Shown in pieces: positions 1 to 41,511 of a DNA stretch of 41,511 nt. Below the pieces are notes generated by a model. It searched no databases. It worked only from the letters and a program-made list of their open reading frames with translations, and was not told where the DNA came from. This DNA comes from Caldifarciminota bacterium (GTDB taxonomy: Bacteria; Hydrothermota; Tepidihabitantia; SM23-42): contig JACUUY010000008.1 of assembly GCA_014859085.1 (NCBI GenBank), positions 1 to 41,511 on the forward strand. The letters are read 5' to 3'. A program made the position numbers and the translations under genes. Numbering within the stretch: position 1 is the stretch's first letter; each line of letters starts with the position of its first letter.

Positions 1-84
1 TCTTTGGCCGGCCTGTCGGCGTCTTTGGCCGGCCTGTCGGCGTCTTTGGCCGGCCTGTCGGCGTCTTTGGCCGGCTTGTCGGCG
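1..84. repeat. 21-bp tandem repeat, four units, coding
   Basis: Four head-to-tail 21-bp units (1-21, 22-42, 43-63, 64-84) are identical except for one substitution in the last. The array is truncated by the window edge, so the copy number is unknown. The unit length is a multiple of three and encodes AKDADRP on the minus strand inside the TPR protein, so gain or loss of units would keep the frame. Confidence 0.95.
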
Positions 85-749
85 CTTGTCGTCGGCTTTT
101 TGTCTTTCAATTCTTCGGGCTGGAACATGCGCTGGAGCTGCAGGTCGAGGATCTTTTCTTCGTCGGTCTTTTTTCTCTTGTCTTCGACCGCTTTCTTCAA
201 TTCGACAGTCTTCTGCCTTAGTATCAAATCGCTTGGGTCGGTGTAGAGCAGATTCTCGTATATTTTGAGGGATTCCTCGATGTTTCCCTGTTTTTCATAC
301 TCCTCGGCCATCGCCACGGTGTAGAGTGGTTCTTTGCGCTGCAGAGCCTCAAGCATCGAGAGTTTCTCCTTTGCCTGCGTGTCCAGGGGATCGATCGCGA
401 TGATGCTCTTGTAGGCATTGATCTGCCCCTTGTCGTCTTTCAGCATCTCATAGGTTTTGGCTAACATGCGCAGCGCAACGACATTCTGCGGATCCAGGGC
501 AATCGTCTTCTCGAACGCATCCTTGGCTTGAACGTGGGCTCGCGTGTCATAATAGCACTTGCCGATCACGAGGTAAGCGAGTGCATATTGCGGATGGTAC
601 TCGATCCCTTTGTTGAGCACGTCGAGGGCCTCGTCGATCATCTTGTTCTTCCGGTAGGCATCGGCAAGTTGCACAAAGATTCGCGATTTCGGTTCCCGGG
701 CGTATTTTTCGTTCAGCTTCGAAATATCAGAAAAGTCAAGGCCGTTCAT
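1..749 (-). CDS. TPR-repeat protein, C-terminus cut by window edge
   Basis: At least 249 residues are encoded, starting at the ATG at 749 and running off the left edge. AAGGA lies just upstream of the ATG, and a promoter overlaps the previous gene's stop. The first about 190 residues are helical pairs with TPR spacing, for example AYLVIGKCYYDTRAHVQAKD followed by AFEKTIALDPQN, and EEYEKQGNIEESLKIYENLL. A charged, coiled-coil-like stretch (about 190-220) follows, then a low-complexity tail of seven-residue AKDADRP repeats at the window edge. No signal peptide is visible, so it is probably cytoplasmic or a scaffold. TPR proteins mediate protein-protein contacts; the partner is unknown. The function cannot be named further because the end is missing. 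Confidence 0.8.
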   Translation of the reverse strand, partial: MNGLDFSDISKLNEKYAREPKSRIFVQLADAYRKNKMIDEALDVLNKGIEYHPQYALAYLVIGKCYYDTRAHVQAKDAFEKTIALDPQNVVALRMLAKTYEMLKDDKGQINAYKSIIAIDPLDTQAKEKLSMLEALQRKEPLYTVAMAEEYEKQGNIEESLKIYENLLYTDPSDLILRQKTVELKKAVEDKRKKTDEEKILDLQLQRMFQPEELKDKKPTTSADKPAKDADRPAKDADRPAKDADRPAK

Positions 750-770
750 TTCATTTCCTTAGTATAACTT

Positions 771-798
771 ATCTTATACATAATATATAATTTGTCAA
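771..798 (-). promoter_or_regulatory. Promoter of the TPR gene (TTGACA-N16-TAAGAT)
   Basis: On the minus strand, TTGACA (798-793), a 16-bp spacer and TAAGAT (776-771) precede the TPR gene start at 749. The -35 box overlaps the TGA stop of the upstream DUF4837 gene (TATTGACA). The predicted leader is about 15 nt and contains AAGGAA. Confidence 0.6.
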
Positions 799-1769
799 TA
801 TCGAATTAGATTCAATGAATTCATGATCACCTCGATTTTCGTGAGTTGATCGGACTTTCGTTCGCCCGGGTTGAAGACCATACCGTCGATCACGTAGAGC
901 GTGTCCGTGCTGGTATCGCTGAGAAAGTATGACAGGAATGGGCCGCCGGCGACGAGCGAATCATTCTGCCAGACGCCCTTCAGCCTGATCCCTTTCAGAC
1001 CGGCGAATTCGATCGGCTCGACAATGGTCAGTTCTTTCAGGATATAATCGCCCGCGTAGTATCGTCTTGCCAGTGAATCGCGCTTGGCCAGCGCGCGTTC
1101 GCCGTCCACTGGACGGCCCGTTGCTTCCTTGTAGAAGAAGATGCTCCGGTCGGGGAAGTGCGTGTGGACGTATATGAAATTCTCATCCTGGTGCGTGGTA
1201 TCGATGAGCCATGCTTCATTTATGTCGAGCGTTATGCCGTGCCGCCTCAGCCGATCCTTCATTTTGCTGCTGATGCCGCCGGCATAGTAATTCTGCTTGA
1301 CCCGCTGGTAGTAATGGTTCTCGAGCGTCTGCGCAATGAGTCGTCCGTACTTCGCCAGTGCCGTCTCGATATGTGATGCGTCGCGGACGGCGAGGATCAT
1401 GGTCAGCTGGCCACTCGCCCAAATATCACTTTTCCTAAAGAGCGAGAAGGTGTCTTTCTCGATCTGCATACGCGCCTCCCGGTTCAGGAGCGTTCTGACG
1501 AATTCGTCCTCGAGCGTTCCGCACAGCAGGATCGCATGGTAGTACTGGTATGCATCGAGCGCCGTGTCACTCACGAAAATGAAACTGAAGATCCCTTCTT
1601 TCTGGGGTACGTAGTTGTAGAGCTGGATGGCTTCGACGACCAGGTCCGGCTCGAGTTCTGACGCGACCACGAGTAATTCATTGCTCTTGCCGATGCTGCG
1701 CTTCAGACGGACGCACATCGTGTTCAGAATGAGCGCACTGAACAATATCAACAACAAGGTCTTCTTCAC
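795..1769 (-). CDS. DUF4837-family secreted protein or lipoprotein
   Basis: This 324-residue protein has a short hydrophobic leader (residues 4-18) followed by Cys19. The preceding residues NTM are not a canonical lipobox, so lipid attachment is possible but unproven. The body resembles the DUF4837 family, known mainly from Bacteroidota: an early segment on 'VVASELEPD', a central 'SDIWASGQLTMILAV' strand, a 'RRHGITLDINEAWLID' segment, and a C-terminal part ending in a strand that names residues of an adduct-like fold. The family has no assigned function. It is last in the pilT-pilT-recG operon, 11 nt after recG, with a good AAAGGAGG ribosome site. Confidence 0.7.
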   Translation of the reverse strand: MKKTLLLILFSALILNTMCVRLKRSIGKSNELLVVASELEPDLVVEAIQLYNYVPQKEGIFSFIFVSDTALDAYQYYHAILLCGTLEDEFVRTLLNREARMQIEKDTFSLFRKSDIWASGQLTMILAVRDASHIETALAKYGRLIAQTLENHYYQRVKQNYYAGGISSKMKDRLRRHGITLDINEAWLIDTTHQDENFIYVHTHFPDRSIFFYKEATGRPVDGERALAKRDSLARRYYAGDYILKELTIVEPIEFAGLKGIRLKGVWQNDSLVAGGPFLSYFLSDTSTDTLYVIDGMVFNPGERKSDQLTKIEVIMNSLNLIRY

Positions 1770-1780
1770 CGATACCTCCT

Positions 1781-3859
1781 TTAGCCGATCCGCAGCAGTT
1801 CGGCCCGGTGGGCCAGATTGTCGAGCTGCAATCTGATCGCCGCGTGCTCGGGCCGGTTCATTGACGGATCTTCCTCCATTAATGCGAACGCGTCGTCCCG
1901 GGCGCGGTCCAGGAGTTCCCGGTCGTACTCGAGATCGCCAATGGCGATGTCGGGCAGTCCGTGTTGCCTCTTGCCGAGCACTTCTCCGGGGCCGCGCAGT
2001 CGGATGTCCTTTTGAGCGAGCGCAAACCCATCGTTGTTCTTCTCAAAGAAGCTGATCCGTTCATATGTCTCCGGTTGCAGATACCGGTTCACGACAAGGA
2101 AGCAATAGGAGCGCTGGTCACCGCGGCCGATCCGTCCGCGCAGCTGGTGCAATTGAGCGAGACCAAAGCGTTCCGGATGAAAAATGAGCATCACCGTAGC
2201 ATTGGGTATGTCGACTCCGACTTCGATCACGGTCGTAGCGACGAGAATGCTCGTCTTGCCGAGCCGGTACCCATTCATTATTTCTATTCTCGAAGCCGTG
2301 TCAAGCCGGCCGTGGATGACGCCGACCTTGAACTCGGGGAAAGCGGCGCATATCTCATCGGTGACTTCCTCGACCGATCGTAATTCCATCGTCTCGGATC
2401 TTTCGATTATCGGACAGATGATGAATGCCTGATGACCCCTGGCCAGAATTGAGCGTATGAATCCGTACGTCGATGCCCGGTCCTTCTCGCCGACGATCTT
2501 CGTCACGACCTCGCCCCGTTGCGGCGGTTTCTCCTTGATTATCGATAGGTCAAGGTCCCCGTAGAGCGTAAGGGCCAGGGTCCGGGGGATGGGCGTTGCC
2601 GAAATAACGAGAAAATCCGGGTTGATGCCCTTGCTGACGAGTGCCGCACGCTGCATGACACCGAACCGGTGCTGCTCGTCGACCGTCACCAATCCCAGTC
2701 GATGGAAGATGATCTCCTGCTCCAGCAGCGCGTGCGTGCCGAGCACGAGCCGGGCCTCACCCGAGGCGATCTTCGCCACAATAGCGGCATGTTCCTTGCC
2801 TTTCACGCTGCCGGTCAGAAGGTACGGCTCCACGCCGATCCTGGCGAGCATCTCCCGCAGTACTATGGAGTGTTGCTCAGCAAGTATTTCGGTCGGCGCC
2901 ATGAGGACCGCCTGATAGTCGTTTTCCAGTGCGACCAGTATTGCGTAGAGGGCAACGACGGTCTTTCCCGACCCCACGTCGCCCTGCAAAAGGCGGTTCA
3001 TGGGTTGCGGCCGCGCCATATCACTGACGATTTTCTCGATCGCATCGGTCTGACTGTGAGTCAAGGTGAAGGGCAGTTGCTCGACGAATCGTTTGGTCAG
3101 GGCACCGGTTGCGCGAAACGTGATGCCGGGGCGATTCTGTAACTGCGCTTTGCGCCGGGCGAGCGTTAGCTCAAAGAAGAAGAACTCATCGTAGACGAGC
3201 CGGTTGCGCGCGGCCGCTGTTTCTTCTGTTGAGACAGGAAAATGCAGGCACTGGAGGGCACGGTCGAGCGGCAGCAGCCCGTTCTTGTCGATCAGGGATC
3301 GCGGCAGCGTCTCTATTATCTCTTCGCGGCACTGCCCGAGCGCGGTCCTGACCGCCCGCCGGATGTTCCAGTTGGATAAACCTTCGGTGAGCGGGTAGAT
3401 CGGGATCACCGATCCCTGCTTATTCTGGACCGTCTCTTGCTCCGCGATCATCTCATAAAGCGGATTGACGAATTGCGGTCTCTGGTAAAAGGTCACCTTA
3501 CCCGACACGAGCAGCCAGTCGCCGGGTTTGAATTTGTGCTTCAGGTCAGGGCGGTTGAACCATTTCAGCACGATCGAGCCGGTCGAGTCGTGGAGGACGG
3601 CATTTATCAGGGAAACGCGGTTCCTGGTGCGACGCGCTTCAGCGAGCTGTATCTTGCCGATCACGGATGCCTCCTGATCGAGCCGGATATCGCGTATTTT
3701 TGAAACGGTCGAGTAGTCGACATACCGTCTGGGCACCAGACGGATCAGGTCCTGTACGGTCTGAACGCCGATCTTTTCAAGATAGCCGGCACGCCTGGGC
3801 CCGATGCCTTTCACATACTGCACCGGACTGTCCAGGCGGAGAAACGTCTTCTTATTCAC
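1781..3859 (-). CDS. recG: ATP-dependent DNA helicase RecG
   Basis: RecG remodels stalled replication forks and branch-migrates Holliday junctions. The 692-residue length matches the family. A helix-hairpin-helix-like start (KGIGPRRAGYLEKIG, about 17-31) leads into the OB-fold wedge domain (about 60-140). Next is a superfamily 2 helicase core with Walker A GDVGSGKT (293-300), DEQH motif II (394-397) and motif VI QLHQLRGRIGRG, followed by the C-terminal TRG region with RLRGPGEVLG. All key motifs are intact. Its start meets the stop of the upstream pilT gene (shared position 3859), showing translational coupling. Its grouping with type IV pilus ATPases looks like simple co-transcription. Confidence 0.97.
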   Translation of the reverse strand: MNKKTFLRLDSPVQYVKGIGPRRAGYLEKIGVQTVQDLIRLVPRRYVDYSTVSKIRDIRLDQEASVIGKIQLAEARRTRNRVSLINAVLHDSTGSIVLKWFNRPDLKHKFKPGDWLLVSGKVTFYQRPQFVNPLYEMIAEQETVQNKQGSVIPIYPLTEGLSNWNIRRAVRTALGQCREEIIETLPRSLIDKNGLLPLDRALQCLHFPVSTEETAAARNRLVYDEFFFFELTLARRKAQLQNRPGITFRATGALTKRFVEQLPFTLTHSQTDAIEKIVSDMARPQPMNRLLQGDVGSGKTVVALYAILVALENDYQAVLMAPTEILAEQHSIVLREMLARIGVEPYLLTGSVKGKEHAAIVAKIASGEARLVLGTHALLEQEIIFHRLGLVTVDEQHRFGVMQRAALVSKGINPDFLVISATPIPRTLALTLYGDLDLSIIKEKPPQRGEVVTKIVGEKDRASTYGFIRSILARGHQAFIICPIIERSETMELRSVEEVTDEICAAFPEFKVGVIHGRLDTASRIEIMNGYRLGKTSILVATTVIEVGVDIPNATVMLIFHPERFGLAQLHQLRGRIGRGDQRSYCFLVVNRYLQPETYERISFFEKNNDGFALAQKDIRLRGPGEVLGKRQHGLPDIAIGDLEYDRELLDRARDDAFALMEEDPSMNRPEHAAIRLQLDNLAHRAELLRIG

Positions 3860-4929
3860 TACGGCTTCGAAAGCGTTTCGATCTCTTGCGCGAACGTGTC
3901 GGGCTTGAGGGCATTGAGCAATGCCGCATCTTTGGTGATGACTCTTCTCCCTACAAGATTAACCAGGCAGGCATCGAAGGCGATCATACCCTGCTGCTGG
4001 GATATCTGCAATGATGAGGCGATCTGGTGGGTTTTCGCTTCGCGTATCAAGTTCCTGACCGACGGTGTTGCGATCAGGATCTCATATGCGGCCACCCGGC
4101 CCTTGCCGTCGGCGCGCTTGATCAGGTTCTGCGATACGACGCAGAGCAGGTTGAGCGACAGCTGCATCCGGATCTGTGACTGCTGGTGCGGCGGAAAGAC
4201 GTCGATGATCCGGTCGATCGTGGAAACCGAATCTGACGTGTGCAGGGTCGTGATGACCGTGTGGCCGGTTTCCGCAGCCGTGATTGTAAGGGAAATGGTC
4301 TCGAGGTCCCGCATCTCGCCCACCAGAATCACATCCGGGTCCTGCCGCAGAACGAACTTCAAAGCGTTGGCAAACGAGTGCGTGTCGCGTCCGATCTCGC
4401 GCTGGGTGACAAGCGCCTTTTTGTTATTGTGGATGAATTCGATCGGATCTTCAACCGTCACGATGTGGCAGCGGTCGTTCTCGTTCCGGTAATTGATCAA
4501 TGCGGCCTGGGTCGTTGACTTACCGCAGCCCGAGGGCCCGGTTACCACGATCAGCCCGCGCGGCCGCATGGTGATACTGCCCAGCGCCGGTGGGAATCCC
4601 AGTTCCTCGATGTTAGGAACGCGGTCAGGTATCGCCCTGAGGACCATGCCGGGTGCACCCTGTTGCCGGAAGACGTTGATACGAAACCGCATGCCACCGG
4701 GCTGCTCGTACGAAAGGTCGATCTCTTTGTGTTCCCGGAACTCGGCGAGCTGATGTTCGGTGAGGATCTCGGCAATGCACGTGTCGATCTCGGAGGCGGT
4801 CATTGCCGGTGAATCCATGTTGACAAGATCGCCATTGATGCGCATGGTGATCGGCGAGCGAACCTTCAGAATCAGGTCGGACGCGCCTTCCTTGACCTGC
4901 GTGCTCATCAATTCCTGGATCTTAGACAT
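3859..4929 (-). CDS. PilT-family twitching motility ATPase (second copy, PilU-like)
   Basis: This is a cytoplasmic hexameric ATPase that would power type IV pilus retraction. I chose ATG 4929 (MSKIQELM, 356 residues), one nucleotide after the upstream stop, over an upstream in-frame ATG at 4974 that would overlap the neighbour. It has an N-terminal PAS-like domain, then Walker A GPSGCGKST (131-139), an Asp box, Walker B DPDVILVGEMRD, and a His box TLHTSD. The unusual Cys in the P-loop and its place next to another pilT suggest an accessory PilU-type role, but by sequence alone either copy could be the main motor. No pilin or pilus assembly genes are in the window. Confidence 0.9.
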   Translation of the reverse strand: MSKIQELMSTQVKEGASDLILKVRSPITMRINGDLVNMDSPAMTASEIDTCIAEILTEHQLAEFREHKEIDLSYEQPGGMRFRINVFRQQGAPGMVLRAIPDRVPNIEELGFPPALGSITMRPRGLIVVTGPSGCGKSTTQAALINYRNENDRCHIVTVEDPIEFIHNNKKALVTQREIGRDTHSFANALKFVLRQDPDVILVGEMRDLETISLTITAAETGHTVITTLHTSDSVSTIDRIIDVFPPHQQSQIRMQLSLNLLCVVSQNLIKRADGKGRVAAYEILIATPSVRNLIREAKTHQIASSLQISQQQGMIAFDACLVNLVGRRVITKDAALLNALKPDTFAQEIETLSKP

Positions 4930-4930
4930 A

Positions 4931-5992
4931 TCAGACAAGGTCGCCGAAATCTTCGGGATGGCTCGAGTGGGCAATGGCCTCCTCGCGGTCGATCATCCCC
5001 TGGCGATACAGATTCTTCAGATATTGGTCCATAGTTATCATGCCCATCCGCGCGCCGGTCTGGATCGCGGTGAATATCTGGTGGGTCTTTGATTCCCTTA
5101 TCGCATTCCTTATTGCCAGCGTGCAAACCATGATCTCGAAAGCGGGAATGCGTCCGGCGTCATCCTTGCGGTGGAGCAGTGTTTCGGTTACCACTGCCTG
5201 CAGGGTCATTGAGAGCTGGAGGCGGATCTGCTGCTGGTGCGAAGGCGGAAAAACATCGATGATCCGGTCCACGGTTTGAACCGCGTCTATCGTATGGAGC
5301 GTGGAGAAAACCAGATGGCCGGTCTCGGCCGCCGTTATTGTCTCGGAAGCGGTATCGAGGTCGCGCATCTCACCGACGAGGATCGTATCTGGATTCTGCC
5401 GGATGATCCGGCGCAATGCTTCGCTGTACGAATCCGTGTCGATGCCGACCTCGCGCTGTTCGATCACCGAATACCGGTCATGGTGCTGGAATTCTATGGG
5501 GTCCTCAACCGTAATGATGTGCCGGCGAAAGTTCTGATTTATATGCTCGATCATCGCGGCCAGGGTCGTTGATTTGCCGCTGCCCGTGGGACCGGTCACC
5601 AGTACAAGACCCCGAGGCATCTGCGCGATGCGCTTCAGCACGCCAGGCAGGTTCAGTTCGTCGATTGTTCTTATCTTGAGCGGGATGGAGCGCATGACCG
5701 CCGCGATGTGTTTCATCTGCCTGAAGCAGTTCACCCGGAAGCGCGCGACGCCGGGGATCTCATAAGCCATATCGTATTCGAGTTGCTTCTCAAATAGATC
5801 GCGCTGGGTCGGGCTCATGATCCCGAGGATCAGCTTCTCGAGGTCCTCGTCATTGAGATTGGAGTAGCTGGTTTTGACGAGCTCACCGACAACACGATAT
5901 AAAGGCGGCTCCCCGAACCGAAGGTGGAGGTCTGAGCCTTCCCGGGAAACGAGTTCCTTTAGAAGCGCGTCGAGATCAAAATTTGCGGTCAT
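4931..5992 (-). CDS. pilT: PilT-family twitching motility ATPase (first copy)
   Basis: The protein has 353 residues, typical of PilT, which depolymerises type IV pili by ATP hydrolysis. Walker A GPTGSGKST spans residues 134-142, Walker B PDTILVGEMRD sits near 201-211, and the TLHTID His box near 231-236. The N-terminal part SDLHLRFGEPP is the usual PilT opening. It is the first gene of the pilT-pilT-recG-DUF4837 operon. A promoter lies 18 nt upstream, giving a leader of only about 11 nt with no clear ribosome-binding site. Confidence 0.93.
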   Translation of the reverse strand: MTANFDLDALLKELVSREGSDLHLRFGEPPLYRVVGELVKTSYSNLNDEDLEKLILGIMSPTQRDLFEKQLEYDMAYEIPGVARFRVNCFRQMKHIAAVMRSIPLKIRTIDELNLPGVLKRIAQMPRGLVLVTGPTGSGKSTTLAAMIEHINQNFRRHIITVEDPIEFQHHDRYSVIEQREVGIDTDSYSEALRRIIRQNPDTILVGEMRDLDTASETITAAETGHLVFSTLHTIDAVQTVDRIIDVFPPSHQQQIRLQLSMTLQAVVTETLLHRKDDAGRIPAFEIMVCTLAIRNAIRESKTHQIFTAIQTGARMGMITMDQYLKNLYRQGMIDREEAIAHSSHPEDFGDLV

Positions 5993-6009
5993 ATCGGCAC
6001 ATTTTCATA

Positions 6010-6038
6010 AGAATACCCGATCTTTCATTACTTGTCAA
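6010..6038 (-). promoter_or_regulatory. Promoter of the pilT-recG operon (TTGACA-N17-TATTCT)
   Basis: TTGACA (6038-6033) and TATTCT (6015-6010) are separated by 17 bp on the minus strand. The predicted transcription start is near 6003, only about 11 nt before the pilT ATG at 5992. Confidence 0.6.
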
Positions 6039-6214
6039 CAACACAGAACATTCAGTATCGTGTATCCTGCATCATGGATCCAGTATCCTGCGCAGCAAGA
6101 GCCCAATGAATCTCCGCCGAGCTTCGCTCACCGTGAGCAAGCGGGCAACTACAATTATTTGACAATTGATTAATGCCGAAATCAGTAGGATTTCGAATTT
6201 CGCATTTTGCAGTT

Positions 6215-7393
6215 TTAGTATGCCATCTTCGTTCTCGATATCGCCAGGCAAAGGCCGATGGCCATGAAGCAGGCGAGGAGCGCTGAACCGCCATAACTCA
6301 TAAATGGCAGCGGCACGCCGGTAACGGGCAGCAGGCCCATTGTCATGCCGACATTGATAAAGGTCTGGTAGCCGATCCATGCGAGCACGCCGCTCACCAC
6401 GATGCTCGAGAACCGGTTGCGCGTTTCTTCTGCCAGGAGCAGCAGGCGGTGGCAGAGATAGGCGTACAGTCCAAGGACGATGATTATGCCGGCAAGGCCG
6501 AATTCCTCGCCGAGGCAGGAGAATATGAAATCGGTGTGGCGTTCGGGCAGGAACTCCAGTTTCTTCTGTGTTCCGGAAAGGAATCCCTTGCCCAGCAGCC
6601 GTCCTGAGCCGATCGCTATCCTGGACTGTATGATCTGCCAGGACATGCCCTTGGGGTCCAGCCAGGGCGAAAAGAATGCGAGTATTCGATTCTGCTGATA
6701 GACCTTGAGCGAATTCCAGAGCAGAGGCATTGTGAGGCCCATCAAGGAATTACTGACGAACCCGTAGATGAGGTCGTTCAGCTGCCTTCGAAAATACAAG
6801 AAGATCATGAGCAGCGTTATATAGGTGACCCATGCGTATATCGAGAAACTGGCGAGCGCTGAGATGATAGGCGAGAAGAGGATGAGGATCTTCAGACCGG
6901 GCATGCCTGCCCAGTAAGCCATGACGATCAAGATCGGGAGGAAGATCTGTGCGGCGCCGAGGTCGGGTTCGACGAAGACGAGCATCGCCGGCAGACCGGC
7001 AATGATCGTGGGTACGATCATATCTTTGAAATTCTGCATTCTTTTCCGGCCCGCGAGGTAGTACGCCAGCATCAGTACGGTGGCGAACTTGGCGAATTCA
7101 GAGGGTTGGATGGAGAGGCCGCCCAGCCGGAGCCATCGCTTCGGGTAAACGTCGCTCTTGAACAGTATCGCAAGCACGAAGATCAGGGCAGTGGCATAGA
7201 TGATCGGGCTGATCGTGAGCCAGACGCGCGGCGGGATCCTGAAAAACGCCAGTGCAGCGATGACCGAAATCGCAAGCCAGCCGATCTGGCGAACCATGAA
7301 CGCAGCTCCGCCGGTCGAGTAGATCATCATGACACCGAGCAGCGACAGCACGCCCGTCGTCCATATTATGCTGGTATCAATCTTCCTCAACAT
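6215..7393 (-). CDS. rodA: Rod-shape SEDS peptidoglycan glycosyltransferase RodA
   Basis: RodA is the SEDS-family polymerase that makes glycan strands for cell elongation together with PBP2. The 392-residue protein is almost entirely membrane-embedded, with about ten hydrophobic segments. It carries SEDS hallmarks: RWLRLGGLSIQPSEFAK (SIQPSE), the LEFLPERHTDFIFSCLGEEFG segment containing PERHTDF, and the C-terminal GLLPVTGVPLPFMSYGGSA. It overlaps the mrdA gene by 17 nt, so the two partners are translationally coupled. It is the last gene of the mre operon. The downstream gap (5993-6214) holds only short AT-rich words and the pilT promoter. Confidence 0.96.
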   Translation of the reverse strand: MLRKIDTSIIWTTGVLSLLGVMMIYSTGGAAFMVRQIGWLAISVIAALAFFRIPPRVWLTISPIIYATALIFVLAILFKSDVYPKRWLRLGGLSIQPSEFAKFATVLMLAYYLAGRKRMQNFKDMIVPTIIAGLPAMLVFVEPDLGAAQIFLPILIVMAYWAGMPGLKILILFSPIISALASFSIYAWVTYITLLMIFLYFRRQLNDLIYGFVSNSLMGLTMPLLWNSLKVYQQNRILAFFSPWLDPKGMSWQIIQSRIAIGSGRLLGKGFLSGTQKKLEFLPERHTDFIFSCLGEEFGLAGIIIVLGLYAYLCHRLLLLAEETRNRFSSIVVSGVLAWIGYQTFINVGMTMGLLPVTGVPLPFMSYGGSALLACFMAIGLCLAISRTKMAY

Positions 7394-9128
7394 CCTGGCC
7401 CGGCCGCGGGTTAATTGCTGATAGCTGTTGTTGCATTGAGTTCAGGTACGCTCTGATTATTTTCCCGGTCACGGGTGCCGCATGGCTCCCGCCGTGTCCG
7501 ATATTCTCCACAACCACACACACCAGGATCTCTGCATTTTCCGCCGGAGCGAAACCGACGAAGAGGGCATGGTCCTCACCGTGAGGATTCTGGCTCGTAC
7601 CGGTCTTGCCGCACACCTCGACACCGGCGACCCTTGCCCAGGTGCCGGTACCGCGGTCGACCACTCCGGCGAGTGATCTCCGGATCGCCTCGATCGTCTC
7701 GGACGAGAAATTCGTATCGAAATAGGTGGTATCGTCCCGATGTATGATATGGGGAATCGGTATCCTCCCCCCGTTTGCGAAGACGCTGTATGCGCAGGCG
7801 AGCTGCAGCGGAGATGTGAGAATGTCACCCTGCCCGATGCTGAGATTGAAGATATGCCCCTGCGTCCAATTCTTGCCGTATCGTTTTTCAAACCAGAGAC
7901 GATCAGGCAGGATACCTTGTTTCTCATTCGGCAGATCGATGCCGGTCTTCCTGCCGAAACCTACCCTGCTCGATCTATCAGCGATCGTGTCAATACCGAT
8001 CAACCTTCCCAGTTGGTAGAAGTAGATGTCACAGGAATTGACGATCGCGCCGTCGAGATCCAGACTGCCGTGTTTTTTCCAACACCGGAAATCACGCCGG
8101 CCCAGGCGGTACACTCCCTGGCATGGTTCGAACCGTTTTTCTTCACCGGACATTTTGGCATCGAGCGCGGCGAGCGCGACAAACGGTTTGTAGGTGGAGC
8201 CGGGTGGATAACAGCTCATTGTCGTCCGGTCATACATGGGCGCGGTGGGATCTCTGAGCAACGCATCCCACTCGGTACTTGACATCCCGTGTGTGAAAAT
8301 ATTCGGGTCGACGCCGGGTTTGGAGTAGAGCACGAGAATTCCGCCGTTCTGGGGGTTGAGACAGACACAAGCCGCCCGTTCATAATCCTTGAGGTAGACA
8401 GCGACCGATTCGGTCAAGGCGATATCGATTGTCGTGAGCAAGTCGATGCCGGCGGTGGGCGGAATACTCCTTTTTTCGGTTATGGTGCCGACTTCTTTGC
8501 CCCGCGCATCGACTTCAACGTACTCGATGCCATGCGTGCCCTGCAGGATCTTTTCATAGTAGCGTTCGAGCCCCATTTTGCCGATATAGTCGCCCAGGAT
8601 ATATCCGCTCTCTCTTTCCATTTCCTGGCTCGTTATCTCGCCGACGTAGCCGATGACATGGAAGAGGAGTTTTCCGTAAGGATAATAGCGGAGCGGTTCG
8701 GCGCCGACTTCGATGCCGGCCAGGAGATCGAGCCGCTCCTCGATCAGTGACAGCTGCTCGTACGAAATATCGTGGGCGATCTTGACGGGGTTGTATTTGT
8801 TCTTTTCGACCGCGCTCCTTTCGATAATCTCGCTGGCCGTCATATTCAGGATCCTGGCCAGCGTATTCAGGTTTTCCTGGTTGATCGTTGCTCTGACGAT
8901 CGCGGCGTAGAAACCGGGTCGCGTGTTGGCGATCTCGATGCCGTGCCGGTCGAGTATGCGTCCGCGCGGCGCCGGGTTGAATTTCTTCCTGATGCGATTT
9001 TCCTCGGAGAGGCGGAGGTGCTTCCTTCCCTCGATGATCTGTAATTTCATACTCCATACCACGAGCACCGCCGCCAGGAATATGATCAGGTTGCGGATGA
9101 TCTTGAAAGCTACTACTCTGTCATCCAT
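7377..9128 (-). CDS. mrdA: Penicillin-binding protein 2, elongasome transpeptidase
   Basis: This 583-residue class B PBP cross-links peptidoglycan in the elongasome. One N-terminal membrane helix (about 11-28) is followed by the PBP dimerisation domain (RGRILDRHG near 55) and the transpeptidase domain. The catalytic motifs are intact: STYK with Ser311 and Lys314, SCD (365-367) and KTG (508-510). Length and motif spacing fit PBP2. It overlaps mreD by 16 nt at its start and rodA at its end, giving the classic mreBCD-mrdA-rodA order. The periplasmic domain has several cysteines, which is not informative. Confidence 0.96.
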   Translation of the reverse strand: MDDRVVAFKIIRNLIIFLAAVLVVWSMKLQIIEGRKHLRLSEENRIRKKFNPAPRGRILDRHGIEIANTRPGFYAAIVRATINQENLNTLARILNMTASEIIERSAVEKNKYNPVKIAHDISYEQLSLIEERLDLLAGIEVGAEPLRYYPYGKLLFHVIGYVGEITSQEMERESGYILGDYIGKMGLERYYEKILQGTHGIEYVEVDARGKEVGTITEKRSIPPTAGIDLLTTIDIALTESVAVYLKDYERAACVCLNPQNGGILVLYSKPGVDPNIFTHGMSSTEWDALLRDPTAPMYDRTTMSCYPPGSTYKPFVALAALDAKMSGEEKRFEPCQGVYRLGRRDFRCWKKHGSLDLDGAIVNSCDIYFYQLGRLIGIDTIADRSSRVGFGRKTGIDLPNEKQGILPDRLWFEKRYGKNWTQGHIFNLSIGQGDILTSPLQLACAYSVFANGGRIPIPHIIHRDDTTYFDTNFSSETIEAIRRSLAGVVDRGTGTWARVAGVEVCGKTGTSQNPHGEDHALFVGFAPAENAEILVCVVVENIGHGGSHAAPVTGKIIRAYLNSMQQQLSAINPRPGQDVEED

Positions 9129-9535
9129 ACACCGTGCGATAACTTGTTCAGAAGGCTGACAGTCGGAAAGAACGCCAGCACCGTATATATTATGCGCGTT
9201 AGCTCGATCGGTGATGCAATGGCCAGACTCAACGCGACTGTTTTGACGAGGTACAGAACGATGAATGTCGCGACCGTAGTCAGGGGGTTCAAGACGAGGA
9301 ATTTCTTCAGGAAAAGCAGTGCCTGGGTCAGTGCAACATAAACCACCGTATTGATGCCGAGACGAGTAGGGTAGTACAGATCGGTCAGCAGGCCGGTGCC
9401 GAACGCAAAGGCCAGGGCAAAGCGTGCGTCCTCGGTCGTGATAACGTAGAAGACAATGATCGCGGTCAGGTCGACCGTGCCGCTGAACGGGAGCGTCACG
9501 TAAAGCGTAATGATATAGAGGAGATAGCGAAGCAT
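9113..9535 (-). CDS. mreD: Rod-shape determining membrane protein MreD
   Basis: The product is a 140-residue integral membrane protein with about five hydrophobic segments, starting MLRYLLYIITLYVTLPFSG. The motif GLLTDLYYPTRLGINTVVYV, with an Asp and a following Gly, is the recognisable MreD core. MreD links MreC and the PBP2/RodA synthase in the elongasome. It sits between mreC (2-nt gap) and mrdA (16-nt overlap), and this position is as strong as the sequence in supporting the call. Confidence 0.9.
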   Translation of the reverse strand: MLRYLLYIITLYVTLPFSGTVDLTAIIVFYVITTEDARFALAFAFGTGLLTDLYYPTRLGINTVVYVALTQALLFLKKFLVLNPLTTVATFIVLYLVKTVALSLAIASPIELTRIIYTVLAFFPTVSLLNKLSHGVWMTE

Positions 9536-9537
9536 CG

Positions 9538-10293
9538 TCAGCCGCCGGGCGTTGATGCCGTCATCTGTATTATGTATATCGAAGCGAGGCGGTTTATCTG
9601 GACCGCCGGTTTCAGGTACACATTCTTGAAGAACATGTCATCCGATTCCAGGATCATCTGGACCGTACCCAGCAGGATCCCTTTAGGAAAAATCTCGCTC
9701 ATGCCTGATGTGATCACCGAATCGCCGACATTGATCGTATCGGTATGGCGGACATACAGGAAGGTTAGATGTTTCTGTTTTCTGACCACGCCGTGAATCC
9801 CGGTTTTGACATCAACCGCGCTGACCGTAAATCCATCGTTCTCAAAGGTCTCGATGACGCTCGTTGTCGGGCCGGCATGCTTGACCTTGCCGACAAAACC
9901 GTCAACCGCGATCGCTGGTTGATTCACGGCCACGCCATGGGTCATGCCTTTGTCAATATGGAGGTAGCCGTTGATATTGAGCGGGTCGCGGCCGATCACC
10001 CTTGCCTTGAGCAGCAGGTGTTGTGGGGACGCCATCTGGGTCGTGTCGACGTCCAGTTGATCCTTGAGCAACGCGTTCTCGAGATGCAGCTGGCTGAGCC
10101 GGATTTCGAGTCTTTCGATGCGGGCACTGGATATGTTCAGGTACTCCAGGAGCGTGCTCGTGACGCGCATCGGATAAAGGAGTACGGATGACAGACCCGT
10201 GGCCAGAACGAGATTCGTCTGTTCGCTCAGGAAATGCGGGACGGTCGATATGGCAAATAGTATAACGAAAAGTATTAACTGTTGACGGTGCAA
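9538..10293 (-). CDS. mreC: Rod-shape determining protein MreC
   Basis: The product has 251 residues. One N-terminal membrane helix (about 5-22) precedes a coiled coil (about 58-85, RIERLEIRLSQLHLENALLK) and the two beta-barrel periplasmic domain, with ARVIGRDPLNINGYLHIDKG and VNQPAIAVDGFVGKV as typical MreC blocks. MreC is the scaffold that activates PBP2. The start is a TTG at 10293, directly after the mreB stop TAG. No ATG lies nearby in frame, so translation probably depends on coupling to mreB. Confidence 0.93.
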   Translation of the reverse strand: MHRQQLILFVILFAISTVPHFLSEQTNLVLATGLSSVLLYPMRVTSTLLEYLNISSARIERLEIRLSQLHLENALLKDQLDVDTTQMASPQHLLLKARVIGRDPLNINGYLHIDKGMTHGVAVNQPAIAVDGFVGKVKHAGPTTSVIETFENDGFTVSAVDVKTGIHGVVRKQKHLTFLYVRHTDTINVGDSVITSGMSEIFPKGILLGTVQMILESDDMFFKNVYLKPAVQINRLASIYIIQMTASTPGG

Positions 10294-11349
10294 CTATGCT
10301 CTCTTCATCGTGTAGATTACTTTCTCGTATCGCCCCAGATCCTCGAGGATCTTTCCGGCGCCGATGACGACGACTCTGTTGGGCTCGTCGGCAATCGTGA
10401 CCGGCAGGTTGGTTTCCTCCCGAACGAGAGTATCGATCCCGCGCAGGAGTGAACTGCCGCCGGCCATGTAGATACCATTATTGACGATATCTGCGGCTAA
10501 TTCTGGGGGTGTTTTCTCAAGCGTCAGGCGTATCGTTTCGGAGATCATTGACAATGGTTCCTGAATTGCCTCTCTAACCTCATGGCTGGTCAGCTTAACG
10601 GTCTTAGGAATGCCCGAGACAAGATCCCGCCCTTTGACCTCCAGGATTTTTTCCTCAACGGTCGGAAACGCGTTGCCGATGTTGATCTTGATATTCTCGG
10701 CGCTCTGCTCGCCTATGATCAGGTTATAGTTCTTCTTGATGTACTGGATCACAGCATCGTCCATCTCGTCGCCGGCGATACGGATCGAACTGTTGGTGAC
10801 AATGCCGGACAGGGCGATGACGGCGATCTCCGTGGTGCCGCCACCGATGTCGACGATCATGTTACCCATCGGCGAATGAACCGGGAGGCCAATACCGATC
10901 GCGGCCGATATCGGTTCAGGAACGAGAAGGACCTCGCGGGCGCCGGCCGCTTCGGCCGAGTCCCGTACCGCTCGCTTCTCGACCTCGGTGATCCCCGATG
11001 GTACACAGATGAGGACACGCGGGCGCGTGAAAAGCCGCTTCTTCTGCACCCTTTCAATGAAGATGCGAAGCAGGAGCTCAACCATCTCAAAATCGGCAAT
11101 GACCCCGTCCTTCATCGGACGAATAGCCTTTATTTCGTTTGGCGTGCGTCCGAGCATCTGTTTTGCGTCATTGCCTATGGCGAGACATTTCTTTGTCTTG
11201 GTGTCGATAGCGACGACTGTGGGTTCATCCAGGACGATACCCCGGCCATTGACATAGATGAGGGTCGTGCGCGTGCCGAGATCGATCGCAATATCACTCA
11301 TAAACTGACTTCTAATGTTTTTCAGCAGCGTGAATATGTTGAGCGCCAC
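10294..11349 (-). CDS. mreB: Rod-shape determining actin homologue MreB
   Basis: MreB forms membrane-bound filaments that guide the elongasome. I chose the GTG at 11349 (351 residues, VALNIFTLLKN) because AGGAGG (11362-11357) lies 7 nt upstream; an internal ATG at 11301 has no ribosome site, and extension further upstream would cross the promoter. The actin-fold motifs are clear: phosphate 1 DIAIDLGTRTTLIYV, the PEPISAAIGIGLPV block, phosphate 2 MIVDIGGGTTEIAVI, and the adenosine motif MAGGSSLLRGID. The short N-terminal amphipathic segment before DIAIDLG could be the membrane-binding helix. It is the first gene of the mre operon. Confidence 0.97.
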   Translation of the reverse strand: MALNIFTLLKNIRSQFMSDIAIDLGTRTTLIYVNGRGIVLDEPTVVAIDTKTKKCLAIGNDAKQMLGRTPNEIKAIRPMKDGVIADFEMVELLLRIFIERVQKKRLFTRPRVLICVPSGITEVEKRAVRDSAEAAGAREVLLVPEPISAAIGIGLPVHSPMGNMIVDIGGGTTEIAVIALSGIVTNSSIRIAGDEMDDAVIQYIKKNYNLIIGEQSAENIKINIGNAFPTVEEKILEVKGRDLVSGIPKTVKLTSHEVREAIQEPLSMISETIRLTLEKTPPELAADIVNNGIYMAGGSSLLRGIDTLVREETNLPVTIADEPNRVVVIGAGKILEDLGRYEKVIYTMKRA

Positions 11350-11371
11350 GGGTATTCCTCCTTTTGGTAAA

Positions 11372-11399
11372 ATGATATTTATTTTCACCCCAAAGTCAA
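11372..11399 (-). promoter_or_regulatory. Promoter of the mre operon (TTGACT-N16-TATCAT)
   Basis: TTGACT (11399-11394) and TATCAT (11377-11372) are 16 bp apart on the minus strand. They stand 22 nt before the mreB GTG and its AGGAGG. This promoter diverges from the plus-strand promoter at 11420-11447. Confidence 0.65.
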
Positions 11400-11419
11400 G
11401 GATTGAGTTGGTGAACTGA

Positions 11420-11447
11420 TTGACAACACAATTCTGATGTGTAGAAT
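11420..11447 (+). promoter_or_regulatory. Promoter of the basic small protein (TTGACA-N16-TAGAAT)
   Basis: TTGACA (11420-11425), 16 bp, TAGAAT (11442-11447). The expected start near 11454 would put the ribosome site GGGGAGG (11452-11458) at the very 5' end of the transcript. Confidence 0.65.
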
Positions 11448-11464
11448 CATTGGGGAGGTACGGC

Positions 11465-11635
11465 ATGAAGGAAAGACGGAAGAGCGTTGAACGTCGCAAG
11501 AAGGCGAGGCGTAAACTCCTGAACGAGAAGCAATTCCGCACGTTGATCGAGAAAGGTAAGGTCTCGGACAAGGACGAAAGGAAATGGGAAGAACGGAGAA
11601 ATACCAAACGCCGCCGGAAGCAGATCGGCGTGTAA
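11465..11635 (+). CDS. Small, extremely basic hypothetical protein (56 aa)
   Basis: The protein has 56 residues, with 25 Lys/Arg and 9 Asp/Glu, predicted as one continuous charged helix starting MKERRKSVERRKKARRK. GGGGAGG lies 6 nt before the ATG and a near-consensus promoter stands just upstream, so it is very probably expressed. I do not recognise a family. The composition suggests binding to nucleic acid or ribosomes, and the next gene, an HU protein with its own promoter, may be a related function. It lies divergent from mreB. A reading of the same DNA on the other strand, as an extension of mreB, is rejected because of the promoters here. Confidence 0.7.
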   Translation: MKERRKSVERRKKARRKLLNEKQFRTLIEKGKVSDKDERKWEERRNTKRRRKQIGV

Positions 11636-11679
11636 AGATCGGCACCCTGTATTTGGTCTGTAATTTCGTGAGATAGGTA

Positions 11680-11707
11680 TTGACAGGGCAGGGTATATCA
11701 CTATAAT
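11680..11707 (+). promoter_or_regulatory. Promoter of the HU gene (TTGACA-N16-TATAAT)
   Basis: Perfect -35 (11680-11685) and -10 (11702-11707) hexamers are 16 bp apart. The transcript would carry a leader of about 83 nt before the HU start. The leader contains GGGGAGG (11741-11747) and a possible 12-codon TTG-initiated reading frame (11759-11797) whose TGA overlaps the HU start. Confidence 0.75.
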
Positions 11708-11796
11708 AGATTGTTGCTATCGATCGGTCTTTCTTGTACAGGGGAGGTAAGATCACGTTTGGCATACACAGGGGTAATAACTAGCAAGGAGGAATG

Positions 11797-12093
11797 ATGC
11801 GACGGGAATTTTTGATCGAGAAGATCGCCGAAAAGATTGGACCGGCGTATACCAAAACGGACATTGAAATGCTGATCGACACGTTTCTGGATACACTCTT
11901 TGAGATCCTGGTCCAGGAGAAGAGGGTTGAACTGCGCAAGTTCGGAACTTTCGAACTGAGGAAGAGACCGGGCAGGACCGCAAAGGCACCCAAGACCGGC
12001 AAGGTCTACACACTAGGTGATCGATACGTGCCGTTCTTCCGACCATCGAAGAAATTCAAGAACAAGGTTCAGGAAAAGACCGGAGCAGTGTAG
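11797..12093 (+). CDS. HU/IHF-family DNA-binding protein
   Basis: This is a 98-residue histone-like protein that would bend and compact DNA as a dimer. ATG 11797 (MRREFLIEKIAEKIG) is preferred over the adjacent ATG 11794 because AAGGAGG (11786-11792) is then 4 nt rather than 1 nt away. The family signature is clear: an N-terminal helical pair, then VELRKFGTFELRKRPGRTAK, the beta-arm, and the C-terminal strand-helix with VPFFRPSKKFKNKV. The FRPSKxFK ending is typical HU. It has its own strong promoter and no partner in an operon. Confidence 0.95.
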   Translation: MRREFLIEKIAEKIGPAYTKTDIEMLIDTFLDTLFEILVQEKRVELRKFGTFELRKRPGRTAKAPKTGKVYTLGDRYVPFFRPSKKFKNKVQEKTGAV

Positions 12094-12333
12094 CATAGGA
12101 GGGTGAATACATCTGTGAATACTGGCCAACGGGGTTTTGATATTAGATGCTACACGCCGATGCCAGGTGATCGATGATTATTGGGGCTCAGAACCGCCCT
12201 GTCGCAACGTACCCGTCCATTTTCTCACCAGCAGCCGTTAGGTCTGCGCAGGATCCGCTACACAGGGACCGCCGGGAACGTTAAGCCGCTGCTCTGCAAC
12301 ACGCAAGACCATTACCGGGCACGATTCCAATGG
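12094..12333. other. Gap between convergent genes with possible RNA structure
   Basis: No protein gene is convincing here. AACGTACCCG (12206-12215) can pair with CGGGAACGTT (12273-12282) with a single A-A mismatch, enclosing GC-rich sequence with further small palindromes such as CTGCGCAG. A perfect 7-bp stem GACCATT (12307-12313) / AATGGTC (12329-12335), loop 15 nt, straddles the stop of the HndB-like gene. I looked for 6S, SRP, tmRNA and RNase P signatures and found none. It could be an unrecognised small RNA or only the junction of two 3' regions. Confidence 0.3.
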
Positions 12334-12723
12334 TCAGTGGGTCATCTCGCTGCCGACGGCGAGCGCGTAGTCACTGACCGTCTTTCCATTTATCACATGC
12401 TGATCGAGGATCTTCTTTATTTTTTCACGGGTCAGGTCCACGTACTTGATCGGCGGTTTGCCCGTTATCTCGACCGTGGCCATTGGTTCGCGGCTGCACA
12501 GACCGGCGCAGCCCGATGTCGAAACGATCACGTCATCGAGTTTTTTCATGCGGATCTCTTCCAGGAGGACTGAGAGAATATCACGCGCGCCGGCCGCGAT
12601 GCCGCAGGTTCCCATGTGGACCGTGATCTTTGCCCTTGCTTTGCCTTGCCTCAGCGCCGCGGTTCTTCTTACCCGGTCCCGGACTTTGGCAAGGTCGCCG
12701 ATCTTCAGTTTTGTCTGTTTCAT
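12334..12723 (-). CDS. HndB-like thioredoxin-fold [2Fe-2S] protein
   Basis: This 129-residue protein resembles the NuoE/HndB type ferredoxin subunits of NAD(P)-linked [FeFe] hydrogenases. It has the block HMGTCGIAAGARDIL with Cys40 and STSGCAGLCSREP with Cys72 and Cys76; only these three cysteines are present, as I recall for HndB-like members, whereas NuoE uses four. It would carry an electron-transfer or redox-sensing cluster. It is the last gene of the seven-gene sensor operon and overlaps the preceding HATPase gene by 4 nt (ATGA). No hydrogenase catalytic or diaphorase subunit follows, so a role in signalling rather than bulk electron transfer is inferred. Confidence 0.85.
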   Translation of the reverse strand: MKQTKLKIGDLAKVRDRVRRTAALRQGKARAKITVHMGTCGIAAGARDILSVLLEEIRMKKLDDVIVSTSGCAGLCSREPMATVEITGKPPIKYVDLTREKIKKILDQHVINGKTVSDYALAVGSEMTH

Positions 12724-13277
12724 CCATTGCTCCTTTCGGACAGCGATTCCAGGCCGCTTTCGATCGCTTCTTTTATGAAAGACAATATCTCGGGGTGGTT
12801 TATTGCCACACCATCCAGCGTTTTCGTTATCTCTGCCGTGTCAAAGATGAATTCCCGGTTGCCCCGGCAATGGCGGTACACCAATCTTACGGCCCCGGCG
12901 CTGCCGGCGATAAGAGCCGCGATCGTCTCGGCCATACTGCCCAGGGGTTTCCGGTCAATATGGCGGTAGACAAAACTTGCCTTGATCACAGTGCCTCGGC
13001 CGGGTTCTGACCGTATCTCGAGGTTGCCGCCGGCCTCCCCGCAGGCCTGAGCCAACATTGAGAGCCCGAGCCCGACCCGGCGCGTGTCCTTGGTCGTGAA
13101 GAACGGGTCGCGGCTCTGGCTTAGGTTCAGCTGGTCCATGCCTTTGCCGTTGTCTTCGATCTCAATAGTGAACAGGTTTTCATCGATGTCCTCATTGATC
13201 CGGACCTCGATCTCGGTTGCCCCCGCGGCCGTAGAATTCTCAAGTATGTCGAGGACGTGGAGCGATAGGTCGTCCAA
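12720..13277 (-). CDS. Stand-alone histidine-kinase-type ATP-binding (HATPase_c) protein
   Basis: The product has 185 residues from a TTG at 13277, placed one nucleotide after the PHP stop and behind GGAGA. In-frame ATGs upstream would overlap the PHP gene by about 37-60 nt. A single GHKL ATPase domain is visible: N box LHVLDILENSTAAGA, G1 EDNGKGM, the DPFFTTK loop, G2 RVGLGLSML, and G3 GRGTVIKASF. No dimerisation/phospho-acceptor helix or sensor domain is present, so it probably acts on a partner protein. About 70 C-terminal residues beyond the fold have no assigned role. Such ATPases accompany [FeFe]-hydrogenase-like sensors in Thermotogae and Clostridia. Confidence 0.8.
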   Translation of the reverse strand: MDDLSLHVLDILENSTAAGATEIEVRINEDIDENLFTIEIEDNGKGMDQLNLSQSRDPFFTTKDTRRVGLGLSMLAQACGEAGGNLEIRSEPGRGTVIKASFVYRHIDRKPLGSMAETIAALIAGSAGAVRLVYRHCRGNREFIFDTAEITKTLDGVAINHPEILSFIKEAIESGLESLSERSNG

Positions 13278-13278
13278 A

Positions 13279-14025
13279 TCATTTCTCCAGCAGGACACGG
13301 CGGCCGTTTTCATTGCGTAACGCGTGCCGCATCTCATCGATCGTTGGCCGCTCGACCTGGAATATCGTGACCCCTTTGCCTATCTCGTCCAGGTTATGGG
13401 CATCAGAGGAGGTGATCACGGGATGTGCTGAGATTTGCGAAAATAGATGCTTCGCCTGGTTGGATTCGATCCGGGAAGAGACCTCGAGCGCATCCAGGGG
13501 CAAGTTCTCCGGGATGAATCCCAGCTGTCCGAGTATGCTGTATGCTTCGCGGTCGATATGAGAGGCAATTGCCAGACCGCCGAGTTCATGGATCCCGGCA
13601 ATGACTTCTTCGATCGATATACTCGTTGCCCCGATCAGGAGCCGGTCGCTGTAGCCCATTATTTCATCTGCTTCATTGACGATGATCTGCTCGCCGAACA
13701 GCCGTTCATCGTTCTTACCGCTACTGAGGTTATCGTAGACTTTTTTCTGCATGTTCAGAACCGCTCCGGCGTCAGCAAATAGGCCGATCACGTGGACCTC
13801 TTCAGCGCTCGTGATCTCCATAGCCGGACATACGGACAGATCGGTTCCGCGCGCCGCGTTCATTGCTGCCTGCACATTCTCGGCCGAGTTATGGTCGCAT
13901 ATCGCGATCACGTCCAGTCTTCTCGCGAGCGCCGCCTGAACGATCCTGAGCGGTGACATGGTAAGATCGGCGCATGGTGATAGGCAGGTATGGATGTGCA
14001 GGTCAGCACGCAGGCACTTCAGCAT
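13279..14025 (-). CDS. PHP-domain metal-dependent phosphoesterase
   Basis: This 248-residue protein keeps the PHP metal-binding residues: DLHIHT (His10, His12), ICDHN (Asp44, His45), Glu70 in AMEITSAEEVHV, His in ASHIDR, and SSDAHNL near the C-terminus. PHP enzymes hydrolyse phosphate esters, including nucleotides. The substrate is unknown here. ATG 14025 shares its A with the TGA of the upstream DRTGG gene; the next gene starts one nucleotide after its stop. The location between a DRTGG protein and a GHKL ATPase suggests it destroys or makes a small signal in the same pathway; this is inference. Confidence 0.88.
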   Translation of the reverse strand: MLKCLRADLHIHTCLSPCADLTMSPLRIVQAALARRLDVIAICDHNSAENVQAAMNAARGTDLSVCPAMEITSAEEVHVIGLFADAGAVLNMQKKVYDNLSSGKNDERLFGEQIIVNEADEIMGYSDRLLIGATSISIEEVIAGIHELGGLAIASHIDREAYSILGQLGFIPENLPLDALEVSSRIESNQAKHLFSQISAHPVITSSDAHNLDEIGKGVTIFQVERPTIDEMRHALRNENGRRVLLEK

Positions 14026-14369
14026 CAACGCTTTCCGCGCAAGCCCAATGCGTGCAATTCGCCGATCAGTTCGAATGCCGGCAGATCCGTGACCATGATC
14101 GGGATGGACTCGGATTCTGCCTTGCTGACCGTATCTTGCTCTGGTTTGCGGCCATTGACCAGCACGATCCCGCAGATCTCCTTGAGGACCGCGACCGCGA
14201 CGATGTTCGGGTGGGTTTGGAGCGTGATCCAGATATCACCCTTGTTGCTGTGCGCCATGACATCGCTGAGCAGATCACTGGCATAGCCGCCGGCCGCTTC
14301 GCGATCGAGCGACCCTGAAGCGCTTAGCACTTGAAGCTTGCATGACTTGACGATCTCCGCGATTTTCAT
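14025..14369 (-). CDS. DRTGG-domain protein (second copy)
   Basis: The product has 114 residues and one DRTGG-type alpha/beta domain, with LSASGSLDREAAGGYASDLLSDVMAH at the start, THPNIVAVAVLKEICGIVLV in the middle, and the IPIMVTDLPAFELIGEL ending. DRTGG domains occur beside CBS domains and in Pta; their ligand is not established, but small-molecule or nucleotide sensing is plausible. It overlaps the hydrogenase-like gene by 4 nt and the PHP gene by 1 nt. It is a diverged paralogue of the first gene of the operon (16087-16473). Confidence 0.8.
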   Translation of the reverse strand: MKIAEIVKSCKLQVLSASGSLDREAAGGYASDLLSDVMAHSNKGDIWITLQTHPNIVAVAVLKEICGIVLVNGRKPEQDTVSKAESESIPIMVTDLPAFELIGELHALGLRGKR

Positions 14370-15661
14370 TTTTTGTTCTCTCCAGTTTTCTTTGCGTCAT
14401 CGAGCAGATGACAACTGATGTATATGCAATCCTCGAGCCTTGCCTCGCCCCGCACGATATCATCGGCAAGGGTCTGGCAGTCCGGGGCGCCGCAAACGCC
14501 GCAGTCGGTGCGCGGCAGTTTCCTGATCAATTCTTCCTTCAGTTCCAGTTTCTTTATCGCCGCGTTGCGGTTTTTGTCCAGGGGTGGGAACGGCTTTGGC
14601 TCGACCGCCCATTTGAATGAGAAGAAATTCTTGTGGTACAGATCCTTGACCATGTTGGCATTGACCCGTTTCTTGCCGCCGAACTGCCGGATCATGCGTA
14701 ATATAATGCTTTTTGCAATGAAGCGGTTCTCCACGGTGAGCGGCCCGCCGACACATCCGTCCGGGCATATGAGGCACTCGAGATACTCGATATTCTTGAG
14801 CCGGCCCGAATCCACGTCTTCGAGGATCCGTATCGTGTTGAGGACTCCGGACACGGCCACCGAATTCGCATGCTTCAGCCCCCTTATTTCTCCGCCCTCG
14901 ATCGCCCAGCCGATACCGATGCCGCTCGTATGCGTCTGCGTCAGGAACACGGGATTGCGCCGTTTCAATCTCATCATGGCCTCATTGTATATTTTTCTCA
15001 CCGGGATCGCGCCGTCGAGGTGGGACCGCTCCATTGTCTCCGGATGGCTGATCGAGACCATCTTGGCCGAACAGGCCGTGATGTCGATGATCCCTATTTG
15101 CTCCGGGGCGATATTCTGCTCCCGGGCGATCTCGGCGCGCAGGTTCTTGGCTGCGATCTCGCGGGGTGGCTCCAGGGGCAGGATATTCTTGCATAGACTG
15201 GGGAAGAGCCGCTGTATGAGCCGGACGACGACCGGGCAGGTCGACGAGATTATCGGCCGCGGTGATTTGTTTTCATCGAGATACTCTTCGATCGCGATGC
15301 TGATCATTTCGCACGCCAGAGCCTGGTCATAGACGTGGTCAAAACCGATTTCCTTGAGTACGGCGAGGATCTCGTTCGGCATGACATTCGCGCCGAATTG
15401 CGAGTAGATCACGGGCGAGGGCATGGCGATTTTGTATTTGAACCGGTCAAGGTCCGAGGGCAGGGTCGTGACCGGTACCACGGCGCCATGTGGGCACACG
15501 CGCAGGCAGCCGCCGCAGTCAATACACCGTTCGTAGTTGATGCGGGCTTTCCGGTTGCGCAGTCTTATTGCTTTGGTCGGGCAGATCTTCATGCAGGCGA
15601 CGCAGCCGACGCATCGCTTATCGTCGATCCTGATCGAATGAACGAGGTTCGGTTCAGCCAT
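14366..15661 (-). CDS. Sensory-type [FeFe]-hydrogenase-like protein (HydS-like)
   Basis: The protein has 431 residues from ATG 15661, overlapping the previous stop by 8 nt. Two [4Fe-4S] motifs come first (Cys17/20/23/27 and Cys46/49/52/56). The H-cluster domain keeps the four ligands of the [4Fe] subcluster: Cys142 (SSTCP), Cys197 (TACSAK), and Cys299 and Cys303 (CPDGC). In catalytic enzymes the first loop reads TSCCP; here the proton-relay Cys is replaced by Thr141. A C-terminal FeS domain has Cys387, Cys390, Cys395 and Cys412. Low-activity group C/D sensory hydrogenases share the loss of that cysteine. With HATPases, DRTGG and PHP genes around it, it is likely a redox or H2 sensor. No HydEFG maturase is in the window. 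Confidence 0.88.
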   Translation of the reverse strand: MAEPNLVHSIRIDDKRCVGCVACMKICPTKAIRLRNRKARINYERCIDCGGCLRVCPHGAVVPVTTLPSDLDRFKYKIAMPSPVIYSQFGANVMPNEILAVLKEIGFDHVYDQALACEMISIAIEEYLDENKSPRPIISSTCPVVVRLIQRLFPSLCKNILPLEPPREIAAKNLRAEIAREQNIAPEQIGIIDITACSAKMVSISHPETMERSHLDGAIPVRKIYNEAMMRLKRRNPVFLTQTHTSGIGIGWAIEGGEIRGLKHANSVAVSGVLNTIRILEDVDSGRLKNIEYLECLICPDGCVGGPLTVENRFIAKSIILRMIRQFGGKKRVNANMVKDLYHKNFFSFKWAVEPKPFPPLDKNRNAAIKKLELKEELIRKLPRTDCGVCGAPDCQTLADDIVRGEARLEDCIYISCHLLDDAKKTGENKK

Positions 15662-16097
15662 TCTTGCCATTGAGCAGTATATTGATCTCGAGCCTGGTGC
15701 CTTTGCCGACACGCGAGGTCAGGTTGAAGACATCGGCGTTCTTCTTGATGTTGGGCAGGCCCATGCCGGCGCCGAATCCCATTTCCCTCATCTCCTCGCT
15801 GGCCGTCGAATATCCGGGCTGCATGGCCAGGTCGATATCGGCAATGCCTGGTCCGCTGTCGTCGATCGTCAGCCGGATCTCTTCCGGGTAGACATTGACC
15901 TCCATTTTTCCGTGGTGCGCGTACATGACCACGTTCATCTCGGCTTCGTAGGCGGCGATCGCGATGCGCCTTACGACTTCGCTGTCGATGCCGATCTGGC
16001 GCAGCGTATTCCTTATCTTGCATGACGATTCGCCGGCATTGACGAAGTCGCCGCCACGGATCGCGTATTCCTGGTGTAGCAATGCCTCAGCGCGCAT
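15654..16097 (-). CDS. RsbT/RsbW-like serine kinase / anti-sigma ATPase
   Basis: The 147-residue protein is a compact GHKL ATPase of the anti-sigma/RsbT type. The N box is EAEMNVVMYAH, G1 is DDSGPGI (about 98-104) and G2 is GFGAGMGLPNIKK. The Asn and Gly residues that hold ATP are intact. Such proteins phosphorylate an anti-sigma antagonist or bind a sigma factor, but no antagonist gene lies beside it. It is second in the sensor operon, overlapping the first DRTGG gene by 11 nt and the hydrogenase-like gene by 8 nt. It could transmit the FeS sensor state to gene expression. Confidence 0.85.
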   Translation of the reverse strand: MRAEALLHQEYAIRGGDFVNAGESSCKIRNTLRQIGIDSEVVRRIAIAAYEAEMNVVMYAHHGKMEVNVYPEEIRLTIDDSGPGIADIDLAMQPGYSTASEEMREMGFGAGMGLPNIKKNADVFNLTSRVGKGTRLEINILLNGKNG

Positions 16098-16473
16098 TTC
16101 GGGGGTCTCCGCAGGGCCCGGCTGGAGCTAGAATGCCGCTGTTGTGAAGGATACCGCACGCTTCAAACATCCTGAGTTTGCATGCCAGAAGCGTAATATT
16201 GCACTGCCGGGCAAGTTCGATCGTGTCGGCCCGAGGGTTCTTGCCGCGGACAAAGACAATCGCCCGGATCCCGGAGATCTCGCATGTTCTGACGACCTGC
16301 TTGTTCGTCAGCCCGGTGATGAGCAGGGTGTTGCGGTCTGAAAAGGCTTGTGATAAAGCAAGGACATCGCTCATCAGGTCTGATGCCTTGGCATATTTGA
16401 TATCAGGGTCGTCACCGCCCTGCTCTGAGATCATCGTTGCCCGCAGCAGTTCCTGGATCCGGGAAAGTTTCAT
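16087..16473 (-). CDS. DRTGG-domain protein (first copy), first gene of the sensor operon
   Basis: The product has 128 residues. The domain is recognisable from ASDLMSDVLALSQAFSDRNT, TGLTNKQVVRTCEISGIRAI and VFVRGKNPRADTIELARQCN, then a short Pro/Gly-rich tail. It is related to the second DRTGG protein of the operon but clearly diverged, so the two may respond to different ligands or form a heterodimer. It is preceded by its own promoter with an about 18-nt leader and AAGG before the ATG. Confidence 0.8.
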   Translation of the reverse strand: MKLSRIQELLRATMISEQGGDDPDIKYAKASDLMSDVLALSQAFSDRNTLLITGLTNKQVVRTCEISGIRAIVFVRGKNPRADTIELARQCNITLLACKLRMFEACGILHNSGILAPAGPCGDPRNAR

Positions 16474-16497
16474 TTATTGACCTTCATTCACAGACCA

Positions 16498-16525
16498 ATT
16501 GTAGGTAAATCGCAGTTATTGTCAA
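16498..16525 (-). promoter_or_regulatory. Promoter of the sensor operon (TTGACA-N16-TACAAT)
   Basis: TTGACA (16525-16520), 16-bp spacer, TACAAT (16503-16498). It is the only promoter I can see for the seven overlapping genes. The left hairpin repeat of the hsdR island begins 21 bp upstream of its -35 box. Confidence 0.7.
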
Positions 16526-16546
16526 TGATTCACACCCGCGCCAAAA

Positions 16547-16586
16547 CGCAACAAAATCAACCTGGGGGATTTTGTTACGTTTTGAA
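16547..16586. repeat. 40-bp hairpin repeat, left copy
   Basis: Starts CGCAACAAAATCAACCTG and matches 18473-18512 at 36 of 40 positions in the same orientation. It is itself an inverted repeat: AACAAAATC pairs with GATTTTGTT, extended by AAAACG/CGTTTT across one mismatch. Confidence 0.9.
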
Positions 16587-16687
16587 TCTGTGATTTGTTC
16601 AATTTCGCACTGAGTCTCCGCGGGTGGAGTACCCATACATTGTCTATGAAGAATGCGATAATAAGGCGGGGAGTCCCCCTGTGTACG

Positions 16688-17302
16688 CTAATTGGGGATC
16701 ATGGCATTGATCGCGAACCAATATGAGAACAATGACAGTTCGATTTTCTGGTGATTCTTAAACTCTGTCGCGGCTAATTCCCAAAATCGCTTGTTGTGTC
16801 GTCTTTCAATCAAATGGATCAGTTCATGGTAGATTATGTATTCGATGTGTCTTTTCGGTAGATACTTCATGATCGTATTGATTGTGAGGTTTTGGCTGGG
16901 ACTGCAGCTTGCCCACTTAGTGCGCATTTTGCGATAAAAGACACAATTCACATGAACATTCAGATCAGCCTGGTAACGCGTCAGTATTTTGGCGGTCAAC
17001 AATTGAAATTCGGCTATCGAACGATCCAGTAAGTCCAGTTCCTTCGCTGCCTCAAGGCAACGAATGATGAATTCTTGCCTATTATGAACCCAGGCCATAT
17101 GTTTCCGCAGGACAACGCCAGGATCTTTGCCTTGGGGCATGATTGCCTCTAATTCACCGGATTTTAATTCAAGGCGGGGGAATTTGATCCTGCGGTATTT
17201 GGTCGTATGTTCGATCGGGTATCCGCCTCTGACATGCCTGTCGTTCATTCCCGCTTTCTTCTTCAGCTGAATGAGACGTGAAATTGCGGGTCTATCCGCC
17301 AT
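16688..17302 (-). CDS. YgjP-like zinc metallopeptidase (DUF45)
   Basis: This 204-residue protein is of the YgjP/DUF45 (M48-like) type. The zinc motif HELIH has His159, Glu160 and His163, followed by ERRHNKRFW, and the typical KWASCS block precedes it (about 129-134). Members are often located beside type I restriction genes, where the role is unclear. It overlaps the truncated hsdR by 11 nt. ATG 17302 is used, though Met19 is also possible. The downstream stretch up to the hairpin repeat (16587-16687) has no gene, only a short GGGGA/TCCCC stem. Confidence 0.88.
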   Translation of the reverse strand: MADRPAISRLIQLKKKAGMNDRHVRGGYPIEHTTKYRRIKFPRLELKSGELEAIMPQGKDPGVVLRKHMAWVHNRQEFIIRCLEAAKELDLLDRSIAEFQLLTAKILTRYQADLNVHVNCVFYRKMRTKWASCSPSQNLTINTIMKYLPKRHIEYIIYHELIHLIERRHNKRFWELAATEFKNHQKIELSLFSYWFAINAMIPN

Positions 17303-18482
17303 AACGCATAACCTTACATATTAAACTCTCGTATAATCTATCCATATCATCCATGCTCAGTTGATATTCTGATTTCAATCTGCGCACGAATTTGCGGACT
17401 TCTTGTTCAACTGATTTTCTGGCAGTCGCTTGTAGATTCCAGCCCGGAAACATAGAGCTGCGCAACCGCAAATATAGGTTCCGAATTTCGTCGCAGAAAG
17501 TCTTGTCTGTCTGTAGATGTTCCTCCAATGTTAGGAGCAACGCATATTCTGTATCTGACAGGCCAAGTTCGTGTTGGCGTGATCGTAACGTCTGAATATC
17601 GCCAAATATTGCCACTCCTTCTTGATATATGCGCTCATAGTCTTTAGTCTTTTCCCGCCAGAGGTCTACCAATCTCTGGACGCGATCGGTGAGTGATTCA
17701 AATACCGGGTCTTGCTTTTTGTCAACAAGGACAAAGCGCTGCAAAGTGAACAGGATGTTAGCCGCTTTCTCCTCTCGGCTCTTCACTTTTTCGTCTAATC
17801 TCCGTAGTGAATCCGCATCAAAGGTTATTGTTGGCAATTCATGTTCGAGCGTATCTATTTCGGTTGATTTGTAGACGTATTTCAGTGTTTTGTCGTAGTA
17901 TCTATGCACATATGCATCGATGCTCGTCCCGCACATAACCGTTTTCATATAGTAGGTATAGATTGCCGATACCCACTTGTACTGCTCAAAATGCCTCAGC
18001 TTGTGGGGATCAGATCCGAGAAGTTCAAATATTTTGCGTAATTCGCGATAGTCTGCAATGAACTTTTCTTCTTTCGAAACGTCAGTCGTGAGGATCTCTA
18101 CGGCCTTTAGCAGCGTCTGGCGTTCATAGTTCTGTGGCAGTCCATTGAATATCTGCGTGGTCTCTGCGATAAGTGTGTCGAACTCAATCCGAATGCTGTC
18201 GAAATCGTTCAGTGCGGTATCTATTGCGTCTTCCCTGCTATACAACTCAAAAGCGCGTTTGAATTCCTTCAGAATGCCAACATAGTCTATGATGATGCCT
18301 ACCTTCTTTAGTCCTTTATAGGGTCGATTAGTACGCGCGATCGCCTGCAGGAGCCGGTGCTCTTTTAATGGTTTGTCAAGGTACATTACCTGAAGTTGCG
18401 GTGCATCAAACCCGGTGAGAAGCATGTCCGTAACGATCAGGATCTTGGGGTGGTCATTTTCCTTGAGCTTTTCGCAACAAAA
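17292..18482 (-). pseudogene. hsdR: Type I restriction HsdR, C-terminal fragment
   Basis: The frame opens right after a TGA inside the right hairpin repeat. About 397 codons resemble the end of HsdR: PKILIVTDMLLTGFDAPQ is motif V and QAIARTNRPYKG is motif VI, then the helical C-terminal region. The N-terminal nuclease domain and helicase motifs I-IV (about 600 residues) are absent. The first in-frame ATG (18425) lies within the helicase core, so a functional restriction translocase is not possible. No hsdM or hsdS is in the window. Translation may persist and carry the overlapping metallopeptidase gene. Confidence 0.9.
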
Positions 18483-18512
18483 TCAACCTGGTTGGTTTTG
18501 TTGCGTTTTGAA
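18473..18512. repeat. 40-bp hairpin repeat, right copy
   Basis: This copy is nearly a perfect palindrome: CGCAACAAAATCAACC, one base, then GGTTGGTTTTGTTGCG, 16 pairs with one G-T wobble. It forms the last codons and stop of the nitrilase gene and the breakpoint of hsdR. Confidence 0.9.
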
Positions 18513-19286
18513 GTAGAGGTCGGGCCTCCGTTCGGCCAGGAGGTCGTTATGTTCGGTTATTTTCTTATCGAGCGCCAGGGCCGGATCGATCTCAATGACC
18601 CGGACGCAGGTTTCCTCGGCCACGCGGACGAGCAAATCGCCGTTCGGCGCCACGGCCTGGCTCTTACCAATGAAGTGGAAGTTCTTACTGCCGCGGATCT
18701 CGTCGCCGCAGCGGTCGGCCGTGATGACAAAGACCCGGTTCTCGATGGCCCGCGTGACCATCGCGTCCGGACAATAGGGCGTGACGAGGTTTGCCGCGTG
18801 CAGGATGACCTGGCTGCCCTGCAGAACCAGGGTTCGCATCGCTTCGGGGTATATCCAGTCCCAGCAGATGAGCAGGCCGATTTTCACGCCCTTGTATTCG
18901 AAGGTATTGAATCCGGTATCGCCGGGTGCAAACAAGAATTTCTCTTCGAAGAAGAGGTGTGATTTCCGGTACGCCGTAACCATACCTTCGGGCGTGACAA
19001 AAGCCATCGAATTGTAGAATCGGTCACCGGCCCTCTCGGCAAAGCCGAAGGCGAACGCGCACCCTGTTGCCTGCGCCAGGCCGTGCATGAATTCGGCGGT
19101 CTCGCCCTGGACCGGTTCGGCCAGTCCGGCCAGCTCGTCCTTATCCAGAAACGCGTAGCCGGTGCTGAAGAGTTCGGGCAAAACGATGACGTCGGCCTGG
19201 ATATGCTCGAGCAAATCGCGGACGGTTCTCAGGTTGTCTTCTTTCTTGCCGAAGACGGGAGCGAACTGCAAAAACCCCACTTTCAT
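18483..19286 (-). CDS. Carbon-nitrogen hydrolase (nitrilase superfamily)
   Basis: The protein has 267 residues from ATG 19286, one nucleotide after the LUD stop. The catalytic triad is complete: Glu38 in LPELF, Lys108 in YRKSHLF and Cys141 in ICWDW. The superfamily cleaves amides or nitriles; omega-amidase or carbamoylase activity are possible, but the substrate cannot be told. The last residues KTQQNQPG come from the hairpin repeat, so the original C-terminus has probably been replaced. It is co-transcribed with the LUD gene. Confidence 0.92.
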   Translation of the reverse strand: MKVGFLQFAPVFGKKEDNLRTVRDLLEHIQADVIVLPELFSTGYAFLDKDELAGLAEPVQGETAEFMHGLAQATGCAFAFGFAERAGDRFYNSMAFVTPEGMVTAYRKSHLFFEEKFLFAPGDTGFNTFEYKGVKIGLLICWDWIYPEAMRTLVLQGSQVILHAANLVTPYCPDAMVTRAIENRVFVITADRCGDEIRGSKNFHFIGKSQAVAPNGDLLVRVAEETCVRVIEIDPALALDKKITEHNDLLAERRPDLYFKTQQNQPG

Positions 19287-19287
19287 T

Positions 19288-19917
19288 TCAAAACCCCAGT
19301 TTCTCATTCACGAGCAGGACCTTGATCTTCGTCTGCCACGGCCGGTACTGGATGATCGTGATCACGCGGCAGATCCTGCCCGGTGCATCGCAGTCAACAC
19401 ACTTGCCGGTCTTGGCGCACGGTGTCTTGGATCCGACCCGCTGGGCATTGAGCGCTGCGGCGATCTCCTTGCTGCGTGCGATCCCGGCATCGATGTCCGG
19501 CACGATCTTGTTGTAGCCGGCGACGATGATGACGTTCTCCGGTCCGTAGATCATGTGCGCGACGCGGTTGCCAATGCCGTCGATGTTGATGATTTCGCCT
19601 TGCTCGGTGATCGCATTGGCGCTCGTGAGATAGTAGTCGGCCAGTCCCTCTTGTCGCCGGAGCTTGCGGTCGGTCTCTTCGGTCAGCCCGGGTTGCCAGT
19701 GGGGGATGACTGCGTTGCCCCGCGCTTCGAGTTTCCCGATGATGCCCAGTTCGCGGATGGTTACTGACCCGCCGATGCCGACAACCGCTTCCGGCGGGAT
19801 GTACTGAAGCAGGGTTTTGGCCGCTTCATTCGCGTCCGGTACAACGGCGCATTCGAAATCTCTCTTGTTCAGTGCCCGGGCGGTTTTCGTTAGGTCGGTA
19901 ATTTTGTCTGTTGGCAT
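19288..19917 (-). CDS. LUD-domain protein (LutC/YkgG-like, DUF162)
   Basis: The product has 209 residues. The fold signature is GIGGSVTIRELGIIGKLEARG near 48-67, and TSANAITEQGEIINIDGIGNRVA. Four cysteines, Cys167, Cys173, Cys176 and Cys183, form the C-terminal CxxxxxCxxCxxxxxxC group found in a LUD subclass, possibly binding metal or FeS. Family members occur in lactate utilisation complexes, but lutA/lutB are not here. I use ATG 19917 (MPTDK) since AAAGGAGG is then 8 nt away; ATG 19923 would be only 2 nt away. It leads the LUD-nitrilase pair. Confidence 0.87.
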   Translation of the reverse strand: MPTDKITDLTKTARALNKRDFECAVVPDANEAAKTLLQYIPPEAVVGIGGSVTIRELGIIGKLEARGNAVIPHWQPGLTEETDRKLRRQEGLADYYLTSANAITEQGEIINIDGIGNRVAHMIYGPENVIIVAGYNKIVPDIDAGIARSKEIAAALNAQRVGSKTPCAKTGKCVDCDAPGRICRVITIIQYRPWQTKIKVLLVNEKLGF

Positions 19918-19973
19918 AGGCATTGCCTCCTTTAGTCGTCGGACTGAGAAAAGCCGCTTATGCAGAGCGGTCT

Positions 19974-20001
19974 ATTATACTGCGATCGTTCGCGAGGTCA
20001 A
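19974..20001 (-). promoter_or_regulatory. Promoter of the LUD-nitrilase pair (TTGACC-N16-TATAAT)
   Basis: TTGACC (20001-19996) and TATAAT (19979-19974) are 16 bp apart on the minus strand. It begins right after the PEPCK terminator hairpin. Confidence 0.65.
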
Positions 20002-20016
20002 CCGCAGACCAATGCA

Positions 20017-20044
20017 AAGCGGGCCGGCGCAGGCCGGCCCGCTT
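20017..20044 (-). terminator. Terminator hairpin after PEP carboxykinase
   Basis: A perfect 12-bp GC-rich stem (20017-20028 with 20033-20044) with a 4-nt loop lies 16 nt past the PEPCK stop. The following U-tract on the minus strand is weak (TTTGCATT). Confidence 0.7.
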
Positions 20045-20060
20045 CAGTTATCTTGCTGCC

Positions 20061-21941
20061 TTATGCCAGTTTGTCCGGCGTGATGTAGTCGCCGTGTTTC
20101 TTCTGGGCTTCAAGCAATCGCGCCCGCTGCTTTTCAAGGACGTCGAACAGGACCTCGGGCGCGCCCTTTACCTTGGTCTCGTAAATCTCCTTGATGCGGT
20201 CGATCTTTGCCAGGTTCTCCGAGATCCGTGTCTTGAATTGCTCATTGTATTCATCGGCCGTGTAGTCCTTGTTCAGCACCTCTTTGAACAGCCGCTTGAG
20301 GTCGTCGTATTTCGGGATCCGTCCGGTCGGCGTGTCGATCGCTTCGACTTCATTATGGGAGCGCAGTTCCATCCACTTGTACCACACGCGCTTGTCGGTC
20401 TTTTCGTTGAGGAAATTGCCGTCTTTGCCCTTCAGGAAGTAGTTGACCCCGTAGATGTGCGGCGGTTTCTGGATACCCTCGGCAAAATCGAGATTGATCT
20501 TGATGTACTGGCCGATCGGAATGGGGAGGAAGTCGATATTGGACATGGGGTTGAAAGAGCGCACGCCTTCTTTGCCCAGGGTCGCCGCGGTCGTTTCTGA
20601 TTCGAGCGCCGCTCCCTTGGTGATGATGCCGTGTACCCAATCAAATGATTCTTCGACCGGCACCGAGGTATCTGAATCCCTTCCACCGTAGACCATACCC
20701 GCGACGACCACGCCCTTCGGGTCGTCGAGCGCCGAATCGAGGTTGTCGAACTGCTTCAGGGCGATCGTGAACCGGGCATTGGGGTGCGAGGGCGGGATCT
20801 CCTTATCGTTCTTATCTTTCTTGCCCTTAAACCACTCGCCCGTATGATTCTCACCCCTGGGCGGCACTTCGCCGTCCTTGCCGATCCAGTGAACGCTTTT
20901 TTCCGGCGTCACCAGTACGTTGGAGAATATGATCTCACCCGGCGTATGGATCGCTTTCCACTGGCTCGGGTCGTCCTTGGAGTTGATCCCCTGGATGATC
21001 CCGAACATTCCCTTTTCCACGTTGACCGCTCGCACTTGGCCGTCTTTCTTGCGCAGGTACGCGATGTCATCGCCCACGATCGTCTCGCCCTCGAGCATCG
21101 CGGTTGACGTTTTGCCGCACAGCGAAGGGAAGGCGCCGGTGAAATAGGTGACCCGGTTCTTCGGGCCGTGAATGCCCATGACGAGCATGTGTTCGGTCAG
21201 CCAGCCCTGTTCTGAACCGCGCTTGATCGCCAGGCGCATGGCCAGTTTCTTCAGACCGATCGTGTTCCCGCCGTACTGCGTATTGGCGCTGTACACGATG
21301 TTCTCTTCGAGGTCGATGAAGATACGCCTTTTGTCGAGGTTCTTGCAGGTTTTGCGTTCATCGAGTTCCCCCTGCGAGTGGACGAACTTGAAGAACTTCG
21401 CGTTCCTGCCCTGTTTGACGAATTCATTGTAGCCGGGCCGGTAGAGGATGGTCTCGCTGTGCGCTACGTAACTCGAATCCGTGATCTGGACACTGGGGAT
21501 CGAGAAATCGGAATTCGCCGGGCCCAGAGTGAAGAAGCATATGAAGACTTCCTTGCCCTTCATTATGTCTTTGAGCACGTCATGGATGTCGACGAGCGCC
21601 GAATCGCGTTCTTTGGTCTCGATCATGTCGCCGAGCTCGACACCCTTGGGCACGAGGATACCCGTGTTCTTCTTGTCGCGGCCCTGGTCTCCGGCATTGT
21701 CAAAATGGATCGTGTGGCCCTGGACCGCAAGTTTGCGCTCCTCGCCATTGGTGATCGCGGTCTCTCTGATGTAATTCAGGTCTTCTGGTGTGTCGGCGCT
21801 GACAAATATCTTATCTGGATTGCAGTGTTCAAGATACCTGGCAATGAATGCGTGCAGATCAGGGTTGTCGATTTTCGCGAGTTTTGCATAACCCTGGTCG
21901 CCCAACCGTTTTTGTAGAAAATCGCTTATCTTTGCGTCCAT
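20061..21941 (-). CDS. pckG: Phosphoenolpyruvate carboxykinase (GTP)
   Basis: This 626-residue enzyme interconverts oxaloacetate and PEP with GTP/GDP, for gluconeogenesis or anaplerosis. The active-site P-loop with its reactive Cys is FPSLCGKTST (271-280, Cys275). VGDDIAYLRKKDG near 289-301 is the next metal-binding block, and SNIDFLPIPIGQY follows in the C-terminal half. Length and order match the GTP class, not the ATP class. ATG 21941 (MDAKISDFL) is chosen because AAGGAGG lies 8 nt upstream; the in-frame ATG 21980 is not preceded by a ribosome site. Transcribed alone between its promoter and a strong terminator hairpin. Confidence 0.97.
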   Translation of the reverse strand: MDAKISDFLQKRLGDQGYAKLAKIDNPDLHAFIARYLEHCNPDKIFVSADTPEDLNYIRETAITNGEERKLAVQGHTIHFDNAGDQGRDKKNTGILVPKGVELGDMIETKERDSALVDIHDVLKDIMKGKEVFICFFTLGPANSDFSIPSVQITDSSYVAHSETILYRPGYNEFVKQGRNAKFFKFVHSQGELDERKTCKNLDKRRIFIDLEENIVYSANTQYGGNTIGLKKLAMRLAIKRGSEQGWLTEHMLVMGIHGPKNRVTYFTGAFPSLCGKTSTAMLEGETIVGDDIAYLRKKDGQVRAVNVEKGMFGIIQGINSKDDPSQWKAIHTPGEIIFSNVLVTPEKSVHWIGKDGEVPPRGENHTGEWFKGKKDKNDKEIPPSHPNARFTIALKQFDNLDSALDDPKGVVVAGMVYGGRDSDTSVPVEESFDWVHGIITKGAALESETTAATLGKEGVRSFNPMSNIDFLPIPIGQYIKINLDFAEGIQKPPHIYGVNYFLKGKDGNFLNEKTDKRVWYKWMELRSHNEVEAIDTPTGRIPKYDDLKRLFKEVLNKDYTADEYNEQFKTRISENLAKIDRIKEIYETKVKGAPEVLFDVLEKQRARLLEAQKKHGDYITPDKLA

Positions 21942-22039
21942 CTCAATAACCTCCTTGAAGTCCTCGTTGTCAAAGGACATAAAAAAAGATGCTAACTGCG
22001 ACGTAATGAGCCTATGTCTTGTGGATTGCCTAAGGGCTT

Positions 22040-22067
22040 ATTATATACATTCCCCGGCTGAATACAA
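22040..22067 (-). promoter_or_regulatory. Possible PEPCK promoter (TTGTAT-N16-TATAAT)
   Basis: A perfect -10 (22045-22040) sits 16 bp from TTGTAT (22067-22062), only three matches to the -35 consensus. The leader would be about 92 nt and contains a run of seven T before the gene, with no strong hairpin. Confidence 0.4.
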
Positions 22068-22190
22068 GAGGAGAGTCGCGGCTATGATTTGGTGGCACTG
22101 TGCGTTTACGCTGTTTTTCAGTTTTTGCAACTTTCTTAGCTGTGTAATGTATCGACGCAAGCTTGGCATGAACAAAGTCTTGGGCGCTGT

Positions 22191-22604
22191 TTATTTGCTA
22201 CCCATCTCCGCTCCAATAAGGATGCCGGTTATTGCCGAACCGATGATAACAGTGGCGGCGAGATAAGCATTGTCAAAACCATCGGCATATATTGTCAATA
22301 GAGTACCGACGCCCCCCAGGATAACACCCCCGAGACATCCATACCCGACTGTCGTTATTGACTTCGGAATTGCGCCTTCACTTATTTCCCTTGCTGGAGG
22401 TTCAGGTACGGTCGTTTCTATACTGGCAATATCAACAGCTGCGATCGTCAATATACCTGAGGATGTCTTGATGGTGACGGAATCAGCGTTTATGTTTTGT
22501 ATCTCTCCGTCGATTTTCAAACCGTTTTTCATAAAGATTGTATCGGCAAGAACGACGCTCAGGGCAATGCACGAGAACAGCAATATACACAGCATGTTTT
22601 TCAT
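22191..22604 (-). CDS. Hypothetical exported protein with C-terminal membrane segments
   Basis: The product has 137 residues from ATG 22604 behind AGAGGAGGAG. A signal peptide (MKNMLCILLFSCIALSVVLA, cleavage after Ala) is followed by a small beta domain, DTIFMKNGLKIDGEIQ and the INADSVTIKTSSGILTI strands, of the kind seen in many exported proteins that display or sense a short polypeptide. A Pro/Glu linker then joins two Gly-rich hydrophobic helices (about 84-101 and 113-130). I do not recognise a function. It has its own promoter and stands alone. Confidence 0.7.
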   Translation of the reverse strand: MKNMLCILLFSCIALSVVLADTIFMKNGLKIDGEIQNINADSVTIKTSSGILTIAAVDIASIETTVPEPPAREISEGAIPKSITTVGYGCLGGVILGGVGTLLTIYADGFDNAYLAATVIIGSAITGILIGAEMGSK

Positions 22605-22634
22605 AACTCCTCCTCTAACCAAGTATACACCAAG

Positions 22635-22662
22635 ATCATAGAGAAAAGGCAATGATTGTCAA
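22635..22662 (-). promoter_or_regulatory. Promoter of the exported protein (TTGACA-N16-TATGAT)
   Basis: TTGACA (22662-22657), 16 bp, TATGAT (22640-22635), on the minus strand. The predicted leader is about 24 nt with AGAGGAGGAG. Confidence 0.65.
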
Positions 22663-22708
22663 TCCCTTGCACTTAGCGCATTTGATTGTAAACATAGCCA
22701 ATCAAAGA

Positions 22709-23827
22709 TCACCGCAACAAGACGATTTTAGCCAGTACTCCATGTCCTCGATCCGATTTGAGAAAGTACACACCCGCGCTTAGGTCTGCGAGATTTATGG
22801 TTTCGGTGATTTGGTTTAATCGCAGAATCATTACGACGCGACCCAAGGCATCACACAGCGCTAACTGCAATGGCGGGTTTCCAATGGTAATATGAACCAT
22901 ATTCCTCGCCGGGCTGGGTTCGATATTGCACATTACAGAGGTCTCGTGCACGACTTCGAGGACACTCACTATCTGGTCGACGTATATTGTCCCGGGCAAA
23001 CCAGGCTGGCCATTGCCGTAACCACCAATACCTGCATCACCGCCCTGTGCGGAAATGCTCAAGGCTGATGTATCGATGAAAGTGGTGTAGAAGATCTTGA
23101 CGCGGCCACCGCCCGCGCCACCGCCACCGAACCCATATTCAGGGTCAACCGGGCCTCCTGGTCCGCCGTTTGCCTCGAGCGCGGTGCCATTGACCATTAT
23201 ACTATCGGCCCAGAGCATGATCCCGCCGCCTGAACCGCCGCCGCCGGCGACCATGGCCGCCGTGTCGCCGGTCTCACCGTTTGCTGTGATGAGTGAAGAG
23301 TCTATTGCGAGGGTGCCGGCTCGGATGCAAATGGCGGCTCCGCCATTGCCGCCAAAGCCTTCTACGCCGCCAAGGCGGCCTGCCCCGCCGCCCGAACCCA
23401 TCTGTATGAGCGTATCACTGCTGTTGCCGTAGACAATGCCGCCAGTACCAGGGCTGCCGCCGCCATTGCCGCCGGTTCCGCCATAGCCGGCACCACCACC
23501 TGCACCGCCGCCAAGGTTTCCGGCCACGCCGTATCCCGGGCCGTAGCCATCCGGGTGGGTGTTGGTGCCTCCCCAATAGCCTGCGCCGTGCCCGCAGATC
23601 GCAGACAAGCCTTCGATGCGGATATCGGGAGCGTTCAGCACCAGCCAGCCCGTGGAATCGCTGCCGGTCCATGTTCTCACCAGCAGCCTTGCGGTGTCAG
23701 CAATGTGTATTTTGTGATTGTAGATATGCTGCCCGCACATGGTCAGGGTGTCATTGTAGACGATCAGGCTGTCGCTGTCTTCATAGATATAGCCTGCCAT
23801 GAATGCGATATACAGAAGTGCTGCCAT
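22709..23827 (-). CDS. Glycine-rich secreted protein with T9SS-like C-terminal tail
   Basis: The product has 372 residues. A short hydrophobic start (MAALLYIAFMAGYIY) is followed by beta-strand-rich sequence and a long Gly-rich zone (about 80-280) with GGGAGGGAGYGG, GGGGSGGGIMLWADS and GGGGAGGGRVKIFY blocks, a pattern found in large extracellular beta-helix-like proteins. The end (about 300-372) resembles type IX secretion sorting tails: a proline-containing 'IEPSPARNMVHI' strand, 'LCDALGRVV', and 'LSAGVYFLKSDRG', closing with IVLLR. The ribosome site is GGAGGCAATATG. Likely a surface or extracellular protein. Confidence 0.82.
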   Translation of the reverse strand: MAALLYIAFMAGYIYEDSDSLIVYNDTLTMCGQHIYNHKIHIADTARLLVRTWTGSDSTGWLVLNAPDIRIEGLSAICGHGAGYWGGTNTHPDGYGPGYGVAGNLGGGAGGGAGYGGTGGNGGGSPGTGGIVYGNSSDTLIQMGSGGGAGRLGGVEGFGGNGGAAICIRAGTLAIDSSLITANGETGDTAAMVAGGGGSGGGIMLWADSIMVNGTALEANGGPGGPVDPEYGFGGGGAGGGRVKIFYTTFIDTSALSISAQGGDAGIGGYGNGQPGLPGTIYVDQIVSVLEVVHETSVMCNIEPSPARNMVHITIGNPPLQLALCDALGRVVMILRLNQITETINLADLSAGVYFLKSDRGHGVLAKIVLLR

Positions 23828-23841
23828 ATTGCCTCCAAGTT

Positions 23842-23870
23842 ATTATAATACTCGTCAGGTGGGCTGTCAA
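23842..23870 (-). promoter_or_regulatory. Promoter of the Gly-rich protein (TTGACA-N17-TATAAT)
   Basis: TTGACA (23870-23865) and TATAAT (23847-23842) are 17 bp apart on the minus strand, 15 bp before the ATG at 23827. Confidence 0.65.
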
Positions 23871-24341
23871 TTGTCTTGATACTTGATTCTGGATACTAGA
23901 TGTGGATAACAACGTGCTGGACTTGTTATGCAGGGCACACCTTTCCCTGGACGAGTCCAGTCTGTCGATTTTTTCCTGGATCGTCCGGTCACGCCGGACG
24001 ATGACAAGCGTGATGGGGACAGGCACATCTCTCTGAGACAAAGAGACACGGAGACGGGGAGATACCCACATGATATTTAGAAATTAGAATTGCGGATTTC
24101 GAAATTAGCAGACAGACCGGATAAAACCGGGAAACAGAGTAGTTGCCCGATTTGTTGGTCATCTATGGAGCAGCAACTGACGCGCCTGTTTAGGTCATTT
24201 GTGCTTTGTATTTTGGATTTGTCCCGTCCAACGATGTCAGACGCGGATTCTCGTAAATTGACATAAACCGAAGATTTATGAATTTACGGAATTTAGGATT
24301 TAGAGTTTCGGATTTAGGGTTTCTCCATATGTGGCATCGTG
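23871..24341. other. Gene-free gap with a REP-like element and word-like AT tracts
   Basis: No coding frame is convincing. It holds one REP-like palindrome (23975-24005). Around it are stretches of repeated short words, such as GGATTTCGAAATTAG near 24094 and GAATTTACGGAATTTAGG near 24280, and a GAGACACGGAGAC-type purine-rich tract near 24036-24065. Confidence 0.6.
23975..24005 (-). repeat. REP-like palindromic element, copy in inverted orientation
   Basis: ATCGTCCGG and CCGGACGAT form a perfect 9-bp stem around a 5-nt loop. The element matches 38453-38483 and 40917-40947 on the opposite strand, differing only around the loop. Confidence 0.85.
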
Positions 24342-24369
24342 TTGACAAAAATAAGTAATTAGGTATAAT
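24342..24369 (+). promoter_or_regulatory. Leaderless promoter of the peptidase/envelope operon (TTGACA-N16-TATAAT)
   Basis: Both boxes are perfect (24342-24347 and 24364-24369) with 16 bp between. Only 6 nt separate the -10 box from the ATG at 24376, so transcription should begin at the start codon itself. No ribosome site exists. Confidence 0.8.
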
Positions 24370-24375
24370 TTACGC

Positions 24376-25389
24376 ATGCTCAGAGAGTTGTGCGAATTGC
24401 ACGGTGTGAGCGGTGATGAATCGAGGGTGCGCGCTTTCCTGCAGTCCAAGATACCAAAGAGCGGGGTGGAGGTCTCTTCTGATGTTTACGGCAATCTTAT
24501 CGTTACCGCCCGGACCATGAAAAGTCCCAGGGTCATGCTGGCGGCGCACATGGATGAAGTCGGCCTGATGATCAGCGGCATCACCAAGGAAGGCCTGCTA
24601 AAGTTCAAGGCGATCGGCATGGGCCCTAATGTGCTCATGGCCAAGCGCGTCCTGGTCGGCAAAGAGCAGATCGTCGGCGTGATCGGCCATGCGCCGATCC
24701 ACCTGACCAAGCGCAAAGAGCGGGAGAAGATACCCGAGATCGACAGCCTCTTCATCGATATCGGCGCTCCATCCAAGGAAAGAGCGGCCGAGATGGTTCA
24801 GGTAGGCGACTATGCGGTCTTCGACACCCAGTACAAAGAGAACGGCGATACCCTGCAGGGCAAGGCCTTCGACAACCGGATTGGCTGCTACGTGCTCCTC
24901 CAGCTCCTTCTCGATACCGACCTGCCCGTATGCTATGCGTTCACGGTGCAGGAAGAAGTGGGCTTGAGAGGCGCGCGGATTGCGGCTCACCGGGTCAAGC
25001 CGGATGTTGCCATCGCGGTCGACACGACCTCTTCGGGCGAGTGGCCCGAAGACCGCGATCTGCCCCAGTATCCGGTGATGGGCGCGGGCCCGACCATAAC
25101 CATTGTCGACCGTTCCGTGATCTGTGACCGTGGGGTTGTGTCTTTATTCCGGGAGACGGCAGAAGAAGAAGGCATTCCTTATCAGTTAAAACGTCCAATG
25201 ATCGGCGGTACGGACGCCGGGCCGATGCATCTTGCCGGGATCGGGGTCAGGGCCGCTGTGATCAGCGTTGCCGCGCGGTATATTCATTCACCCATGGCGT
25301 TCGCCTCGAAAGAGGACATAAGACGCACGGTCCAGCTGATCCGTGGAGGTATAGAGCGAATCATGAAAGAGGGCAAACAATGGGTTTGA
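24376..25389 (+). CDS. M42-family aminopeptidase (first copy)
   Basis: This 337-residue protein is a member of the M42 peptidases, which form large tetrahedral shells with two metal ions and remove N-terminal residues from peptides. All ligands are in place: His58 (AAHMDEVG), Asp166 (FDNRIGCY), catalytic Glu193 and Glu194 (VQEEVGLRGA), Asp216 (AVDTT) and His303 (RYIHSP). It starts a long plus-strand operon from a leaderless promoter, and it overlaps the next M42 gene by 10 nt. It may feed amino-acid fermentation. Substrate preference cannot be read from sequence. Confidence 0.95.
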   Translation: MLRELCELHGVSGDESRVRAFLQSKIPKSGVEVSSDVYGNLIVTARTMKSPRVMLAAHMDEVGLMISGITKEGLLKFKAIGMGPNVLMAKRVLVGKEQIVGVIGHAPIHLTKRKEREKIPEIDSLFIDIGAPSKERAAEMVQVGDYAVFDTQYKENGDTLQGKAFDNRIGCYVLLQLLLDTDLPVCYAFTVQEEVGLRGARIAAHRVKPDVAIAVDTTSSGEWPEDRDLPQYPVMGAGPTITIVDRSVICDRGVVSLFRETAEEEGIPYQLKRPMIGGTDAGPMHLAGIGVRAAVISVAARYIHSPMAFASKEDIRRTVQLIRGGIERIMKEGKQWV

Positions 25390-26387
25390 TCGAGAAATTG
25401 TGCGATGCATACGGCCCGGCCGGCCGCGAGCACGGCGTACGCGCCATCATAGAGCAAGAAGTCAAAGGATCCTGCGCTGACATCCAGACTGACCGGTTGG
25501 GCAATCTGATCTGCCGCAAGGGGCCGGCCAAAGGAGGCGGCGAAAAGATCATGTTGTGCGCACACATGGATGAAATCGGCGTGATCGTCACCTACATCGA
25601 CAAGAAAGGCTTCCTGCGGTTCTCCAATATCGGCGGCGTCTTTCCGGCGCGGATCCTGCATCAGAGGGTGCTCTTTGAGAACGGCACGATCGGCGTGATC
25701 GGCATCGAGCCGGATCAGGACAGGGCAAAACCAGCCGCCAAACCAAAACTGGACCTGATGTACATCGATGTCGGTGCGCGTGGCCAGGAAGAAGCGCAGA
25801 AGTTTGTCCAGATCGGCGACATCGCGTGTTTTTACCAGCAGGCGGTCCGGATCGGAGACGGGCGCATGTCCGCGAAAGCGCTGGATGATCGGATCGGATG
25901 CTACTGCATGATCGAGGCGATGAAGCGGGTCGGCAAGACGGATCACGATCTGTATTTTGTTTTCTCGACCCAGGAAGAGATGGGATTACGCGGCGCCCGG
26001 ACCGGTGCCTATGCGATCGAACCGGCTTACGCGCTGGCAATCGACGTCACCGACACCGGGGATACGCCTGAAGCCCATAAGATGCAGGTCGAACTGGGCC
26101 GGGGCGTGGCAATCAAGGTAAAGGACAGCAGCTTCATTGCCAATCCGGCCATCAAGGACCGGCTCGTCGAACTTGCCCGTGATCGGGCAATACCTTATCA
26201 GTTCGAGATCCTCGAGAAGGGGACCACGGATGCCGCGATCATCCAGCTGGTGAAAGAAGGGGTCATGAGCGGCGTGTTGTCCATCCCGACGAGGTACATC
26301 CATTCGACGAATGAGGTCTGCGACTTGAAGGATGTCCAGGCAACCATCGACTTGCTCGTGCGGGCATGTGAAAAAGGGCTGGGTTAA
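25380..26387 (+). CDS. M42-family aminopeptidase (second copy)
   Basis: The 335-residue paralogue of the preceding gene has the same complete set of metal ligands: His62, Asp170, Glu199, Glu200, Asp222 and His308. The two proteins are well diverged, so they may differ in specificity or assemble together, as reported for some archaeal M42 pairs. ATG 25380 lies in the end of the first gene, so translation is coupled. Confidence 0.95.
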   Translation: MGLIEKLCDAYGPAGREHGVRAIIEQEVKGSCADIQTDRLGNLICRKGPAKGGGEKIMLCAHMDEIGVIVTYIDKKGFLRFSNIGGVFPARILHQRVLFENGTIGVIGIEPDQDRAKPAAKPKLDLMYIDVGARGQEEAQKFVQIGDIACFYQQAVRIGDGRMSAKALDDRIGCYCMIEAMKRVGKTDHDLYFVFSTQEEMGLRGARTGAYAIEPAYALAIDVTDTGDTPEAHKMQVELGRGVAIKVKDSSFIANPAIKDRLVELARDRAIPYQFEILEKGTTDAAIIQLVKEGVMSGVLSIPTRYIHSTNEVCDLKDVQATIDLLVRACEKGLG

Positions 26388-26390
26388 GCA

Positions 26391-27143
26391 GTGAAGAAAG
26401 GATATTCGCTCCTGGTCGTCTCGGATGATTCGCAAGTGTCGAGGAGTTTCTTCCTTTCCCGGAGGAATATGATCATCGGCGGTGCGATCATCGCGGCACT
26501 TCTGATCGTAGCCGTTATCGCCGCCCTGAACTACGCGACCGTTTATGTGCGGGCCGTGGAAGCGGAGGTCCTGAGGCGGCGCAACGCTCAATTAGAAGAG
26601 GAGTTCGCCAAGGTCGAAGAGATCCGGGAGAATCTGCGCGTGGCCGAGGCGAGCAGCAGGAAGATCAAGGTCATGCTCGGCATCGAAAAGACGCCTGAGG
26701 TCGTCGAACCCACCATTGCGGAGATAAGCCCGAACTATACGACCATCGAGCATCTCATAGAAATGCCCGAGAATATACCCTCGTTGCTGCCCACAATGGG
26801 GCAGATATCGCGGCAGTTCAGCCCGGGGCATTACGGTATCGACATCGCGGCACCTCAATTTTCACCGGTCATTGCCGCGGCTTCGGGGAGCGTGATCGCA
26901 ACGCGTTGGGATTCGCTGTACGGCAACTGTGTCTTGGTCGAACACAACAAAAACTACTCGACATTCTACGGTCATTTGAACACGATCGACGTGCTGCGCG
27001 GCAGCCGCATAAGCGCCGGCCAGGTCATCGGCACGGTCGGCTCGACAGGCAAATCGACCTCGCCCCATCTACACTACGAGGTGAGATTTCGCGGCGAGTC
27101 CGTGGATCCGATGGGTTACCTTCCGTTCTTCGTGAAATTCTAA
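26391..27143 (+). CDS. Membrane-anchored M23 (LytM) peptidoglycan endopeptidase
   Basis: The product has 250 residues from a GTG start, 3 nt after the previous stop. One membrane helix (about 27-46) is followed by a coiled coil (about 55-95) and an M23 domain with intact zinc ligands: His147 and Asp151 (GHYGIDIAAP) and His226/His228 (SPHLHYEV). Enzymes of this layout cleave peptidoglycan cross-bridges or act as septal activators. It stands between peptidases and envelope-sugar genes. Confidence 0.93.
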   Translation: MKKGYSLLVVSDDSQVSRSFFLSRRNMIIGGAIIAALLIVAVIAALNYATVYVRAVEAEVLRRRNAQLEEEFAKVEEIRENLRVAEASSRKIKVMLGIEKTPEVVEPTIAEISPNYTTIEHLIEMPENIPSLLPTMGQISRQFSPGHYGIDIAAPQFSPVIAAASGSVIATRWDSLYGNCVLVEHNKNYSTFYGHLNTIDVLRGSRISAGQVIGTVGSTGKSTSPHLHYEVRFRGESVDPMGYLPFFVKF

Positions 27144-27153
27144 GGAGTCGATT

Positions 27154-28110
27154 ATGAGAGTACTGATAACCGGGATATCTGGTTTTGCAGGAAGCCATCT
27201 TGCCGATTATTTCCTTGCCCAGGGCAGGCATGAGATCTTTGGCACGATCAGATGGCGGTCGAACCGGGACAATATCCGTCACATTGAGGACAAGATACAT
27301 CTGGTGAATTGCGACATACGGGATTCGTATGCGATGAAATCGGCTCTTGAGGCGACCCGACCCGACCAGATCTTCCATCTGGCGGCACAGAGCTACGTGC
27401 CTTTTTCCTGGTCCGCGCCCCTGGAGACGATCGAAACAAATATCGCCGGCGAGCTGAATCTTTTCGAGCGGGTGCGCGAACTGGGCATTAATTCGGTGAT
27501 CCACATCGCCGGTTCGAGCGAGGAGTACGGTCTGGTGCACCCGGACGAGCTGCCGATAACCGAGGAAAACCCGTTGAGGCCGCTCAGTCCTTATGGCGTG
27601 AGCAAGATCGCCCAGGATTTCCTTGGCTACCAGTACTACAAGAGTTACGGTCTCAGAGTTGTGCGGACCAGGGCGTTCAACCACACCGGACCGAGGCGCG
27701 GGGATGTTTTCGTGACCTCAAACTTTGCCAAGCAGCTGGTGGAGATCGAACGCGGGAAGAGGAAGCCGGTGCTGCGCGTGGGCAATCTGGAAGCGGTCCG
27801 TGACTTCCTCGATGTCCGGGACGTAGTCCGCGCCTATGCCGTTGTCCTTGAAAAGGGAACGCCGGGCGAGGTCTACAATATTGCTTCGGGCAAGGGCATC
27901 AAGATCAAGGATCTGCTTGACCGGCTGATCAGGCTGACCGATGGCGACATAAAGATCGAACAGGATCCGGCCCGGCTGCGTCCGTCCGATGTCGAACTGT
28001 TGATCGGTTCGGCCGAGAAATTCCGCAAAGCCACGGGCTGGAAACCGGAGATCCCTTTTGACCAGACCCTGCAGGATCTGGTCGAATACTGGCGCAACGT
28101 ACTCAAATGA
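27154..28110 (+). CDS. NAD(P)-dependent sugar-nucleotide epimerase/dehydratase (GDP-mannose 4,6-dehydratase-like)
   Basis: This 318-residue extended SDR has Rossmann GISGFAGSH (7-15), a GSSEEYG block near 120-126 and the Tyr147/Lys151 pair in YGVSK, all as in the GDP-mannose 4,6-dehydratase/reductase group (RMD). AFNHTGPRRGDVFV is the RMD-type substrate loop. The sugar cannot be decided. AAGGAG precedes the ATG. The gene and the next one look like diverged paralogues, forming a probable two-step deoxysugar pathway. Confidence 0.9.
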   Translation: MRVLITGISGFAGSHLADYFLAQGRHEIFGTIRWRSNRDNIRHIEDKIHLVNCDIRDSYAMKSALEATRPDQIFHLAAQSYVPFSWSAPLETIETNIAGELNLFERVRELGINSVIHIAGSSEEYGLVHPDELPITEENPLRPLSPYGVSKIAQDFLGYQYYKSYGLRVVRTRAFNHTGPRRGDVFVTSNFAKQLVEIERGKRKPVLRVGNLEAVRDFLDVRDVVRAYAVVLEKGTPGEVYNIASGKGIKIKDLLDRLIRLTDGDIKIEQDPARLRPSDVELLIGSAEKFRKATGWKPEIPFDQTLQDLVEYWRNVLK

Positions 28111-29024
28111 AGAGACTGCTGGTAACCGGCAGCGAGGGTTTTGTCGGTTCTCACCTCATCAAGGCGCTCGACGAATCCAGGTACGAGATCGTTGCGACCT
28201 GCCTGCCCCAGCTGATCCCGAAGAGGGGCAAGTACGTTGCCCTCGATATCCTGAACCTCGATCTGACCATTGAGGTCTTCAAGCAATACCAACCCGATGC
28301 CGTGTTCCACCTTGCCGCGGTTAGTTCGGTGGCGAAGTCCTTCCGCGACCGGGCGGTCGCCTACAGCACCAACATCACGGGTACGGCAAACGTCCTGGAG
28401 GCGGCAAAATCCCTCGGCAAGAACGTGCTGTTCTATTTCGTGTCCACCTGCGAGGTTTACGGCGGCGGCGAACGTCTGGCCGAAGATGCTGCGATCGTGC
28501 TGAAGAATCCGTATGCGATCAGCAAATACGCGGCCGAACTGATCTGCGTAGATTTTCAGGGGGATGGCTTGGAAACCATAATTCTGCGGCCGTTTACCCA
28601 TACCGGGCCAGGACAGGCTGAGACCTTTGTTCTGCCCACGATCGCAAAGCAGATCAGCCAGATCGAAAAGGGGAAGAGGGCGCCGCTCATTGAACTCGGC
28701 AACATCCAGGCAAAGAGAGAATTCCTGAACATCAAAGACATCGTCAATGCCCATGCCATGGCGCTGGACAAGTGCGTGCCCGGCGAAACATACAATATTG
28801 CGAGCGGCCAGGGCCATACCATAGCCGGTTTGGTCGACATCTTTGCCCGGCTGTCGAAGAAGGAATTCGAGTTGAAGGTCAACCCGACCAAAATGCGGAA
28901 GAACGACATACTTGTGCTGCTCGGCGACGGCAGCAAGTTCTCACGGCTCACCGGCTGGTCGCCGAAGGTGAAGATCGAAAAGACGATCGAGGATCTGCTT
29001 AATTACTGGCGCGCCAAAGTGTAG
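28107..29024 (+). CDS. NAD(P)-dependent sugar-nucleotide reductase/epimerase (RMD-like)
   Basis: This 305-residue extended SDR has GSEGFVGSH (8-16), STCEVYG and Tyr136/Lys140 in YAISK. PFTHTGPGQAETFVLP is the RMD-like loop. It is related to the preceding gene, overlapping it by 4 nt (ATGA). Likely they convert one nucleotide sugar in sequence for a surface polysaccharide. Which of the two is dehydratase and which reductase is uncertain. Confidence 0.9.
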   Translation: MKRLLVTGSEGFVGSHLIKALDESRYEIVATCLPQLIPKRGKYVALDILNLDLTIEVFKQYQPDAVFHLAAVSSVAKSFRDRAVAYSTNITGTANVLEAAKSLGKNVLFYFVSTCEVYGGGERLAEDAAIVLKNPYAISKYAAELICVDFQGDGLETIILRPFTHTGPGQAETFVLPTIAKQISQIEKGKRAPLIELGNIQAKREFLNIKDIVNAHAMALDKCVPGETYNIASGQGHTIAGLVDIFARLSKKEFELKVNPTKMRKNDILVLLGDGSKFSRLTGWSPKVKIEKTIEDLLNYWRAKV

Positions 29025-29034
29025 CATTCCAGCG

Positions 29035-30135
29035 ATGAACATCCTGGTCATCAACTGGCAGGACTGGCAGAACCCCTTTGCGGGCGGCGCCGAGGTCTAC
29101 CTGTACGAGATCTTTTCCCGGCTGATAAGGACGGGCCACCGCGTGATGCTGCTTTGCAGCCGGGCTCCGGGCCAGGCCCGCCATGAATTCATCGACGGAT
29201 TTGAGGTATTCCGCATCGGCCGGCGCGCCAATTTCAATTTCCTCGCGCCCTTCGCAATGCGCGCGCTGCTCCGCCACCGTGCGGTCGATGTCGTGATCGA
29301 CGACCTCAACAAAATCCCGTTCTACTCGACGCTCTTCACGCGGCGCCGGGTGCTGCCCATGGTCATGCACCTGTTCCGGTCGACGATCTTCCGCGAGACG
29401 AATCCGGTCTTTGCCGCGTATGTGTTCGTCACGGAGCGGCTGGCCGGCGTGCTGTACGGCCGTTCCGATTTCGTCGCGATCTCGAAGAGCACGGCGCAGG
29501 ACCTGCGTGAGATCGGCGGGCGCGGCTGCATCTATATCGTACACAGCGGCATTCCCGAGCGCCCGCCAGGAACAGTGCCAGAACGGGATCCTGACCTGGT
29601 CGCCTATGTGGGCCGGGTTAAGACTTATAAATCGATCGACCATTTCGTGCGCTGTGTGGCGCTCGTGGCCAAGCGACGGAAGATCAGGGCGAGCATCGTG
29701 GGCGACGGCGACGCGCTCGATGGGCTCAAATCGCTGGCGCGAAATCTCGGCGTGGAGATCGATTTCTGCGGTTTTGTTGCCGAGGCGGAGAAGTACCGGG
29801 TCTACGAGACGGCCCGGCTCATCGTTCAGCCATCGATCAAGGAAGGGTGGGGATTGACCGCGATCGAAGCACAGTCCTGCGGCACGCCCGTGGTGTGCGC
29901 GGATTCACCCGGGCTGCGTGAGGTCGTCAAGCACGGCGAGACCGGCTTCCTCTACAGATACGGCAACGTCGATGAGATGGCCGCGCGCACGATCGAACTG
30001 CTCGAGGACGATAATAAGTGGCGCCGGTTCTCGACCGCCGCAAGAGAGTGGGCGGGTCAATTTTCGTGGGACGGTTCGGCCGCGCGGCTTGAACAGGTTC
30101 TACAAGAGGAGCTCGGGCATGAGAAGAATCCGTGA
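29035..30135 (+). CDS. GT4-family glycosyltransferase
   Basis: The product has 366 residues and a GT-B fold. The N-terminal domain begins with MNILVINWQDWQNPFAGGAE, a GGAE acceptor/phosphate loop; the donor domain includes YVGRVKTYKSID and PSIKEGWGLTAIEAQSCGTP, with the E-x7-E motif of GT4 retaining enzymes. It would add a sugar to a lipid or glycan carrier in the cytoplasm. It follows the two SDR genes closely, probably using their product, and overlaps the TPR gene by 17 nt. Confidence 0.93.
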   Translation: MNILVINWQDWQNPFAGGAEVYLYEIFSRLIRTGHRVMLLCSRAPGQARHEFIDGFEVFRIGRRANFNFLAPFAMRALLRHRAVDVVIDDLNKIPFYSTLFTRRRVLPMVMHLFRSTIFRETNPVFAAYVFVTERLAGVLYGRSDFVAISKSTAQDLREIGGRGCIYIVHSGIPERPPGTVPERDPDLVAYVGRVKTYKSIDHFVRCVALVAKRRKIRASIVGDGDALDGLKSLARNLGVEIDFCGFVAEAEKYRVYETARLIVQPSIKEGWGLTAIEAQSCGTPVVCADSPGLREVVKHGETGFLYRYGNVDEMAARTIELLEDDNKWRRFSTAAREWAGQFSWDGSAARLEQVLQEELGHEKNP

Positions 30136-32392
30136 CCTCGCGTGCGCACTGCTCGTCTCCTCCATGGTCGGCGGTCTCGTCCATGGAGGCAAGACCGAAT
30201 ACGACCTGGCGCGGGATGCCTACAAGCACGGTGATCATGTCGCGGCGCGCCTCTATTTCGAAAGCATGCTCCGAAACCCTGACCACCAGCAGTATTTTCC
30301 GGATGCGGTCTACTACCTTGTACTGATCAACGAACAGAGGGGCGATGTCGTCGAATTCATTACCCAGGCGAACCGGTATCTCAAGGACTACTCATTCGGA
30401 GCGCGTGCTTCGGAAGTTATGGAACTGCTCCTCGAACGGCTTGTGAAGGAAAGGGCGTATCAAATTGGAGCGATGTACCTCCGGAAGTACGAATACCTGG
30501 CAGGCGATGCTCTGATCCCGATCATGGAAGAACTCTCCCGGGGCCTGATCGCGCAGGGTGAGTTCGCTCCGGCCGAATATGTCCTTTCTTTCTGCGCTCA
30601 GACTGATACCGTGAAGATCCTGCGCGCGTCGATCACCGAGGATCCAAAGGTCCGGGATGAGATCTACCAGACCCTGCAGGGGCCGGGTTCGGGCCGGGGC
30701 CTCTACATTACGGAGAATCAACTGTCGATGGGTGATACGGTCGGTGCTTTCCTGACCTTCCGGCCGATCAGCGCAAAAGCTCTGACCGGCGATGCGTTGT
30801 ACCGTTATGCAAAGATCGCGCTCCTCTTTGACCGCGCAAGCGTCCCGGCGCACGCGGCAAGGTTGCGGGATGTTGCACCCTACAAGCACAGGGCCGGCAT
30901 GCTCGAGGCGATAGCAAAACAGGAACCGGTGCAGCATGGTATTCCGGTGCCGGCGGATAGCGAAGAGATCGCATTATGTCTGCGGATACTGAGCATGGAT
31001 GGTGTTGCGAAGAATGTGCCGGAAAATCTCGTGCTCGATTCGGCCATGACCGGCTTCGATGATCCGCTCGACCGGCTCAAGGAACTCAGACACCACTACC
31101 CGGGGCACTATCTGCTCGACTCGCTCTATTCCTGGCAGCTGGTCAGGCGCGGCGATTACAAAGAGGCAGCTGAATTTATCTCACCCTATCTGAAATATGC
31201 AAATGCTCAGGCGTATGCGCGCAAGATCATCGGCCTGCAATACTACACAGAGGGCGATCATGAGGCCGCGGCGACGAATATCATTCTCGCCAACAGCCGG
31301 GATCCCCTTGCGCTGTTTGTTCTGGCCGAGTGTCTGAGTGCGATGGGACACCACACGCCGGATTTTTTCGGCCCGGCCATGGCTCAGAGTGATGATCCGG
31401 ATCTTTTTGACAAAGCGCTGCGCGGTTACGTGCTCGACCGGTACCGGGCAGAAGCGTATGAAGACATATGCGCGATCGAATCGACGGCGCTCAAGGGCGA
31501 TACGGCGCTGGTCCGTCTGTATGCACGCAGTCTGGCGCGGTGCGGTGCGCTGAGCCGGGCCGATTCTGTCCGGAGTGCGCACTTTGCAGACCCGGATCTT
31601 GAGCTGTTCGATCTCTATGGCGAATATCTAATTGACCGGAAGGAATACCATAGTGCCGCGGTACACTATGATTCTCTGATCGAACACGGTCCAGGTTATA
31701 TGCATGATGGCATGCATTATAACTGGGCGGTTGTTACTCTCCTGAACAACGACATGGACGCGGCGCTCCAGCGGTTCAGATCGTATGCCGAGCGTTTTCC
31801 CAGGGGCCGACATTTCCATGACGCGTTGTTCAAGATCGCCACGCTCAATTTTCTGAGCGAGCAGTTCGATTCGGCGGCGGTATACTACGGGTTGGCGAGC
31901 GCGGATCAGGGATTGATGGCGGATGCGCTCGAGAACCAGTTGATCAGCTACAAGAAAGCAGGCCGCTGGTCCATGGTGATAGGCACCGGGCTGAAGATCT
32001 CAAAAACTTCCAGTCAGGAGCGGGAAGCCGATATCCGGTTCGAGATCGGATACGCATCGCTGCGCGCCGGCCGGGCGGCCGATGCGATAGAAAATCTCCG
32101 GATCGCTACAAGATTGAGACCTGAACCGTCGTATTACTACTGGCTCGGCGAGGCGTATCTTGGCAAGGGTGATTTTGCCGCCGCATTCCACAGTTATCAG
32201 AAGATTCTCGATTCCTACGGCGATGATGAAATGTGGGCGCCGACCGCGCAGTACAAGACCGGCATCGTACTCGAACTGCTCGACGAACTCGATGCGGCAC
32301 AGCACGTCTACGAAAAGATCATGAAGCAGCGCGGGGTCAATGACCCGATCGGCGCCGAGGCAGATACGCGGCTGAAAATGCTCAGGCAGTGA
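30119..32392 (+). CDS. Large exported TPR-repeat protein
   Basis: The product has 757 residues from ATG 30119 with GAGGAG 7 nt upstream. The N-terminal leader (MRRIRDLACALLVSSMVGGLVHG) suggests export. The rest is helix-turn-helix repeats, clear at about 25-65 and in the C-terminal part: EIGYASLRAGRAADAIENLR and WLGEAYLGKGDFAAAFHSYQ. A scaffold or protein-folding/assembly role in the periplasm is inferred from the next gene, LptE-like. The start overlaps the glycosyltransferase gene. Confidence 0.82.
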   Translation: MRRIRDLACALLVSSMVGGLVHGGKTEYDLARDAYKHGDHVAARLYFESMLRNPDHQQYFPDAVYYLVLINEQRGDVVEFITQANRYLKDYSFGARASEVMELLLERLVKERAYQIGAMYLRKYEYLAGDALIPIMEELSRGLIAQGEFAPAEYVLSFCAQTDTVKILRASITEDPKVRDEIYQTLQGPGSGRGLYITENQLSMGDTVGAFLTFRPISAKALTGDALYRYAKIALLFDRASVPAHAARLRDVAPYKHRAGMLEAIAKQEPVQHGIPVPADSEEIALCLRILSMDGVAKNVPENLVLDSAMTGFDDPLDRLKELRHHYPGHYLLDSLYSWQLVRRGDYKEAAEFISPYLKYANAQAYARKIIGLQYYTEGDHEAAATNIILANSRDPLALFVLAECLSAMGHHTPDFFGPAMAQSDDPDLFDKALRGYVLDRYRAEAYEDICAIESTALKGDTALVRLYARSLARCGALSRADSVRSAHFADPDLELFDLYGEYLIDRKEYHSAAVHYDSLIEHGPGYMHDGMHYNWAVVTLLNNDMDAALQRFRSYAERFPRGRHFHDALFKIATLNFLSEQFDSAAVYYGLASADQGLMADALENQLISYKKAGRWSMVIGTGLKISKTSSQEREADIRFEIGYASLRAGRAADAIENLRIATRLRPEPSYYYWLGEAYLGKGDFAAAFHSYQKILDSYGDDEMWAPTAQYKTGIVLELLDELDAAQHVYEKIMKQRGVNDPIGAEADTRLKMLRQ

Positions 32393-32423
32393 TTCTTTTT
32401 TGTGTGCAGGGGTAAAAGAAAAT

Positions 32424-32918
32424 ATGTCATATATGAGAAAAGGATATTTCATTCTTATGCTCGGTTTGGCCGGCGCGCTGTGGTATGTATCCTGCTGCGG
32501 CTATTCGACCCGCTCGCTATTGCCCGAATACCTGCAGAAGATGTACATCGGTCTCTTCCAGAACCGCACGCTTAAAGCCGGCCTCGATGAATTGGCAACG
32601 AACGCCGTGATCGAGGCTTTCCGGAGCGGTTCCAACCTGCGCATTGTTGATGAAGCAAGCGCCGATCTCGTCCTCGAGGGAACCGTGTCCAGCTATTCAA
32701 GGGATCCCCACACGTATACCGCGGACCAGACGATCCTCGAATACCGGATAACGGTCAGATACTCGGTGCGCTGCGTTGATAAAGTGCGTAATGAAGTCTT
32801 CTGGGAGGGCGATGTTTCGGATTGGGCGCTTTACGATGTGGACGAGGACCAGGGTGTCAGGGAAGCGGCACAGAAGGCGGCGGAACGACTCGTGGCCAGC
32901 ATCCTCACCAAGTGGTAG
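32424..32918 (+). CDS. lptE: LptE-like LPS-assembly lipoprotein
   Basis: The protein has 164 residues. A hydrophobic leader ends in YVSCCGYS; the Cys at 24 would be the lipid-modified residue, although the site is not a perfect lipobox. After it come the LptE-like segments IGLFQNRTLKAGLDELATNA, DLVLEGTVSSYSRDP and EYRITVRYSVRCVD. LptE plugs and helps the LptD outer-membrane LPS channel, so a diderm envelope is implied. An in-frame ATG at 32433 is equally likely as the start. It lies in the polysaccharide operon. Confidence 0.85.
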   Translation: MSYMRKGYFILMLGLAGALWYVSCCGYSTRSLLPEYLQKMYIGLFQNRTLKAGLDELATNAVIEAFRSGSNLRIVDEASADLVLEGTVSSYSRDPHTYTADQTILEYRITVRYSVRCVDKVRNEVFWEGDVSDWALYDVDEDQGVREAAQKAAERLVASILTKW

Positions 32919-33779
32919 ATGAGAGCGAAGGGGTTTGCCGCGGTCGAATTGCCGTCCGTCGGAGAAAGAACACTGGATCGGTTCCTGCTCGGAGAGGATG
33001 CGCCGGACCTCCGTGATGACCGCGCCCGGCTGACGGTCACGGATCTTACCGCGGCGGCGCACGAGGACTATTTCCGCGGCCGTTATCGCGAAGGACTGAG
33101 AAACTACGCGCGCGCACTCACTCTGGACCGGGAGCAGGTCAGTGCCTGGGCCGGCCAGGTGCGCATCCTCGTCGATGTCGGCCAATACGGTCCGGCCGCG
33201 TACTGGGCAGAAAAGGGCCGGGACCGCTTTACTGATTCGATAGCAATGACCTGCGCCCATGCGTATGCCCTGGCATGTGCCGGCCGGGTCGCAGAAGCCC
33301 GGGACATGATCAACGTTCCCGTGTCCAGGGACGAAACATCCCTGGACTGGCTGTTACGGGGCGAAGTGCTTCTGAGAATGAAGACGAGCTTTGTTCAACG
33401 GCTCTTCGCGCCGCACAAGCGTATCGGCCGGATGGGTGCATTCTTTTGTTTTGTGAAAGCGCTGGCGTCGTCCCAGAACGATGCGTTCATCAACCAGCGC
33501 ATCGGGATCGCCTATCTGCTTGCGGCAGATGATAAGCGGGCGCGGGTCCATTTGGAAGCATCGTTGTCGCTCGTCCCGGATAACCCGCTCACGTTGTACG
33601 GGATCGCCGCGTGCTGCCGTATGGTCCGGGACTATGAAGATGTACTATACTACGTGAAGCGCGCCATAGCCGGGAATCCAGAACTCGACTGCGCTTTCGA
33701 ATTGCTGCAGTGGCTGCACCGGCCAAGCACTAAATTCTTGAGAATTTTTTCTAGGAAGAAAAGAAAGGAGCATTCATGA
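32919..33779 (+). CDS. TPR-type protein, function unknown
   Basis: The product has 286 residues, starting immediately after the LptE stop. It has repeated helical pairs (about 45-100 and 185-260), such as AHEDYFRGRYREGLRNYARA and GIAACCRMVRDYEDVLYYVK, and a basic tail FSRKKRKEHS. No signal peptide is visible. It is probably a cytoplasmic scaffold. Its start and its 4-nt overlap with the S9 gene fit the shared operon. Confidence 0.75.
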   Translation: MRAKGFAAVELPSVGERTLDRFLLGEDAPDLRDDRARLTVTDLTAAAHEDYFRGRYREGLRNYARALTLDREQVSAWAGQVRILVDVGQYGPAAYWAEKGRDRFTDSIAMTCAHAYALACAGRVAEARDMINVPVSRDETSLDWLLRGEVLLRMKTSFVQRLFAPHKRIGRMGAFFCFVKALASSQNDAFINQRIGIAYLLAADDKRARVHLEASLSLVPDNPLTLYGIAACCRMVRDYEDVLYYVKRAIAGNPELDCAFELLQWLHRPSTKFLRIFSRKKRKEHS

Positions 33780-35746
33780 ACAGAAAACGCGTCAGCATCG
33801 GAGACCTTTACAGATTACGGTTTTTGAGGGAGATCGCGCTCTCGCCCGACGGCAAGCGGGTCGCCTACACCGTCGAATGGATGGACAAGAAAAACAACCG
33901 GTACTATTCGAACCTTTATGTGGTCAACGATAATGGGCGATCGCGCCAATACATCCGCGGGAACAAAGATATCAAGAATATCCGGTGGTCGCCGGATGGC
34001 CGGCTCATTTCGTTCGTGTTAACCGATAAGGAAAAAGGGGATCTGTGGGCGATTCCGTCAGACGGCGGCGAGGCGTATGCCATCACCGATGCCCGCGGTT
34101 TTTTCGGCAATTACGCGTGGATGCCTGATTCGAAGAGTATCCTGTGTGAGTTCACGATCAAGAAAGAGGATAAGGAAAGGGTGCCCGAGAAGGACAAACC
34201 GCCGCTTTACTACCACACCAAAAGAATGTGGTACAAGCTGGACGGCAAGGCCATGCTGCTTGAAGAGAAACAGCACATCTGGAGAGTGAGTGCTCGCTCC
34301 GGTAAGATGAAACAGCTTACCTCGGGCCGCAACGGTGATGATCTCGGTGACGTATCGCCCGACGGCAAGCACGTGGTCTTCGCTTCGAACCGCGAGGAGC
34401 ACTTCGAAGAGAAGATCCAGTACACGGATTTGTACTTGATCAGTATCGACGGCGGCAAGGAGAGGAAGATAAGGACGCCGGCCGGGCCCAAGTGGTCGCC
34501 GGTTTTTGCGCCGGATGGTATGCACGTCGTGTACCGGGGCCGGCTCTATCCGGAAGAGTGGGTCGGCTGGCGGAATATCGGTCTGTGGTACGTCGGCATC
34601 AAAGGCGGCAAGGCGGTCAACCTCACGGGTTCGTTCGACCGCACCTTTGAGGCGCTGGTGATCGACGACCTGGGCCACTATGCGCTGACCCGTCCGGTCT
34701 TCTCGGCCGATGGCCGGTTTGTCTATGACATGACGACCGATCACGGCGACTGCGGTCTTTACAGTATCGACATAAAACGCCGGAAAGTCGAGAAGGTGAC
34801 CGGGACGAACGAACGGATATACGCCTTTGACCACGACGGCCGGGAATCGTGGGCCCTGGCGGTCAGTAATTCCGCGGATCCGGGTAGCCTGTATCTGGAG
34901 CGGGATGGCCGCCGCACTCAGCTGACCCGCCTGAACCGTGATTATCTGAAGGCGCGCCGCATTGCGCAACCCGAAGAGATAAGATGGCGCGGCTTCAATG
35001 GCGATGAGATTCAGGGCTGGCTGATCAAGCCGCCGGATTTCAAGCCGGGCAAGAAATATCCGCTCGCCGTTCAGATCCACGGCGGGCCGCACGCCGCGTA
35101 CGGCAATTCGCTGTTTCACGAGTTCCAGGTTCTCGCGGCAAGCGGATACCTCGTGTTCTATTCAAACCCCCACGGCAGTGTCGGCTATGGTGAGAGATTT
35201 GCCGGGGCCCTGCACAACCGGTGGGGCATACCTGATACCAGGGATATCTTGAGCGGGATCGCCCTGCTCGCCAAACGGAGATATGTCGACAAAAAGCGAA
35301 TGGCGGTCATGGGCGGCAGTTACGGCGGTTTCATGACCAACTGGCTCATCGGTCATACCGATATGTTCAAAGCCGCCGTGACCATGCGCAGTGTCGTGAA
35401 CATGCTTTCGTTCTGGACTTCGGATTTCGGTTTCTCCCTGGGCAGGGAGTTCAAGGGTCATTGGTGGGAGGGCAGGAATTTCCAGTTCTACTGGAACATG
35501 TCGCCCCTCAAATACGTGAAGCGGATGAAGACACCATTGCTCATAGTACACAGCGAGCAGGATCATCGCTGCCCGATCAGCCAGGGTGAAGAATTGTTCG
35601 TTGCCCTCAAGTTGCTCAAGCGCGACGTCGAGATGGTGCGGTTCCCTCTGGAATGCCATGAATTGTCAAGGCATGGTTCGCCGCGCCGCAGGGAGAAGCG
35701 GCTGGAGTTCATAATGGAGTTCCTTGACCGCCACCTCAAGAAGTGA
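33776..35746 (+). CDS. S9-family prolyl-oligopeptidase / acylaminoacyl-peptidase
   Basis: The 656-residue protein has a seven-bladed beta-propeller N-terminal part with repeats such as ALSPDGKRVAYTVEW, DVSPDGKHVVFASNR and VFAPDGMHVVYRG. The alpha/beta hydrolase at the C-terminus has Ser515 in GGSYGGF, Asp596 in SEQDHRCP and His628 in ECHELSR. These S9C-type enzymes degrade small peptides. No signal peptide is visible. With the two M42 peptidases it would complete peptide breakdown. It overlaps the previous gene by 4 nt. Confidence 0.95.
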   Translation: MNRKRVSIGDLYRLRFLREIALSPDGKRVAYTVEWMDKKNNRYYSNLYVVNDNGRSRQYIRGNKDIKNIRWSPDGRLISFVLTDKEKGDLWAIPSDGGEAYAITDARGFFGNYAWMPDSKSILCEFTIKKEDKERVPEKDKPPLYYHTKRMWYKLDGKAMLLEEKQHIWRVSARSGKMKQLTSGRNGDDLGDVSPDGKHVVFASNREEHFEEKIQYTDLYLISIDGGKERKIRTPAGPKWSPVFAPDGMHVVYRGRLYPEEWVGWRNIGLWYVGIKGGKAVNLTGSFDRTFEALVIDDLGHYALTRPVFSADGRFVYDMTTDHGDCGLYSIDIKRRKVEKVTGTNERIYAFDHDGRESWALAVSNSADPGSLYLERDGRRTQLTRLNRDYLKARRIAQPEEIRWRGFNGDEIQGWLIKPPDFKPGKKYPLAVQIHGGPHAAYGNSLFHEFQVLAASGYLVFYSNPHGSVGYGERFAGALHNRWGIPDTRDILSGIALLAKRRYVDKKRMAVMGGSYGGFMTNWLIGHTDMFKAAVTMRSVVNMLSFWTSDFGFSLGREFKGHWWEGRNFQFYWNMSPLKYVKRMKTPLLIVHSEQDHRCPISQGEELFVALKLLKRDVEMVRFPLECHELSRHGSPRRREKRLEFIMEFLDRHLKK

Positions 35747-35773
35747 GCGGCTGGAACCGGTGACCGAATCGCC

Positions 35774-36283
35774 ATGCAACTCTTGATCATATTCGCCGTC
35801 GTGTTCGTGCTCTACGTCGCCTGGAAGTACTGGACCCTGCTCTTTGGTGCCGGTTACGATCCGACGCCGATGGACAAGGTCCGCAAGATGCTCACCATCG
35901 CCGAAGTCAGAGAGGGTGACATCGTGTATGACCTGGGCTGCGGTGATGCACGATTCTTGATCACCGCGGCGCGGCTCTACAAAGCGCGGGGTGTTGGTAT
36001 CGAGCTCGATCCGTTCAGGTTCTTTTTTGCCTGGGTGGTGAAGCTGGTATCAGGTCAGCGTCGCCGGGTGAGGATCAGGTTCGGCAACTTCTTCGGAATG
36101 GATATATCAAGTGCGACGGTCATCGCGCTCTTCTTATACGGGCCGACCAATGAGCGGTTGAAATCGAAATTCAAGCGCGAACTCAGGCCGGGTACGCGTA
36201 TCGTTTCGTACATCTGGCAGTTCGAAGGCTGGGAACTGCTCGAGAGCCTGCCCGAAGACAGGATCTACCTGTATAAGTTGTGA
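35774..36283 (+). CDS. Membrane-anchored SAM-dependent methyltransferase
   Basis: The product has 169 residues. One N-terminal membrane helix (residues 2-24) is followed by a class I SAM fold: VYDLGCGDARFLITAA (about 51-66), GVGIELDPFRFF, and TVIALFLYGPTNERLKSKF, ending in a strand. The target is unknown; fatty acid, quinone or protein targets are all open. It is the last gene of the long operon, 27 nt after the S9 gene. Confidence 0.85.
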   Translation: MQLLIIFAVVFVLYVAWKYWTLLFGAGYDPTPMDKVRKMLTIAEVREGDIVYDLGCGDARFLITAARLYKARGVGIELDPFRFFFAWVVKLVSGQRRRVRIRFGNFFGMDISSATVIALFLYGPTNERLKSKFKRELRPGTRIVSYIWQFEGWELLESLPEDRIYLYKL

Positions 36284-36301
36284 TGACTACATGCCCAAAT
36301 A

Positions 36302-36329
36302 TTGACTTTGCCGCGGTTCAACCTATAAT
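36302..36329 (+). promoter_or_regulatory. Leaderless promoter (TTGACT-N16-TATAAT)
   Basis: TTGACT (36302-36307), 16 bp, TATAAT (36324-36329), then 6 nt to the ATG at 36336. The geometry is identical to the promoter at 24342-24369. No ribosome site precedes the ATG. Confidence 0.75.
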
Positions 36330-36335
36330 CGTTCA

Positions 36336-38381
36336 ATGACCAGGGACCTGTCGATCATCATCGTCAACTACAATGTCAAGGCATTCCTCGAACAGTGTCT
36401 GATCGCGATCGAGCGCGCGCTCGGTGGTCTCGATATCGAGGTCTTCGTCGTGGATAACGCGTCGGTCGACGGCAGCCAGTCGATGGTCAGGAAGAGATTC
36501 CCGCAGGTCCGCCTGATCGAGAATACCGCCAACGTCGGTTTCTCGACGGCCAATAACCAGGCGCTGAAGCTCGCGCAGGGCAAGTACGTACTGCTGCTCA
36601 ACCCCGACACGCTGATCCAGGAAGACACGCTGACCGTGCTCAAGAGATTCCTCGACGCAAGACCGGATGTCGGAGCCGTGGGCTGTAAGCTGCTCAATCC
36701 GGACGGTTCTTTCCAAATCGCCAGCCGCCGGAGTTTTCCGACCCCTTGGGTCGCTTTCTGCCGTATCGTGTGGTTGAGCCGTATCTTTCCGAAAAGCAGG
36801 CTGTTCGGTCAGTACAATGTAACCTATCTCGATCCGGACGCCGAAGCCGAAGTGGATGTGCTGTCCGGTTCGCTGATGATGCTCAGAAAGAGCGTGATCG
36901 ATCAGGCAGGATACTTTGACGAGGACTATTTCATGTACGGCGAGGATATCGACCTCTGTTACCGGATCAAGAAAGCGGGCTGGAAGATCGTGTACACGCC
37001 GTCCACCAAGGCCATCCACTACAAAGGCGAAAGCACCAAGAAGAGCGAGTTCTCGGTCATCTCGACCTTCTATTCGACCATGCTCACCTTCGTGAACAAG
37101 CATTTCGGCGGCCGTTATTCGTTTCTGCTCAGGGTGCTGCTCACGCTCGGCATCTACGTCCGGGCCGTGATCGCCCTCTTCTGGCAAACCCTCAAGAACA
37201 TCGCGCCGCCGCTGTTGGACCTGCTCCTCATCCTGGCGAGCCTTTTCATCGCTATAAGGATTCGTTTCCCGCACTATCCGCTCGCGCGGTTCAGTGTTGT
37301 CCTGCCGGTCTATACGGTCGTCTGGCTATCGAGTATTTATCTGTTCCGCGCGTATCACGGCAAGGAGATCTTCCACCTGAAGAACGTTCTGGCCGGCTGC
37401 ATGTTCGGCCTGCTGGTCAATTCCACCTTCACTTATTTCTTCAAGCAATTCGCGTATTCGCGGATCGTCGTCCTGATATCATTCTTGCTCATCGTGGCAA
37501 GCGTCAGCCTGTGGCGCGTCGTTTACCGGATCGCCGGTCCGGGTTCAAGGAGCGCTCCGCTGTCGAGGTTACGGCGCGCGATCATCATCGGCGCCGGCCG
37601 GGAAGGGAAGAGGATACTCAACAAGCTGAGGTCGAGACCGGACATGCACTATGAGATCTGCGGGTTCGTCGACTTTGACCCGCACAGCATCGGCCGGGAG
37701 ATCGACGGCATTGAGGTCCTGGCGACGATCGACAACATCAAGGATGTCATCAGGGTCGAGCGGATCGACGAAGTGATCTTCTCGTCGGACCGCCTGACCA
37801 ATGCCCAGATTCTCGAGACGATCATCCGCGCCCGGGAGAGCGGCGTTAATTTCCGCATCGTGCCCCACGAAGTAGAATACATCGTGGCCAAGTCCTCAGT
37901 CGACGACATAGAGTCGATGCCCCTGCTCGACATCACAGGTGTTGCCGGTCCGCTCGACCTTTTCGTGAAGCGGATGTTCGATCTGTTCGTCGCGGCGATC
38001 GTGGTCGTCGTCACTTCGCCCTTGTGCCTGCTCAATATCCTGATCGACGGCCGCTTGCAGCGGAGGGCGATCGTCGGCGCGGCGGGCCGGGCACTGTCCG
38101 TGCATTATTTCGAGCGCGGCCTGCGCTTTTTGAGGAATATCCCCCTGTTCTTCTCGATTCTCTTCGGAAGGCTGAGCCTGGTCGGTTCCGAGATCGTTGA
38201 TTTCAAGCCCGGCAAGCTCAGTCCGACGTACAAGCCCGGTCTCACCGGTCTGGGCCAGGTCAAGGCAAGGGAGAAGAAACACGCCCTGACCCAGAAAGAG
38301 AAGGACTACTACAACCTGTACTATATAAAAAACCAGTCGATCATCACGGACCTGCAGATAATAGCCAAATCCCTGTTTTAA
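36336..38381 (+). CDS. GT2 glycosyltransferase fused to a degenerate phosphoglycosyl-transferase
   Basis: The protein has 681 residues in three parts. A GT2 domain (about 1-230) has SIIIVNYNVKAF and LLLNPD as the nucleotide-binding motif. A membrane zone (about 265-400) leads to a CoA-binding-like Rossmann domain (about 410-540, IIIGAGREGKRIL). Residues 543-681 align at both ends with polyprenyl-phosphate sugar transferases (KRMFDLFVAAIVV; LSLVGSE; YKPGLTGLGQV; ...), but the middle is about 50 residues short: the KFRSM block is absent and the catalytic Asp-Glu of DELPQ is replaced by RNIPL. It may be inactive or work as a scaffold or membrane anchor. The gene stands alone with a leaderless promoter. 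Confidence 0.88.
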   Translation: MTRDLSIIIVNYNVKAFLEQCLIAIERALGGLDIEVFVVDNASVDGSQSMVRKRFPQVRLIENTANVGFSTANNQALKLAQGKYVLLLNPDTLIQEDTLTVLKRFLDARPDVGAVGCKLLNPDGSFQIASRRSFPTPWVAFCRIVWLSRIFPKSRLFGQYNVTYLDPDAEAEVDVLSGSLMMLRKSVIDQAGYFDEDYFMYGEDIDLCYRIKKAGWKIVYTPSTKAIHYKGESTKKSEFSVISTFYSTMLTFVNKHFGGRYSFLLRVLLTLGIYVRAVIALFWQTLKNIAPPLLDLLLILASLFIAIRIRFPHYPLARFSVVLPVYTVVWLSSIYLFRAYHGKEIFHLKNVLAGCMFGLLVNSTFTYFFKQFAYSRIVVLISFLLIVASVSLWRVVYRIAGPGSRSAPLSRLRRAIIIGAGREGKRILNKLRSRPDMHYEICGFVDFDPHSIGREIDGIEVLATIDNIKDVIRVERIDEVIFSSDRLTNAQILETIIRARESGVNFRIVPHEVEYIVAKSSVDDIESMPLLDITGVAGPLDLFVKRMFDLFVAAIVVVVTSPLCLLNILIDGRLQRRAIVGAAGRALSVHYFERGLRFLRNIPLFFSILFGRLSLVGSEIVDFKPGKLSPTYKPGLTGLGQVKAREKKHALTQKEKDYYNLYYIKNQSIITDLQIIAKSLF

Positions 38382-38711
38382 CAACCCAGCCTGTCGAAGA
38401 TCCTGCCGTAGGTCCCGTAGGGGCCAAGGAATTGATTTGTTCACCTGCTTTTGTCATCGTCCGGCTGGACCGGACGATCCAGGCACGAGAACCAACAGTA
38501 TGGATGCCCTGGTTCTGCCTGAAGCGGACAGGTAAACCGGAAAATGACGAAGAGTTGATGGGGAATTATAATACGGCGCAAGGAGTATGTTCTCCCGCGA
38601 ATGCGGGATTCTCGTTTTTGCAGTCAAAACGAAGTTTTGAGCAAAAACGGAATCGATGCATTCCTTACGTTACTTACTCGCCTGTCTCGAACACGGTGAG
38701 AGGAACAGCAA
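38381..38711. repeat. 330-bp hairpin-rich repeat, left copy
   Basis: Nearly identical to 40846-41175: only one substitution and one single-base gap near the start, with about 300 bp apparently identical. It contains a REP-like palindrome (38453-38483), a small CCCGC/GCGGG hairpin (38594-38607) and a long hairpin (38613-38649) with 9-bp and 7-bp stems separated by an AG bulge and closed by a GAA triloop. Related but diverged sequence continues beyond it in both copies. Confidence 0.93.
38453..38483 (+). repeat. REP-like palindromic element
   Basis: The stem ATCGTCCGG / CCGGACGAT has a 5-nt loop. Same family as 23975-24005 and 40917-40947. Confidence 0.85.
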
Positions 38712-38878
38712 GAAGTTTATCCTTCGAGCTTGTCGAGAAGGCAAAACCGGGCGATCCAGAGAGCGAACCAGACAATGCCAGATTAAACTGGTCCATGTCG
38801 GTCAATTTCGGATTTCGAGGTCCTGTCCGCCCCTCTGTTAGACGCCCACCTTTGTATTTTGTATCAAAATTAGTTATT

Positions 38879-38908
38879 CTGGTATTCTGGTAATTACCAG
38901 AATACCAG
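38879..38908. repeat. Perfect 30-nt palindrome
   Basis: A 15-nt half site followed immediately by its reverse complement, centred on GGTAATTACC. A shorter 20-nt version is found at 41247-41266 in the corresponding part of the right-hand copy. It could be a protein-binding site or a hairpin end. Confidence 0.85.
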
Positions 38909-39071
38909 CCTTGCCGATGATATGTTGATGGTTATTGCGACTGGGCTCAGATCATGTTGGTGAATTATCTCGGCACGCTCGTTACTGTTTTTGCCGCACC
39001 TCGAAGTCGACGGTTAGCTTACCATGAAGACGTAAACAGGCAATTGACTGATGTCAATCTGCCGCAAATCC

Positions 39072-40637
39072 CTACCGCACCAGCAGTAGTTTCCGGGTTT
39101 CCCGGTGATCCCCATGCTCAAATTTCAGAAAATAGACACCGCCTGGAAGTTTCCTGCCTGCGTTGTCGTCACCATACCAGAAGATGTGCGCGGGGCACAG
39201 GGCATGGGTCGAAGTGTGAGCCAGATTTCTGACCAATCGACCCGAGATATCATAGATCTTCAGCTCTGTGCGTTGCGCGTTTTGCCGTGTGTAATAGGTG
39301 ATATCTGTCCGGTCTCGAAACGGATTCGGGTTGATCTGAAGAACCGGGACAATCGGCTCTGGTAGTTTGTGTTCCTGAATACCGACAGGCCAATAGAGCC
39401 ATGGTACATAGTCGACATAGTCACTCACCGAATCACCCAGGCCGCCCGGGTTAGTCACCGGATGATAGGGTCCAGTAGAGTCACCCCACCAGTTATATTC
39501 AGCGTTAACTATTATGCCCGGCCAGTCATTGCGCACCCCATAACCTTTGTTATCGGTAATGTTAGTATAGTTTATTATCGTAGCGCAGTGATTTATATAT
39601 ATCCCTTCACGATCATTGCCTGATATCGTGCAGCTATCAATAATTACTGATGTATACTCACAACAGATGCCGCCACCAAAAGCAGCCACATTCGCAGTGA
39701 CAATATTGTTGATGAAGAGTACTGAGTCGCCAGCAATATACACACCACCGCCACCGTAAGACCACGGACTAATGTTCTCAGAAATAGTATTGTTGCGAAT
39801 AGTAGGCGAACTACTAATACAGCAAATACCACCACCACCACCTATTGCCGAATTACCGATGATGATATTACCGTCAATGAGTGACGCACTGGACAAGAGA
39901 CAGATACCGCCGCCTAAAGGCGGAGGTCTTCTGAAATCAATACCATTGAAGGCTTTTTTTGAATAATCCATGCCCATATCAATATTTTCAGCCGTAACAT
40001 ATTCGTTGTAGCTTATAGTATTCCCCGTGATGGTTGGTGAAGATTCCATACAGAAGATGCCGCCGCCGAAATAAGCACTATTGCTGGTAATGCTGTTATC
40101 TGCAATAACTGGAGAGGAATAATCCATAGCTACGATGCCACCGCCATACGTACTCATGTTGTTGGAAATGAAGTTATTCGTAATAACCGGTGATGAACTG
40201 TCGGTGCATGCTATACCAGCACCTCCATAATTGCTTGTTATGATATTCCCACATATTCTTGGTGCCGAATGATTCGAACACAAAATACCGCTACCATCGT
40301 AAGCAGAGCCATTTCTGACTGTAAAGCCAGAAATTACCGTGCTTGTGTCTATGCCATTTGCTATCGTTAGCACGCTACCCGCACTATTCCCATCAATGAT
40401 CGTTGTATCAGGACCATATTCACTTATCAAGTCAATACCCTGGGTATTTGGCCAGACGATGTTTTCGTAATAGATACCCGGCCCCACGAGCACAGTATCG
40501 TTGTCTGAACTGGAATCCAAACCAGCTTGTATTGAGTTAAGGGTCGAATCAGGATGCACATACCAGATGTTTGCCTGTCCTGCACACCAGGTTAGCATCA
40601 ATATCAATATACTTATCAGGCCGACATGGTTTTTCAT
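39072..40637 (-). CDS. Secreted right-handed beta-helix protein with FlgD/T9SS-like tail
   Basis: The product has 521 residues from ATG 40637 behind GGGGAGGCAAT. The signal peptide (MKNHVGLISILILMLTWCAG) precedes a beta-helix with about ten coils; repeats such as SSPTITGNTISYNE, SSPVIADNSITSNSA and SSPTIRNNTISEN have NosD/pectate-lyase-C spacing. The C-terminus is INPNPFRDRTDITYYT, LKIYDISGRLVRNL and AGRKLPGGVYFLKFEHG, closing with LLLVR, as in T9SS type A tails. It may bind or digest polysaccharide at the cell surface. It sits between two copies of the 330-bp repeat, and has its own promoter. Confidence 0.9.
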   Translation of the reverse strand: MKNHVGLISILILMLTWCAGQANIWYVHPDSTLNSIQAGLDSSSDNDTVLVGPGIYYENIVWPNTQGIDLISEYGPDTTIIDGNSAGSVLTIANGIDTSTVISGFTVRNGSAYDGSGILCSNHSAPRICGNIITSNYGGAGIACTDSSSPVITNNFISNNMSTYGGGIVAMDYSSPVIADNSITSNSAYFGGGIFCMESSPTITGNTISYNEYVTAENIDMGMDYSKKAFNGIDFRRPPPLGGGICLLSSASLIDGNIIIGNSAIGGGGGICCISSSPTIRNNTISENISPWSYGGGGVYIAGDSVLFINNIVTANVAAFGGGICCEYTSVIIDSCTISGNDREGIYINHCATIINYTNITDNKGYGVRNDWPGIIVNAEYNWWGDSTGPYHPVTNPGGLGDSVSDYVDYVPWLYWPVGIQEHKLPEPIVPVLQINPNPFRDRTDITYYTRQNAQRTELKIYDISGRLVRNLAHTSTHALCPAHIFWYGDDNAGRKLPGGVYFLKFEHGDHRETRKLLLVR

Positions 40638-40687
40638 ATTGCCTCCCCAATTACTATTTCTCTCAAATAGCACAATTCTATTAACTT

Positions 40688-40715
40688 ATTCTAATCTATG
40701 GATCGATGTTGTCAA
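40688..40715 (-). promoter_or_regulatory. Promoter of the beta-helix gene (TTGACA-N16-TAGAAT)
   Basis: TTGACA (40715-40710), 16 bp, TAGAAT (40693-40688). These are the same hexamers and spacer as at 11420-11447. The predicted leader is about 44 nt. Confidence 0.7.
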
Positions 40716-40739
40716 GTACGTAGTCCAGCCCCCTCTTCT

Positions 40740-40754
40740 GTCATCGTCCGGCTT
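40740..40754 (+). repeat. Partial REP-like element (left arm only)
   Basis: Matches the first 14-15 nt of the element, GTCATCGTCCGGCT, and then diverges; the second arm is missing. Confidence 0.6.
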
Positions 40755-40792
40755 GCGTGCCCCGTTCAACAATTAGGATTACAAGAATCAAT

Positions 40793-40843
40793 AAGAACCA
40801 GCCGATCGTCACCGACCTACAGGCAATGACCAGATCCCTTTTC
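40793..40843 (+). pseudogene. Remnant of a phosphoglycosyl-transferase 3' end
   Basis: Seventeen codons read KNQPIVTDLQAMTRSLF, against KNQSIITDLQIIAKSLF at the end of the transferase at 36336-38381. The stop codon is gone and no more of the gene is recognisable upstream. About 12 of 51 bases differ, six at third codon positions, so it comes from a diverged paralogue rather than a fresh copy. Confidence 0.7.
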
Positions 40844-40845
40844 CA

Positions 40846-41175
40846 ACAACCCAGCCTGTCGAAGATCCTGCCGTAGGTCCCGCAGGGCCAAGGAATTGAT
40901 TTGTTCACCTGCTTTTGTCATCGTCCGGCTGGACCGGACGATCCAGGCACGAGAACCAACAGTATGGATGCCCTGGTTCTGCCTGAAGCGGACAGGTAAA
41001 CCGGAAAATGACGAAGAGTTGATGGGGAATTATAATACGGCGCAAGGAGTATGTTCTCCCGCGAATGCGGGATTCTCGTTTTTGCAGTCAAAACGAAGTT
41101 TTGAGCAAAAACGGAATCGATGCATTCCTTACGTTACTTACTCGCCTGTCTCGAACACGGTGAGAGGAACAGCAA
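40846..41175. repeat. 330-bp hairpin-rich repeat, right copy
   Basis: Pairs with 38381-38711. Contains a REP-like element (40917-40947) and the long hairpin (41077-41113). Diverged homology to the left copy carries on to about 41310, including the 20-nt palindrome. Confidence 0.93.
40917..40947 (+). repeat. REP-like palindromic element
   Basis: Identical to 38453-38483. Confidence 0.85.
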
Positions 41176-41511
41176 ATAGCATATCGTTCCAGCTTATCGT
41201 GAAGGTGAAACCCGACGCGCGTAACGCCCCCGTCAGGCATACCGGCATTCTGGTAATTACCAGAATACCAGACTTGCCGAGACGATGTTGAAGGTCATTG
41301 CGATAAGGTTCAGTACATTTTTTGCTTTCTAGTTTGGTTGTCGAGATAATCTCGGTACTTCTCCCCGGTGCTCTGTGTATTCGTTGCTCCCTGTTGTGGT
41401 GATTCCGTGCCGACTTTTGTGCCTCAGCTTATTCTATCATTGGAAGTGCGTATCCAGTTTGACAATCAGGATCACAGAGTTTGATGTCAAGTACGTTAAG
41501 GATTGGACGGC
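41176..41511. other. Gene-free right edge
   Basis: No gene is visible. The stretch to about 41310 matches the diverged end of the left repeat. Near 41434 and 41484 short pieces resemble the beta-helix promoter region (CTTATTCTA and TGTCAAGTACGT), as if part of that region had been duplicated. Confidence 0.5.

Follow-up and report, generated by a model that had tools for sequence, protein, structure and literature searches.

Gene content of the locus

The window analysed here is a 41,511-nucleotide stretch (contig JACUUY010000008.1, positions 1 to 41,511) from a 97% complete genome of the WOR-3/Stahlbacteria lineage (GCA_014859085.1). An open reading frame check of the window found all seven genes of the cassette with intact reading frames on the minus strand between 12334 and 16473, neighbouring genes either overlapping by approximately 1–11 bp or being separated by a gap of at most 1 bp. 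Homology placed the start of hydS at ATG 15661 instead of GTG 15712, and that of the GHKL gene at TTG 13277 instead of ATG 13337. Domains were called by Pfam/NCBIfam profile searches. The features are as follows:

16498..16525, minus strand: predicted sigma-70-like promoter of the cassette (TTGACA-16-TACAAT; 11 of 12 consensus matches)
16087..16473, minus strand: gene 1, stand-alone DRTGG-domain protein, 128 aa (homologue profiles and AlphaFold fold)
15654..16097, minus strand: gene 2, SpoIIAB/RsbT/RsbW-like GHKL ATPase, 147 aa (PF13581/PF02518 above cut-off)
14366..15661, minus strand: gene 3, group D (M2e, TamHydS-like) HydS homologue (2x[4Fe-4S], Fe_hyd_lg_C and a C-terminal Cx2Cx4Cx16C FeS motif)
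14025..14369, minus strand: gene 4, second stand-alone DRTGG-domain protein, 114 aa (PF07085 above cut-off)
13279..14028, minus strand: gene 5, PHP-domain metallophosphoesterase with a complete metal-ligand set (PF02811 and PF13263, PHP and PHP_C, above cut-offs)
12720..13277, minus strand: gene 6, GHKL (HATPase_c) ATPase lacking a His-phosphoacceptor domain of its own (Pfam profile; TTG start by homology)
12334..12723, minus strand: gene 7, HndB/HydD-like thioredoxin-fold [2Fe-2S] protein (PF01257, 24.2 bits against a cut-off of 24.8)

An earlier note on this DNA had described seven overlapping genes read from one promoter, and this description holds. In relatives, the position of the window's promoter lies in the operon interior, directly downstream of nuoE.

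Gene 1 had no Pfam match of its own and shares 32% identity with gene 4. PF07085 was matched by 27 of 29 aligned gene 1 relatives, and the AlphaFold model of gene 1 (pLDDT 86.8) matches solved DRTGG domains (2ioj DRTGG, E=1.2e-06). Judged by homologues and predicted fold, gene 1 is a member of the DRTGG domain family, as is gene 4 by profile. Gene 2 has ATP-binding motifs and size in common with the SpoIIAB/RsbT/RsbW anti-sigma kinases, its N, G1 and G2 box residues being at least 90% conserved among 99 homologues, but its score of 51 bits with the spIIAB profile is well short of the curated cut-off of 135; no STAS or sigma partner was found among the cassette genes. The gene 5 residues H11, H13, D45, H46, E71, H79, H157, D209 and H211 are at least 90% conserved among 89 homologues. 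Its closest solved relative is a PHP 5'-3' exoribonuclease, a weak match, and it has the PHP metal ligands expected of PHP 3',5'-bisphosphate nucleotidase / RNase AM, scoring 41 bits against profiles with cut-offs of 375 and 400. In gene 7, C72 and C76 are conserved in homologues, and the first Cys pair is incomplete in the window sequence.

Conservation and enzyme partners of the cassette

The order DRTGG–anti-sigma-like ATPase–HydS–DRTGG–PHP was present in 58 of 64 named loci and 17 of 19 WOR-3 loci, across many phyla. Its recurrence in dozens of genomes is far beyond chance, in agreement with the conserved order that the earlier note had proposed. NuoF lies in the same cluster at 46 of the 58 named loci, and NuoF (usually with NuoE) adjoins the cassette at 13 of the 14 WOR-3 loci with more than 8 kb of downstream sequence, the sole exception being a scaffold gap. 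The free-standing state described in the earlier note is therefore not the rule.

The cassette accompanies NuoE/NuoF-type (HydC/HydB) complexes under five kinds of catalytic head. The partner is [FeFe] HydA in Clostridia and [NiFe] HydSL in Aminicenantes and Ignavibacteria, where the full cassette precedes NiFe-HydABCSL-like genes. NuoF and a GltD/NuoG-like StnC homologue come after the cassette in f30 Stahlbacteria. The window's own family has it in one operon with glutamate dehydrogenase (GDH), NuoE, NuoF–GltD and GltB, which suggests that WOR-3 bacteria may possess a glutamate synthase operon linked to NADH/ferredoxin. The earlier note had named hydABC genes directly beyond the region in relatives as a refutation of its reading, and this is half the case: HydC/HydB equivalents do occur there, but HydA adjoins the cassette only in Clostridia and one distant family of the phylum (G005).

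Free-standing core units with approximately 10 kb of NuoF-free sequence on each side were found at three Clostridia loci (L090, L094 and L128). NuoEF clusters elsewhere, including those on contigs C242 and C199 of the window genome, have no cassette alongside in the available sequence, and the cassette is wholly absent from a congener (G084). A literature search returned nothing linking DRTGG, PHP and hydrogenase, nor M2e and PHP.

Deletion of the partner enzymes at the window locus

The flanks and junctions of the cassette are as follows:

10294-11607: mreB, left flank with HU, syntenic with relatives
11794..12093, plus strand: HU-family gene, left flank common to relatives (synteny)
12094..12333: left deletion junction; relatives here have the NuoF-GltD fusion, a Fer2/Fer4 protein and GltB between HndB and HU
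16526..18482: right replacement junction; relatives here have a histidine kinase (HK), sigma-54 regulator (RR), glutamate dehydrogenase and NuoE
16542-16584: imperfect 17-nt hairpin in the right junction, with a related copy at 18494
16688-17302: ygjP-like gene in the right junction
17292-18425: truncated hsdR in the right junction
18483..19307, minus strand: nitrilase-family gene, right flank common to relatives (synteny)

The window thus retains the nitrilase and HU-MreB flanks and a collinear 4.1-kb cassette in the conserved order, and the enzyme genes, NuoE/NuoF included, are gone from both sides. The window genome has no match to GltB; it also lacks the operon GDH and an orthologue of NuoF-GltD, with only paralogues of 42% and 54-64%, respectively. 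The window cassette has lost its own enzymes by deletion on both sides and is free-standing for that reason. As to the surroundings given in the earlier note, the HU gene is confirmed, but the "hairpin repeat island" amounts to one imperfect hairpin plus a related copy and was overstated.

In a relative (G086), HK, RR and GDH are missing between nitrilase and NuoE with no N at the site, and the GDH loss is backed by a genome-wide search. Relocation of NuoF-GltD/GltB in G086 and G085 was rejected, since the apparent breaks are 100-N scaffold gaps, and neither was counted as a further orphan case.

HydS and H-cluster maturation

HydS has two N-terminal [4Fe-4S] motifs, an H-domain with four cubane cysteines and the C-terminal Cx2Cx4Cx16C, the pattern stated for group D (M2e) (PMC8163306). 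The proton-transfer cysteine C299 is absent and M353 and M497 are replaced, as in group D; the window protein has T, T and L at these positions. The four cubane cysteines are invariant; HydA has a serine at the alignment column of one of them, C300. In-frame TGA codons in the hydS of relatives were considered as potential selenocysteine codons but discarded, since every one of them precedes the true start.

HydS is the sole PF02906 (Fe_hyd_lg_C) protein of the window genome, leaving no catalytic HydA in cluster or genome, and no second Fe_hyd_lg_C protein was found in any cassette-bearing relative of its order. Searches for the maturases HydF and HydG found neither in the window genome or in any of these relatives. 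Low-scoring HydF "matches" occurred in all 147 genomes searched and were rejected, being under the cut-off and also present in control genomes without HydF. Most Ignavibacteria/Aminicenantes-type carriers likewise have only one PF02906 protein and lack HydF and HydG. The absence of a catalytic hydrogenase beside the cassette, as claimed in the earlier note, is therefore extended to the absence of any [FeFe]-hydrogenase from the genome and its cassette-bearing relatives; the question it raised of whether carriers also hold HydEFG and catalytic hydrogenases is answered negatively for HydF, HydG and [FeFe]-hydrogenases in this order.

Without HydF and HydG, the [2Fe] half of the H-cluster cannot be built by the known route. 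In clades without HydF, substitutions occur at the positions that correspond to A230, S232 and G501 of the [2Fe] pocket. Since HydF status switches only some six times across the tree, Fisher p-values of 1e-8 to 6e-15 for these residues were not taken as significance; the pocket changes follow clades and thus represent few independent events. Two residues that anchor the [2Fe] site in hydrogenases, K358 and P231, remain conserved. In a host without known H-cluster tools, HydS is probably a sensor of redox state rather than of hydrogen.

Proposed role and alternative explanations

We propose, with confidence evenly balanced for and against, that the cassette is a portable module regulating NuoE/NuoF-type flavin-based electron-transfer complexes in response to redox state and that the window copy is an orphan that may act in trans. 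HydS, with only [4Fe-4S] clusters in this lineage, would sense the redox state of the ferredoxin/NAD(P)H pool, and the two ATPases, anti-sigma-like and GHKL, would read its conformation via the DRTGG proteins, with the PHP enzyme resetting or removing a phosphorylated ligand. The module has lost its own enzymes (GDH, NuoE, NuoF-GltD and GltB), keeps its frames and appears to have its own promoter; the NuoEF complexes left in the genome (contigs C242 and C199) would most likely be its targets in trans. The conserved K358/P231 and the small number of independent pocket changes count against this reading, and the GHKL and HATPase proteins would also fit maturation.

A rather unlikely alternative is that the genes form an assembly or maturation cassette, in which HydS is an H-cluster-free [4Fe-4S] scaffold like Nar1/NARF and the GHKL ATPases are Hsp90-like helpers building or checking NuoEF-type complexes. 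The cassette does track the NuoEF core and not the catalytic head, HydS cannot be a hydrogenase here by the known route, and HydD, HydP and HisK of a NiFe-HydABCSL operon were assumed by those who solved the structure of the complex to be "maturation and/or regulation" genes (PMC8880783). Against it stand the Clostridia cores far from any NuoEF and the NuoEF clusters that have no adjoining cassette in the available sequence; gene 2 resembles anti-sigma factors and DRTGG domains are regulatory in solved proteins.

Less probable still is a functionless relic, left without a role by the enzyme deletion and heading for loss. Both enzyme blocks are missing, the congener has no cassette at all, and HndB (gene 7) has a longer terminal branch than its relatives, with gene 1 also evolving slightly faster. 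Against decay, all seven reading frames are complete and the catalytic and ligand motifs preserved, the 11/12 promoter lies directly upstream, and distances to outgroups for RsbT, HydS, DRTGG2 and PHP are as in relatives, with no acceleration. The deletion is possibly too recent for decay to be visible.

The hydrogen sensor of the earlier note, in which HydS would bear an H-cluster and signal H2 to the ATPases, is disfavoured and highly improbable. In its favour, Thermoanaerobacter mathranii has a group D HydS that binds an H-cluster and is a proposed sensor (PMC8163306), K358 is conserved, and the window genome has [NiFe]-hydrogenases and so probably metabolises H2. Against it, HydF and HydG are missing from the window genome and from the cassette-bearing relatives of its order, the pocket residues are changed, and in the order the cassette shares its operon with glutamate synthase/NuoEF enzymes, not a hydrogenase. 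Mis-joining of the cassette to its neighbours, with the real locus still holding the enzymes, is scarcely credible despite 252 contigs and the scaffold gaps in two relatives, because the window contains no N, both flanks are conserved so that a chimera would require two matching errors, the whole genome lacks GltB, the operon GDH and an orthologue of NuoF-GltD, and G086 has an N-free loss at the same locus.

The "sensory hydrogenases" of groups C and D are taken to be H2 sensors, with no signal path described for group D (PMC8163306, PMC13104023). Carriers that lack the known H-cluster maturases and pair the cassette with enzymes other than hydrogenases, together with the single orphan copy, offer a direct route to what these proteins sense and whom they address. 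If the regulator reading is true, the cassette acts on the NuoEF core that electron-bifurcating complexes share and not on a hydrogenase. We tentatively extend it, at somewhat short of even confidence, to a whole branch of "sensory [FeFe]-hydrogenases", which would be hydrogen-blind Fe-S redox sensors without an H-cluster, in a swappable cassette serving NuoEF-type bifurcating complexes with any head ([FeFe], [NiFe], Stn, molybdopterin or glutamate synthase) and able to persist alone as a redox regulator acting in trans.

Comparison with known systems

Group D (M2e) TamHydS is a putative sensory [FeFe]-hydrogenase encoded in an operon upstream of HydABC (PMC8163306, PMC13104023). The window HydS has in common with it the domain plan, the four cubane cysteines, the loss of C299 and the C-terminal Cx2Cx4Cx16C, and the HydS homologue of Thermoanaerobacter wiegelii (40% identity) lies in a cluster with the same core gene order as the window. 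Unlike the TamHydS system, the window genome lacks HydA and HydF/HydG, [2Fe]-pocket residues are changed, and within the order the cassette is paired with glutamate/NuoEF enzymes.

The bifurcating NiFe-HydABCSL operon of Acetomicrobium mobile includes HydD, HydP and HisK (PMC8880783) and, like the cassette, places extra putative regulatory or maturation genes within a HydBC-containing operon. Going by names, not sequences, the PHP protein may correspond to HydP, the GHKL ATPase to HisK and the HndB-like protein to HydD; only these three such genes are named.

The Sporomusa-type Nfn transhydrogenase (Stn) is described as NuoE/NuoF/GltD-NuoG, in a description whose available part mentions no such cassette (PMC7483475). 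A StnC homologue follows the cassette and NuoF in f30 Stahlbacteria; f1 and f2 differ from Stn in that a NuoF-GltD fusion there precedes a GltB-like protein.

Gene content of the cassette

The seven-gene redox cassette reported in the earlier note is present in the window as described, and the gene-level account given there is accurate apart from its "hairpin repeat island", which consists of one hairpin and one related copy. Neighbouring genes overlap by about 1-11 bp or are separated by a 1-bp gap, and homology places the starts of HydS and the GHKL ATPase at 15661 and 13277, both slightly within the listed ORFs.

Cassette genes and promoter
16525-16498, minus strand: promoter TTGACA-16-TACAAT, upstream of the cassette
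16473-12334, minus strand: seven genes, 5' to 3' DRTGG, anti-sigma/RsbT-like ATPase, HydS-like Fe-S protein, DRTGG, PHP, GHKL ATPase and HndB-like protein

Gene 1 has no Pfam match of its own; 27 of the 29 members of its alignment do. It shares 32% identity with gene 4, and its predicted fold resembles two solved DRTGG structures, 2ioj and 3l31, with a weaker resemblance to the HPr-kinase N-domain. The PHP protein retains its metal ligands, its nearest solved relative being a 5'-3' exoribonuclease (weak match). Elsewhere in the window, a perfect (12/12) sigma-70-like promoter, TTGACA-16-TATAAT, lies upstream of the HU gene (11680-11707). Por_Secre_tail sorting domains at the C-termini of two proteins (22709-23827 and 39072-40673) suggest that this lineage has a type IX-like secretion system.

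Conservation of the core and its partners

The core, comprising the first five genes (DRTGG-ATPase-HydS-DRTGG-PHP), was complete in 58/64 named and 17/19 WOR-3 loci of sufficient length. Where >8 kb was available downstream, NuoF was found in the cassette cluster in 46/58 named and 13/14 WOR-3 loci, the sole WOR-3 locus lacking it (genome G086) being broken by a 100-N gap. Clostridia and WOR-3 family f11 have [FeFe] HydA as the catalytic head. Ignavibacteria, Aminicenantes and relatives combine a HydA-like subunit that lacks the H-domain with [NiFe] small and large subunits, family f30 has a GltD/NuoG fusion, and two loci have a molybdopterin subunit. In the window's family and its sister family f2, the operon reads histidine kinase, sigma-54 regulator, glutamate dehydrogenase (GDH), NuoE, cassette, NuoF-GltD fusion, Fer2/Fer4 and GltB-like protein. 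With such varied heads, the cassette tracks the NuoE/NuoF core and not hydrogen. A stand-alone core is nevertheless possible, given three clostridial loci (L090, L094, L128) that show no NuoF for about 10 kb to either side.

At five further clostridial loci (L089, L095, L114, L119, L120) the cassette is followed by NuoE and NuoF, with no recognised catalytic subunit in the available sequence. The glutamate dehydrogenase operon is exemplified by L146:5156-17172 (genome G087; NuoF-GltD fusion of 1028 aa), with equivalents at L147, L148, L150, L152, L154, L159 and L160. It is possibly an NADH/ferredoxin-linked (bifurcating) glutamate synthase; its GltB-like protein matches no NCBIfam model.

Loss of the enzyme genes

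Nucleotide alignment of the window, which contains zero N, with three congeners revealed three collinear blocks, between which no remnant of the enzyme genes was found.

Blocks collinear with congeners
about 18.5-19.8 kb: nitrilase block
12.33-16.40 kb: cassette block, 68-70% identity to congeners
10.3-12.1 kb: HU-MreB block

Genome-wide, GltB (92-98% identity among congeners) has no match in the window's own genome, the operon GDH (91-92%) is represented by a 42% paralogue only, and for NuoF-GltD there are just two paralogues (54% and 64%), on contigs C199 and C242, within other NuoEF-type clusters. A ygjP-like gene and a truncated hsdR have taken the place of the right-hand enzyme block. "Free-standing", as the locus had been termed, holds for the window but describes a derived condition that arose by deletion.

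The truncated type I restriction R-subunit gene (17292-18425, C-terminal part only) adjoins the ygjP-like metallopeptidase gene. The hairpin half-site AACGCAACAAAATC at 16542-16584 recurs at 18494-18507, the nitrilase end of the replacement block (3 matches vs 0.01 expected), and its copies possibly mark the recombination borders of that block.

Measured to outgroups, the window's RsbT-like ATPase, HydS, second DRTGG protein and PHP are no more distant than their counterparts in congeners. GHKL roughly equals one congener, while the distance is slightly greater for gene 1 and clearly greater for HndB (0.45, against 0.26-0.31). For such short proteins this is a hint of loss of an HndB-contacted partner with the signalling core still constrained.

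HydS and the H-cluster

Window HydS is group-D-like and follows the domain plan published for TamHydS (PMC8163306): two N-terminal [4Fe-4S] motifs, an Fe_hyd_lg_C domain and a Cx2Cx4Cx16C motif at the C-terminus. It is 40% identical to a Thermoanaerobacter wiegelii homologue; around that homologue the core genes stand in the same order and NuoE, NuoF and HydA are also present. All four cubane cysteines are invariant across every HydS examined.

The window's genome (2.57 Mb, 252 contigs, 97% complete; window on contig C161) encodes no PF02906 protein other than HydS. True HydF is present in 18 of 147 genomes from the phylum, none of them in the window's order or f30, and long HydA-type proteins lie in the other, HydF-bearing families; HydG gave nothing above cut-off in the window's genome or any tested HydF-minus carrier. 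Beyond Clostridia, named carriers (Ignavibacteria, Chlorobi-like, Aminicenantes, Sumerlaeota, Zixibacteria, others) usually have HydS as their sole PF02906 protein and lack HydF. Columns aligned with CpI A230, S232 and G501 carry A/S/G in most HydF-plus HydS vs S/V/D-Q-T in HydF-minus, with K358 and P231 unchanged, a contrast that is suggestive and not statistical proof because HydF status changes only about six times on the tree. On this gene content, the window lineage would assemble no H-cluster by the known route. True HydF accompanies HydS as the genome's only PF02906 protein, without any HydA, in the carriers of L067 (G148, Coatesbacteria) and L083 (G164, Deltaproteobacteria).

The organism likely metabolises H2, as its [NiFe]-hydrogenases (contigs C1 and C107) suggest, in agreement with PMC12542636. 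The H2 signalling proposed in the earlier note is probably wrong for this lineage, given the absence of HydF/HydG and the association with NuoE/NuoF.

Proposed function and comparison with known systems

HydS of this lineage would carry [4Fe-4S] clusters only, its reduction state following ferredoxin or NAD(P)H. Depending on HydS, the anti-sigma-like and GHKL ATPases may phosphorylate or bind partners, for which the paired DRTGG proteins, both with an invariant Ser35, are candidates, and the PHP enzyme could strip phosphate from a nucleotide or protein. Having lost its own enzymes, the module may work in trans on those NuoEF complexes that remain, or may no longer have a role. Two NuoF-type clusters remain: NuoE-NuoF-NuoG-like-FNR-GltD on C242 (L174), and, on C199 (L175), NuoF-GltD plus a 1088-aa Fe-S flavoprotein, with genes for a histidine kinase and a response regulator alongside.

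The general picture, of one cassette that serves several kinds of NuoEF-based complexes, often where known H-cluster maturases are absent, is of wider interest than the local orphan locus. We found no prior description of such a cassette in the literature searched, mostly outside subscription journals. The partner genes in Ignavibacteria and Aminicenantes resemble NiFe-HydABCSL (PMC8880783), and the f30 fusion is like StnC (PMC7483475). The closest published statement found is the assumption that HydD, HydP and HisK of the A. mobile NiFe operon have a role in maturation and/or regulation (PMC8880783).
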